This document shows, one piece after another, positions 1 to 35,987 of a stretch of DNA of 35,987 nt. Under the pieces are notes generated by a model. The model was not told the DNA's origin. It made no database searches and worked only from the letters and a program-made list of their open reading frames with translations. Within the stretch, counting starts at the first letter, position 1. Each line of letters starts with the position of its first letter. Source of the stretch: a bacterium (GTDB taxonomy: Bacteria > Actinomycetota > Acidimicrobiia > Spongiisociales > UBA5794). The stretch lies in contig JAAETI010000322.1 of assembly GCA_024228555.1 (NCBI GenBank), forward strand, positions 1 through 35,987. The letters run 5' to 3'. The position numbers and the translations under genes are program-made.

Positions 1-1
1 A

Positions 2-76
2 TGGTGGGCGCTACTGGGATTGAACCAGTGACCTCTGCCGTGTCGAGGCAGCGCTCTGCCGCTGAGCTAAGCGCCC
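2..76 (-). tRNA. tRNA-Val (anticodon GAC)
   Basis: A full cloverleaf folds on the minus strand: the 7-bp acceptor GGGCGCT/AGCGCCC, a 4-bp D stem, a 5-bp anticodon stem CTGCC/GGCAG, and a T arm with loop TTCAATC. The discriminator is A73 and CCA is encoded at 4..2. The anticodon loop reads TCGACAC, which puts GAC (Val) at 34-36. It also puts C at position 33, where U is nearly universal; related genes usually have CTGACAC. It is the third tRNA of a Gly-Cys-Val cluster typical of Actinobacteria. The isotype call rests on the stem geometry, which does not allow another register. Confidence 0.93.
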
Positions 77-99
77 TTGTGTGACCATTGTATCGCTCG

Positions 100-170
100 A
101 GGCGACGCCGGGAATCGAACCCGGGTTCAGGGTTTTGCAGACCCTTGCCTAACCACTCGGCCACGTCGCC
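100..170 (-). tRNA. tRNA-Cys (anticodon GCA)
   Basis: Minus-strand cloverleaf with acceptor GGCGACG/CGTCGCC, anticodon stem AGGGT/ACCCT and loop CTGCAAA, giving anticodon GCA with a normal U33. The discriminator is U73, as expected for tRNA-Cys, and the T loop is TTCGATT. CCA is not encoded (TCGA follows), so the tail must be added after transcription. It lies between tRNA-Gly and tRNA-Val. Confidence 0.96.
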
Positions 171-177
171 GAAGAAC

Positions 178-201
178 GAGGGCGGTCGGGTGACCGCCCT
201 C
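178..201 (-). terminator. Hairpin between tRNA-Gly and tRNA-Cys
   Basis: A perfect 10-bp inverted repeat (178-187 against 192-201) closes a 4-nt loop and nearly fills the 35-nt spacer between two tRNA genes. No U-run follows on the minus strand. It could be a U-less terminator or attenuator, or a processing hairpin separating tRNA-Gly from tRNA-Cys in a shared precursor. The sequence alone does not decide. Confidence 0.5.
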
Positions 202-205
202 AACG

Positions 206-278
206 AGCGGACGACCGGATTCGAACCGGCGACCTCAACCTTGGCAAGGTTGCGCTCTACCAGCTGAGCTACGTCCGC
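206..278 (-). tRNA. tRNA-Gly (anticodon GCC)
   Basis: Minus-strand cloverleaf with acceptor GCGGACG/CGTCCGC, D arm GCTC/GAGC, anticodon stem CAACC/GGTTG with loop TTGCCAA (anticodon GCC), and T loop TTCGAAT. The discriminator is U73 and CCA is not encoded. It is the promoter-proximal member of the Gly-Cys-Val cluster. Confidence 0.96.
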
Positions 279-339
279 AAGGACGGCGATGTTACCACTT
301 CGTCATCAGGTGGAAACTACTGATCGCAATTCGCCCGCA

Positions 340-768
340 TCAGTTCCCAGAGGATCCAAACCCACCGGTCCCCCGCACCGAATCCGGGAGCTCGTCTACC
401 TCGACCATCTCGGGCAGAGCAATGGGCACCACCAAGAGTTGTGCGATCCGATCCCCTCGACTCAGGTGCAACGCCGCAGATCCGTGGTTGATGAGTATCA
501 CCTGCAGCTCGCCACGGTATCCCGAGTCGATCACCCCTGGTCCATTCACCACACTGATGCCCTGGCGAGCAGCGAGACCACTGCGTGGCGCAACAAGACC
601 GGCATGACCCACTGGGATAGCAACGGCCACGCCGGTTGGGACCATCGCCCACTCCCCCGGCTCGATAACCGCATCGTCACGTGCCCTGAGATCGATTCCC
701 GCATCATCGTGATGGGCTCGATGTGGGCTGGATAGTTCGGGATCGAGGCGTAAGAAAGGTATCTTCAT
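340..768 (-). CDS. dut: dUTP diphosphatase
   Basis: Hydrolyses dUTP to dUMP and pyrophosphate, keeping uracil out of DNA and feeding thymidylate synthesis; the family is a cytosolic homotrimer. The 142-residue product has all five trimeric dUTPase motifs in order: DAGIDLRA (22-29), PRSGLA (61-66), GVIDSGYRGE (78-87, catalytic Asp81), GDRIAQLLV (105-113) and the C-terminal flap RGTGGFGSSG (132-141). The reading frame stays open about 125 codons upstream, but that part is the antisense of the neighbouring gene. The ATG at 768, directly before the conserved MKIPFLRL-type start, gives the normal family length. It is divergent from the next gene with about 46 nt between starts. Confidence 0.95.
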   Translation of the reverse strand: MKIPFLRLDPELSSPHRAHHDDAGIDLRARDDAVIEPGEWAMVPTGVAVAIPVGHAGLVAPRSGLAARQGISVVNGPGVIDSGYRGELQVILINHGSAALHLSRGDRIAQLLVVPIALPEMVEVDELPDSVRGTGGFGSSGN

Positions 769-814
769 CTCTACAGATTGTTGTCGGGCCGACAAACTAC
801 AGCAAGGGCGCCAC

Positions 815-2302
815 TTGGAGAAGGTAGAAAGAAGAGATCTTCCGGGAAATGATGCTTCCTGGTACCAAGCATTGCTCAACGACCTACCAGCGACTGATGC
901 TGAACCTGTTGCGCTCGTTGAGCCGGTCGATAACGATGAGGCAGCGGAGGAGACTGAGGAAGACCCAGAGCCCCATCTAACCCTCCCGGCTGTCAGTACC
1001 GGCGATCCCGTGCAGTTTCCGGAAGAGGATCTGCCGGCATTCCCACGGCCCTTGGACCTCGCCGCTGCCGCAGGGCACGATCTTGCGGAGACCACCGACT
1101 CCGCCACCGAGCATGTCTCAGACGTCGATCCGGACCAGACGCTCAACCAGTACGACGGTGCAGCAACGGACGCAACTTCCGATCTGCCCGAGGTCGTTGA
1201 TCTCGAGCCTGCTGCGCCAGATCCGGTCGCTCAACCTGACGAGGCGATCGGACCGGACGACACTGCTGCTCCTCCGGCTGAGGCCATTGCCGCTCCCCCC
1301 AGCGACGATCCAACCGGTCCGGCTCCGCTGATGACCTCAGTGCCGGTGCCAACCGAACCTGAATCCCCCGCCGAAACCACATCCGAAACAGTCGGGCAAC
1401 TGTGGATCTCCTCCGCAACCACCGGACCGCTAGACACGTGGGAACCCGACGCCATGGACAAGACGATCTCGTCGTCGCGAGGCTTCCGCTGGACTTCGGT
1501 GTTTGCTGCGGTTGCGGTTGTCGCGCTGATCGTGGTCGGGCTCGTGCTTCTCCCCTCGATCACCCGCAGCCGAGCGGATGAACACAGCGACCTCATGACC
1601 ACAGCCCTCACCGAGTTGCGGGCTGAACTCCCCGACACGCAGATATCACTAGAGGTCGCAACCGAACCGAATTCCGACCCAACCAGCCTGAGGGGGCTCT
1701 CGACCCAGCTAACCGCACTCTCGGCCCGTTCGTCGGCGGTAGTCGAGGTGAGCCAAGCCGACCTTCCCAAGACGCCACCACTCACCTCTTCGGCACCCAT
1801 CGATGAACTCGAACCCATTCGACAACGGATGGAGCCAATCGGCACGACAGCACAGACAATCCAGAGCCGAATCGCAAATCTCGTCGAGTACCGCACCTTG
1901 ATGAGCGGCTTCCTCGACCTGCCGGCCTTGCCCAGTACCGCCGACTCAGCGACGCACACCGAGCTGAGGGTTGTACTGGCATCGGCTCAGGCGCAGTCCG
2001 CATCAATCCTTGCCGACCTGCCAAGCGATGTTTCCCTGGCTCCTCACGAGGAGCTTGCCCGCTCAATCAATGAAGACTTCGCCAACTGGCAAATCGACTA
2101 CCTCGAAGCTCTTCGCAATGAAGACGCCGACGCTGCAGCCGCGTTGGTGGCAGAACTAGACAGCGATCTCGACGAATTGGACGCCGCACTTGTCACCCCG
2201 CTGGCTCAGATCCGGCGCCAGACTGACGCAGACCTCATTGATCTTGCCCGGACGATTGACGAGGTCTCTGCACTCGCCAACGGCGACACCCGTGCGCCCT
2301 AG
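815..2302 (+). CDS. Acidic single-pass membrane protein, unknown function
   Basis: I do not recognise this 495-residue protein. Residues 1-220 are strongly acidic, rich in Pro, Ala, Asp and Glu, and probably disordered. One hydrophobic segment follows at about 226-248. The C-terminal 245 residues are polar and look helical, with many Leu/Ala heptad-like stretches. Arg at 251 and 253 directly follow the membrane segment, so topology is uncertain; an outside C-terminal helical domain is one option. The TTG at 815 has AAGGG six bases upstream and no better start is seen. It is divergent from dut and convergent with nrdR with a 5-nt gap. The acidic low-complexity region makes homology assignment unreliable by eye. 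Confidence 0.8.
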   Translation: MEKVERRDLPGNDASWYQALLNDLPATDAEPVALVEPVDNDEAAEETEEDPEPHLTLPAVSTGDPVQFPEEDLPAFPRPLDLAAAAGHDLAETTDSATEHVSDVDPDQTLNQYDGAATDATSDLPEVVDLEPAAPDPVAQPDEAIGPDDTAAPPAEAIAAPPSDDPTGPAPLMTSVPVPTEPESPAETTSETVGQLWISSATTGPLDTWEPDAMDKTISSSRGFRWTSVFAAVAVVALIVVGLVLLPSITRSRADEHSDLMTTALTELRAELPDTQISLEVATEPNSDPTSLRGLSTQLTALSARSSAVVEVSQADLPKTPPLTSSAPIDELEPIRQRMEPIGTTAQTIQSRIANLVEYRTLMSGFLDLPALPSTADSATHTELRVVLASAQAQSASILADLPSDVSLAPHEELARSINEDFANWQIDYLEALRNEDADAAAALVAELDSDLDELDAALVTPLAQIRRQTDADLIDLARTIDEVSALANGDTRAP

Positions 2303-2307
2303 TCCGG

Positions 2308-2757
2308 CTACTGACGGTCCTTGATCGCTGCCATCTCACGTTCAAAATCGCTGGCGCCGGTGAAGTCTTTATAGACCGACGCAAAGCGGAGATAGGCCAC
2401 TTCGTCGGTTGCACTCAAACCGGCCAGGACGGTGTCACCAATCGCCGCGGCTGAGACGACTGAGGTCTCCGGGCCAAAGAGGCTCTCGGCCTGGAGCACC
2501 AATGCTTCGACGGTGCCGGCGGGAACCGGCCGATCCGCCAACGCCTGCTCGATACCTGCCCGCACCTTGTCAGCAGAGAACGGCTCGAGACGATCGTCTC
2601 GCTTCCGCACCAACGGTTGATAGCTTGCCCGCTCAAACGTCGTGAAGCGATGGGCGCACTCGATACACTCACGGCGGCGACGGATCGACCTGCCGTTCTC
2701 TGCGGAGCGGCTGTCGATCACCTTGGTATCAATTGAGCGGCACATCTGACAACGCAT
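2308..2757 (-). CDS. nrdR: Transcriptional repressor NrdR
   Basis: NrdR senses ATP/dATP and represses ribonucleotide reductase genes. The 149-residue product starts with the zinc ribbon: Cys3 and Cys6 (MRCQMC) and Cys31 and Cys34 (CIEC), followed by HRFTTFE and an ATP-cone domain (about 49-139) beginning VRKRDDRLEPF. The frame extends 12 codons further upstream, but the ATG at 2757 places the zinc ribbon at the very N-terminus as in all family members. The first knuckle reads CQMC where CPxC is usual. It lies close to lexA, a common actinobacterial arrangement; no reductase gene is in the window. Confidence 0.95.
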   Translation of the reverse strand: MRCQMCRSIDTKVIDSRSAENGRSIRRRRECIECAHRFTTFERASYQPLVRKRDDRLEPFSADKVRAGIEQALADRPVPAGTVEALVLQAESLFGPETSVVSAAAIGDTVLAGLSATDEVAYLRFASVYKDFTGASDFEREMAAIKDRQ

Positions 2758-2811
2758 TGCCGATCGACAGTAACAGCGAATCCGACTACCCAATATCTGG
2801 GGGCAGACCTA

Positions 2812-3444
2812 ATGAACTGGAACGAGACTATCGCTACGTTCCGATCGTCGGCAGAAGAAATCGCCAACCTAGTGGACGGAGTCGACGACTTGACACTCCC
2901 CGCCCTCGGCGAATGGGATCTGGCTGGTTTGATCGGCCACTACCTCAGAGCCATCCGGACCCCTCTGGAGTACCTCACCCTCGAGCCCCCAAACGACAGT
3001 CCGTTGCCGAACGCCGCGGCGTACTCGGCTAGCTACCTTGCTTGGCGTACCGACGATCCGACCGCCGATGGTGCGGTAGCCGAGCGGGCACGCCGCGAAC
3101 TCGACAGCAGCGAGACCGACTTGGCAGCTCTGATCCGTGGTGATGTCGCCGACTTGGTTGGAGAGCTCGAGCGCCAATCGCCATCGCGGCTGATTGCGAC
3201 CCGGTTTGGCTCGCTACGTCTCGACCACTACATGCGAACTCGAACCATGGAACTGGTAATCCATGGTCTAGACATTGCCAGGGCTCTTGGCGAAGACTGG
3301 GAACCGCCACAACCTCAGTTGCTCGATGTCTTGGCTTTGTTCAATGAGATCGCGATTGCCCGAGGAAGCGCGGTCGATCTGGTTCTGGCGCTCAGCGGGC
3401 GGACACCCCCGACTCCGGATGACGTCCTGCCAATTCTTCGCTAG
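2812..3444 (+). CDS. DinB-fold, maleylpyruvate isomerase-like (mycothiol-dependent family) protein
   Basis: A four-helix-bundle protein of the DinB/mycothiol-dependent maleylpyruvate isomerase superfamily, 210 residues. The N-terminal segment has the family's W-D-L-x-x-L-I-G-H signature (residues 35-43). A second signature around RTRTMELVIHGLD (142-154) supplies the other likely metal ligands, so the site would be His43, Glu147 and His151. Members use a thiol cofactor (mycothiol in Actinobacteria) or are uncharacterised metal-binding proteins; the substrate cannot be read from the sequence. The ATG at 2812 has a G-run (GGGGG) eight bases upstream. It is divergent from nrdR and convergent with the LysM gene. 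Confidence 0.8.
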   Translation: MNWNETIATFRSSAEEIANLVDGVDDLTLPALGEWDLAGLIGHYLRAIRTPLEYLTLEPPNDSPLPNAAAYSASYLAWRTDDPTADGAVAERARRELDSSETDLAALIRGDVADLVGELERQSPSRLIATRFGSLRLDHYMRTRTMELVIHGLDIARALGEDWEPPQPQLLDVLALFNEIAIARGSAVDLVLALSGRTPPTPDDVLPILR

Positions 3445-3468
3445 ACCGAGGTCATCGCTCGAGAGCCG

Positions 3469-3747
3469 CTAACCAGTTGGGACGATCAGGGTCTCACCAG
3501 GGATGATCAGGCTCGTGTCGAGGTCATTTAGGTGCCTGATCTGTGACACGACACCGCGAACGTCTTCCTCGGGTGCGACTTCTTCAGCAATGGTCCACAA
3601 GGTGTCGCCGGAGCGCACCCGATAGTCCACGGTCTCCGGCTCCGGACCCGCCGCCATAACCGAGGAAGCCAGAAGAAGGACCAACGCCACCACGAATGTG
3701 GAGATGATGACCAGTGCCCGAGATGGAGCGGTCAAGTATCGTGGCAT
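3469..3747 (-). CDS. LysM membrane protein, candidate SOS-induced division suppressor (YneA/ChiZ/DivS type)
   Basis: A 92-residue protein with a short basic N-terminus, one membrane segment (about 11-32), and a single extracytoplasmic LysM domain (about 41-90; YRVRSGDTLWTIAEE, then LIIPGETLIVPTG). LysM binds peptidoglycan. Small TM-plus-LysM genes divergent from lexA are known as SOS-induced cell-division suppressors: YneA in Bacillus, ChiZ (Rv2719c) in Mycobacterium and DivS in Corynebacterium. Assignment here is by architecture and position. The ATG at 3747 has a very strong ribosome-binding site, GAAGGAGG at 3763..3756. Three LexA boxes lie in the shared upstream region, the nearest about 167 nt from the start. 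Confidence 0.85.
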   Translation of the reverse strand: MPRYLTAPSRALVIISTFVVALVLLLASSVMAAGPEPETVDYRVRSGDTLWTIAEEVAPEEDVRGVVSQIRHLNDLDTSLIIPGETLIVPTG

Positions 3748-3913
3748 TTGCTGTGCCTCCTTCTGCTTTTGCTTCCTCGACTACGACCCCTTCCGGTGCC
3801 GTAGACCGTTGGCCCGACTGTCCGGGCCTACAAACAGAACCGTATCCACTAGGTGTGACACGTTTTCGCCGTGTCCCGCCCGAAACCCTGCGTGGTGTCC
3901 CGTGGCCCTTTGG

Positions 3914-3929
3914 GCGAACGCCTGTTCGT
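3914..3929. promoter_or_regulatory. LexA-binding SOS box 1
   Basis: GCGAACGCCTGTTCGT contains a perfect CGAAC-N4-GTTCG palindrome, the actinobacterial LexA operator. It is the box nearest the LysM gene in the divergent lexA intergenic region. Confidence 0.88.
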
Positions 3930-3945
3930 ACTGTTTCTACGATAA

Positions 3946-3961
3946 GCGAACGCGTGTTCGA
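3946..3961. promoter_or_regulatory. LexA-binding SOS box 2
   Basis: GCGAACGCGTGTTCGA is a perfect CGAAC-N4-GTTCG palindrome. Its centre is 32 bp from box 1 and 24 bp from box 3, roughly three and just over two helical turns. Confidence 0.9.
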
Positions 3962-3969
3962 TTGTCAAG

Positions 3970-3985
3970 TCGAACGTATGTTTGG
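3970..3985. promoter_or_regulatory. LexA-binding SOS box 3 (imperfect)
   Basis: TCGAACGTATGTTTGG matches the operator except for one base in the right half-site (GTTTG for GTTCG). It overlaps the proposed -35 of the lexA promoter, so LexA bound here would block its own transcription. Confidence 0.8.
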
Positions 3986-4010
3986 TTTCTCGCGAAAAGC
4001 GAACTAATCT
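3982..4010 (+). promoter_or_regulatory. Predicted lexA promoter
   Basis: TTGGTT at 3982-3987 and TAATCT at 4005-4010 are separated by 17 bp, giving a transcription start near 4016-4018. That lies downstream of the GTG at 4014, which supports translation from the ATG at 4038. The -35 overlaps SOS box 3. Confidence 0.6.
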
Positions 4011-4037
4011 CCGGTGAACGCGAGAAAGGCAACGGAC

Positions 4038-4670
4038 ATGGAGCGCAAGCAGCTTTCGGCCCGACAGCGAGAGATACTCGACCTCATCCTCGAAACCGTC
4101 GCTGAACGGGGCTATCCCCCATCGGTACGAGAGATCGGCGAATCGGTCGGCCTGAGCTCACCCTCAACGGTTCACAGCCACCTGTCCGCGCTGGTCAAGA
4201 CCGGCTACCTGCGGCGTGACCCGAGCAAGCCACGCGCCATCGAGGTCATCGATCCAGGCGAAGACACTCGATCCCTTCACCGCGCCCCGGTGCGCGACGT
4301 ACCAAAGGTGGGACGGATCGCGGCAGGCTCACCAATTCTTGCCGAGGAAGACATCGACGAGATCTATCCCCTGCCGGTCGAACTGGTCGGTGACGATCCA
4401 GTCTTCATGCTCGACATCAAAGGCGACTCGATGATCGACGTCGGTATCTTCGACGGCGACTATGTCGTTGTCCGGCGTCAAGCCACCGCCGATGACGGCA
4501 CCATCGTTGCCGCCCTGATCGATGGCGAAGAGGCAACCGTAAAAAGGCTCCGGCGGATGGACGGTCGGGTGATCCTCAAGGCAGAGAATCCCGCCTATCC
4601 CCCAATGGTGTTCAGCGAGGGTGTCGAGATCCTCGGTGTTGTCGTCGCCCTGATGCGTCGGGTCAGCTAG
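4038..4670 (+). CDS. lexA: SOS repressor LexA
   Basis: Represses DNA-damage genes until RecA filaments stimulate self-cleavage. The 210-residue product has an N-terminal winged helix-turn-helix (about 1-70, PPSVREIGESVGLSSPSTVHSHL), the Ala96-Gly97 scissile bond, catalytic Ser131 (GDSMID) and catalytic Lys169 (EATVKR). An in-frame GTG at 4014 would add eight residues. The ATG at 4038 is preferred because AGAAAGG (4023-4029) lies eight bases before it and the predicted transcript starts after the GTG. Three LexA boxes upstream indicate autoregulation. The stop overlaps that of the convergent dapF by 4 nt. Confidence 0.97.
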   Translation: MERKQLSARQREILDLILETVAERGYPPSVREIGESVGLSSPSTVHSHLSALVKTGYLRRDPSKPRAIEVIDPGEDTRSLHRAPVRDVPKVGRIAAGSPILAEEDIDEIYPLPVELVGDDPVFMLDIKGDSMIDVGIFDGDYVVVRRQATADDGTIVAALIDGEEATVKRLRRMDGRVILKAENPAYPPMVFSEGVEILGVVVALMRRVS

Positions 4671-5416
4671 AGCGAACCGCGGAACACGGTCTCGGCAGGC
4701 CCTTCGATCCAGGCACCATCTTCCTCGAGATAGACGTCCAGGATGCCACCACGCAGTTGCATTGCAACACGCGAGCCGACGAGGCCCTGGCGGTGAGCAA
4801 GGTATGCCGTTGCCGCGGCGCCTGTGCCACATGCCAACGTTTCGCCGACGCCGCGCTCCCAGACTCTCACATCAATCTGATTTCGACCTGTAACCGTGGC
4901 GAACTCCACATTCGTGCCATCCGGGAACACCGACGCAGTCTCAACGGTTGGCCCGATCTCCGCCACCGCCGCGGTCGACGGGTCGTCAACCCATCGGATT
5001 GCATGCGGATTGCCCATATCAACGGTGTGCCACTCGATACCGTCTAGCGAGACGTCGCCACCAGACGCAGGAACACCAAGAAGCACGCACACCGAGCCAT
5101 CTGGCTGCAACCGTACCGGGCGGGGACCGACGGATGTTTCAACGATGAACGAATCGACATCCACCCAGCCTTGATCGGCGGCGTAGCGGGCAACACAGCG
5201 CAGCCCATTGCCACACATCTCAACTAGGCCGCCATCTGCATTCCAGTAGCGCATCCGAATCCGGTCCGATGCGAGCGGGGTGACTTCGAGCACCCCATCG
5301 GCGCCGATGCCGCGACGCCGATCACACCACGCCTTGATCTCGTCAACCGAAGGCGCGGCGGGCCCAGCAATGACCACGAAGTCGTTGCCCAAGCCCTCCA
5401 TCTTTACGAAGTCCAT
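4667..5416 (-). CDS. dapF: Diaminopimelate epimerase
   Basis: Interconverts LL- and meso-diaminopimelate, the last step before lysine decarboxylation and the source of peptidoglycan cross-linking residues. The 249-residue product carries both catalytic cysteines in family context: Cys68 (VEMCGNGLRC) and Cys196 (ETLACGTGAAA). The N-terminal KMEGLGNDF signature is also present. The start overlaps the end of miaA by 13 nt, and AAAGG lies a few bases upstream, so it is probably the last gene of a recA-rny-miaB-miaA-dapF block or part of it. dapA and dapB are elsewhere in the window. Confidence 0.97.
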   Translation of the reverse strand: MDFVKMEGLGNDFVVIAGPAAPSVDEIKAWCDRRRGIGADGVLEVTPLASDRIRMRYWNADGGLVEMCGNGLRCVARYAADQGWVDVDSFIVETSVGPRPVRLQPDGSVCVLLGVPASGGDVSLDGIEWHTVDMGNPHAIRWVDDPSTAAVAEIGPTVETASVFPDGTNVEFATVTGRNQIDVRVWERGVGETLACGTGAAATAYLAHRQGLVGSRVAMQLRGGILDVYLEEDGAWIEGPAETVFRGSL

Positions 5417-6324
5417 ACGCCTTTCCCGTCCAGATACTCGATCGCAGCGCGCAGACGCACTGCCGGATCAGGGTCCCAGGCTACCCAGTGGATACGTGGG
5501 TCCCTACGAAAGAACGTTCGCTGCCGCTTGGCAAGTGCCCGAGTCGCCCGGATCGCCGCGTCACGTCCTGTGGCAAGATCCACCTCGCCGTTGACAACCG
5601 GGATGAGTTCCTTGTAGCCGACGGCCTGGGCCGCCAACCGCCCCAGACCAGGCTGCACCCGCCGCAACTCGTCCTCCAGTCCACGCTCGAGCATGCGATC
5701 AAAGCGGTGCGCAATACGATCGGCGAGTTCCGGACCGGGATCCAACCCAATCGCAACAAAGTCGATGAGCGGTTCGTAGCCGCGCACTGCCGCAGCCGCG
5801 GGCCCGGCTGCTCGCTGTGAAGGCGATCGCCCGGTCAACGCATACACCTCGAGGGCCCGAGCTACCCGTCTCGGGTTAGCCAAGTCAGTGTGGGCTGCGA
5901 CATCCGGGTCAATGACGAGAAGCCGCTCCCTGGCTTCTGTGTCGCTCAGAGCGTCAATTTCGGCTCGTGTTGCGGGGTCATTCGGCGGAAACTCAAGCGG
6001 ATCCACCAAGGAGCGAAAGTGCAGGCCGGACCCACCACAAATCACCGGTTGCACCATCCGCTGCTGTAGCTCCGCAAGGACCTGACGACCTGCGCCCTGG
6101 AACTGGGCAACGGACAGATCGTGTTGCGGGTCGACAAGGTCGATCAGATGGTGAGGCACCTCGGACTGCATCTCCGCGGTCGCTTTCGCAGTCCCGATAT
6201 CAAGCCCGCGATACACCTGCATTGAGTCGACCGATACGACCTCTCCACCGCGCTGTTTGGCGATCTGGAGAGCAACGTCTGACTTCCCCGATGCGGTGGG
6301 GCCGACTACGGCGATCGCAATCAG
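5404..6324 (-). CDS. miaA: tRNA dimethylallyltransferase, with a non-standard start codon
   Basis: Transfers dimethylallyl to N6 of A37 in tRNAs reading UNN codons, making the substrate for MiaB. Reading upstream of the first in-frame ATG (6222) reveals the P-loop GPTASGKS and the VVSVDSMQVYRGLDIGTAK motif, so the ATG at 6222 would delete the nucleotide-binding site. From the upstream in-frame TGA (about 6385) to the P-loop there is no ATG, GTG or TTG. The best candidates are CTG at 6324, which overlaps the miaB stop as CTGA, or ATT at 6321. From CTG the product is 306 residues, the normal MiaA length, with the P-loop at 8-15. Translational coupling to miaB is likely. A sequencing error is the alternative explanation. 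Confidence 0.9.
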   Translation of the reverse strand: MIAIAVVGPTASGKSDVALQIAKQRGGEVVSVDSMQVYRGLDIGTAKATAEMQSEVPHHLIDLVDPQHDLSVAQFQGAGRQVLAELQQRMVQPVICGGSGLHFRSLVDPLEFPPNDPATRAEIDALSDTEARERLLVIDPDVAAHTDLANPRRVARALEVYALTGRSPSQRAAGPAAAAVRGYEPLIDFVAIGLDPGPELADRIAHRFDRMLERGLEDELRRVQPGLGRLAAQAVGYKELIPVVNGEVDLATGRDAAIRATRALAKRQRTFFRRDPRIHWVAWDPDPAVRLRAAIEYLDGKGVWTS

Positions 6325-7709
6325 GACACAACCGTCCCCAGCAGATAGTGCGACGCAGCCTCTGTGATCTCCATCGTGAGGTAGGTACCTGGCTCATACT
6401 CTCCCCGGGCATGGACCGGTCGGTTGCCCCTGGTCCGTGCGGTCACCACGCCGGGGTCCTTCTTCGAAGGTCCCTCTACGAGCACTTCTTCAGACCTTCC
6501 CACCATTGCTTGGTTCGACTCATGCGAGATCATGTTCTGCAACGCGACGAGTCGCTCAAACCGTTCCTGGACAACGGCCTTTTCGATCTGCCCGTCCAGG
6601 GTGGCAGCCACAGTGCCCGGCCGCGGCGAATACTGAAACGTGAAAGCCTGATCGAACCGCGCCTGGGCAACGACGTCCAACGTTGCCTGGAAATCCTCTT
6701 CTGTTTCGCCGGGAAAGCCAACGATGATGTCGGTGGATACCGATAGGTTCGGGATTGTCCGGCGGGCCATCTCCAGCCTGGAAAGGAAGCGTTCTGCGTT
6801 GTAGCCACGGTGCATCGCGGCCAGAATCCGATCGCTCCCCGACTGCAACGGAAGATGCAACTGCTCACAGACCGCTTGGGTCTCGGCCATGGCCTCAGCA
6901 ACATCTTCCTTGAAGTCCTTTGGGTGCGGGCTGGTGTAGCGGATTCTGCGGATACCATCGATCGAACCCACCTGCCGAAGCAGATCGGCAAAGACCGGGC
7001 TCCGCCCGTTTATGTCCAAATCACGCCCGTACGAGTTGACGTTCTGGCCGAGCAATGTGACCTCCGAGACGCCCTCACTCGCCAGAGCCTTGACCTCACC
7101 GATGATATCGCCGAAACGTCTGCTGATTTCTTTGCCGCGCACCGCAGGAACAATGCAGAACGTGCACGAGTTGTCGCAACCAATCGCAATCGTCACCCAA
7201 GCCGAATGCGGTGTCTGCCGGCGTGCCGGTAGATAGGAAGGGAAGTCGTCGAATGAGCTCGTCTCCTCCAGTATTTCGGTCACTGGACCCCACTCGTCGG
7301 CGTGATCCATCAACTCGACAACACGGTTCACGTTGTGCGTTCCGAACACAACATCCACCCACCCGGCTTTCTCCATCAGGAGATCACCGTCCTTTTGGGC
7401 GGTGCAGCCACCGACCAGGATCTTGAGGTCGGGTCGTTCCATCTTGATTGCCCGCAACGACCCCAAGTAGCCGTAGAGCTTGTTGTCGGCGTTCTCGCGG
7501 ATCGTGCAGGTGTTGAGCACGATGACATCTGCCGCTTCGATCGAGGTGCTGGGTGCCATGCCGTCTGCTGCGAGCAAACCACCGATCCGCTCCGAATCGT
7601 GCTCGTTCATCTGGCATCCGAAAGTACGGATGTGATAGGTCAGACCAGTACGCGCAGGCTTACGAGGCGAGCGCACACTTGGTATGCCGAGAACCGTTGT
7701 CTCCGTCAT
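6321..7709 (-). CDS. miaB: tRNA-2-methylthio-N6-dimethylallyladenosine synthase
   Basis: A radical-SAM methylthiotransferase that converts i6A37 to ms2i6A37 in tRNA, acting directly after MiaA. The 462-residue protein has the N-terminal MTTase domain with the auxiliary-cluster cysteines Cys32, Cys68 and Cys102. The radical-SAM motif is GCDNSCTFC (Cys178, Cys182, Cys185), and a C-terminal TRAM domain begins near GRSEEVLVEG. The first 22 residues are a poorly conserved extension. The ATG at 7709 has AGGGG upstream and lies 5 nt after the RNase Y stop. The stop overlaps the proposed miaA start. Confidence 0.97.
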   Translation of the reverse strand: MTETTVLGIPSVRSPRKPARTGLTYHIRTFGCQMNEHDSERIGGLLAADGMAPSTSIEAADVIVLNTCTIRENADNKLYGYLGSLRAIKMERPDLKILVGGCTAQKDGDLLMEKAGWVDVVFGTHNVNRVVELMDHADEWGPVTEILEETSSFDDFPSYLPARRQTPHSAWVTIAIGCDNSCTFCIVPAVRGKEISRRFGDIIGEVKALASEGVSEVTLLGQNVNSYGRDLDINGRSPVFADLLRQVGSIDGIRRIRYTSPHPKDFKEDVAEAMAETQAVCEQLHLPLQSGSDRILAAMHRGYNAERFLSRLEMARRTIPNLSVSTDIIVGFPGETEEDFQATLDVVAQARFDQAFTFQYSPRPGTVAATLDGQIEKAVVQERFERLVALQNMISHESNQAMVGRSEEVLVEGPSKKDPGVVTARTRGNRPVHARGEYEPGTYLTMEITEAASHYLLGTVVS

Positions 7710-7714
7710 AACCC

Positions 7715-9244
7715 CTACCGAGCGAAGTCCGTTGCCCGAAACTCGCGGATCACGGTCACCTCGATCTGACCTGGATAGTTCAAGTCCTCCTCGAGGCGAC
7801 GGGCGATGCGTCGAGCCAGATCTCCCGCTGCCAGATCATCGACAACCGACGGCGACACCGCGACGCGGACCTCACGGCCTGCCTGCATGGCAAAGACCCT
7901 GTCGACACCGTCGAATGATGATGCGATCTCTTCGAGCCTCTCGAGACGCCGCACGTACGACTCCAAGGCTTCACGACGGGCCCCCGGCCGGGCCGCGGAG
8001 ACGGCGTCGGCAGCCTGCACCAGCACCGCGGTGAGTGTTCGCGGCTCGACCTCGTTGTGGTGGGACTCGATGGCATGCACGATGGATGCTTCCTCGCCAA
8101 ACCGGCGGGCAATCTCCGCACCGATCATGGCGTGCGATCCTCCAACCTCGTGAGATACGGCTTTCCCAATGTCGTGGAGGAAGGCGGCACGACGAGCCTC
8201 GATGGGATCGATGTCGAGTTCGCTGGCGAGCATCCCAGCGATGTTGGCTGCCTCAACGAGGTGATTCAGCACGTTCTGTCCGTATGAAGTGCGGTACTTG
8301 AGACGCCCCAGCAAAGTGACGAGCTCGGGGTGGAGCCGGGTGACCCCAACTTCGAGCATCGCCCACTCGCCGGCATCGCGCACCGACTGCTCAACTTCTG
8401 CCTTTGATTTCTCGTAGGCCTCTTCGATCGAGGCAGGATGGATACGGCCATCCTCGACCAGCCGCTGCAGCGCACAACGCGCAGTTTCTCTGCGGACCGG
8501 GTCGAACGTGGAGATCGAAACGGCCTCAGGCGTGTCGTCAACGATCAGATTCACACCAGTGACAGACTCGAAGGTTCGGATGTTGCGACCATCACGACCA
8601 ATGATGCGGCCCTTCATATCATCAGATGGCAGTGGAACCACCGAAACGGTCGACTCCGACACGACCTCTGCGGCCAGTCTCTGCACCGCGGTGGCAAGGA
8701 TACGACGACCCCGCCTGTCGGCTTCCTCCCTGGCTTTCATCTCGAGGTCACGAACGAGCACCATCGCCTCGCGGCGGGCCTCATCTTCGACCTTCATCAG
8801 AAGCTCTTCCTTTGCGGCTCGGGAATCAAACCCGGCAATCCGCTCGAGATGGCCGCGGGCCTCTTCACGAAGAGTTTCGACCTCACCACGGGCGTCGCCG
8901 AGTGAGCGCTCCTTGTCGACAAGGAGTTCCTCACGATGCGCGAGGTTGGTGGCACGCTGCTCCAGCGTTGCCTCCCGTTGCGCCAACCTGTCTTCCAGCG
9001 TTTCGGCCTCAACTACTCGATGAGCGAGGGCGGCCTCCTCTCGTTCCCGGTAACTCTCTGCGAGAGCTCTCGATTCCTCTTCGGCACGAGACAGGATGTG
9101 TTGCGCATCCAATCGTGCCTGCCGGAGGGCGTCCACCGCTGATGCGCCGGTTCGTGACGTATTGCGGCGTAGTAGTTCTCGTCCTCCCAGGAAAGCAAGC
9201 AACGCAGCAAGTAGTCCAATCGCAACTGCGATAAGCCACTCCAT
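7715..9244 (-). CDS. rny: Ribonuclease Y
   Basis: A membrane-anchored endoribonuclease that initiates mRNA decay. The 509-residue product has an N-terminal membrane anchor (1-22), a long charged coiled coil (about 30-200), and a KH domain (around DDMKGRIIGRDGRNIRTFE). A metal-dependent HD domain follows, with RRAAFLHDIGKAVSHE. Length and domain order match the family. RNase Y is usual in Firmicutes but absent from many Actinobacteria, which rely on RNase E; its presence beside RNase J in this window points to a deep-branching actinobacterial lineage (inference). It follows recA with a 327-nt gap and leads into miaB. Confidence 0.96.
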   Translation of the reverse strand: MEWLIAVAIGLLAALLAFLGGRELLRRNTSRTGASAVDALRQARLDAQHILSRAEEESRALAESYREREEAALAHRVVEAETLEDRLAQREATLEQRATNLAHREELLVDKERSLGDARGEVETLREEARGHLERIAGFDSRAAKEELLMKVEDEARREAMVLVRDLEMKAREEADRRGRRILATAVQRLAAEVVSESTVSVVPLPSDDMKGRIIGRDGRNIRTFESVTGVNLIVDDTPEAVSISTFDPVRRETARCALQRLVEDGRIHPASIEEAYEKSKAEVEQSVRDAGEWAMLEVGVTRLHPELVTLLGRLKYRTSYGQNVLNHLVEAANIAGMLASELDIDPIEARRAAFLHDIGKAVSHEVGGSHAMIGAEIARRFGEEASIVHAIESHHNEVEPRTLTAVLVQAADAVSAARPGARREALESYVRRLERLEEIASSFDGVDRVFAMQAGREVRVAVSPSVVDDLAAGDLARRIARRLEEDLNYPGQIEVTVIREFRATDFAR

Positions 9245-9282
9245 GCTGTCCCCGTTTCCCGGCTCCCTCTGAAATCATCGAT

Positions 9283-9303
9283 GCCGAGCCAAACTGGCTC
9301 GGC
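9283..9303 (-). promoter_or_regulatory. Inverted repeat in the rny 5' region
   Basis: A perfect 9-bp stem (GCCGAGCCA against TGGCTCGGC) with a 3-nt loop lies 39 nt before the rny start. With no U-run it is not an obvious terminator. A stable leader hairpin controlling rny mRNA is possible, since RNase genes are often autoregulated through their leaders, but this is inference. Confidence 0.45.
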
Positions 9304-9525
9304 ACACGCTTGCCAAGAAACAAATCCACGTCAGTGACAGCTATCGGCCGGCTGCCCGCTGCACCTCCGTGCGATTCGTTTCATCAGACTGTCTTTCATC
9401 GGGTTCCGTGTTCTAAGTAGTTTTACGTGTGTCTAGTCCTGATCGTACCGCACCTAACCCGCAAGCGAAACCGCGAAAAGCATATTTGGTCGGCCGATGA
9501 CCCAACTCACATCAGAAACGACAAT

Positions 9526-9555
9526 GACCGGGAGGGCTGCAACACCCACCCGGTC
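9526..9555 (-). terminator. Possible recA terminator
   Basis: A 7-bp GC-rich stem (GACCGGG against CCCGGTC) with a 16-nt loop lies 17 nt past the recA stop. On the minus strand it is followed by ATTGTCGTTTC, a weak U-rich stretch. A partial or inefficient terminator is the likeliest reading. Confidence 0.45.
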
Positions 9556-9571
9556 CCATCACGGTCTGTCG

Positions 9572-10645
9572 TCACTTCTTCTTTGCGGAGTCACCCTTGC
9601 CCAGAATCTCACCGGTTTCTTCGTCAACCTCGAGCGCTTCGTCGCTCTCAGCGTCCTCGTCCTCGATGAGACCAACCGCCTTGTAGACACGGTCTTGGAG
9701 CTGGACGGAGATCTCGGGATTTTCCCGCAAGAACATCTTTGCCTTCTCCCGACCCTGTCCAAGCTGATCACCATCATAGGTGAACCAGGCACCTGCCTTA
9801 CGAACGATTCCATGCTCGACTGCAACGTCGATCAAACTACCTTCACGTGAGATTCCTTCACCAAACATGATGTCGAACTCAGCAAGACGGAACGGTGGAG
9901 CCACCTTGTTCTTGACAATCTTGGCCCGAACCCTGTTGCCGACATTGTCCGTACCTTGCTTGATTGCCTCGATACGACGGACGTCGATTCGAACACTCGA
10001 GTAGAACTTGAGCGCACGACCACCCGGTGTCGTCTCCGGCGAACCAAACATCACACCGATCTTCTCCCGAAGCTGGTTGATGAAAACCGCAGTGGTATCG
10101 GAGCGATTGATGGTTCCGGCCAGCTTGCGCAATGCCTGCGACATCAAACGAGCCTGCAGACCGACGTGAGTGTCGCCCATATCGCCTTCGAGTTCGGCGC
10201 GAGGCACCAAGGCGGCAACGGAGTCAATGACGACAACGTCGAGAGCACCGGAGCGGATCAACATGTCGGTGATCTCCAAGGCCTGCTCGCCGGTGTCCGG
10301 CTGAGAGATCAGCAACTCATCGACGTCAACGCCGAGGGCCTTTGCGTAGATCGGGTCAAGAGCATGCTCGGCATCGATAAATGCGGCGACACCTCCGTTG
10401 CGCTGCGCTTCGGCGACCACGTGGAGAGCCAGAGTGGTCTTGCCGCTGCTTTCCGGGCCATAGATTTCAACGATTCGGCCACGGGGAACCCCACCTATGC
10501 CGAGTGCCAGATCGAGTGACAGAGCACCAGTTGGGATAGCGGCAACATTCTTTACCGCACTGTCGCTGAGCTTCATGATGGCGCCCTTGCCAAACTGCCG
10601 CTCAATCTGCGACATCGCCATTTCGAGGTTCTTGTCCGACTCCAC
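9572..10645 (-). CDS. recA: Recombinase RecA
   Basis: Forms ATP-dependent filaments on single-stranded DNA for homologous recombination and triggers LexA self-cleavage. From the chosen start the protein has 357 residues, with Walker [10 protein letters not shown] (63-71), the IDAEHALD segment, [15 protein letters not shown] (Walker B), and an acidic C-terminal tail ending in KKK. An upstream ATG at 10699 would add 18 residues. The GTG at 10645 is preferred because AAGGGAG lies five bases before it and the resulting N-terminus ([14 protein letters not shown]) matches the family. A perfect LexA box lies at 10745-10760. No intein is present. Confidence 0.97.
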
Positions 10646-10714
10646 TGGAGCTCCCTTCGGTTGGTTTGATGTCGCCAACCTATTTACTGCCTGTGACATA
10701 ATTACAGCGGTGTA

Positions 10715-10741
10715 ACCCTACCGCCGTCGAGAACCAAACAA
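10715..10741 (-). promoter_or_regulatory. Candidate recA promoter
   Basis: On the minus strand TTGTTT (10741..10736) and TAGGGT (10720..10715) are separated by 15 bp, just downstream of the LexA box. The spacing is short, so the assignment is tentative. The start would be near 10708, leaving about 60 nt before the GTG at 10645. Confidence 0.4.
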
Positions 10742-10744
10742 TAG

Positions 10745-10760
10745 GCGAACACGTGTTCGA
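10745..10760. promoter_or_regulatory. LexA-binding SOS box of recA
   Basis: GCGAACACGTGTTCGA is a perfect CGAAC-N4-GTTCG palindrome. It lies 100 nt upstream of the recA GTG and also 102 nt upstream of the divergent sigma-factor GTG (48 nt from its alternative ATG), so it could affect both. Confidence 0.9.
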
Positions 10761-10861
10761 TGTCTAGGACCTCCTGCTTGAACTGACAGCTAGACCGAGT
10801 CAGCAATATGCGGGAACCCGAGGGAGGGCTCAAGCGTGTACTGGTCATGGAGATCGCAGCA

Positions 10862-11359
10862 GTGACTGATCCCCCGCAGGTGCCGATCGGTCAGATAGAC
10901 CAGCATTTCGATGACTTCTATCGTCTGACAAGAGACCGGATCGCCAGGGCTCTCGTACTTACCCTTGGCAACCAGGAGCTCGGCGTCGAAGCCACCGACG
11001 AAGCCATGACCCGCGCCTACCAGCGCTGGGACCAAATCCGAGAATACGAAAACCGTGAAGGCTGGGTCTATCGAGTTGGGCTCAATTGGGCACGCTCGAT
11101 ATGGCGGAAACACCGCCGCGAAGTCGGCGAGGTATTCGAGACGCCACCTATCCACGATTCGCTCCTCGACGTCGACGTAGAACGCGCCCTGGCCAAACTG
11201 GACGGTCGCTTTCGGTCAGTAGTCGTGCTCCGGCTCTATCTCGATTGGTCCGTAGAAGACACCGCAACCGCTCTCGGAGTGAAACAGGGAACCGTCAAGA
11301 GCCGGATGAGCCGAGCCATCGCCCGGCTGGAGAGGGACCTCGGAGGTGACCACTCATGA
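10862..11359 (+). CDS. ECF-type RNA polymerase sigma factor
   Basis: An extracytoplasmic-function sigma factor of about 165 residues. Region 2 spans roughly FDDFYRLTRDRIARAL to GWVYRVGLNWARSIWRKHRRE. Region 4 contains LDGRFRSVVVLRLYLDWSVEDTA and the helix-turn-helix ALGVKQGTVKSRMSRAIARLE. Starts at ATG 10808 and ATG 10847 are also possible; the GTG at 10862 is preferred because GGAG lies nine bases before it and it gives the short N-terminus usual in the family. The stop overlaps the next gene's start as ATGA. The partner is a membrane protein and may act as its regulator. The recA LexA box lies upstream. Confidence 0.9.
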   Translation: MTDPPQVPIGQIDQHFDDFYRLTRDRIARALVLTLGNQELGVEATDEAMTRAYQRWDQIREYENREGWVYRVGLNWARSIWRKHRREVGEVFETPPIHDSLLDVDVERALAKLDGRFRSVVVLRLYLDWSVEDTATALGVKQGTVKSRMSRAIARLERDLGGDHS

Positions 11360-12450
11360 ACACCGAGAACCGCATAAGGGACTACCTGCGCCGCAAGGCC
11401 GAAAACCTCGATATCGAAGCCAAGCCTGCGGCCCTGGCGCAGCCATCGGCCCGCATCGGTCGTGGCCGGGTCGTTGCACTGGCAGCCGTCGCCGCACTGA
11501 TTGTGGTTGGCGCACCGCTGGTCGTCCTCTCCCAGGTTACCGATGACCCAACGACAGAAGAGCTCGCCGCCACGACCCTGAGCCCTTCAACCACCGTCGT
11601 CGTGACGACGTCCACGACCGTGACGACGACGATCGCTACCGATGAGTCTGCGCCGACACCGGGCTCGTGCGGCACCGCCGCGGTGCGGTCTGCCGATACC
11701 GTTGTCGCGTTCTACGGGTCCTGTGCCGACGATCCCGGGGTCCCCTACCCAGTTCATCGCCCAGGTGCGATGACCGTGACGCTCGAGCAATCCCTCTCCG
11801 AGCTGCTGGGTGGCACAACACCCGACGAGAACAATCGCGGGATCCATGCTCCGTTCGATTCGATCGATCGGAGCGATGAAGTCGAAGTCATCGCCACCGT
11901 CGACGATGCCTGGATTGCCCATGTCGAGCTCTTCCTCGATGGCGCCCCCTGGGTCGCCGACACGGGCTCGTGGTCGTCGGACCAGCTCATTTCACTGCTC
12001 GATTCGCTTCAGTCCACCGTCTTCCTGCAGGAGGACATTGCTGGTCTCGATATGACCGCCCTTTGCTTCGAGCAGGTCGCCTGCGACCGTACGGTCACCC
12101 GTGCGGAATGGGCAGGGATTCTGTTTACGAACACAGGGACGATTGTCCAATACACCTGCAGCCTGGAGCAAGCCTGGATTGATCCCGGCCGATGCACCCT
12201 TGATGGCGTGCTTGCGGGAACCACGTTCTCTGGAACTGTGTCCGACATTCGTGCCGACGACACTCTGAAGGTCAGAGCGGGTCCAGGGACTGAGTATTTC
12301 ATCCTCGACGAGCTAAACCTTGGCGATCAAGTCGTCGTGACCAACGCCACGTCTCCGGCGAGCGATGGTGGGTTATGGCGGATAGTCGACTCAGCAACAT
12401 CAGAGCCGGGTTGGGTCAACGCCTCGTTCCTCGACATCGTCGAAGAGTGA
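11356..12450 (+). CDS. Membrane protein with GerMN and SH3b domains, coupled to the sigma factor
   Basis: A 364-residue protein with a cytoplasmic N-terminus of about 37 residues and one membrane segment (38-59). A Thr-rich linker follows (67-93), then a GerMN-like domain (about 137-245; LEQSLSELLGG, with a later LLDSLQSTVFLQEDIAG). A bacterial SH3 domain occupies about 292-362 (LKVRAGPGTEYFILDEL, WVNASFLD). GerMN and SH3b domains are linked to cell-wall and spore-envelope proteins. Its ATG overlaps the sigma-factor stop, so it may be an anti-sigma-like membrane sensor. Its short N-terminus has no recognisable zinc-binding anti-sigma motif (no HxxxCxxC), so that role is inference. It ends 1 nt before the convergent thpR. 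Confidence 0.85.
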   Translation: MNTENRIRDYLRRKAENLDIEAKPAALAQPSARIGRGRVVALAAVAALIVVGAPLVVLSQVTDDPTTEELAATTLSPSTTVVVTTSTTVTTTIATDESAPTPGSCGTAAVRSADTVVAFYGSCADDPGVPYPVHRPGAMTVTLEQSLSELLGGTTPDENNRGIHAPFDSIDRSDEVEVIATVDDAWIAHVELFLDGAPWVADTGSWSSDQLISLLDSLQSTVFLQEDIAGLDMTALCFEQVACDRTVTRAEWAGILFTNTGTIVQYTCSLEQAWIDPGRCTLDGVLAGTTFSGTVSDIRADDTLKVRAGPGTEYFILDELNLGDQVVVTNATSPASDGGLWRIVDSATSEPGWVNASFLDIVEE

Positions 12451-12451
12451 C

Positions 12452-13003
12452 CTAGAGCAGAGAGACCCGCTCGACGACCTCGTAACCGGCCGGACCACGA
12501 CCCAGGACCGAGCGATACAGGGTGACCTCACCCACATCAAGCGCGATCTTGGCGGGTGGGACCACATCGATCAATGAACGCATGTCAGACGGGGGTCGCA
12601 CCCGGCTGAGGGTCATATGGGGATGAAAGGGCCGGCCTTCCGGTTCCAGGCCTGCTGCCTCCGCCGCAGCCTCGCACTCTGCAGCCACCGCCGTGAGCGA
12701 TTCGATCGCACCACCCAGACCCAGCCACAACACGGATGCCCTGGACCTCTTCGGAAAGCCACCCAATTCGGTGAACCGGATTCGGAACGGCTCAACGAGG
12801 AGGTGCTGGTCAAGGTGAGCAACGATTGCGTCCCGTTGCACTGCCTCTGTGGGTCCCAAAAAACGGAGCGTGATGTGCCAGTTCTCCGGCGGTACCGGTC
12901 TCCCCGGCAAGTAGTCGCCTGCCAGCGATGCCTCGAGATGAGTGGCGATGGCGTGGCGACAGTTGTCGTCAAGGGCCGCAGCAAGGAACATGCGCTCCGC
13001 CAT
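12452..13003 (-). CDS. thpR: RNA 2',3'-cyclic phosphodiesterase
   Basis: A 2H-phosphoesterase that opens 2',3'-cyclic phosphate ends on RNA (formerly 2'-5' RNA ligase, LigT). The 183-residue product has both HxT signature motifs: HITLRFLG (His43, Thr45) and HMTLSRVR (His129, Thr131). The ATG at 13003 shares a base with the cinA stop (TGATG), so translation is probably coupled. An in-frame ATG at 12991 is a second option. The longer frame from 13042 lies inside cinA and is not needed. Confidence 0.93.
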   Translation of the reverse strand: MAERMFLAAALDDNCRHAIATHLEASLAGDYLPGRPVPPENWHITLRFLGPTEAVQRDAIVAHLDQHLLVEPFRIRFTELGGFPKRSRASVLWLGLGGAIESLTAVAAECEAAAEAAGLEPEGRPFHPHMTLSRVRPPSDMRSLIDVVPPAKIALDVGEVTLYRSVLGRGPAGYEVVERVSLL

Positions 13004-14268
13004 CAGACCCAACGTCCTCGCTTCGAGTCTCCGTGCCACCACTCCCCCGACATCGCCAATCTGGCCAGGTGGAGTGCACCCGTCGTCGTGTACGTCCGAA
13101 CCCGCTCTCGATCTCCTGGCAAAGAGACGGTCCTCGCCATCGTCTTGTCCGGCGTGTGCACCCCGATCACCATTGTCCCCACCGGTCGCTCCTGGGGATC
13201 CGGTCCAGCCGATCCGGTAACGCTCACACCAACGTCCGCCCCCAGTGCGGCAGCGACGCCGTCTGCCATCGCGATCGCCACCGGTTCGCTAACCACCCCG
13301 TGTTCGGCGATGAGGTCTGCGTCGACACCCAGTTGCGTACGTTTGATGTCCTCGTGGTAGGCAACAATTGATCCGCGAAACACCTCGGACGCTCCAGGGA
13401 TCGCGGTGATCCGTGACGCCACAAGCCCTCCGGTGGCCGATTCAGCAGTGGCGATCGACCAACCTCGTGCGGTGGCGAGACGAAGCAGAATCGTCTCGAC
13501 TGTCTCGTCGTCAAGGCCAAAGACGAGGCTGCCCAGTCGCTCCTCGACGGCCGCCTGTAGCGGCGCCACCATCGCTTCCGCCGCTTCAGTCGTCGCTGCC
13601 TTGGCGGTAAGTCGTACCTTGATCTCCGCTGCCGAAGCCAGGAAAGCCATCGATGGATTGCCATCGTCGTAGAGATCGGCAAGCAACTCGCCGATCTTGG
13701 ACTCCGACTCGCCATAAGTCCGCAGGACGCGATTGAGGACCACTCGGGAATCGGATCGGTCACGCAGATCGCCGATCACATACATGTCGAGCAGGATCTC
13801 GAGCTCTACGGGAACCCCAGGCACCGCATAGATCACGGTGTCGCCAACTTCGAGACGTATCCCCGGCGCGGTCCCTTTTGGGTTCTCCAGCAGATCAGCG
13901 CCTTGCGGGTACTCGGCCTGTTTGAGATTCGACTCAGGCATCGCACGTCCCCGACGCTCCCACCAGTGTCGTAGTCGATCTGCATAGTCGTCACTGAACT
14001 CAATGGGGCGATCGGTGGCTGCGGCGATGGCCTCGCGAGTGATGTCATCTTGGGTGGGTCCCAAGCCGCCTGTAATGATGAGAGCGTCGGCGCGGGTCAT
14101 TGCCAGCCGGATTGCATCGACCATACGGCCGTGATCATCGCCAACAACCGATGAGTGTTGATGGTCCAAACCGGCGTCAGCGAGACGCCGACCGATGGTG
14201 GCGGCGTTGGTGTTGACCGTCTGGCCATACAGCAGTTCGGTGCCTACGGTGATCGCTTCAACAATCAT
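13003..14268 (-). CDS. cinA: CinA family protein (competence/damage-inducible; NMN deamidase type)
   Basis: A two-domain protein of 421 residues. The N-terminal MoCF/COG1058 domain has VGTELLYGQTVNTNAATIG and GGLGPTQDD; the C-terminal CinA domain has TAESATGGLVASRIT and VSVTGSAGPD. Family members hydrolyse ADP-ribose and deamidate nicotinamide mononucleotide in pyridine-nucleotide salvage. In many Actinobacteria cinA lies near recA, as here. The start overlaps the rimO stop by 4 nt and the stop overlaps thpR, so the three form one operon. The pgsA gene that commonly precedes it in related genomes is absent. Confidence 0.95.
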   Translation of the reverse strand: MIVEAITVGTELLYGQTVNTNAATIGRRLADAGLDHQHSSVVGDDHGRMVDAIRLAMTRADALIITGGLGPTQDDITREAIAAATDRPIEFSDDYADRLRHWWERRGRAMPESNLKQAEYPQGADLLENPKGTAPGIRLEVGDTVIYAVPGVPVELEILLDMYVIGDLRDRSDSRVVLNRVLRTYGESESKIGELLADLYDDGNPSMAFLASAAEIKVRLTAKAATTEAAEAMVAPLQAAVEERLGSLVFGLDDETVETILLRLATARGWSIATAESATGGLVASRITAIPGASEVFRGSIVAYHEDIKRTQLGVDADLIAEHGVVSEPVAIAMADGVAAALGADVGVSVTGSAGPDPQERPVGTMVIGVHTPDKTMARTVSLPGDRERVRTYTTTGALHLARLAMSGEWWHGDSKRGRWV

Positions 14269-15587
14269 CCGGCCACGACCGCCTCGAGATCGGTCCCGTA
14301 TGCGCCCTTGACCTCGGCTCGAACCCAGTCACCGGGCTCGCCGTCATCGAGCAGGATCAACCCGTCGATCTCCGGCGCTTGCCGGTAACTCCTGCCGACG
14401 GCTTGTCCGTCCTCAACCTGGTCAATGAGCACTTCGAAGGTTTGCCCGATCTGGGCGGCGTTCCTGGCGTGGGTAATGTCGTCCTGAAGGCCCTGCAGAT
14501 AGCGGAGTCGTTCCATCGCCAGACCCGCAGGCACCTGGTTGTCGAAGTCCTTCGAGGGTGTGCCCTCTTCTGGCGAATACGGAAACAGACCGACCCAGTC
14601 AAGCTCGGCTTCAGTCATGAAGGAGGCAAGGTTCTCAACGTCTTGGTCGGTTTCGCCTGGGAAGCCGACAATAAAGCTCGAGCGGAGAGCCGCAGCTGGC
14701 GCTTGTTGGCGAATTCGACTGATGAGGTCGAGGTGGCCGTCCCCGCTCCCAGGACGTTTCATCGCTCGCAGCAACCCTGGCGACACGTGCTGGAGCGAGA
14801 GATCGAAGTAGTCAACGACAGTGGGAAGCGACGCCATCGTCTCGATGAGTTCGGGACGGATCTCACGTGGGTACAGGTAGTAGAGACGGAGCCGGCGCAG
14901 TCCGGGGACATCAGCCACCGACTTCACCAGGTCGACAATGCCCCCGGTGAATCCAGCATCACGTCCGTAGGCAGCCAGATCCTGTGCGACCAGGACAACC
15001 TCACCGACTCCGGAAGCGGCCAAACCGGCTATCTCGGCCCTGATGTTCTCGGGAGATCGCGACCGTTGCTTGCCACGGAACTGCGGTATCGCACAGAAAG
15101 TGCAGAGCTTGTCACAGCCTTCGGCAACCTTCACATAGGCATACGGAGTCGTCGGCGTCGGCCGCCGGATCTCGAACAAGATGTCCATCGGTGTACGACT
15201 GGCAGGCCGTATCTGCAGCGGTTGCCATTCGGTCAGCGTGTCGAGTCTCCCGACTATCTCTGAATAGCGGTCGAGCCCGATAACGGCGTCGGCTTCGGGG
15301 AGCGCCTCAATGAGTTCCTGCTCGTACCGTTGTGCCATGCATCCGAGCACAACCAGCTTGGCGTCCGGGTTCTTCGAACCGGCAAGCTCCAGCACGGTGT
15401 CCACCGATTCCCTGCGCGCAGGCTCGATAAACGCACAGGTGTTGACCATCACAACGTCCGCAGACTCAGGTGCGTCGGCATCCGCGTAACCCGCATCGTG
15501 GAGCACCGCGGTCACTTTGTCCGAGTCAACCTGGTTCTTGGAACAGCCGAGCGTGGTTAACCAGACCTTGGGGGCGGAAGAAGACAT
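14265..15587 (-). CDS. rimO: Ribosomal protein S12 methylthiotransferase
   Basis: A radical-SAM enzyme that methylthiolates an aspartate of ribosomal protein S12. The 440-residue product has MTTase-domain cysteines Cys15 (LGCSKNQVDSD), Cys51 and Cys83, the radical-SAM motif GCDKLCTFC (Cys158, Cys162, Cys165), and a C-terminal TRAM domain. The segment LGCSKNQVDS and the AIPQFRGKQRSR context distinguish it from MiaB, which is also in the window. The open frame runs 60 codons further upstream, but that part is antisense to the flavin reductase gene. The ATG at 15587 gives the normal family start. Confidence 0.96.
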   Translation of the reverse strand: MSSSAPKVWLTTLGCSKNQVDSDKVTAVLHDAGYADADAPESADVVMVNTCAFIEPARRESVDTVLELAGSKNPDAKLVVLGCMAQRYEQELIEALPEADAVIGLDRYSEIVGRLDTLTEWQPLQIRPASRTPMDILFEIRRPTPTTPYAYVKVAEGCDKLCTFCAIPQFRGKQRSRSPENIRAEIAGLAASGVGEVVLVAQDLAAYGRDAGFTGGIVDLVKSVADVPGLRRLRLYYLYPREIRPELIETMASLPTVVDYFDLSLQHVSPGLLRAMKRPGSGDGHLDLISRIRQQAPAAALRSSFIVGFPGETDQDVENLASFMTEAELDWVGLFPYSPEEGTPSKDFDNQVPAGLAMERLRYLQGLQDDITHARNAAQIGQTFEVLIDQVEDGQAVGRSYRQAPEIDGLILLDDGEPGDWVRAEVKGAYGTDLEAVVAG

Positions 15588-15630
15588 CGAGGCGATTGTA
15601 GGTGACCAAGTAGCGGCGATCGGGCCGGCG

Positions 15631-16155
15631 CTACCCGAGCTTGTGGTAGCGGCCCCTGAAGTAGACAAGCGGTTCTTCGATATCGGAGAGTTCCAGTTTG
15701 TCGACACGCCCTTCGGCAATGATAAAGAAGGTCTCCTCGTCACCGCCTTCAAAGGTGCAAAAAGCACGTGTCTTCACATCAGTCAGCACCGGCCCCCATT
15801 CGGACTGTTCAACGCTGACGTCGGTGAATCTGCCCCCAGGACTGGGGCGGAGTCCCGCAAAGACGTCTGCGAGCGCCTGATCGCCTTCCTCCAGAACGTG
15901 AACAACAAACTTGCCTGTCTCCTGGAGACCATAAAAGAGGTCGGTCGTCGATCCCAGGAGGAAATACAGACGCGAGGGGTCACCTTCGGCAACTACGAGC
16001 GAAGAAACGGTGAGGCCGGTTCGATGATCACCAACGCCGGAAGTGACCACGGTGACCGGAGCGACCATCCGACCGCGGAAACGCCGGGCCGGATCACGTT
16101 GATCGTCGGACGCCTCAAAGGGGTGGTCGTCGTGCACTCCGCCTTGCTCGGCCAT
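15631..16155 (-). CDS. Flavin reductase-like domain protein
   Basis: A 174-residue protein of the FMN-binding split-barrel flavin reductase type. The core has VTVVTSGVGDHRTGLTVSSLVV followed by a region resembling the FMN-phosphate site, and ends with PLVYFRGRYHKLG. Members reduce flavin with NAD(P)H for a partner monooxygenase or bind FMN/heme; no monooxygenase is adjacent. The ATG at 16155 has a good GAGGGAG four bases upstream. It is transcribed with the PHP gene upstream and rimO downstream (gaps of 50 and 43 nt). Confidence 0.8.
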   Translation of the reverse strand: MAEQGGVHDDHPFEASDDQRDPARRFRGRMVAPVTVVTSGVGDHRTGLTVSSLVVAEGDPSRLYFLLGSTTDLFYGLQETGKFVVHVLEEGDQALADVFAGLRPSPGGRFTDVSVEQSEWGPVLTDVKTRAFCTFEGGDEETFFIIAEGRVDKLELSDIEEPLVYFRGRYHKLG

Positions 16156-16205
16156 ATGTGGCTCCCTCGTTTGCCCCTGCTCGGGCAGATCTTACGGACT
16201 ACCGC

Positions 16206-17114
16206 TCAATGAGTCCACGATCGGTGGTTTGTGTTGGGTAGGTCTTGCCTGGTTGCGATGCGATCGTCGAACACCAAATGTTGCGAATACCCCGCCTCCC
16301 GCGCCGCCGCCGCCAGGACATCGGCGTCTCTGCCGCACTGAGAAGGCTCGTGAGCGTCAGAAGCGAGAGTTATCGGCACGTCGGCCTGTCCAAACAGCTG
16401 GAGGAACGTTGGAGCGGGATACATCTCTCCAACCGGCTTGTGGATACCGGCGCTTGACACCTCGACAGCAGTGCCACTTGATGCCGCCGCGGCGACCGTC
16501 GCCGCATACAACTCCAGCGGCGGTTCCTCCAACACGTGACCGTGCACCTTGACCACGTCGACATGGGCGAGAACGTCAACGGTTCCCGACGCCGCCAACT
16601 GACGCTCAACCTCGAAGTAGTCCTCGTAGGCCTGACGAATCCCCCGTCTCTCAAACTCGTGAGCCGAAGGTGGATAGTCAACCGCCCACGCACCAATCCA
16701 GTGGACGGCTCCAATCAGGAAGTCCCATGGATAGGGCTTGAGGAAGTCGAGGACCGCATCGATCGTGTCCGGGAAGAAATCAACTTCGAGTCCAAGCTTG
16801 ACCGGATAACCTCGATCCTTCGCATCGACGACTGCAGCTACATAGGACTCAATCGACAAGGTCCTGTCAACGGTCACAAACTCTTCGGTCTCTGCCGCCA
16901 GATCGTCGTGCGTGTCGTTCTCCCAGAAATGGCCGAGCACAGGAACTGACTCGACACAGCGGTAGAGATGTTCGGTGAAACCAACCTCGGTGAGGCCGTT
17001 GCTCGCGGCATGCTCTACGTATGACTCGATGTGCCCGCGCGGGTATTCGCCGAGCGGTGGCCCGAAGCCCGAGTACGGCCCATGGTTGTGGAGGTGAACG
17101 TGATAGTCGCCCAT
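16206..17114 (-). CDS. PHP-domain phosphatase, histidinol-phosphatase (HisJ/HisK) type
   Basis: A 302-residue PHP-superfamily metallophosphoesterase. Metal-binding motifs appear in family order: HVHLHNHG (His5, His7), FTEH (Glu48, His49), GLEVDFFP (Glu110), GAVHWIG (His138), AHVDVVK (His184) and LASDAHEP (Asp253, His255). The GLEVDFFP and GAVHWI segments favour the histidinol-phosphate phosphatase branch, which makes histidinol in histidine synthesis. No other his genes are nearby, so another phosphoester substrate remains possible. Confidence 0.85.
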   Translation of the reverse strand: MGDYHVHLHNHGPYSGFGPPLGEYPRGHIESYVEHAASNGLTEVGFTEHLYRCVESVPVLGHFWENDTHDDLAAETEEFVTVDRTLSIESYVAAVVDAKDRGYPVKLGLEVDFFPDTIDAVLDFLKPYPWDFLIGAVHWIGAWAVDYPPSAHEFERRGIRQAYEDYFEVERQLAASGTVDVLAHVDVVKVHGHVLEEPPLELYAATVAAAASSGTAVEVSSAGIHKPVGEMYPAPTFLQLFGQADVPITLASDAHEPSQCGRDADVLAAAAREAGYSQHLVFDDRIATRQDLPNTNHRSWTH

Positions 17115-17133
17115 TACCCGGCAGGGTAACCGG

Positions 17134-17421
17134 CTAGGACGGGTCGACCCCGCGACCGATCAGGATCCCCTTGATCCGCCCCATCCGACCTTGGGTGTCG
17201 GGTCGCTTCTCTTGTCGGATGCGCAGGTTTGCCAACTCGGCGAGGAGGTCCTCTGTCGTTCGCTCCCTGTCGGCACCTTCAGCATGTTCCGCCGCCTGCG
17301 AACGCAGCTCCTCCTGACGCTGCACCAACTCGAACCGCTGTTCAAACGCATCGTTAGGCAGAGCAACGAGCTGATCCTGGACATCGGCCAGTTGCCGTAC
17401 CAGGGTCTCAACCGTCGACAT
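17134..17421 (-). CDS. Small coiled-coil protein, tandem paralogue A
   Basis: I do not recognise a named family. The 95-residue protein is charged and helical. Its first 66 residues align without gaps to the upstream neighbour: both have a VQDQL segment, RQ(E/D)ELR, and a (D/N)LLA(E/Q)L-x-x-LR motif. Both end with RI-x-GIL-x-x-RG(V/I). The ATG at 17421 shares a base with the neighbour's stop (TGATG), so the two are translated together. A coiled-coil partner pair is plausible. No signal peptide or membrane segment is seen. Confidence 0.8.
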   Translation of the reverse strand: MSTVETLVRQLADVQDQLVALPNDAFEQRFELVQRQEELRSQAAEHAEGADRERTTEDLLAELANLRIRQEKRPDTQGRMGRIKGILIGRGVDPS

Positions 17422-17777
17422 CAGCGAAGACTGATCCCACGCTCGGCGAGAATCCCCTCGATCCGGGATATCTTCTGCTCGATACGCACACCGCTGGACG
17501 TTGGGGACGTTTGTCCCGTCTTGCCGGAGGGAGTGTGACTGCCGCGCTGCCGGTCGAACGCCGATAACTGCCGGCGGAGACCCCCGAGTTGTGCCAGCAG
17601 ATTCTGTGTCGAACACTTCGAGTCGACTGCGACCGCAAGCCGGGCCGCCCGAGTCCTGAGTTCGTCCTGTCTGCTTAGTAGCGTTTGCTTCTCGTCCCGT
17701 GTTTCGTTGCACATCGACGAGAGCTGGTCTTGCACCTGTTCGAGTTCTCTCAGTATGGAACTCATTTCGCCAACCAT
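17421..17777 (-). CDS. Small coiled-coil protein, tandem paralogue B
   Basis: A 118-residue charged helical protein, clearly paralogous to the downstream gene. It differs by a roughly 20-residue Ser/Thr/Gly-rich insert (GSHTPSGKTGQTSPTSSG) before the shared C-terminal motif RIEGILAERGI. The ATG at 17777 has GGAAGGAG four bases upstream; a second ATG at 17765 would be poorly spaced. The frame continues upstream to 17930 but without a ribosome-binding site and into the TauE gene's end. Function is unknown. Confidence 0.8.
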   Translation of the reverse strand: MVGEMSSILRELEQVQDQLSSMCNETRDEKQTLLSRQDELRTRAARLAVAVDSKCSTQNLLAQLGGLRRQLSAFDRQRGSHTPSGKTGQTSPTSSGVRIEQKISRIEGILAERGISLR

Positions 17778-17827
17778 GACGCTCCTTCCATAGGAACCAC
17801 CACTCATAGTGTCAGCCCAACTGCCCT

Positions 17828-18565
17828 CTATGTCAAGAGCATACGCAAAGCGGCGACAATCGCGGCGGCGACCAAGACCCATCTGATCCAAGCGGCACCT
17901 TTGAGAATTGCCAGCCGCGCTGCGATCCACGCCCCTGTCATCTGACCCAACGACAAGACCAGACCCACCTGTAGGTCCACCTGTGATGCCGAAGCGAAGA
18001 AGAACAAAGCAACGGGCGTGTAGGCCAAGACAAGCGCGACCTTGGCGGCGTTCCCCTTGACAAGATCCATCCCGGACCCGAGCACGAGACCGCCGAGAAG
18101 CAGGAAGCCGACCCCAGCTTGGACGAACCCGCCATAGAAACCGATCCCAAGGAAGATGAGACTGCGCCAGGGCTCGCTTATGTCACGTTCCCGCCCCTCG
18201 ACCCATCGTGAAGGCCGAGCAAGCACCGATGCCGCCACCAGGATCAAGACAAACGCAAAGACCCGCTTCATGACATCACCGGACATCTGGGTTGCCGTCC
18301 AGGCCCCGACCGCGGCGCCGATCACCGTCGGCGGGATGAGACACCCCACCCGATGCCACGGGACCGCCCCACCCCGCTGGAACCTTGTCAGCGCCGCAGC
18401 GTTGGCGAGGAGGATGGCGATTCGGTTGGTCCCGTTCGCAACGCTGATGCCAACGATTTCGGTCATGATCGGAATCGTGATCGCCGAACCCCCACCTGCA
18501 AGCGTGTTTATGAAGCCTGCGGCTAGTCCACCAAATAGCAGCAAGACGGCCTGAAGAATGGTCAC
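17828..18565 (-). CDS. TauE/SafE-family membrane permease
   Basis: A 245-residue polytopic membrane protein with about seven or eight hydrophobic segments. The family hallmarks are GLAAGFINTLAGGGSAITIP near the N-terminus and the repeated half-motif GFYGGFVQAGVGFLLLGGL at about 143-161. Members export or import sulfite, sulfonates and related organic anions; the substrate cannot be inferred. The start is a GTG at 18565. It lies 36 nt after the PabB-PabC-like gene on the same strand. Confidence 0.9.
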   Translation of the reverse strand: MTILQAVLLLFGGLAAGFINTLAGGGSAITIPIMTEIVGISVANGTNRIAILLANAAALTRFQRGGAVPWHRVGCLIPPTVIGAAVGAWTATQMSGDVMKRVFAFVLILVAASVLARPSRWVEGRERDISEPWRSLIFLGIGFYGGFVQAGVGFLLLGGLVLGSGMDLVKGNAAKVALVLAYTPVALFFFASASQVDLQVGLVLSLGQMTGAWIAARLAILKGAAWIRWVLVAAAIVAALRMLLT

Positions 18566-18601
18566 GGGCGGCAGCCTAACTCGCCGGTTGGGTGCCTCCG
18601 C

Positions 18602-20392
18602 CTACCCGACCAACCCGACCAATCGCCAACCGTGGATATCGTCGATCAGAGCTGTTCTTTCGGCGGCTTCCAACTCGGCTCGGGTGATGAAGCGCTCTGA
18701 GATCTCGCCACGATCGATCAGCTCGGCACGGAAGGAGCAGCCGACGGTTCCGCAGCTCACCGGAGGTGTCGACCATTGATCATCGATCCAGACCGCAATG
18801 TTGCCGTCGAGCGAACCGGCAATCTCCTCGTTCTGATTGGCCAAGATCACGACATCCGCATCGGGATACTGCCTGGCCAGAAGGTCAGAAATCCGCGTGT
18901 CGGTCGTGTTGTGGTAGAGGAAGACATTGTCACTGGATACAGGATGACGAGCGATGGCTCCTATCAACACGTACGGGCTGTCAGGTGTGTCGAACCAAGC
19001 GGGTGCCGAAGTGGTGTGGGTCTGCAGTGCCCCTTCGCGATCGAGGAGCACCGAGACACGTGACGCGCTCTCTGCCTCTGCTGCCTTGTCGATTGCGTCC
19101 CGAATATCTGACTCGATGACCTCGAATCCAAAATAGCGGGCCGAGGCAACTAGTCGGGCGATCTTCGACTCCCGATGACGGGCGGCCCCATCGTCGATGC
19201 GTACGTGCTCAAACAAGCGGAAGTCCTGGCGCCGATCAACGAGCACCTTGGCCTTGAGTCGGGCCTCTTCGTATGCACTGACGACATCGGACCGGTTCGT
19301 GATTGCTGTGCCCACCCCGAATTCGGCAACGCCTTCGTCTTCATCGATGACGACGGTACGTACCGCAACGTTGAACCCAGCCTGCGGCTTGCCATCGTGC
19401 TCGGGACCAATGAACCCGATGACACCGCAGTACGCACCGCGCGGAGTGTCCTCGGTACGGGTGATGAGCTCCATCGCCTCAGGCTTGGGGACCCCGGTAA
19501 CCGACACAGGCGGGAACAACGCCTTGAAGATGTCGACGATTCCGATGTCCGGGCGCAACTCCGTGGAGATCTCAGCGGAGAGGTGCCAGAGCGTCTCAAA
19601 ACGTTCAACCGCAAATCTCTCTTCCGTTGGCGACTCGACTGGCCCGCCGAGCTCGCCCAGCTCTGCAGCAAGCTCTCTGACCACCATCCGGCTGGCGAAG
19701 CCATCCTCCGTCTCACTGCGCAGCAAGCTGGCGAGGTGCATGTCCTCCTCAAGCCACCGCCCGCGCCGCATCGAGGCGAGGACCGGCTTGACCGTCAGCC
19801 TGTCCCCAAGACGCCGGAAGAACCCCTCGGGAGACGCACTGACCAGACGGAACCGGCCCACATCCAGACAGGCGGCATGATCGCCCCTCTGTGACATCAG
19901 CAGATCGCGGTAGAGGGCCGCTGGATCGCCGCTGAATGCCGCATGCAGCCGGAATGTGTGCTTGAGCTGGCTGATCTCTCCCGCCATGATGGCGCGACCA
20001 ATCTTGGCGAGATCCTCCTTGTACTCGTGATGTGTGGAGTCCGCTGTCCACGCCGACACGTTGTAGGCGGCATTCGGAAAATGGAGCGAGTCGACGTCTT
20101 CGAGTTCGATCCGCCGTCCGAATACCTGGAAGTGGAGAAGCGGAAGCTCACGCATCGGGTCGCGGAGACCTGCCGGTCGTACCGAGAGTAGGTCGTCGAA
20201 TGCGGGTGCCGCCTCGTAGGCGACGAACCCTGCAACCCAGTTCCCGTCCCGAGCAGCCTTTTCAGCCGCAGCCAATGCAGGCACGACACCATCGATGCGG
20301 TTGGCGACGATCACACCGGATGGTTCTAGTAATCCAAACGAACCCGAGCCACCGGGTGACAAATCGTCGAAGCGCACACAAGGTATGTCCAC
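18602..20392 (-). CDS. PabB-PabC-like fusion with substituted catalytic residues
   Basis: A 596-residue protein with the layout of a chorismate-binding aminodeoxychorismate synthase I (about 1-385) fused to a class IV aminotransferase/ADC lyase (about 386-596). Scaffold segments are well kept: VTGVPKPEAMELI, RGAYCGVIGFIGP, FNVAVRT, and in the C-half ARYFGF, TPPVSCG and GWR. Active-site motifs are not. The P-x-K-G-T loop reads PVLAS (203-207). The ENLMIVDLLRND helix reads ASRMVVRELAAE, losing the metal-binding Glu. YQVN reads SQLK (141-144). The PLP-lysine motif HKTT reads HNTT (Asn495). The family GEVTES loop reads EEIAGS, losing the Glu. The frame is intact, so it is probably an inactive or repurposed homologue rather than a working folate enzyme. 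Start GTG 20392. Confidence 0.85.
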   Translation of the reverse strand: MDIPCVRFDDLSPGGSGSFGLLEPSGVIVANRIDGVVPALAAAEKAARDGNWVAGFVAYEAAPAFDDLLSVRPAGLRDPMRELPLLHFQVFGRRIELEDVDSLHFPNAAYNVSAWTADSTHHEYKEDLAKIGRAIMAGEISQLKHTFRLHAAFSGDPAALYRDLLMSQRGDHAACLDVGRFRLVSASPEGFFRRLGDRLTVKPVLASMRRGRWLEEDMHLASLLRSETEDGFASRMVVRELAAELGELGGPVESPTEERFAVERFETLWHLSAEISTELRPDIGIVDIFKALFPPVSVTGVPKPEAMELITRTEDTPRGAYCGVIGFIGPEHDGKPQAGFNVAVRTVVIDEDEGVAEFGVGTAITNRSDVVSAYEEARLKAKVLVDRRQDFRLFEHVRIDDGAARHRESKIARLVASARYFGFEVIESDIRDAIDKAAEAESASRVSVLLDREGALQTHTTSAPAWFDTPDSPYVLIGAIARHPVSSDNVFLYHNTTDTRISDLLARQYPDADVVILANQNEEIAGSLDGNIAVWIDDQWSTPPVSCGTVGCSFRAELIDRGEISERFITRAELEAAERTALIDDIHGWRLVGLVG

Positions 20393-20456
20393 GGCTCACA
20401 ACCTACCGCTGATCGACTGTGTTTGGGAAAGCCGTTGCGACCTCGCCCAGTATCAG

Positions 20457-22703
20457 TCAGCCAACCAACATCTGGTCGAGCTCTTCTACGGTCATGAGGA
20501 CGTCACGAGCCTTCGAGCCTTCCGATGGCCCTACGACACCTTTGGTCTCCAGGATGTCCATCACGCGACCTGCTCTGGCGAAGCCGATTCGTAGTTTTCG
20601 CTGCAACATCGAGGTTGATCCAAGCTGCGACCGCACGATCAGCTCCATGGCCTGGCGCATCAGCTCTGGGTCCTCACCTTCGAACTCTTCTTCAACCGCC
20701 TCGGCAGCCTTGGCGACTTCGAAGACCTCTTCGTCGCGATACTCGGCTTGGCTTTGCTCGCGCACCCAATCGACGACGCTGTGGATTTCGTGCTCGGAAA
20801 CGAAAGCACCTTGGATGCGTTCCGGTTTCGGGTCGCGGGATGTGACCACAAGCATGTCGCCCAAACCAACCAGTTTCTCAGCTCCTGCGGAATCAAGGAT
20901 GACCCGGGAATCAGTCTGGCTGGCAACCGCAAAGGCAAGCCGCGAGGGGACGTTGGCCTTGATGACACCGGTAATGACGTTGACCGATGGCCGCTGGGTG
21001 GCCAGCACCAGGTGAATACCGACCGCTCGCGCCATTTGTGCGATCCGCACGATGGAGTCCTCAACTGCACGACCCGCCACCATCATCAAGTCATTCAACT
21101 CGTCAACAATGATCACGATGTAGGGGAAGCGATCGAATCGCTCTTCATCGATACCCCCGGCGTCCCACTTCTCCCGATAGCTGGTGATATCACGAACCCC
21201 GGAGTCGGCAAGCAGGTCATAGCGACGGTCCATCTCGGCGACTGCCCACTTGAGAGCGTCGGCCGCCTTCTTCGGATTGGTTATCACCCGCGTGAGGAGG
21301 TGAGGCACATCGTTGTACTGGCCCAGTTCAACCCGCTTCGGATCTACCAGGATCATGCGCACCTCTTCCGGCGTCGCCCGCATCAAGATCGATGTGACCA
21401 GTGAGTTGATGCAAGACGACTTACCGGCACCGGTGGCACCAGCAATCAGAACATGGGGCAGCTCGTCGATATGAAGTAGTCGCGGCTTCCCGCTGACGTC
21501 CTTGCCAAGGGCCACGGCAAGTGGGTTCACGGTGTGGCCTGCCGAGTCACTCCCCAAGATCTCGCCAAGGGTGACGAGATCGCGGTGCGAGTTTGGTACC
21601 TCGATGCCGATAGCGCTGCGCCCGGGAATCGGGGCAAGGATTCGGACATCAGCGGATGCCATTGCGTAGGCAATATCCGTCGCCAGACCCGTAACGCGGG
21701 AGACCTTGACCCCTGGTTCGAGTTCGACCTCGTAGCGGGTGACGGTGGGTCCGGGCACGATACGGGTGAGACGGGCGTCGACGCCGTGCTGTGTCAGCGT
21801 CTGCTGCAACTCATAGCCCGCCTGCTCCAGCGCCCGCCGGTTCTGGCCATTGGGCTGTCCGACCGCGAGCAGTTCGAGCGGCGGAAGTCGATAGCCACCG
21901 CTGGGGGCTGCCTGTGGTGCGGGGCGACTCTCTTTCTTTGGCTTTGCCTTGGGCGGACCTGTCTTCTTTGCCTTTTGGTTGGGTGGCGCCTGCTTCTGGG
22001 CGGGGGCCGGTGGTGGCAGTTCGACCGGAGGCGCAGCAGCAGGCGCCACCTCGGCGGGGGTAAAGATCTTGGAGATACCAGCCCGCAGCCTCCGGAACAT
22101 CGCGACGATGCTGAGCCCGACGTCACGAATGGTTGCCTTGGTCAGGATCAAAGAAGAGAGCGCAACCACACCGATGAGGACAATGAGCGCGCCCCAGAAA
22201 CCGATGAGGCGGCGGAGCGGGAAAGCAACTAGAGAACCGACCGCACCGCCGCGTTCGACAACGAGATCGACGGATGACGCAAGGGAGACGGTCCCGGTGA
22301 GTAGGTGGAACAAGGCGGTCGAACTCAAAAAGAGCACGAGCAGGCCGACAGTGATGCGGCCGTAATCGGCCCGCGGCATCGTCGAGATCATCGCAAACCC
22401 AATGGCAGCCAGTATCACCGGCACAAAAAACGCCCACAGACCGAAGAGGAAACGAAGACCGGTTTCGGTCCACTGACCGATCGGACCGGCAAGCCCAAAG
22501 AACGAGAGCATGAGCAGTACAGCTGCGATAACGAGGCCAACACCCCAGACGTCATCTGTGTGACGCCCGAGCCTTGCCCGCATCCGCTCTTTCATCCCCT
22601 TCAGCGCGACGGAGATGGAGGTGCGCTGCTGCTGCTTCTTCTTATGTGATTTCTTTGCCGTTTTCCGCCCAGATGCCCCACGGGTTTTTGTCCGTGTTGC
22701 CAT
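20457..22703 (-). CDS. ftsK: DNA translocase FtsK
   Basis: Septal DNA pump that clears chromosome dimers during division. The 748-residue protein has a basic N-terminus, four membrane segments (about 55-73, 84-107, 116-136, 166-187), and a Pro/Lys/Ala-rich linker (about 217-268). The motor domain has Walker A GATGAGKSS (422-430) and Walker B IVIIVDELNDLMM. A C-terminal winged-helix gamma domain (RKLRIGFARAGRVMDILE) reads oriented DNA sites. The Walker B context is DELNDLMM rather than the usual DELADLMM. An ATG at 22721 would add six residues; neither start has a clear ribosome-binding site. It is divergent from the DivIVA-like gene. Confidence 0.96.
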   Translation of the reverse strand: MATRTKTRGASGRKTAKKSHKKKQQQRTSISVALKGMKERMRARLGRHTDDVWGVGLVIAAVLLMLSFFGLAGPIGQWTETGLRFLFGLWAFFVPVILAAIGFAMISTMPRADYGRITVGLLVLFLSSTALFHLLTGTVSLASSVDLVVERGGAVGSLVAFPLRRLIGFWGALIVLIGVVALSSLILTKATIRDVGLSIVAMFRRLRAGISKIFTPAEVAPAAAPPVELPPPAPAQKQAPPNQKAKKTGPPKAKPKKESRPAPQAAPSGGYRLPPLELLAVGQPNGQNRRALEQAGYELQQTLTQHGVDARLTRIVPGPTVTRYEVELEPGVKVSRVTGLATDIAYAMASADVRILAPIPGRSAIGIEVPNSHRDLVTLGEILGSDSAGHTVNPLAVALGKDVSGKPRLLHIDELPHVLIAGATGAGKSSCINSLVTSILMRATPEEVRMILVDPKRVELGQYNDVPHLLTRVITNPKKAADALKWAVAEMDRRYDLLADSGVRDITSYREKWDAGGIDEERFDRFPYIVIIVDELNDLMMVAGRAVEDSIVRIAQMARAVGIHLVLATQRPSVNVITGVIKANVPSRLAFAVASQTDSRVILDSAGAEKLVGLGDMLVVTSRDPKPERIQGAFVSEHEIHSVVDWVREQSQAEYRDEEVFEVAKAAEAVEEEFEGEDPELMRQAMELIVRSQLGSTSMLQRKLRIGFARAGRVMDILETKGVVGPSEGSKARDVLMTVEELDQMLVG

Positions 22704-22749
22704 GGGACAACCAGCATACATGGTCAGGGTTCTAGAACAAACAACCTAA

Positions 22750-22776
22750 CGCGCGCCGTTGCGCGCGCTCCGCGCG
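22750..22776. repeat. GC-only palindromic cluster between ftsK and the DivIVA-like gene
   Basis: Alternating CG tracts make overlapping inverted repeats, for example GCGCGC (22751-22756) with GCGCGC (22761-22766) around CGTT. It lies in the 167-nt divergent spacer. A hairpin or protein-binding site is possible; no specific function is supported. Confidence 0.4.
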
Positions 22777-22869
22777 ATTACTGGTTCAGACAAATGCCCC
22801 TTCTGCCGATAGAAGCTGCTAGACAACAAACGGGCCCGTATCCGCGGGTTGCGAAGGGAGCCACCAGCC

Positions 22870-23763
22870 GTGAGTGTTCAACTCCAATCGGTGCCAGAGA
22901 ATGAAGCCGGCGACGACACCCCCGCTGAGGAATCGGCGGTTTCGCAGGCAAAACATGAAGCAGCCGAGATCGTTGCCCGCGCCCGCCGCGAGGCTGAGGC
23001 TATCGTCGCGGAGGCTCGCTCCGGCTCTGTCGCTTCATCCCCACTCGCCGCGCTCGGCGACAACGCCGAAGAGATCATCGGACAGGTCAGAAAGCTGATC
23101 AAGAAGCAACGCCAGCTCCAAGCTGAGCGCATCGAAATGACCAGCGAAATCGAATCGCTGAAGTCAGAGCGGGACGAGCTGGTGCATCGCCTCACTGATG
23201 CAGTAGAAAGAATGGAAGAACTCGCAGAGGCGGCACATGACGGACCTCTGCCCCAGCCTCAAGCTGCTCCCCCACGACCAAAGCCCGTTGTCGCTCCGGC
23301 TCGCGCCCCTGAGCCACCGCGACAGGAGAAGCCAGAACCGAAGCCGCAACCCCGCCCAGAACCGGCGGTTGCCGCAGAAGACACCTCACTGGCCGCCCGA
23401 CTCAAGAAGGCCGAGGCCGCTGAAGCCGCAGCAAGCGGAGGCGAGGACACCTCGCTAGCCGCCCGACTCAAGAAGGCCGAGGAAGCCGAGAAGAGCTCCG
23501 ATTCCCGTGCGGCCCGTATGGCTGAGAACGAAAGGAACATCGAAGCTGCGGTCGCCGCAGAGCGTGCCAGCGCCGAAGTCGACTATGACGATGAAGATCC
23601 GATCGCCAACGACGGAAGATCGTTCTACGACCGCCACTCGGCCAACCTTCCTCGGCTCGAGGGCGACGGTGGTCGTTCCGTGTTGAGCGCAATGGGCGGG
23701 ATGCGTCCCGAACTCGAGACCAAAGGCCGTAAAGGTCGGCGGCGCGCTAAAAAGGGTTCCTAG
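22870..23763 (+). CDS. DivIVA-like coiled-coil protein with tandem 22-residue repeats
   Basis: A 297-residue protein. Residues about 25-50 (SQAKHEAAEIVARARREAEAIV) resemble the DivIVA/Wag31 coiled coil, and a second coiled coil spans about 64-122. A Pro-rich linker follows (126-166), then a 22-residue repeat present twice (EDTSLAARLKKAE from 170 and 192). An acidic stretch and a very basic C-terminus (KGRKGRRRAKKGS) end the protein. No membrane segment is seen. The GTG at 22870 has GAAGGGAG nine bases upstream; a TTG at 22849 is in frame but lies before that site. It diverges from ftsK, so a division or polarity role is plausible but inferred. Confidence 0.8.
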   Translation: MSVQLQSVPENEAGDDTPAEESAVSQAKHEAAEIVARARREAEAIVAEARSGSVASSPLAALGDNAEEIIGQVRKLIKKQRQLQAERIEMTSEIESLKSERDELVHRLTDAVERMEELAEAAHDGPLPQPQAAPPRPKPVVAPARAPEPPRQEKPEPKPQPRPEPAVAAEDTSLAARLKKAEAAEAAASGGEDTSLAARLKKAEEAEKSSDSRAARMAENERNIEAAVAAERASAEVDYDDEDPIANDGRSFYDRHSANLPRLEGDGGRSVLSAMGGMRPELETKGRKGRRRAKKGS

Positions 23764-23808
23764 AACTACCCGGGCTCCGACCGCCTCAGGCCCGACTCAT
23801 TGCAGTCC

Positions 23809-23831
23809 CGAGTTCGGTCTTCCCGAACTCG
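23809..23831 (+). terminator. Terminator hairpin after the DivIVA-like gene
   Basis: A perfect 9-bp stem (CGAGTTCGG against CCGAACTCG) with a 5-nt loop lies 46 nt past the stop. No U-run follows. It sits between convergent genes and next to a second hairpin. Confidence 0.6.
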
Positions 23832-23832
23832 C

Positions 23833-23870
23833 AAGCTGCCGCCACTCATCAAAGATGAGTTTGCGGCAGC
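23833..23870 (-). terminator. Terminator hairpin directly after RNase J
   Basis: A long two-part stem: GCTGCCGC (23835-23842) with GCGGCAGC (23863-23870), and inside it ACTCATC with GATGAGT around an AAA loop. It abuts the RNase J stop codon and probably terminates both convergent transcripts. Confidence 0.7.
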
Positions 23871-23871
23871 C

Positions 23872-25500
23872 TTAGACCTCGATGATCACTGGGATTACTA
23901 CCGGTCTGCTGTTGAGTTGCTTCTTTACCGATCGGCTTGCCGTGTTGCGCACCCGACGCCGAACCGTGTCGAGATCGGCCGGCCACTCGAGATTGCCGAT
24001 CGCACTCACCACTGCCTCGGCAACGAACTTGTGGATCGAGTCCGCATCATCACGTACCCCATGGCTATCGACATCCGGCCCGATGACTAGCTCACCGGTT
24101 CCGATATCGACACCGAGCGTGACAATGAGGACACCATCATCAGCCAGGTGGCGACGGTCCCGCAATACGTCTTCGACATCGCTGATATCGATACCATCGA
24201 GGTAGACGTAGCCGGCGGGGATTGCCGACCGCTCGACGCGCATCTCGCCATTGTCGAGGACAACGACGTCACCATCAACGCACACTTCGACCTCGGAGAC
24301 ACCAACCTCGCGCGCCAGCTTGGCGTTGGCATGGAGATGGCGTCGCTCGCCGTGGACCGGAACGAAGGCCTGCGGCTTGACTACATTTACGAACGTCTTG
24401 ATCTCGTCCTGGGCGGCGTGCCCCGAGACGTGCACGTGAGTATTGCGGCCGTGATAGACATCGGCACCGGTACCGACCAGATTGTTGATAACCCGCGACA
24501 CCTTGATCTCATTGCCGGGAATCGGCGTTGCCGAGATCACAACGGTGTCTCGAGGGTCAAGCTTGATATTGCGATGCTGCCCGGACGCCATCAGCGACAA
24601 GGCGGCAAAAGGTTCACCCTGGCTCCCAGTGCATATCACCGCGGTCTGCTCCGGTTCGAGTTCCGCAAGCGCACCGATGTCGAGTAGCTCCTCTTCCGGA
24701 TACCTGAGGATGCCGAGGTTGCGCGCAATCTCGCTGTTACGAACCATCGATCTGCCCAGGAACGCAAACTTCCGTCCCTCAGCCACGACGGCATCGACTG
24801 CCTGCTGGACACGGTGAATGTGCGAGGCGAAACAAGCCAGAATCACACGACCCTCTGCACCCTGCACCAGCTCACGGATTGCGTGACCAACCGATGCCTC
24901 CGACTCAACGAAGCCTGGACGCTCTGCGTTGGTCGAATCTGCAAGCAACAACCGAACGCCTTGCCTTCCGAAGCCCGCAAATGTGGCCAGGTCGGTGGGT
25001 TGACCGTCAATCGGGGTTGGATCCAGCTTGTAGTCGCCGGAATGGACAACCATGCCTTCGGGGGTATCGAAGACAACACCTGTCGCATGCGGCACGCTGT
25101 GCGCAACCCGCACGAATGTGAACCGGAATGGCCCTTCCTCAACCCAGACGTTCGTCTCGATAGCCCGCATGTCGGGCTCGACCCCGATCTCCTCGACACG
25201 GTTGCGGGCCAGCGTGACACACAGCTCGCTTCCGTAAACGGGAACGTTCGCCTCGCGTAGGAAGTAGGCAAGAGACCCCACATGGTCCTCGTGACCGTGG
25301 GTCAGCACGACACAAGAAATGTCGTCGGGGCGATCCAGGACTGATGAGAAATCGGGCAGGACCAGATCAACGCCAAGCATGTCGTCTTCGGGGAACATGA
25401 TCCCGCAGTCGAGCAGTGCGATCTTGCCGTCAATCTCGATCGCCGCACAATTGCGCCCGATCTCACCGAGACCGCCCAGAAAACCGATTCGAACGCTCAT
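23872..25500 (-). CDS. rnj: Ribonuclease J
   Basis: A metallo-beta-lactamase/beta-CASP nuclease with endonuclease and 5'-exonuclease activity in mRNA and rRNA processing. The 542-residue protein starts with GFLGGLGEIGRNC and has the zinc motif HGHEDH (68-73) and HSGDYKLD. The beta-CASP segment includes FASHIHRVQQ, SQGEP and PIPGNE, followed by HVSGHAAQDE and PVHGERRHL. The start overlaps the dapA stop by 4 nt (ATGA); dapA-rnj is a conserved actinobacterial pair. With RNase Y also present, the organism carries the two main Gram-positive decay enzymes. Confidence 0.97.
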   Translation of the reverse strand: MSVRIGFLGGLGEIGRNCAAIEIDGKIALLDCGIMFPEDDMLGVDLVLPDFSSVLDRPDDISCVVLTHGHEDHVGSLAYFLREANVPVYGSELCVTLARNRVEEIGVEPDMRAIETNVWVEEGPFRFTFVRVAHSVPHATGVVFDTPEGMVVHSGDYKLDPTPIDGQPTDLATFAGFGRQGVRLLLADSTNAERPGFVESEASVGHAIRELVQGAEGRVILACFASHIHRVQQAVDAVVAEGRKFAFLGRSMVRNSEIARNLGILRYPEEELLDIGALAELEPEQTAVICTGSQGEPFAALSLMASGQHRNIKLDPRDTVVISATPIPGNEIKVSRVINNLVGTGADVYHGRNTHVHVSGHAAQDEIKTFVNVVKPQAFVPVHGERRHLHANAKLAREVGVSEVEVCVDGDVVVLDNGEMRVERSAIPAGYVYLDGIDISDVEDVLRDRRHLADDGVLIVTLGVDIGTGELVIGPDVDSHGVRDDADSIHKFVAEAVVSAIGNLEWPADLDTVRRRVRNTASRSVKKQLNSRPVVIPVIIEV

Positions 25501-26393
25501 ACGCTTTGGGCAACCTCGTAGGCAGCCTTCACCTGCTCGGTTGTCTCATCCGATGCAGGGACGAGCGGCAGCCGCGGCTGACCGACGCTGGCCCACAACG
25601 CACCCATGCCAGCCTTCAGGGGCATCGGACTCGGCTCCACAAAAAGCGCTCCGAAGATCGGGGATAGCGCCTCGTGAATACGATTCACCTCGTCATGGTC
25701 CTCCGCCATGACAGCGGCAACGAGCTTCTGGATCTGCGATCCGACGAAATGGGCGGCCACCGACACGACGCCAACGCCACCGGCATAGACGATGTCCTTT
25801 GTGCGACCATCATCGCCCGAATACACGGCGAAGCCCTCAGGAAGCTCCTTGATGGCCCGCTTTGTGTAGTCGTGATCGCCGACGGCATCCTTGACGGCCA
25901 CGATCTTGTCGTGGTGCGCCAACTCGACGAGGGTCTCGACCTCGATCAGCCTGGAGGTGCGGCCGGGGATGTTGTAGAGCATCAGCGGAAGGTCGCTCGC
26001 CTCCGCAATGGCTGTGAAGTGTTGAGCCAGTCCTGCTTGAGGTGGCTTCGAGTAGTACGGCGTAACCGCCATGGCTGCGTGGACGCCGACTGAAGCGGCC
26101 TGCTCCGTTAGTGCGATCGACTCCGCGGTGTTGTAGGTGCCGGTACCGGCGATGACCTTCATCCGCTCACCGGCGGCTTCGACTGCCGCTTTGTAAAGCG
26201 CGATCTTCTCCGGTTTCGAGAGTGTCGGAGACTCTCCTGTGGTCCCGGTGACGACGACGCCGTCACTGCCGTTGTCGGCAAGATGACGGATCAATTTCCA
26301 AAAAACTCCGTAGTCAACGGCACCGTCCTCATCAAAGGGAGTGAGAACGGCGGTCAATACGGTACCGAATGGGGCTTGGGGGCGATTATCCAT
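25497..26393 (-). CDS. dapA: 4-hydroxy-tetrahydrodipicolinate synthase
   Basis: Condenses pyruvate with aspartate semialdehyde, the first committed step to diaminopimelate and lysine. The 298-residue TIM-barrel protein has Schiff-base Lys168 (AVKDA), catalytic Tyr140 (LYNIPGRT) and the TGTTGESPTL loop. A TTG at 26399 is in frame two codons upstream; the ATG at 26393 is preferred because the resulting N-terminus already has normal length. The ribosome-binding site is weak for both. It is coupled to RNase J downstream and divergent from the thioredoxin-TPR gene. Confidence 0.97.
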   Translation of the reverse strand: MDNRPQAPFGTVLTAVLTPFDEDGAVDYGVFWKLIRHLADNGSDGVVVTGTTGESPTLSKPEKIALYKAAVEAAGERMKVIAGTGTYNTAESIALTEQAASVGVHAAMAVTPYYSKPPQAGLAQHFTAIAEASDLPLMLYNIPGRTSRLIEVETLVELAHHDKIVAVKDAVGDHDYTKRAIKELPEGFAVYSGDDGRTKDIVYAGGVGVVSVAAHFVGSQIQKLVAAVMAEDHDEVNRIHEALSPIFGALFVEPSPMPLKAGMGALWASVGQPRLPLVPASDETTEQVKAAYEVAQSV

Positions 26394-26501
26394 GCCCAAA
26401 CGCTAGCAGTGGTGTGGCCTAGGTCTTGTTTTTGATAGCGCTGAGTGCTCGTCACGCCGCGACCGGCAGAAACTCATCCCAACGAAACTATCCTCGCGTT
26501 G

Positions 26502-27347
26502 ATGCAACCAACCAGCCCCTACATTCAAGACGTGTCCTCTGCCGACTTCCAGCAAGCGGTCCTGCAGAAGAGCCACGAAGTCCCCGTTGTTGTTGACTTC
26601 TGGGCTGAGTGGTGCGGTCCCTGCAAGACATTGGGTCCCACACTGGAAGAGCTCACGGCAGAAGGTGGCGGTGCCTTCGTACTTGCCAAGGTCGATGTTG
26701 ACAGCAATCAGGAACTCGCCGCCCAATTCAACGTGCAGGGCATCCCTACGGTTATCGGGTTCCGCAACGGAGTCCCTGTCGACCAGTTCACGGGAGCCCT
26801 GCCAGAGAACGCTATCAGCGAATGGCTCGGCAACTTGCTGCCATCAGAGATCGACATCGTGGTTGATCAAGCTCGCGATGCCGCAATCGCCGGAAATCTG
26901 GAGACAGCAGAAAGACTGTTTCGGGCCGTGCTCGAGGAACAGCCCGACCATCTTGACGCCGGCACAGGACTCGCGGCGTTGCTGATGGCATCCGACCGCC
27001 AAGATGAGGCGCTGCAACTGCTGGACAGACTTCCCGAAACCGCCGAAGTAGGACGGCTACGGTCGGCGGCTCGCCTGCGGGCATCGGGGGCCTCTGACCT
27101 GACCGAAATCACGCAACGTCTCGAGGCCGCACCCGAGGACGATCGTATCCGTATCGAGTTGGCGCTGGCCCAAGCCGGCCGCGCTGACTACGAGCCGGCG
27201 CTGGAACAGCTCATGGACGTGATCAGGTCGGGCGGCAGCTCCAAGGAAGACGCCCGCGTCGCGGTAATCGATATCTTCGACGTATTAGGAGACGGCCACC
27301 CGTTGACGACCACCTACCGGCGCCAGTTGGCCAGCGCCCTGTTCTGA
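26502..27347 (+). CDS. Thioredoxin-TPR protein (CnoX/YbbN type)
   Basis: A 281-residue fusion of an N-terminal thioredoxin domain with a tetratricopeptide C-terminal half (about 130-281), the layout of the CnoX/YbbN chaperone-holdase. The active site is complete, WCGPC with Cys38 and Cys41, and cis-Pro GIPTV is present, so it may still be redox-active. The C-half includes repeated A-E-x-L-F/L helices. Upstream in-frame starts at 26445 are less likely because they add a non-conserved segment. It ends 7 nt from the convergent lipoprotein gene. Confidence 0.9.
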   Translation: MQPTSPYIQDVSSADFQQAVLQKSHEVPVVVDFWAEWCGPCKTLGPTLEELTAEGGGAFVLAKVDVDSNQELAAQFNVQGIPTVIGFRNGVPVDQFTGALPENAISEWLGNLLPSEIDIVVDQARDAAIAGNLETAERLFRAVLEEQPDHLDAGTGLAALLMASDRQDEALQLLDRLPETAEVGRLRSAARLRASGASDLTEITQRLEAAPEDDRIRIELALAQAGRADYEPALEQLMDVIRSGGSSKEDARVAVIDIFDVLGDGHPLTTTYRRQLASALF

Positions 27348-27354
27348 TGTCGGT

Positions 27355-28386
27355 CTAGGCGTCGGCTGGGTCGACCAGATCCATCAGCATGCGGGTGTAG
27401 CCATCGACTTTGACGCTCACCGATCCCGGCAGCCCGGGGAAGCCACCCATCTCCATGGTTATCGCCACGTTGGCGGTGACATCAGATGCGACGACGATGC
27501 CGCCGATTGGGTCAAACCAGGTGATCGTTGTGGTGCTACTAGGTGCCGACCGCATCGACATTTGATAGGAAGGCGCAATCGAGGTGTCGATTCCCATGGC
27601 TTCTAGGCCACCGAAGGACTCAGCCATCGCTACGAGGTCTTCCCAGGTGATCGTGTAGGCGTCGGTGGTTGCCTTCGAGCGAATCAGCCACGTTTGATAG
27701 CCATTGCGCTCTTCGCTTCGCATGACGGTGTGCGTGGCCTCGGTCACGATCGGCTCGCTGGTGCCAAAAGCCTGCTCTGACGTGGTTGTCCACTTGTCGC
27801 CGACCTGAATCTCGCCCTCGGGAAGCTCAGGTCCGAACATCTGGCCGCTCGAGATGGTGCCAGGGTTGGTTCCGCCAAGCATGGCGTTGACATCGATCGA
27901 CATCCCGGCCAGTTCCATCGAGAGGACCTCGCCCTTTTCGTTGATCACGTAGACAACTTCGGTGAGCTGACCCTCGAGGGCAGCATCCAATTCACTTTGC
28001 GAGAGCCGGGAGAAGTCAATCGACTCTCGGCCCATCTCAACGCTTCCCGAGTCGAGCTCCATCGAGTCGATGCTCATGGTGACTTGATACGTCCCTGCCT
28101 CGTCACCCGATTCGATCCGGTATCCGGTGTCGAAGGACATCTCCATCTTGGTAACCATGCCCGAGCCGAGCGCAGGATCGAGATCCCGGAAGGCTTCCCC
28201 GAACGACATCGTCGTTTCGCTCTCCATGGTCGTGTGATAGTCGAGGTTCAGATCACCGGTCAGGCTATATGCAACCGGTCGTGCACTGACCAGGTCGCCA
28301 CCGGCGGCGGGGTCGGGCCCGGCGCCACAAGCTGCTGCGAGCAGCGTCACAACTACGGCTAGCAACAACACCCTGCGACTCATCAT
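27355..28386 (-). CDS. Secreted lipoprotein, unknown function
   Basis: A 343-residue protein with a lipoprotein signal peptide: basic MMSRR, a hydrophobic core, and a lipobox LLAAAC with the lipidated Cys at residue 20. The mature part is rich in beta-prone Thr/Ser/Met/Glu segments with repeated patterns of the SYxMxMRS / VxMSIDSME kind. It resembles actinobacterial lipoproteins that bind hydrophobic ligands or wall components, but I cannot assign a family. The two adjacent ATGs at 28386 and 28383 share AAGGGGA just upstream. It is transcribed in the same direction as dapB, 71 nt downstream of it. Confidence 0.85.
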   Translation of the reverse strand: MMSRRVLLLAVVVTLLAAACGAGPDPAAGGDLVSARPVAYSLTGDLNLDYHTTMESETTMSFGEAFRDLDPALGSGMVTKMEMSFDTGYRIESGDEAGTYQVTMSIDSMELDSGSVEMGRESIDFSRLSQSELDAALEGQLTEVVYVINEKGEVLSMELAGMSIDVNAMLGGTNPGTISSGQMFGPELPEGEIQVGDKWTTTSEQAFGTSEPIVTEATHTVMRSEERNGYQTWLIRSKATTDAYTITWEDLVAMAESFGGLEAMGIDTSIAPSYQMSMRSAPSSTTTITWFDPIGGIVVASDVTANVAITMEMGGFPGLPGSVSVKVDGYTRMLMDLVDPADA

Positions 28387-28457
28387 GATCCCCTTGTCGG
28401 ACTCGTAGCCGATATCTTCGGCAGATTTGGGGTCAAACCTGAGTCGATCGGTCCCGA

Positions 28458-29219
28458 TCAGAGACCGAGCAGCGGGTCCAATCCAACCGTGACCGGTAAG
28501 GGGAGGTCACCCACCTTGCGTACGGCAAGCACTACGCCCGGCATGAAAGCCTGGCGATCGGTTGTGTCGTGGCGGATTGTCAGAGTCTCCCCCATCCCGC
28601 CAAGCATCACAGCTTGGTGAGCCACCAGACCGGGCAACCGCACCGCATGGACCGGCACTCCGTCCACATCGGCGCCGCGGGCACCATCGACGAGCTCCTT
28701 GCTTTCGACTTCACGCTTCTGAGCCGCTGCCTTGGCAATCCGTGATGCTGTCGCGGTCGCTGTTCCCGAGGGGGCGTCGGCCTTGCGATCGTGGTGCATC
28801 TCAATGACCTCGGCTGCGTCGAAGTGGGGCGCCGCGATCTCGGCAAGACGCATCATCACCACTGCACCGATGGAGAAGTTGGGGACAACGAGGCAATTGC
28901 CGGCGCCCGCCTCCCAGAACGACTCGAGTTCGGCCAGCCGCTCGTCACCAAATCCGGAAGTCCCCACGACGGCGTGTCGCTGCAACGCATGCCATCGTTT
29001 CAGGTTCTCCATCACCACGTCGGGGTTGGTGAATTCAACGACAACATCTGTGTCCATCATGACTTCAGGCGTGGCCGACACCTTGAGCCCGGCCACTTCG
29101 ATGCCTTCGGCGTTGGGGTCATAGAGAGCGGCCAGCTCAAACCCGGTGGCATATGCGATGGTCTCGGCTACCAGCTTCCCCATCCGGCCCGCTGCTCCGG
29201 AAACGCCGACCCTTGTCAC
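28458..29219 (-). CDS. dapB: 4-hydroxy-tetrahydrodipicolinate reductase
   Basis: Reduces the DapA product with NAD(P)H in diaminopimelate and lysine synthesis. The 253-residue protein begins with the Rossmann motif VSGAAGRMGK. It contains VVVEFTNPD, the GTSGF loop and the conserved EMHHDRKADAPSGTA block that binds substrate. The start is a GTG at 29219 that overlaps the M16 peptidase stop as GTGA, so translation is coupled. An M16-dapB pair is common in Actinobacteria. Confidence 0.97.
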   Translation of the reverse strand: MTRVGVSGAAGRMGKLVAETIAYATGFELAALYDPNAEGIEVAGLKVSATPEVMMDTDVVVEFTNPDVVMENLKRWHALQRHAVVGTSGFGDERLAELESFWEAGAGNCLVVPNFSIGAVVMMRLAEIAAPHFDAAEVIEMHHDRKADAPSGTATATASRIAKAAAQKREVESKELVDGARGADVDGVPVHAVRLPGLVAHQAVMLGGMGETLTIRHDTTDRQAFMPGVVLAVRKVGDLPLPVTVGLDPLLGL

Positions 29220-30466
29220 TGCACCAGCTCCGCAAATTCGGACTCCTCAAACGGGCCGACCAAGCCCAGGACATAAGGTCCGGCATAAACCACCCGCGCT
29301 GCTTCCACGATGTCTTGTTGGGTTAGCGCTTCGATCCGTGCGACAACGTCATCAACACTCAGGTGCTCAACACCGGTCAATTCTTGTCGACCGAGCTGAG
29401 TCATTCGACCGTTGGTGTCTTCGAGCGACAGCGCCAAGCCGCCTTTGATGTTGCCTTTGGCGCGAGCCAGCTCATCGGGGGTGATGCCGTCGGCCATCAT
29501 CTTGTCGAGTTCGGTGCGCACCAGCTTCAATACCTCAAATGTCTGGCTCGGGGTCGTGCCCACATAGACGGCGGCTGCCCCCGTATCGAGGAACGGCATG
29601 CGGAATGCCTGCACCGCATAGGCCAAACCACGATCTTCGCGAATCTCGCGGAACAGCCGGGACGACATACCTCCCCCCAGCACGTGATTGGCGACGGACA
29701 TCGCAAAGCGACGGTCGTCACCACGCGAGAGACCGTCAGTGCCAAAGACAATGTGAGACTGTTCGGTGTCACGCCGCCGCACTTTGACCCGAGGTCCGAT
29801 CGCCGGGGTCAGCGAGGTCCGCTCGAGCGCTGGACCCTGCCACTCGCCCATGTGCTCTGTCACCAGAGCAACTAGCGAATCGTGATCGAGATCCCCGACA
29901 GCGGCCACCACGGTGGTCTTTGGTGTGTAGCGACGGTGCCAGTAGTCGTGGATCGTCTCCCGCGTCATTGTGTTGATCGAATCGCGGGTCCCCAAGATCG
30001 GTGGCGCCAGCGGATGGTCCTCCCACAAAGCGGCCACAAATTGCTCGTGTGCAACGTCCGTCGGGTCGTCTTCGTTCATGTTGATCTCTTCGAGGACCAC
30101 ATGACGTTCAGAGTCGATCTCAGCCTGGCGGAAGGCAGGACGCTGCAACATCTCACCAAGGACGTCAACGGCCAGCGGCAGATCTGCGCTGCGGAGGCGT
30201 GCCCAGTAGCAGGTGTATTCCTTGCTAGTGAATGCATTGTTGCGAGCGCCGACCGCATCAAAAGCCTCGGAAATAAAGCGAGCGGGAAGTCGGTCTGAGC
30301 CTTTGAACAAGAGGTGTTCCAGGAAGTGGCTGGCGCCGGCTTCGATCGGTTCTTCGTCGCGGCTACCGGCGTCAACCCAGCATCCGATGGCGACCGATCG
30401 AACCGACGGCATTTGCTGTGTAATGATCCGCAGACCATTGGGGAGTGTTGTCAGGTCATAGTGCAT
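29216..30466 (-). CDS. M16-family zinc peptidase (insulinase/processing-peptidase type)
   Basis: A 416-residue zinc metallopeptidase with the inverted zinc motif HFLEH (His47, Glu50, His51) and a downstream glutamate in RHVVLEEINMNED as third ligand. The C-terminal half has the family's conserved GGGMSSRLFREIREDRGLAYAV. The frame stays open 72 codons upstream but that part is antisense to arfB. The ATG at 30466 (MHYDLTTLPNGLRI) is the typical family start, though the ribosome-binding site is weak. In many Actinobacteria it follows pnp and precedes dapB. Confidence 0.95.
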   Translation of the reverse strand: MHYDLTTLPNGLRIITQQMPSVRSVAIGCWVDAGSRDEEPIEAGASHFLEHLLFKGSDRLPARFISEAFDAVGARNNAFTSKEYTCYWARLRSADLPLAVDVLGEMLQRPAFRQAEIDSERHVVLEEINMNEDDPTDVAHEQFVAALWEDHPLAPPILGTRDSINTMTRETIHDYWHRRYTPKTTVVAAVGDLDHDSLVALVTEHMGEWQGPALERTSLTPAIGPRVKVRRRDTEQSHIVFGTDGLSRGDDRRFAMSVANHVLGGGMSSRLFREIREDRGLAYAVQAFRMPFLDTGAAAVYVGTTPSQTFEVLKLVRTELDKMMADGITPDELARAKGNIKGGLALSLEDTNGRMTQLGRQELTGVEHLSVDDVVARIEALTQQDIVEAARVVYAGPYVLGLVGPFEESEFAELVQ

Positions 30467-30498
30467 TGCCGGAATGATAGGGGCCTCGGGGGATGCTT

Positions 30499-30924
30499 CT
30501 AGTCGAAATCCCGGGGTCTCTGCCGCATCCGCTTTGTTTCCGACCGGGCTCGCTTGCTGGCGAGACGTCGTTCCTTGGAGGCGTGCGTTGGCTTGGTGGC
30601 ACGCCGGCGCGGTGGCGGCGGGCGCAGTGCTTCCTCGATCATGGCGGCAAGCCGGCGCCGGGCGATCTGACGATTTCGCCATTGCGAACGAGACTCCCCG
30701 ACCTGGACTGAAACGACTCCGCGGTCATCAACCTCCACCCCACCGCGGATCCTGCTGCGGGACCGTTCATCAAGGACTGGTGACATCTGGACGTTCCAGG
30801 ACAACTCAACCCTGGTGGCGCTCTTGTTGGCGTGTTGACCGCCGGGACCACCGGACGGGTCGAACTTCCATTTGAGCTCCGCAGCAGGTATCAGCAGCTC
30901 GTTGTTGACACGCAGATCGTCCAT
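30499..30924 (-). CDS. arfB: Peptidyl-tRNA hydrolase ArfB (ribosome rescue)
   Basis: A 141-residue codon-independent release factor that frees ribosomes stalled at mRNA ends. It has the catalytic GGQ (28-30) inside GPGGQHANKSATRVELSW and a basic, Arg/Lys-rich C-terminal tail that would enter the empty mRNA channel. There is no codon-recognition domain, which separates it from RF1/RF2. The ATG at 30924 gives the normal family start (MDDLRVNNELLIP). It is divergent from the CobT-like gene. Confidence 0.93.
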   Translation of the reverse strand: MDDLRVNNELLIPAAELKWKFDPSGGPGGQHANKSATRVELSWNVQMSPVLDERSRSRIRGGVEVDDRGVVSVQVGESRSQWRNRQIARRRLAAMIEEALRPPPPRRRATKPTHASKERRLASKRARSETKRMRQRPRDFD

Positions 30925-30998
30925 AGACGAGAACCTTACCCAGCCCCTTCTGATGGGCCGCCGAACCGCGCTTGACGCGTGTGAGAGAATCAACGGTC

Positions 30999-33224
30999 AT
31001 GCGCGGCCGAGATCAGTCTGTACTAAACGAAGTCCTACCCCCCGAAGACCGGGTCATCGAGGCGGTTGTTGCGCGCTATCAACGTGTTGCCCCTGCGATC
31101 ACGCGTTTCGCCAGAGCCATCGCCGGCAAAGAAGACTTGGTTGTCCGCCTCGGCTCCCAAGCCTCGGGCAGCGAAGATGAAATCGTGCTCGATCCCGGTG
31201 TCTTCCAGGCGGCGTATGCCCGCAGCGCACCGGTGACCCCTGCTGAGGTTGCCCTGACCTCGGCCCTCCACGAGGTTGTCCACCTGCTCGCCTCCGACTT
31301 CGAGGAAATGCGTCCAATCCCCCGTGCCTGGCTGGCTCACCGCGAGGACAGAGAGACGACGGAAGAACCAGAGGAAATCGAAATCGCCATCCCGGCTCAG
31401 CCACCACTGATGTTCGAAGATGACGATCCGGACAGTCTCGACGTGGACATGGTTGCAGAACGGGCTCCGTTGGCGCCTGAGGATCAACCGGTCGCTCTTC
31501 TCGACGCCATCAGCAGTGTCGGCGGCCCGGCCGCGGAAGCGCTGTTCTTCTCGCTCGAAGACGCCCGCCAGGAACGGGTTCTCCTTGATGGGTTTGGCGG
31601 AGTCCGCTCTGTTCTTTCTGATCTGTATTTGGCCTCGATGCCGCGCGGGATGGAAGAAGCGCGTCCCCTAGGCCAGTATGCGCTGGCTTGCTTCATGATG
31701 GTTGGCGGGTACATCGGCAAAGACCGCCTGCAACGCATCCTGCCCCCACATGTCGGTGCGGCCCTCGACGACGCCCAGCCTTTTGTTGACGACGTGGCCG
31801 ACGCATCCGATCCGTGGACTGTCGGTGGACTCGCCCTGCAACTGCTCGAGGTAGCCCGTATCCACGGTTTGGCCCATCAGGTACAGCAAAGCGACTCGCG
31901 AACCGTCAAGACGGCAAAGAACGAGGACGACAGTTCTGCCATCAGCGACTCAGTGGATGCGGTCCGCATCGTCACTCCCCCGCTGCGCGACGCCGACTCC
32001 TACGACGAAACCAAGGCGGCCGCCCAAGCAGTGTCCGCCCAGCACGGAAAGGCCGGCGAAGCCGACCAAGCCGGCGACCCCGCCACCGAGCAACTGGTTC
32101 GCGTTTCGCAATCACCATCGATTTACCTACCGACAGGCCAGAGCGGCAAACTCGTTGTTGGCAACTTTCCCAGCCAGTTCCGCGACTTTGCCACCGAGGG
32201 TCGCGAACTCCTGGTCCACGCGGCCCGCCAGTGGGGTGTTGTGCAACGCCGTGTCGCCGGCGAGCTGTACCCGCTGTTTCTTGCCAACCAACGCCGCGGA
32301 TTGCGATCCGGGTTCGACGCAGGCGACCTTTCGCCATACGCCGCACTGCTGCTCGGTGCCGGCCTCTACGAGCGCATGTTCGAGCGCCGCGATCTGCCGA
32401 GTCGGCGTAGCTACGCCGTCAGCCTGCTTGTCGACGGTTCGGCTTCGATGCTGCAGCCATTGCAGTCGGCAGGCGTTCGCAAGACACCATGGGCTCTCGC
32501 CGCAGCGTCACTGGGGGCCTGGTCGTTGGCGCTGCTGTGCGACGAGCTACAGATCGACTTCGAGGTGGCCGTATTCAACCGATCGTTCCCTGCTTCACAT
32601 GACGACAGTGAGCGATCGTTTACCGAACGGCGCCACCGCGCCACTGGTGGACTGAAGCGTTCCCACAGCGGCTCGGCCGACCGCTTGACCAGAACAGTGA
32701 ACCACTATCTGGTCAAGCCTTTCGATGATCGCTGGCGCCGCCACGAGGACGTTCTGGCCGGCCTGTTCTACATGGCGGCTGCTCCTCGCGAAGCGAACCA
32801 GAAGGCGCGGAGAAACCCCGACATCGCTCCGCCGGTCTCCATGTTTGACAAGGCGGCCAATGTCGACGAATTCAACGTCACCTACGCAGCCCAGCGGCTG
32901 GCCGCCCGCTACGTATCGACTCGGATCTTGGTGGTGCTCGCCGACGGCATGACCAGGGGCTCCGTACAGGCTTTGGCCGCGTCCGTAGAACAAGCCGAGA
33001 AGACGGGCACCACCGTCCTTGGCATTGGTATCGGTGATGACACCGTCAACGCCGCATACAGCAGACACCAGGTTGTCGAACGACCCGAGGAACTGACCAG
33101 GGCCATGATTGATGGCGTCCGCTCCACGTTGCTGCAAACCATCGCGGCGGCTGGTGGAGAGACTTGGTGGGTTCAATCATCATCAGAACATCTTGCGCAA
33201 CAAAGGAGAGGCGCTAATGCCTAA
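30999..33224 (+). CDS. CobT-like protein with HExxH and VWA domains
   Basis: A 741-residue protein. The N-terminal half has a zincin-like HEVVH (91-95, in LTSALHEVVHLL) and a later FFSLEDARQERV segment (183-194) that could supply a third ligand (Glu192). A linker (about 300-365) is polar. The C-terminal VWA domain starts near 470 with the MIDAS motif DGSAS (479-483). CobT is the VWA partner of CobS in aerobic cobaltochelatase, but no CobN or other cobalamin gene is here, so a chaperone-like or metallopeptidase-linked role is possible. ATG 30999 is chosen over GTG 30981 and TTG 30972. The stop overlaps the next gene by 8 nt. Confidence 0.85.
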   Translation: MRGRDQSVLNEVLPPEDRVIEAVVARYQRVAPAITRFARAIAGKEDLVVRLGSQASGSEDEIVLDPGVFQAAYARSAPVTPAEVALTSALHEVVHLLASDFEEMRPIPRAWLAHREDRETTEEPEEIEIAIPAQPPLMFEDDDPDSLDVDMVAERAPLAPEDQPVALLDAISSVGGPAAEALFFSLEDARQERVLLDGFGGVRSVLSDLYLASMPRGMEEARPLGQYALACFMMVGGYIGKDRLQRILPPHVGAALDDAQPFVDDVADASDPWTVGGLALQLLEVARIHGLAHQVQQSDSRTVKTAKNEDDSSAISDSVDAVRIVTPPLRDADSYDETKAAAQAVSAQHGKAGEADQAGDPATEQLVRVSQSPSIYLPTGQSGKLVVGNFPSQFRDFATEGRELLVHAARQWGVVQRRVAGELYPLFLANQRRGLRSGFDAGDLSPYAALLLGAGLYERMFERRDLPSRRSYAVSLLVDGSASMLQPLQSAGVRKTPWALAAASLGAWSLALLCDELQIDFEVAVFNRSFPASHDDSERSFTERRHRATGGLKRSHSGSADRLTRTVNHYLVKPFDDRWRRHEDVLAGLFYMAAAPREANQKARRNPDIAPPVSMFDKAANVDEFNVTYAAQRLAARYVSTRILVVLADGMTRGSVQALAASVEQAEKTGTTVLGIGIGDDTVNAAYSRHQVVERPEELTRAMIDGVRSTLLQTIAAAGGETWWVQSSSEHLAQQRRGANA

Positions 33225-34212
33225 AACGGTGACTTTTACAGACCCCACCGGAGAGGGACCTCCGATAGACCTTGCCAGCGTCGTGGTTCCCGATGATTGT
33301 CCGGATCGCGATATCCGCCTCGGGCACATCCCGACCGCAGACCCCTACTATGTCGATCTGGGCATGCTGTATCGGCTTGCCCAACTCGAGGCAGTACGCC
33401 GCGACCATTTCTCGGACACCCCGTTGCATCTGGCCCTGCGCGGTCATATGGGGACCGGGAAGGATCATGATCTCGAGCAGTTCGCCGCCATGCTGGGAAT
33501 GCCCCACTACCGCATCCCTCTGACCGGCGAGGTGCGCGATATCACGTTGATCGGTTCCGTGAAGTTGCATGGCGACGGCAAGGGCGGCACCGAAAGCCGG
33601 TGGGAGGACGGTGACATCACCAGGGCCCTGCGGGGACCCGCGTTGGTCAACCTCTCCGAACTCAACGCTGCGGGTGCGGAAACTCTCTTTGCGCTACACG
33701 GTCTGCTGGATCGTCACCAGGCGCTAGAGCTGCCCACGGGCGAGATGGTTCGACTTCGCTCCGATGTGCGTGTGTTTGGCACCCTCAACCCGACCGACCT
33801 GCGGGACTACGCAGGCACGCAGACCCTCAACAAGGCTTTCGCCGACCGGTGGATAATCTGGGAGAAGGACTTCCCAGATGAACTCGAGCTGATGAGCATG
33901 TTGGAACGACGTCACCCCGATCTGAAGCAGGCATTTGCCGAGCCGATCTCGAAGCTTGCGGTTGAAGTAAACGCATCGTTCAGCTCGACCGATTCCCACA
34001 CCAGGGTGGAGACACCGATGAGTCTGCGTACCGTTCTGGACCGCCTCCCCGCCGGTCTCCGCGTCTACGCAGCGGCCAACGATCCGCTGCGCAGGGCGTG
34101 GGAGGAGTTTGTGCTCCCCCACGTCGACAAGTTCGACCGTGACCACTACGACACAGTTTGGTCTGCCGTTGCCCGCCGCGGCCCCGGCGAGACCCCATAC
34201 AAGAAAGGCTGA
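33217..34212 (+). CDS. CobS-like AAA+ protein with altered Walker motifs
   Basis: A 331-residue MoxR/CobS-type AAA+ protein. Walker A reads GHMGTGKD (76-83): the Lys is present but the usual Ser/Thr after it is Asp83. The segment after it (DHDLEQFAAML) parallels CobS's STHIEQVAARL. Walker B reads ALVNLSELN (142-150), with Ser147 where Asp is expected and Glu148 kept. A sensor-1-like GTLNPTD and an NKAFADRW segment follow. ATP binding may remain, but magnesium coordination and hydrolysis could be affected. AAAGGAG lies eight bases before the ATG. It is coupled to the CobT-like gene and lies 3 nt before yajQ. Confidence 0.85.
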   Translation: MPKTVTFTDPTGEGPPIDLASVVVPDDCPDRDIRLGHIPTADPYYVDLGMLYRLAQLEAVRRDHFSDTPLHLALRGHMGTGKDHDLEQFAAMLGMPHYRIPLTGEVRDITLIGSVKLHGDGKGGTESRWEDGDITRALRGPALVNLSELNAAGAETLFALHGLLDRHQALELPTGEMVRLRSDVRVFGTLNPTDLRDYAGTQTLNKAFADRWIIWEKDFPDELELMSMLERRHPDLKQAFAEPISKLAVEVNASFSSTDSHTRVETPMSLRTVLDRLPAGLRVYAAANDPLRRAWEEFVLPHVDKFDRDHYDTVWSAVARRGPGETPYKKG

Positions 34213-34215
34213 ACG

Positions 34216-34701
34216 ATGCCATCATTTGATGTTGTCTCTCAGGTAGACATGCAAGAGGTCCGCAACGCCGTTGATCAGGCATACCGCGAACTTGCCAATC
34301 GCTATGACTTCAAGGGCACCGACACCAAGATCAATCTCTCCGACGAGGGCATCTCCCTCGAGTCGTCCGCGGAAGGACGGCTCGAAGCCGCTATCGACGT
34401 GCTCAAGGGGCGTCTGGTGAAGCGCAACGTCTCTTTGAAGTCAATCTCGGGCGGTGAGATCAAACCATCGTCCGGGGGTCGATCGCAGACTCTCTTCACG
34501 TTGAGTCAGGGCATCCCCCAAGATGCCGCGAAGGAACTGTCGAAGGTCGTCAGGGATGCCAAGCTCAAGGTCCAGGTGCAGATCCAGGGTGATCAGCTAC
34601 GGGTCCAGGGCAAGAAACGCGACGATCTTCAAACGACGATCCAGATGTTGAAGGACCTCGACTACCGGTTGCCGTTGCAGTACGTCAACTTCAGAGACTG
34701 A
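34216..34701 (+). CDS. yajQ: YajQ/UPF0234 family protein
   Basis: A 161-residue protein with the YajQ signatures MPSFDVVSQVDMQEV, ANRYDFKGTDTKI, and a C-terminal VQIQGDQLRVQGKKRDDLQ with NFRD at the end. Two ferredoxin-like halves are expected. Family members bind nucleotides, and a Xanthomonas homologue binds cyclic di-GMP; the role here is unknown. It starts 3 nt after the CobS-like gene, so it belongs to that operon. No alternative start is needed. Confidence 0.95.
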   Translation: MPSFDVVSQVDMQEVRNAVDQAYRELANRYDFKGTDTKINLSDEGISLESSAEGRLEAAIDVLKGRLVKRNVSLKSISGGEIKPSSGGRSQTLFTLSQGIPQDAAKELSKVVRDAKLKVQVQIQGDQLRVQGKKRDDLQTTIQMLKDLDYRLPLQYVNFRD

Positions 34702-34993
34702 TCGGCTTCTTGGAGAAGGCGACCTTGCGCATCGGGACGAAACCCTCGCCGCTGTAGAGGCGACCGGAGCCCGCGTAGTGGAAACGACAGAGCGCGTCAG
34801 TGGAAACGACACGGTTTGTCAATCGATTTCGCTGCTTGCCGCTGCTCCCAGTCCACCTGACAACAAGAACAGAACCAAGTCCAACGCCTGTCCAAGTGCC
34901 GTTTGCAGGCACGTTTGGGGGTGTGCGTTCTCGTCCGATGTCTGGTGATCGGTACGGCTAGGGCCTACGAGTGCAGGTCGGTAGCATTCAGTC
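34702..34993. other. Intergenic region with a 13-bp direct repeat
   Basis: The segment between yajQ and the GNAT gene holds AGTGGAAACGACA twice, at 34777-34789 and 34799-34811, exactly 22 bp apart. A short minus-strand reading frame (34691-34912) ends in a segment that looks like a GNAT C-terminus (RLYSGEGFVPMRKVAFSKKP) but has no conserved upstream domain. It may be a decayed acetyltransferase remnant. Nothing else is recognisable. Confidence 0.4.
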
Positions 34994-35434
34994 GTGGACC
35001 TTCCTTTTGAGACTCGCCCGGCAACGCCAGATGATCTTGACCTTATCTGGGGGATTCAGAACAAAGCGATCGGACCTCACGCCCGACGGGAGTTGGGCGT
35101 CACTGCGAAAGAGCATCAGAGCCACTTCTATGAGCACTTCAACCTAGATGGGTACGTCCTGATGCTCGACAACGGCGTAGAGGTTGGAATGCTGAAGTGG
35201 GTGGTTCGTGAGAGTGACGTATACCTGGAGAACGGAGTCCTTCTCCCCGACTACCAGGGCCGAGGAATTGGGTCTGCGGTCATTCGCCTTCTACTTGAGG
35301 AGGCCGCGAGCCGAGGGCTACCCGCACGACTTCAGGTGTTCAAATCGAATCCTGCCCACAAGTTGTACGAGCGTTTCGGATTCGTAGTGGAATCCGAAAC
35401 CGATCATCACCTATTGATGGTCGCTCGTCCATAA
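34994..35434 (+). CDS. GNAT-family N-acetyltransferase
   Basis: A 146-residue acetyl-CoA-dependent acyltransferase. The acetyl-CoA-binding loop is YQGRGIGSAVI (about 89-99), preceded by the beta strand VYLENGVLLP and followed by helix LLLEEAASRGLP. The final LQVFKSNPAHKLYERFGFVVE is the usual GNAT C-terminal motif. The acceptor substrate cannot be inferred. The start is a GTG at 34994. It is not clearly linked to the upstream operon. Confidence 0.85.
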   Translation: MDLPFETRPATPDDLDLIWGIQNKAIGPHARRELGVTAKEHQSHFYEHFNLDGYVLMLDNGVEVGMLKWVVRESDVYLENGVLLPDYQGRGIGSAVIRLLLEEAASRGLPARLQVFKSNPAHKLYERFGFVVESETDHHLLMVARP

Positions 35435-35987
35435 CCCTCGATTACCCCCATATCCCGAAATCGTTTGACACTATTGCCCCCATACTTGCCGATCCAGCGC
35501 ACTCTTCGAAGTGCTCGTTCTCCCTCCCGATCTAGTGTTCTGTGCGGTACGCCGACCGTCTTTGGGCGAGCTACCGACCGGACGACCTCTAGAGTTCGAC
35601 TCGGCGGCAACTGCCGTCGGAGACCCTCGGGTGCCATCAGCACGTCATGCCTGAGCGAGCTGTGCGTCGCCGGGATCGGACTCAGGGCGCTGCTCAACGG
35701 CGGATGCAGGTCTCAAGATCTCGGTGAGATGACCCTGGACGTCCGCCAGCAGATTGCTCCTGGAAGGTATTTCAATCGTTGGGTGCTCCGTGCTCCGCCC
35801 GCCGCTGGCCCACGAGTGGCAATCAGCTCTGGCGAACTGTCCAAGCTGCGCATTGCCGGCACCGGCTACCAACGCTAGACGGACGTTGCGGCCCAATCAC
35901 CACCACCACGAGTAGCAGCCAACCCAAGCGAACAAGTGCCGCTATGCGTGGGTTGGCTGGACGGGCGATATTGCGCCGTATTCGGCG
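35435..35987. other. Region without a recognisable gene
   Basis: About 550 bases. Reading frames exist on both strands (for example 35465-35878 plus, 35407-35697 minus) but none has a recognisable domain or a convincing ribosome-binding site, and they overlap each other. Two inverted repeats lie at the end. It could be a decayed insertion. Confidence 0.4.
35916..35959. repeat. 11-bp inverted repeat near the window end
   Basis: CAGCCAACCCA (35916-35926) is repeated in inverted orientation at 35949-35959, around a 22-nt spacer that itself holds a 4-bp AGCG/CGCT stem. A second small hairpin, CGCCG-tatt-CGGCG, ends the window at 35974-35987. A terminator is possible; the flanking gene is outside the window. 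Confidence 0.5.

Follow-up and report, generated by a model that had tools for sequence, protein, structure and literature searches.

A CobS/CobT-like AAA+/VWA gene pair with an HExxH motif and exchanged Walker residues in the core gene set of two orders of Acidimicrobiia

Introduction

Pairs of a MoxR-type AAA+ ATPase and a VWA-domain protein whose function is known act as chaperones (PMC9976466, PMC13036017). A pair consisting of a metallopeptidase-vWA protein and a MoxR chaperone has been described in group 2.2 jumbo phages (PMC7824862). Phage genes named cobS and cobT are commonly taken for vitamin B12 genes, and one paper calls the peptidase annotation mistaken (PMC8651126), yet all the phage CobT-like proteins that we read with an intact N-terminus bear an HExxH, unlike CobT of the cobaltochelatase. 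In the literature that we covered, which included few subscription journals, these two papers were the only relevant ones found when looking for earlier descriptions of an HExxH motif in CobT-like proteins.

Here, we analyzed a chromosomal pair of this kind in a window of 35,987 nucleotides from a bacterium of the class Acidimicrobiia (Table 1).

Table 1. Coordinates of the gene pair, its sequence motifs and the adjacent gene in the window
Feature	Position	Strand	Basis or remark
VWA protein gene, 741 aa	30999..33224	+	Open reading frame
HEVVH codons, residues 91-95	31269..31283	+	HExxH invariant
EDARQE codons, residues 187-192; helix with candidate third metal ligand	31557..31574	+	Conservation, phage alignment
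AAA+ protein gene, CobS/MoxR (AAA_5) kind, 331 aa	33217..34212	+	Pfam AAA_5
Walker A GHMGTGKD, residues 76-83	33442..33465	+	Asp83 where Ser/Thr is normal
Walker B NLSEL, residues 145-149	33649..33663	+	Ser147 where Asp is normal; Glu148 kept
yajQ (DUF520)	34216..34701	+	Pfam DUF520, 203 bits; neighbor, not part of the module

A conserved gene pair in two orders of Acidimicrobiia

The two genes overlap by 8 bp, the ATG of the AAA+ gene lying at 33217 and the stop codon of the VWA gene at 33222-33224. This overlap is present in 68 of 98 loci, and in all 98 the genes are adjacent and on one strand. The VWA protein begins with a zincin-like region, followed by a helical region and a C-terminal VWA domain. 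Its partner scored 46.7 bits against Pfam AAA_5 (cut-off 22), and among PDB sequences its top match was midasin, with CobS next. The AAA_5 score, the VWA fold and the adjacency of the genes identify a MoxR AAA+/VWA pair, that is, an AAA_5-type ATPase beside a VWA protein, and the chaperone logic that a preliminary description of this DNA had proposed is supported. A PADLOC search for defense systems gave no match.

Within its order, 89 of 93 genomes carry exactly one copy of the AAA+ gene, which was found in all 48 genera. The actinobacteria that carry the pair are mostly uncultured. The pair also occurs in a second order of the class, in genomes of about 1 Mb, where dapB/dapA/ftsK and TIGR03084/BtpA-like genes flank it as they do in the first order. 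There, identity of the VWA protein falls to 29%, yet the HExxH is retained (10/10), and the AAA+ protein retains the Asp/Ser Walker variant (GKD, NLSE; 10/10). Since the pair belongs to the core gene set of two orders and is kept in genomes of about 1 Mb, its function is probably important.

The third gene tells a different story. The preliminary description had grouped yajQ with the pair as a trio, and comparing neighborhoods dissolved this grouping: of 98 loci, 36 have yajQ close to the pair, 6 of these with it on the opposite strand. The link is confined mainly to the family of the window; in other families yajQ lies elsewhere or is absent, and in the second order it is unlinked. Across 19 genomes from pair-bearing lineages, yajQ was missing in 6, and in the 10 others outside family f1 it was on another contig or far away. 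Based on the neighborhoods and the genome-wide search, we rejected yajQ as a functional partner.

The VWA protein combines an invariant HExxH with a MIDAS-like site

The HEVVH motif and Glu192 that the preliminary description had noted are where it placed them, and both are strictly conserved. His91, Glu92 and His95 are identical in all 93 aligned sequences reaching those columns, so that HExxH, the hallmark of zincins, is present throughout the order set (93/93) as it is in the second order. Similarly, Glu187, Asp188, Arg190 and Glu192 are identical in the 94 aligned sequences covering them, and the EDARQE segment aligns with NxxEDxxxE of phage CobT-like proteins. Position 188 varies along with the HExxH, because it is Asp in the order and the phages and His in the second order, all with HExxH, and Gln or Arg in true CobT, which is HExxH-less. 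Judged from these alignments, Asp188 is the most likely candidate for a third metal ligand; Glu192 is also invariant.

The MIDAS had been described as complete. Its DGSAS (479-483) is indeed present, as is Asp649, but it does not form the textbook set, since the Thr position aligns with Asn621; Asn at this position is common to the VWA protein and true CobT. Against Pfam CobT_C (PF11775), the protein scored 17 bits, below the cut-off of 21, and a Pfam scan detected no metallopeptidase domain in it. The nearest fold to the VWA domain was that of NorD in NorQD complexes (Z 17.6, 229 residues, rmsd 4.2), and the Rea1 MIDAS scored similarly (Z 17.1). Phage CobT/VWA proteins gave fold matches across most of the length of the VWA protein (best E 9.9e-13).

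In the AF2 model, the VWA part is good and the N-terminal zincin-like part is of low confidence; within this low-confidence part, helices 81-98 and 167-195 and strands 48-51 and 61-64 fit a zincin fold. Fold searches matched no solved zincin, which says little because matches to the VWA domain filled the list. A profile comparison of the N-terminal region with the phage N-terminal domain gave a moderate match (57% probability).

Every phage or plasmid CobT-like protein that we read with an intact N-terminus carries an HExxH and a downstream DxxxE. In the pairs compared (ICP2, RHph_N1_10, CRP-810, Mae-Yong1326-1 and FlyingTortilla), these motifs precede a CobT-type VWA domain, and a CobS-type AAA+ gene adjoins. 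Some of the phage and plasmid proteins weakly match a "peptidase" family in PHROGs. When viral contigs were scanned with one phage CobT sequence at a time, two queries yielded little or nothing, and a plasmid-type CobT query recovered 35 loci from one narrow group; a true CobT query recovered no loci. Because the phage and plasmid CobT-like proteins that we read share the HExxH, and because the jumbo-phage pair has been published, the proposal that the motif makes the module distinct is not supported.

Both Mg2+-ligand positions of the AAA+ protein are exchanged

The preliminary description had also pointed to Asp83 after the Walker A Lys and to Ser147 where the Walker B Asp is expected. Both are there, and both are invariant: Lys82, Asp83 and His84, as well as Ser147 and Glu148, are identical in 99 of 99 AAA+ sequences, so that GKD and NLSE replace the canonical P-loop motifs (Walker A GK[ST], Walker B hhhhDE) throughout. 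Glu148, Asn191 and Arg211 are likewise invariant (99/99) and are kept in the second order. Canonical Walker residues were found in true CobS, in most phage CobS and in the same-genome paralogues read, including all 15 cases of same-genome AAA_5 proteins in which both motifs were readable. As far as the residues tell, the variant is more interesting than first described, as both predicted Mg2+-ligand positions change together. In a P-loop ATPase, a matched Asp/Ser exchange of this kind departs cleanly from a textbook rule and can be put to the test.

The AF2 model of the AAA+ protein has a mean pLDDT of 60, and its Foldseek matches are meaningless. In a tree of AAA+ cores, the family groups with the f43 AAA+ protein with moderate support, away from true CobS; we did not use this tree as an argument, because its branches are long.

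Proposed mechanism and alternative readings

Overall, the pair is probably a CobS/CobT-like (MoxR AAA+/VWA) remodeling machine, with a zincin-like domain fronting the VWA protein and a housekeeping target in Acidimicrobiia. The AAA+ protein would form an ATP-binding ring whose pore takes up a finger of the VWA domain, as in NorQD. The client would be held at two points, by the MIDAS-type site and by the N-terminal domain, and ATP turnover would twist the linker between these two, along the lines of the twisting model for NorQD (PMC13036017). The N-terminal domain would bind Zn2+, with His91, His95 and most likely Asp188 (replaced by His in the second order) as ligands, and may cleave the client to a limited extent or at least hold the metal. 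At the Mg2+ site of the ring, Asp83 would stand in for the customary Walker B Asp and Ser147 for the Walker A Ser/Thr, and hydrolysis would remain possible through Glu148, Asn191 and Arg211.

Alternatively, the zincin-like domain may be catalytically dead or purely structural, and the pair an ordinary chaperone for metal insertion or complex assembly like NorQD and RavA-ViaA. This would agree with the chaperone role of the MoxR/VWA pairs of known function, and true CobT does without an HExxH while keeping the EQARVE helix. We nevertheless consider it somewhat improbable, as the HExxH is invariant at an overall identity of 29%, and so is Glu92, the presumed catalytic residue, for which a metal site with only a structural role would have no need.

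Equally, a ring with the Asp/Ser variant could bind nucleotide without hydrolyzing it. That the exchange abolishes Mg2+-ATP hydrolysis, leaving a pseudo-ATPase that serves the VWA/zincin protein as a static, nucleotide-gated scaffold, would fit two non-canonical Mg2+-ligand positions in genomes whose other readable AAA_5 proteins are canonical. However, an inactive ATPase would hardly be expected to keep all of Glu148, Asn191 and Arg211, and the changes look matched, with one carboxylate and one hydroxyl retained; we therefore regard this reading as unlikely.

A bolder and quite speculative reading takes the pair as an ATP-dependent metalloprotease of a new layout, in which a CobS-like ring with exchanged Mg2+ ligands would feed clients, by way of a MIDAS-type VWA adaptor, into a zincin-like domain on the same polypeptide as the adaptor. 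If true, the pair would be a core, possibly essential system of quality control or maturation in Acidimicrobiia, kept even in genomes of about 1 Mb. Extended to phages, this reading would make "CobST" a machine for proteolysis or assembly instead of a set of vitamin B12 genes, and true CobT would be a descendant that lost the metal site.

The reading as an aerobic cobaltochelatase (CobNST), or a related metal chelatase with an unlinked large subunit, is largely refuted and barely credible: the AAA+ protein is CobS-like (NCBIfam PD_CobS, TIGR01650, E 1.6e-11) and the VWA protein has the Asn of true CobT at the MIDAS Thr position, but the PD_CobS score of 44 falls under the cut-off of 558.55, as the CobT_C score does under its own, and true CobT is missing the HExxH. 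A genome-wide search found no CobN/ChlH-type protein (PF02514) in the genome of the window, one cobN in the 93 genomes of the order and none in the 10 of the second order; the same search recovered the large subunit in 5 control genomes. As cobN is nearly absent from both orders, cobalt chelation is very unlikely, bearing out the doubt first raised, and with CobN missing we rejected the cobaltochelatase. The pair is not the vitamin B12 enzyme that it resembles.

Comparison with known systems

The pair resembles CobS of the cobaltochelatase (S. meliloti, Pandoraea, Methylobacterium) in the AAA+ core (GYHGTGKSTHIEQVAAR vs GHMGTGKDHDLEQFAAM) and CobT in its VWA domain with Asn at the MIDAS Thr position and in the E-x-A-R-x-E helix (EQARVE in true CobT). 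It differs in that true CobT is without HExxH, true CobS has GKS and DE, and true CobST partners CobN. Midasin/Rea1, whose AAA+ modules and MIDAS domain were among the best PDB sequence and fold matches, is a single eukaryotic polypeptide with several AAA+ modules and is not known to have a zincin-like domain. With NorQ/NorD, a MoxR AAA+/VWA pair for iron insertion into nitric oxide reductase, the Acidimicrobiia pair shares the VWA fold and the logic of the pair (PMC13036017), but the Walker motifs differ; no nor genes were seen beside the Acidimicrobiia pair.

A similar layout is seen in the phage and plasmid "CobS/CobT" pairs, which have an N-terminal HExxH, a DxxxE helix and a C-terminal VWA domain next to a CobS/MoxR-type AAA+ gene; the jumbo-phage pair is likened here as its paper describes it (PMC7824862). 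Unlike these, the Acidimicrobiia pair is chromosomal, vertically inherited and single-copy across orders, its VWA protein is without the long acidic linker of many phage forms, and its AAA+ protein has the Walker A Asp and Walker B Ser. The novelty lies in a cellular member of this kind that is inherited vertically, resembles a housekeeping system and has the character of its two Mg2+-ligand positions swapped, from Thr/Asp to Asp/Ser.

A VWA/AAA+ gene pair conserved across two orders

The VWA protein (CobT-like, with an HExxH motif) and the AAA+ protein (of the CobS/MoxR kind) are encoded by genes that overlap by 8 bp in the window. On re-reading, the residue numbers previously assigned to the motifs of both proteins proved correct. 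The nearest genes on the opposite strand encode an RF-1-domain protein, an M16 peptidase and DapB (named from sequence), with dapA and RNase J farther away.

Features in the window and at the other loci discussed
Feature	Location	Strand	Remark
tRNA genes	window:2-278	-	three consecutive genes at the window start: Val-GAC, Cys-GCA, Gly-GCC
VWA gene	window:30999-33224	+	ATG start; 741 aa
AAA+ gene	window:33217-34212	+	ATG start; 331 aa
yajQ	window:34216-34701	+	follows the AAA+ gene
Repeat	window:34770-34830		intergenic, after yajQ; GTGGAAACGACA twice, about 25 bases apart
LOG-family gene (example)	locus L151:10244-11341		downstream of the pair
f43 AAA+ genes	loci L067:8997-10082 (genome G282), L068:5041-6126 (genome G101)		37-39% identical
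Gordonia phage FlyingTortilla CobS-like AAA+	locus L168:3273-4508
cobN-type gene	locus L171 (G375:C48:12670-15834)		genus g230; full-length match

Searching with the VWA protein recovered a match in 57 of 60 relatives (41/41 among good genomes), and an AAA+ profile search found one copy in 89 of 93 genomes of the order, with all 48 genera represented. Within a 296-genome sample of the phylum, matches above 70% identity were confined to this order, and the next-best, at 37-39% identity, all belonged to a single further family, f43. The GTDB genome collection, scanned with short peptide patterns that include the P-loop, yielded 137 relatives, a design that would miss more diverged ones beyond the class; labels of the best 80 were mostly Acidimicrobiia or other actinobacterial, with a few Acidobacteria or plain 'bacterium'. 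Across 98 loci, a set in which some genomes are represented twice, the two genes always adjoined on the same strand, overlapping by 8 bp in 68.

A class-wide VWA profile search revealed a divergent version in family f73 of a second order, whose genomes of about 0.9-1.1 Mb we infer, from their size and kinship, to be Ca. Actinomarinales. The pair was present in all 10 f73 loci searched, the VWA protein being 29% identical, with HEAIH or HESIH (10/10), His at position 188 and Glu at 192, and the AAA+ protein 58% identical, with GHMGTGKDH and NLSELN (10/10). At the two loci with neighbours listed, dapB-like, dapA-like and FtsK-like genes lie on one flank and TIGR03084-like and BtpA-like genes on the other, all named by sequence likeness. 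Given its presence in this second order, the pair is probably ancestral to both orders and was retained as these genomes shrank.

Genomic context of the pair

The preliminary description had asked whether a CobT-like/CobS-like/yajQ trio is conserved, which the comparison of neighbourhoods did not bear out. yajQ lies near the pair in only 36 of the 98 loci (six of these with yajQ on the opposite strand), is absent from 6 of 19 genomes of pair-bearing lineages and, outside the window's family f1, sits elsewhere in the genome in this set; we thus rejected it as a module partner. More regular is a LOG-family (TIGR00730) gene downstream of the pair (82/98 loci), together with genes for a TIGR03084-like protein (65/98) and BtpA (48/98), the order being the pair, the LOG-family gene, then the other two. 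The window's own genome carries its LOG gene on another contig. This synteny is old, and none of these regular neighbours indicates a clear client.

Cobalt chelation had been doubted, with cobN elsewhere alongside the pair as the point to check, and that doubt was upheld. CobN (PF02514) was not found in the window's own genome or in any of the 10 second-order genomes; among the 93 order genomes it turned up once, as the cobN-type gene at L171, and the same search was positive in five control genomes. The AAA+ protein scored far below the CobS model cut-off and the VWA protein below that of CobT_C. The cobaltochelatase reading was rejected on these grounds.

Exchanged Walker residues

We aligned the AAA+ protein with true CobS, phage CobS, a halovirus AAA protein and MoxR proteins encoded in the same genomes. 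Asp83 stands where every other aligned protein has Ser or Thr, and Ser147 occupies the Walker B Asp position, where among the rest only the protein from f43 (Glu) and that of a single Gordonia phage (Asn) lack Asp. All 15 other AAA_5 hits with both motifs readable in four order genomes carry GKT or GKS together with DE. The non-canonical residues are confirmed: both recur in all 10 f73 loci and, like G76, G79, G81, K82, H84, E148, N191 and R211, are identical in 99/99 rows of the order alignment.

In P-loop proteins, the Walker A Ser/Thr is a direct Mg2+ ligand and forms a hydrogen bond to the Walker B Asp. In the alignment, a carboxylate and a hydroxyl are both retained here, with their places exchanged. 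Asn191 is sensor 1, and Arg211 aligns with the Arg in the DRW motif of CobS. As Glu148, Asn191 and Arg211 are unchanged, we favour a working ATPase and consider ATP hydrolysis somewhat probable.

Other AAA+ proteins also depart from the canonical motifs. In the FlyingTortilla protein, a CobS relative, Asn replaces the Walker B Asp and the residue preceding the P-loop Lys is Ala (GPTGSAKTS). The f43 proteins combine a canonical Walker A with Glu for the Walker B Asp; by eye, the genes alongside resemble those for a corrinoid protein, a methyltransferase and an ASKHA-type ATPase, no VWA partner was recognised at either locus, and the f43 proteins may serve corrinoid activation.

A zincin-like region shared with phage proteins

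In the order alignment, H91, E92 and H95 of the VWA protein are identical in 93/93 covering rows and E187, D188, R190 and E192 in 94/94. The HExxH motif, earlier seen as helping to make a potentially distinct module, turned out to be widely shared. In all six phage CobT-like proteins compared (Rhizobium RHph_N1_10 and RHEph10, Vibrio ICP2, Roseobacter CRP-810, Gordonia FlyingTortilla and Microcystis Mae-Yong1326-1), HExxH begins at residues 64-84 and is followed by N-x3-D-x3-E, their invariant columns being H, E, H, N, D, E and one Phe. The same pattern occurs in four plasmid-borne VWA proteins and in 32 of 37 viral-contig proteins, many near-identical, the other five having yielded only short or broken frames. 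A profile comparison with the phage proteins (P 1.1e-4, probability 57%) aligned HExxH with HExxH and EDARQE with EDTMIE, and the predicted structure of the VWA protein gave fold matches that cover most of the length of phage CobT/VWA proteins. By its motifs, the zincin-like region is not confined to this clade. Several phage relatives are placed near a 'peptidase' family in PHROGs. For jumbo phages, a MoxR ATPase next to a vWA protein whose N-terminal part is a metallopeptidase domain has been published (PMC7824862), and the peptidase annotation of cyanophage cobT has been called mistaken (PMC8651126).

Comparison with known VWA/AAA+ systems

Unlike the window's VWA protein, true CobT (S. meliloti, Pandoraea, Methylobacterium) lacks HExxH and has Gln or Arg at the Asp188 position; Glu192 is retained in both, and the MIDAS Thr position is Asn in both. 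Structure prediction of the two proteins was of good quality for the VWA domain alone, whose nearest fold is NorD in NorQ-NorD complexes (Z 17.6, 229 residues, rmsd 4.2), with the Rea1 MIDAS also near (Z 17.1). For NorQD, a VWA finger inside the ring pore and an ATP-driven twist of the linker joining the VWA and N-terminal domains have been proposed (PMC13036017); the NorD MIDAS residues are required for function and dispensable for NorQ binding (PMC9976466). With moderate confidence, we predict that the pair would form an ATP-driven remodelling machine in which the zincin-like N-terminal domain of the VWA protein binds metal and, probably, either cuts a client or holds it. Actual proteolysis by this domain is possible, and we lean slightly against it. 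The VWA protein shares with NorD the layout of N-terminal domain, linker and VWA domain, its own N-terminal domain being zincin-like.
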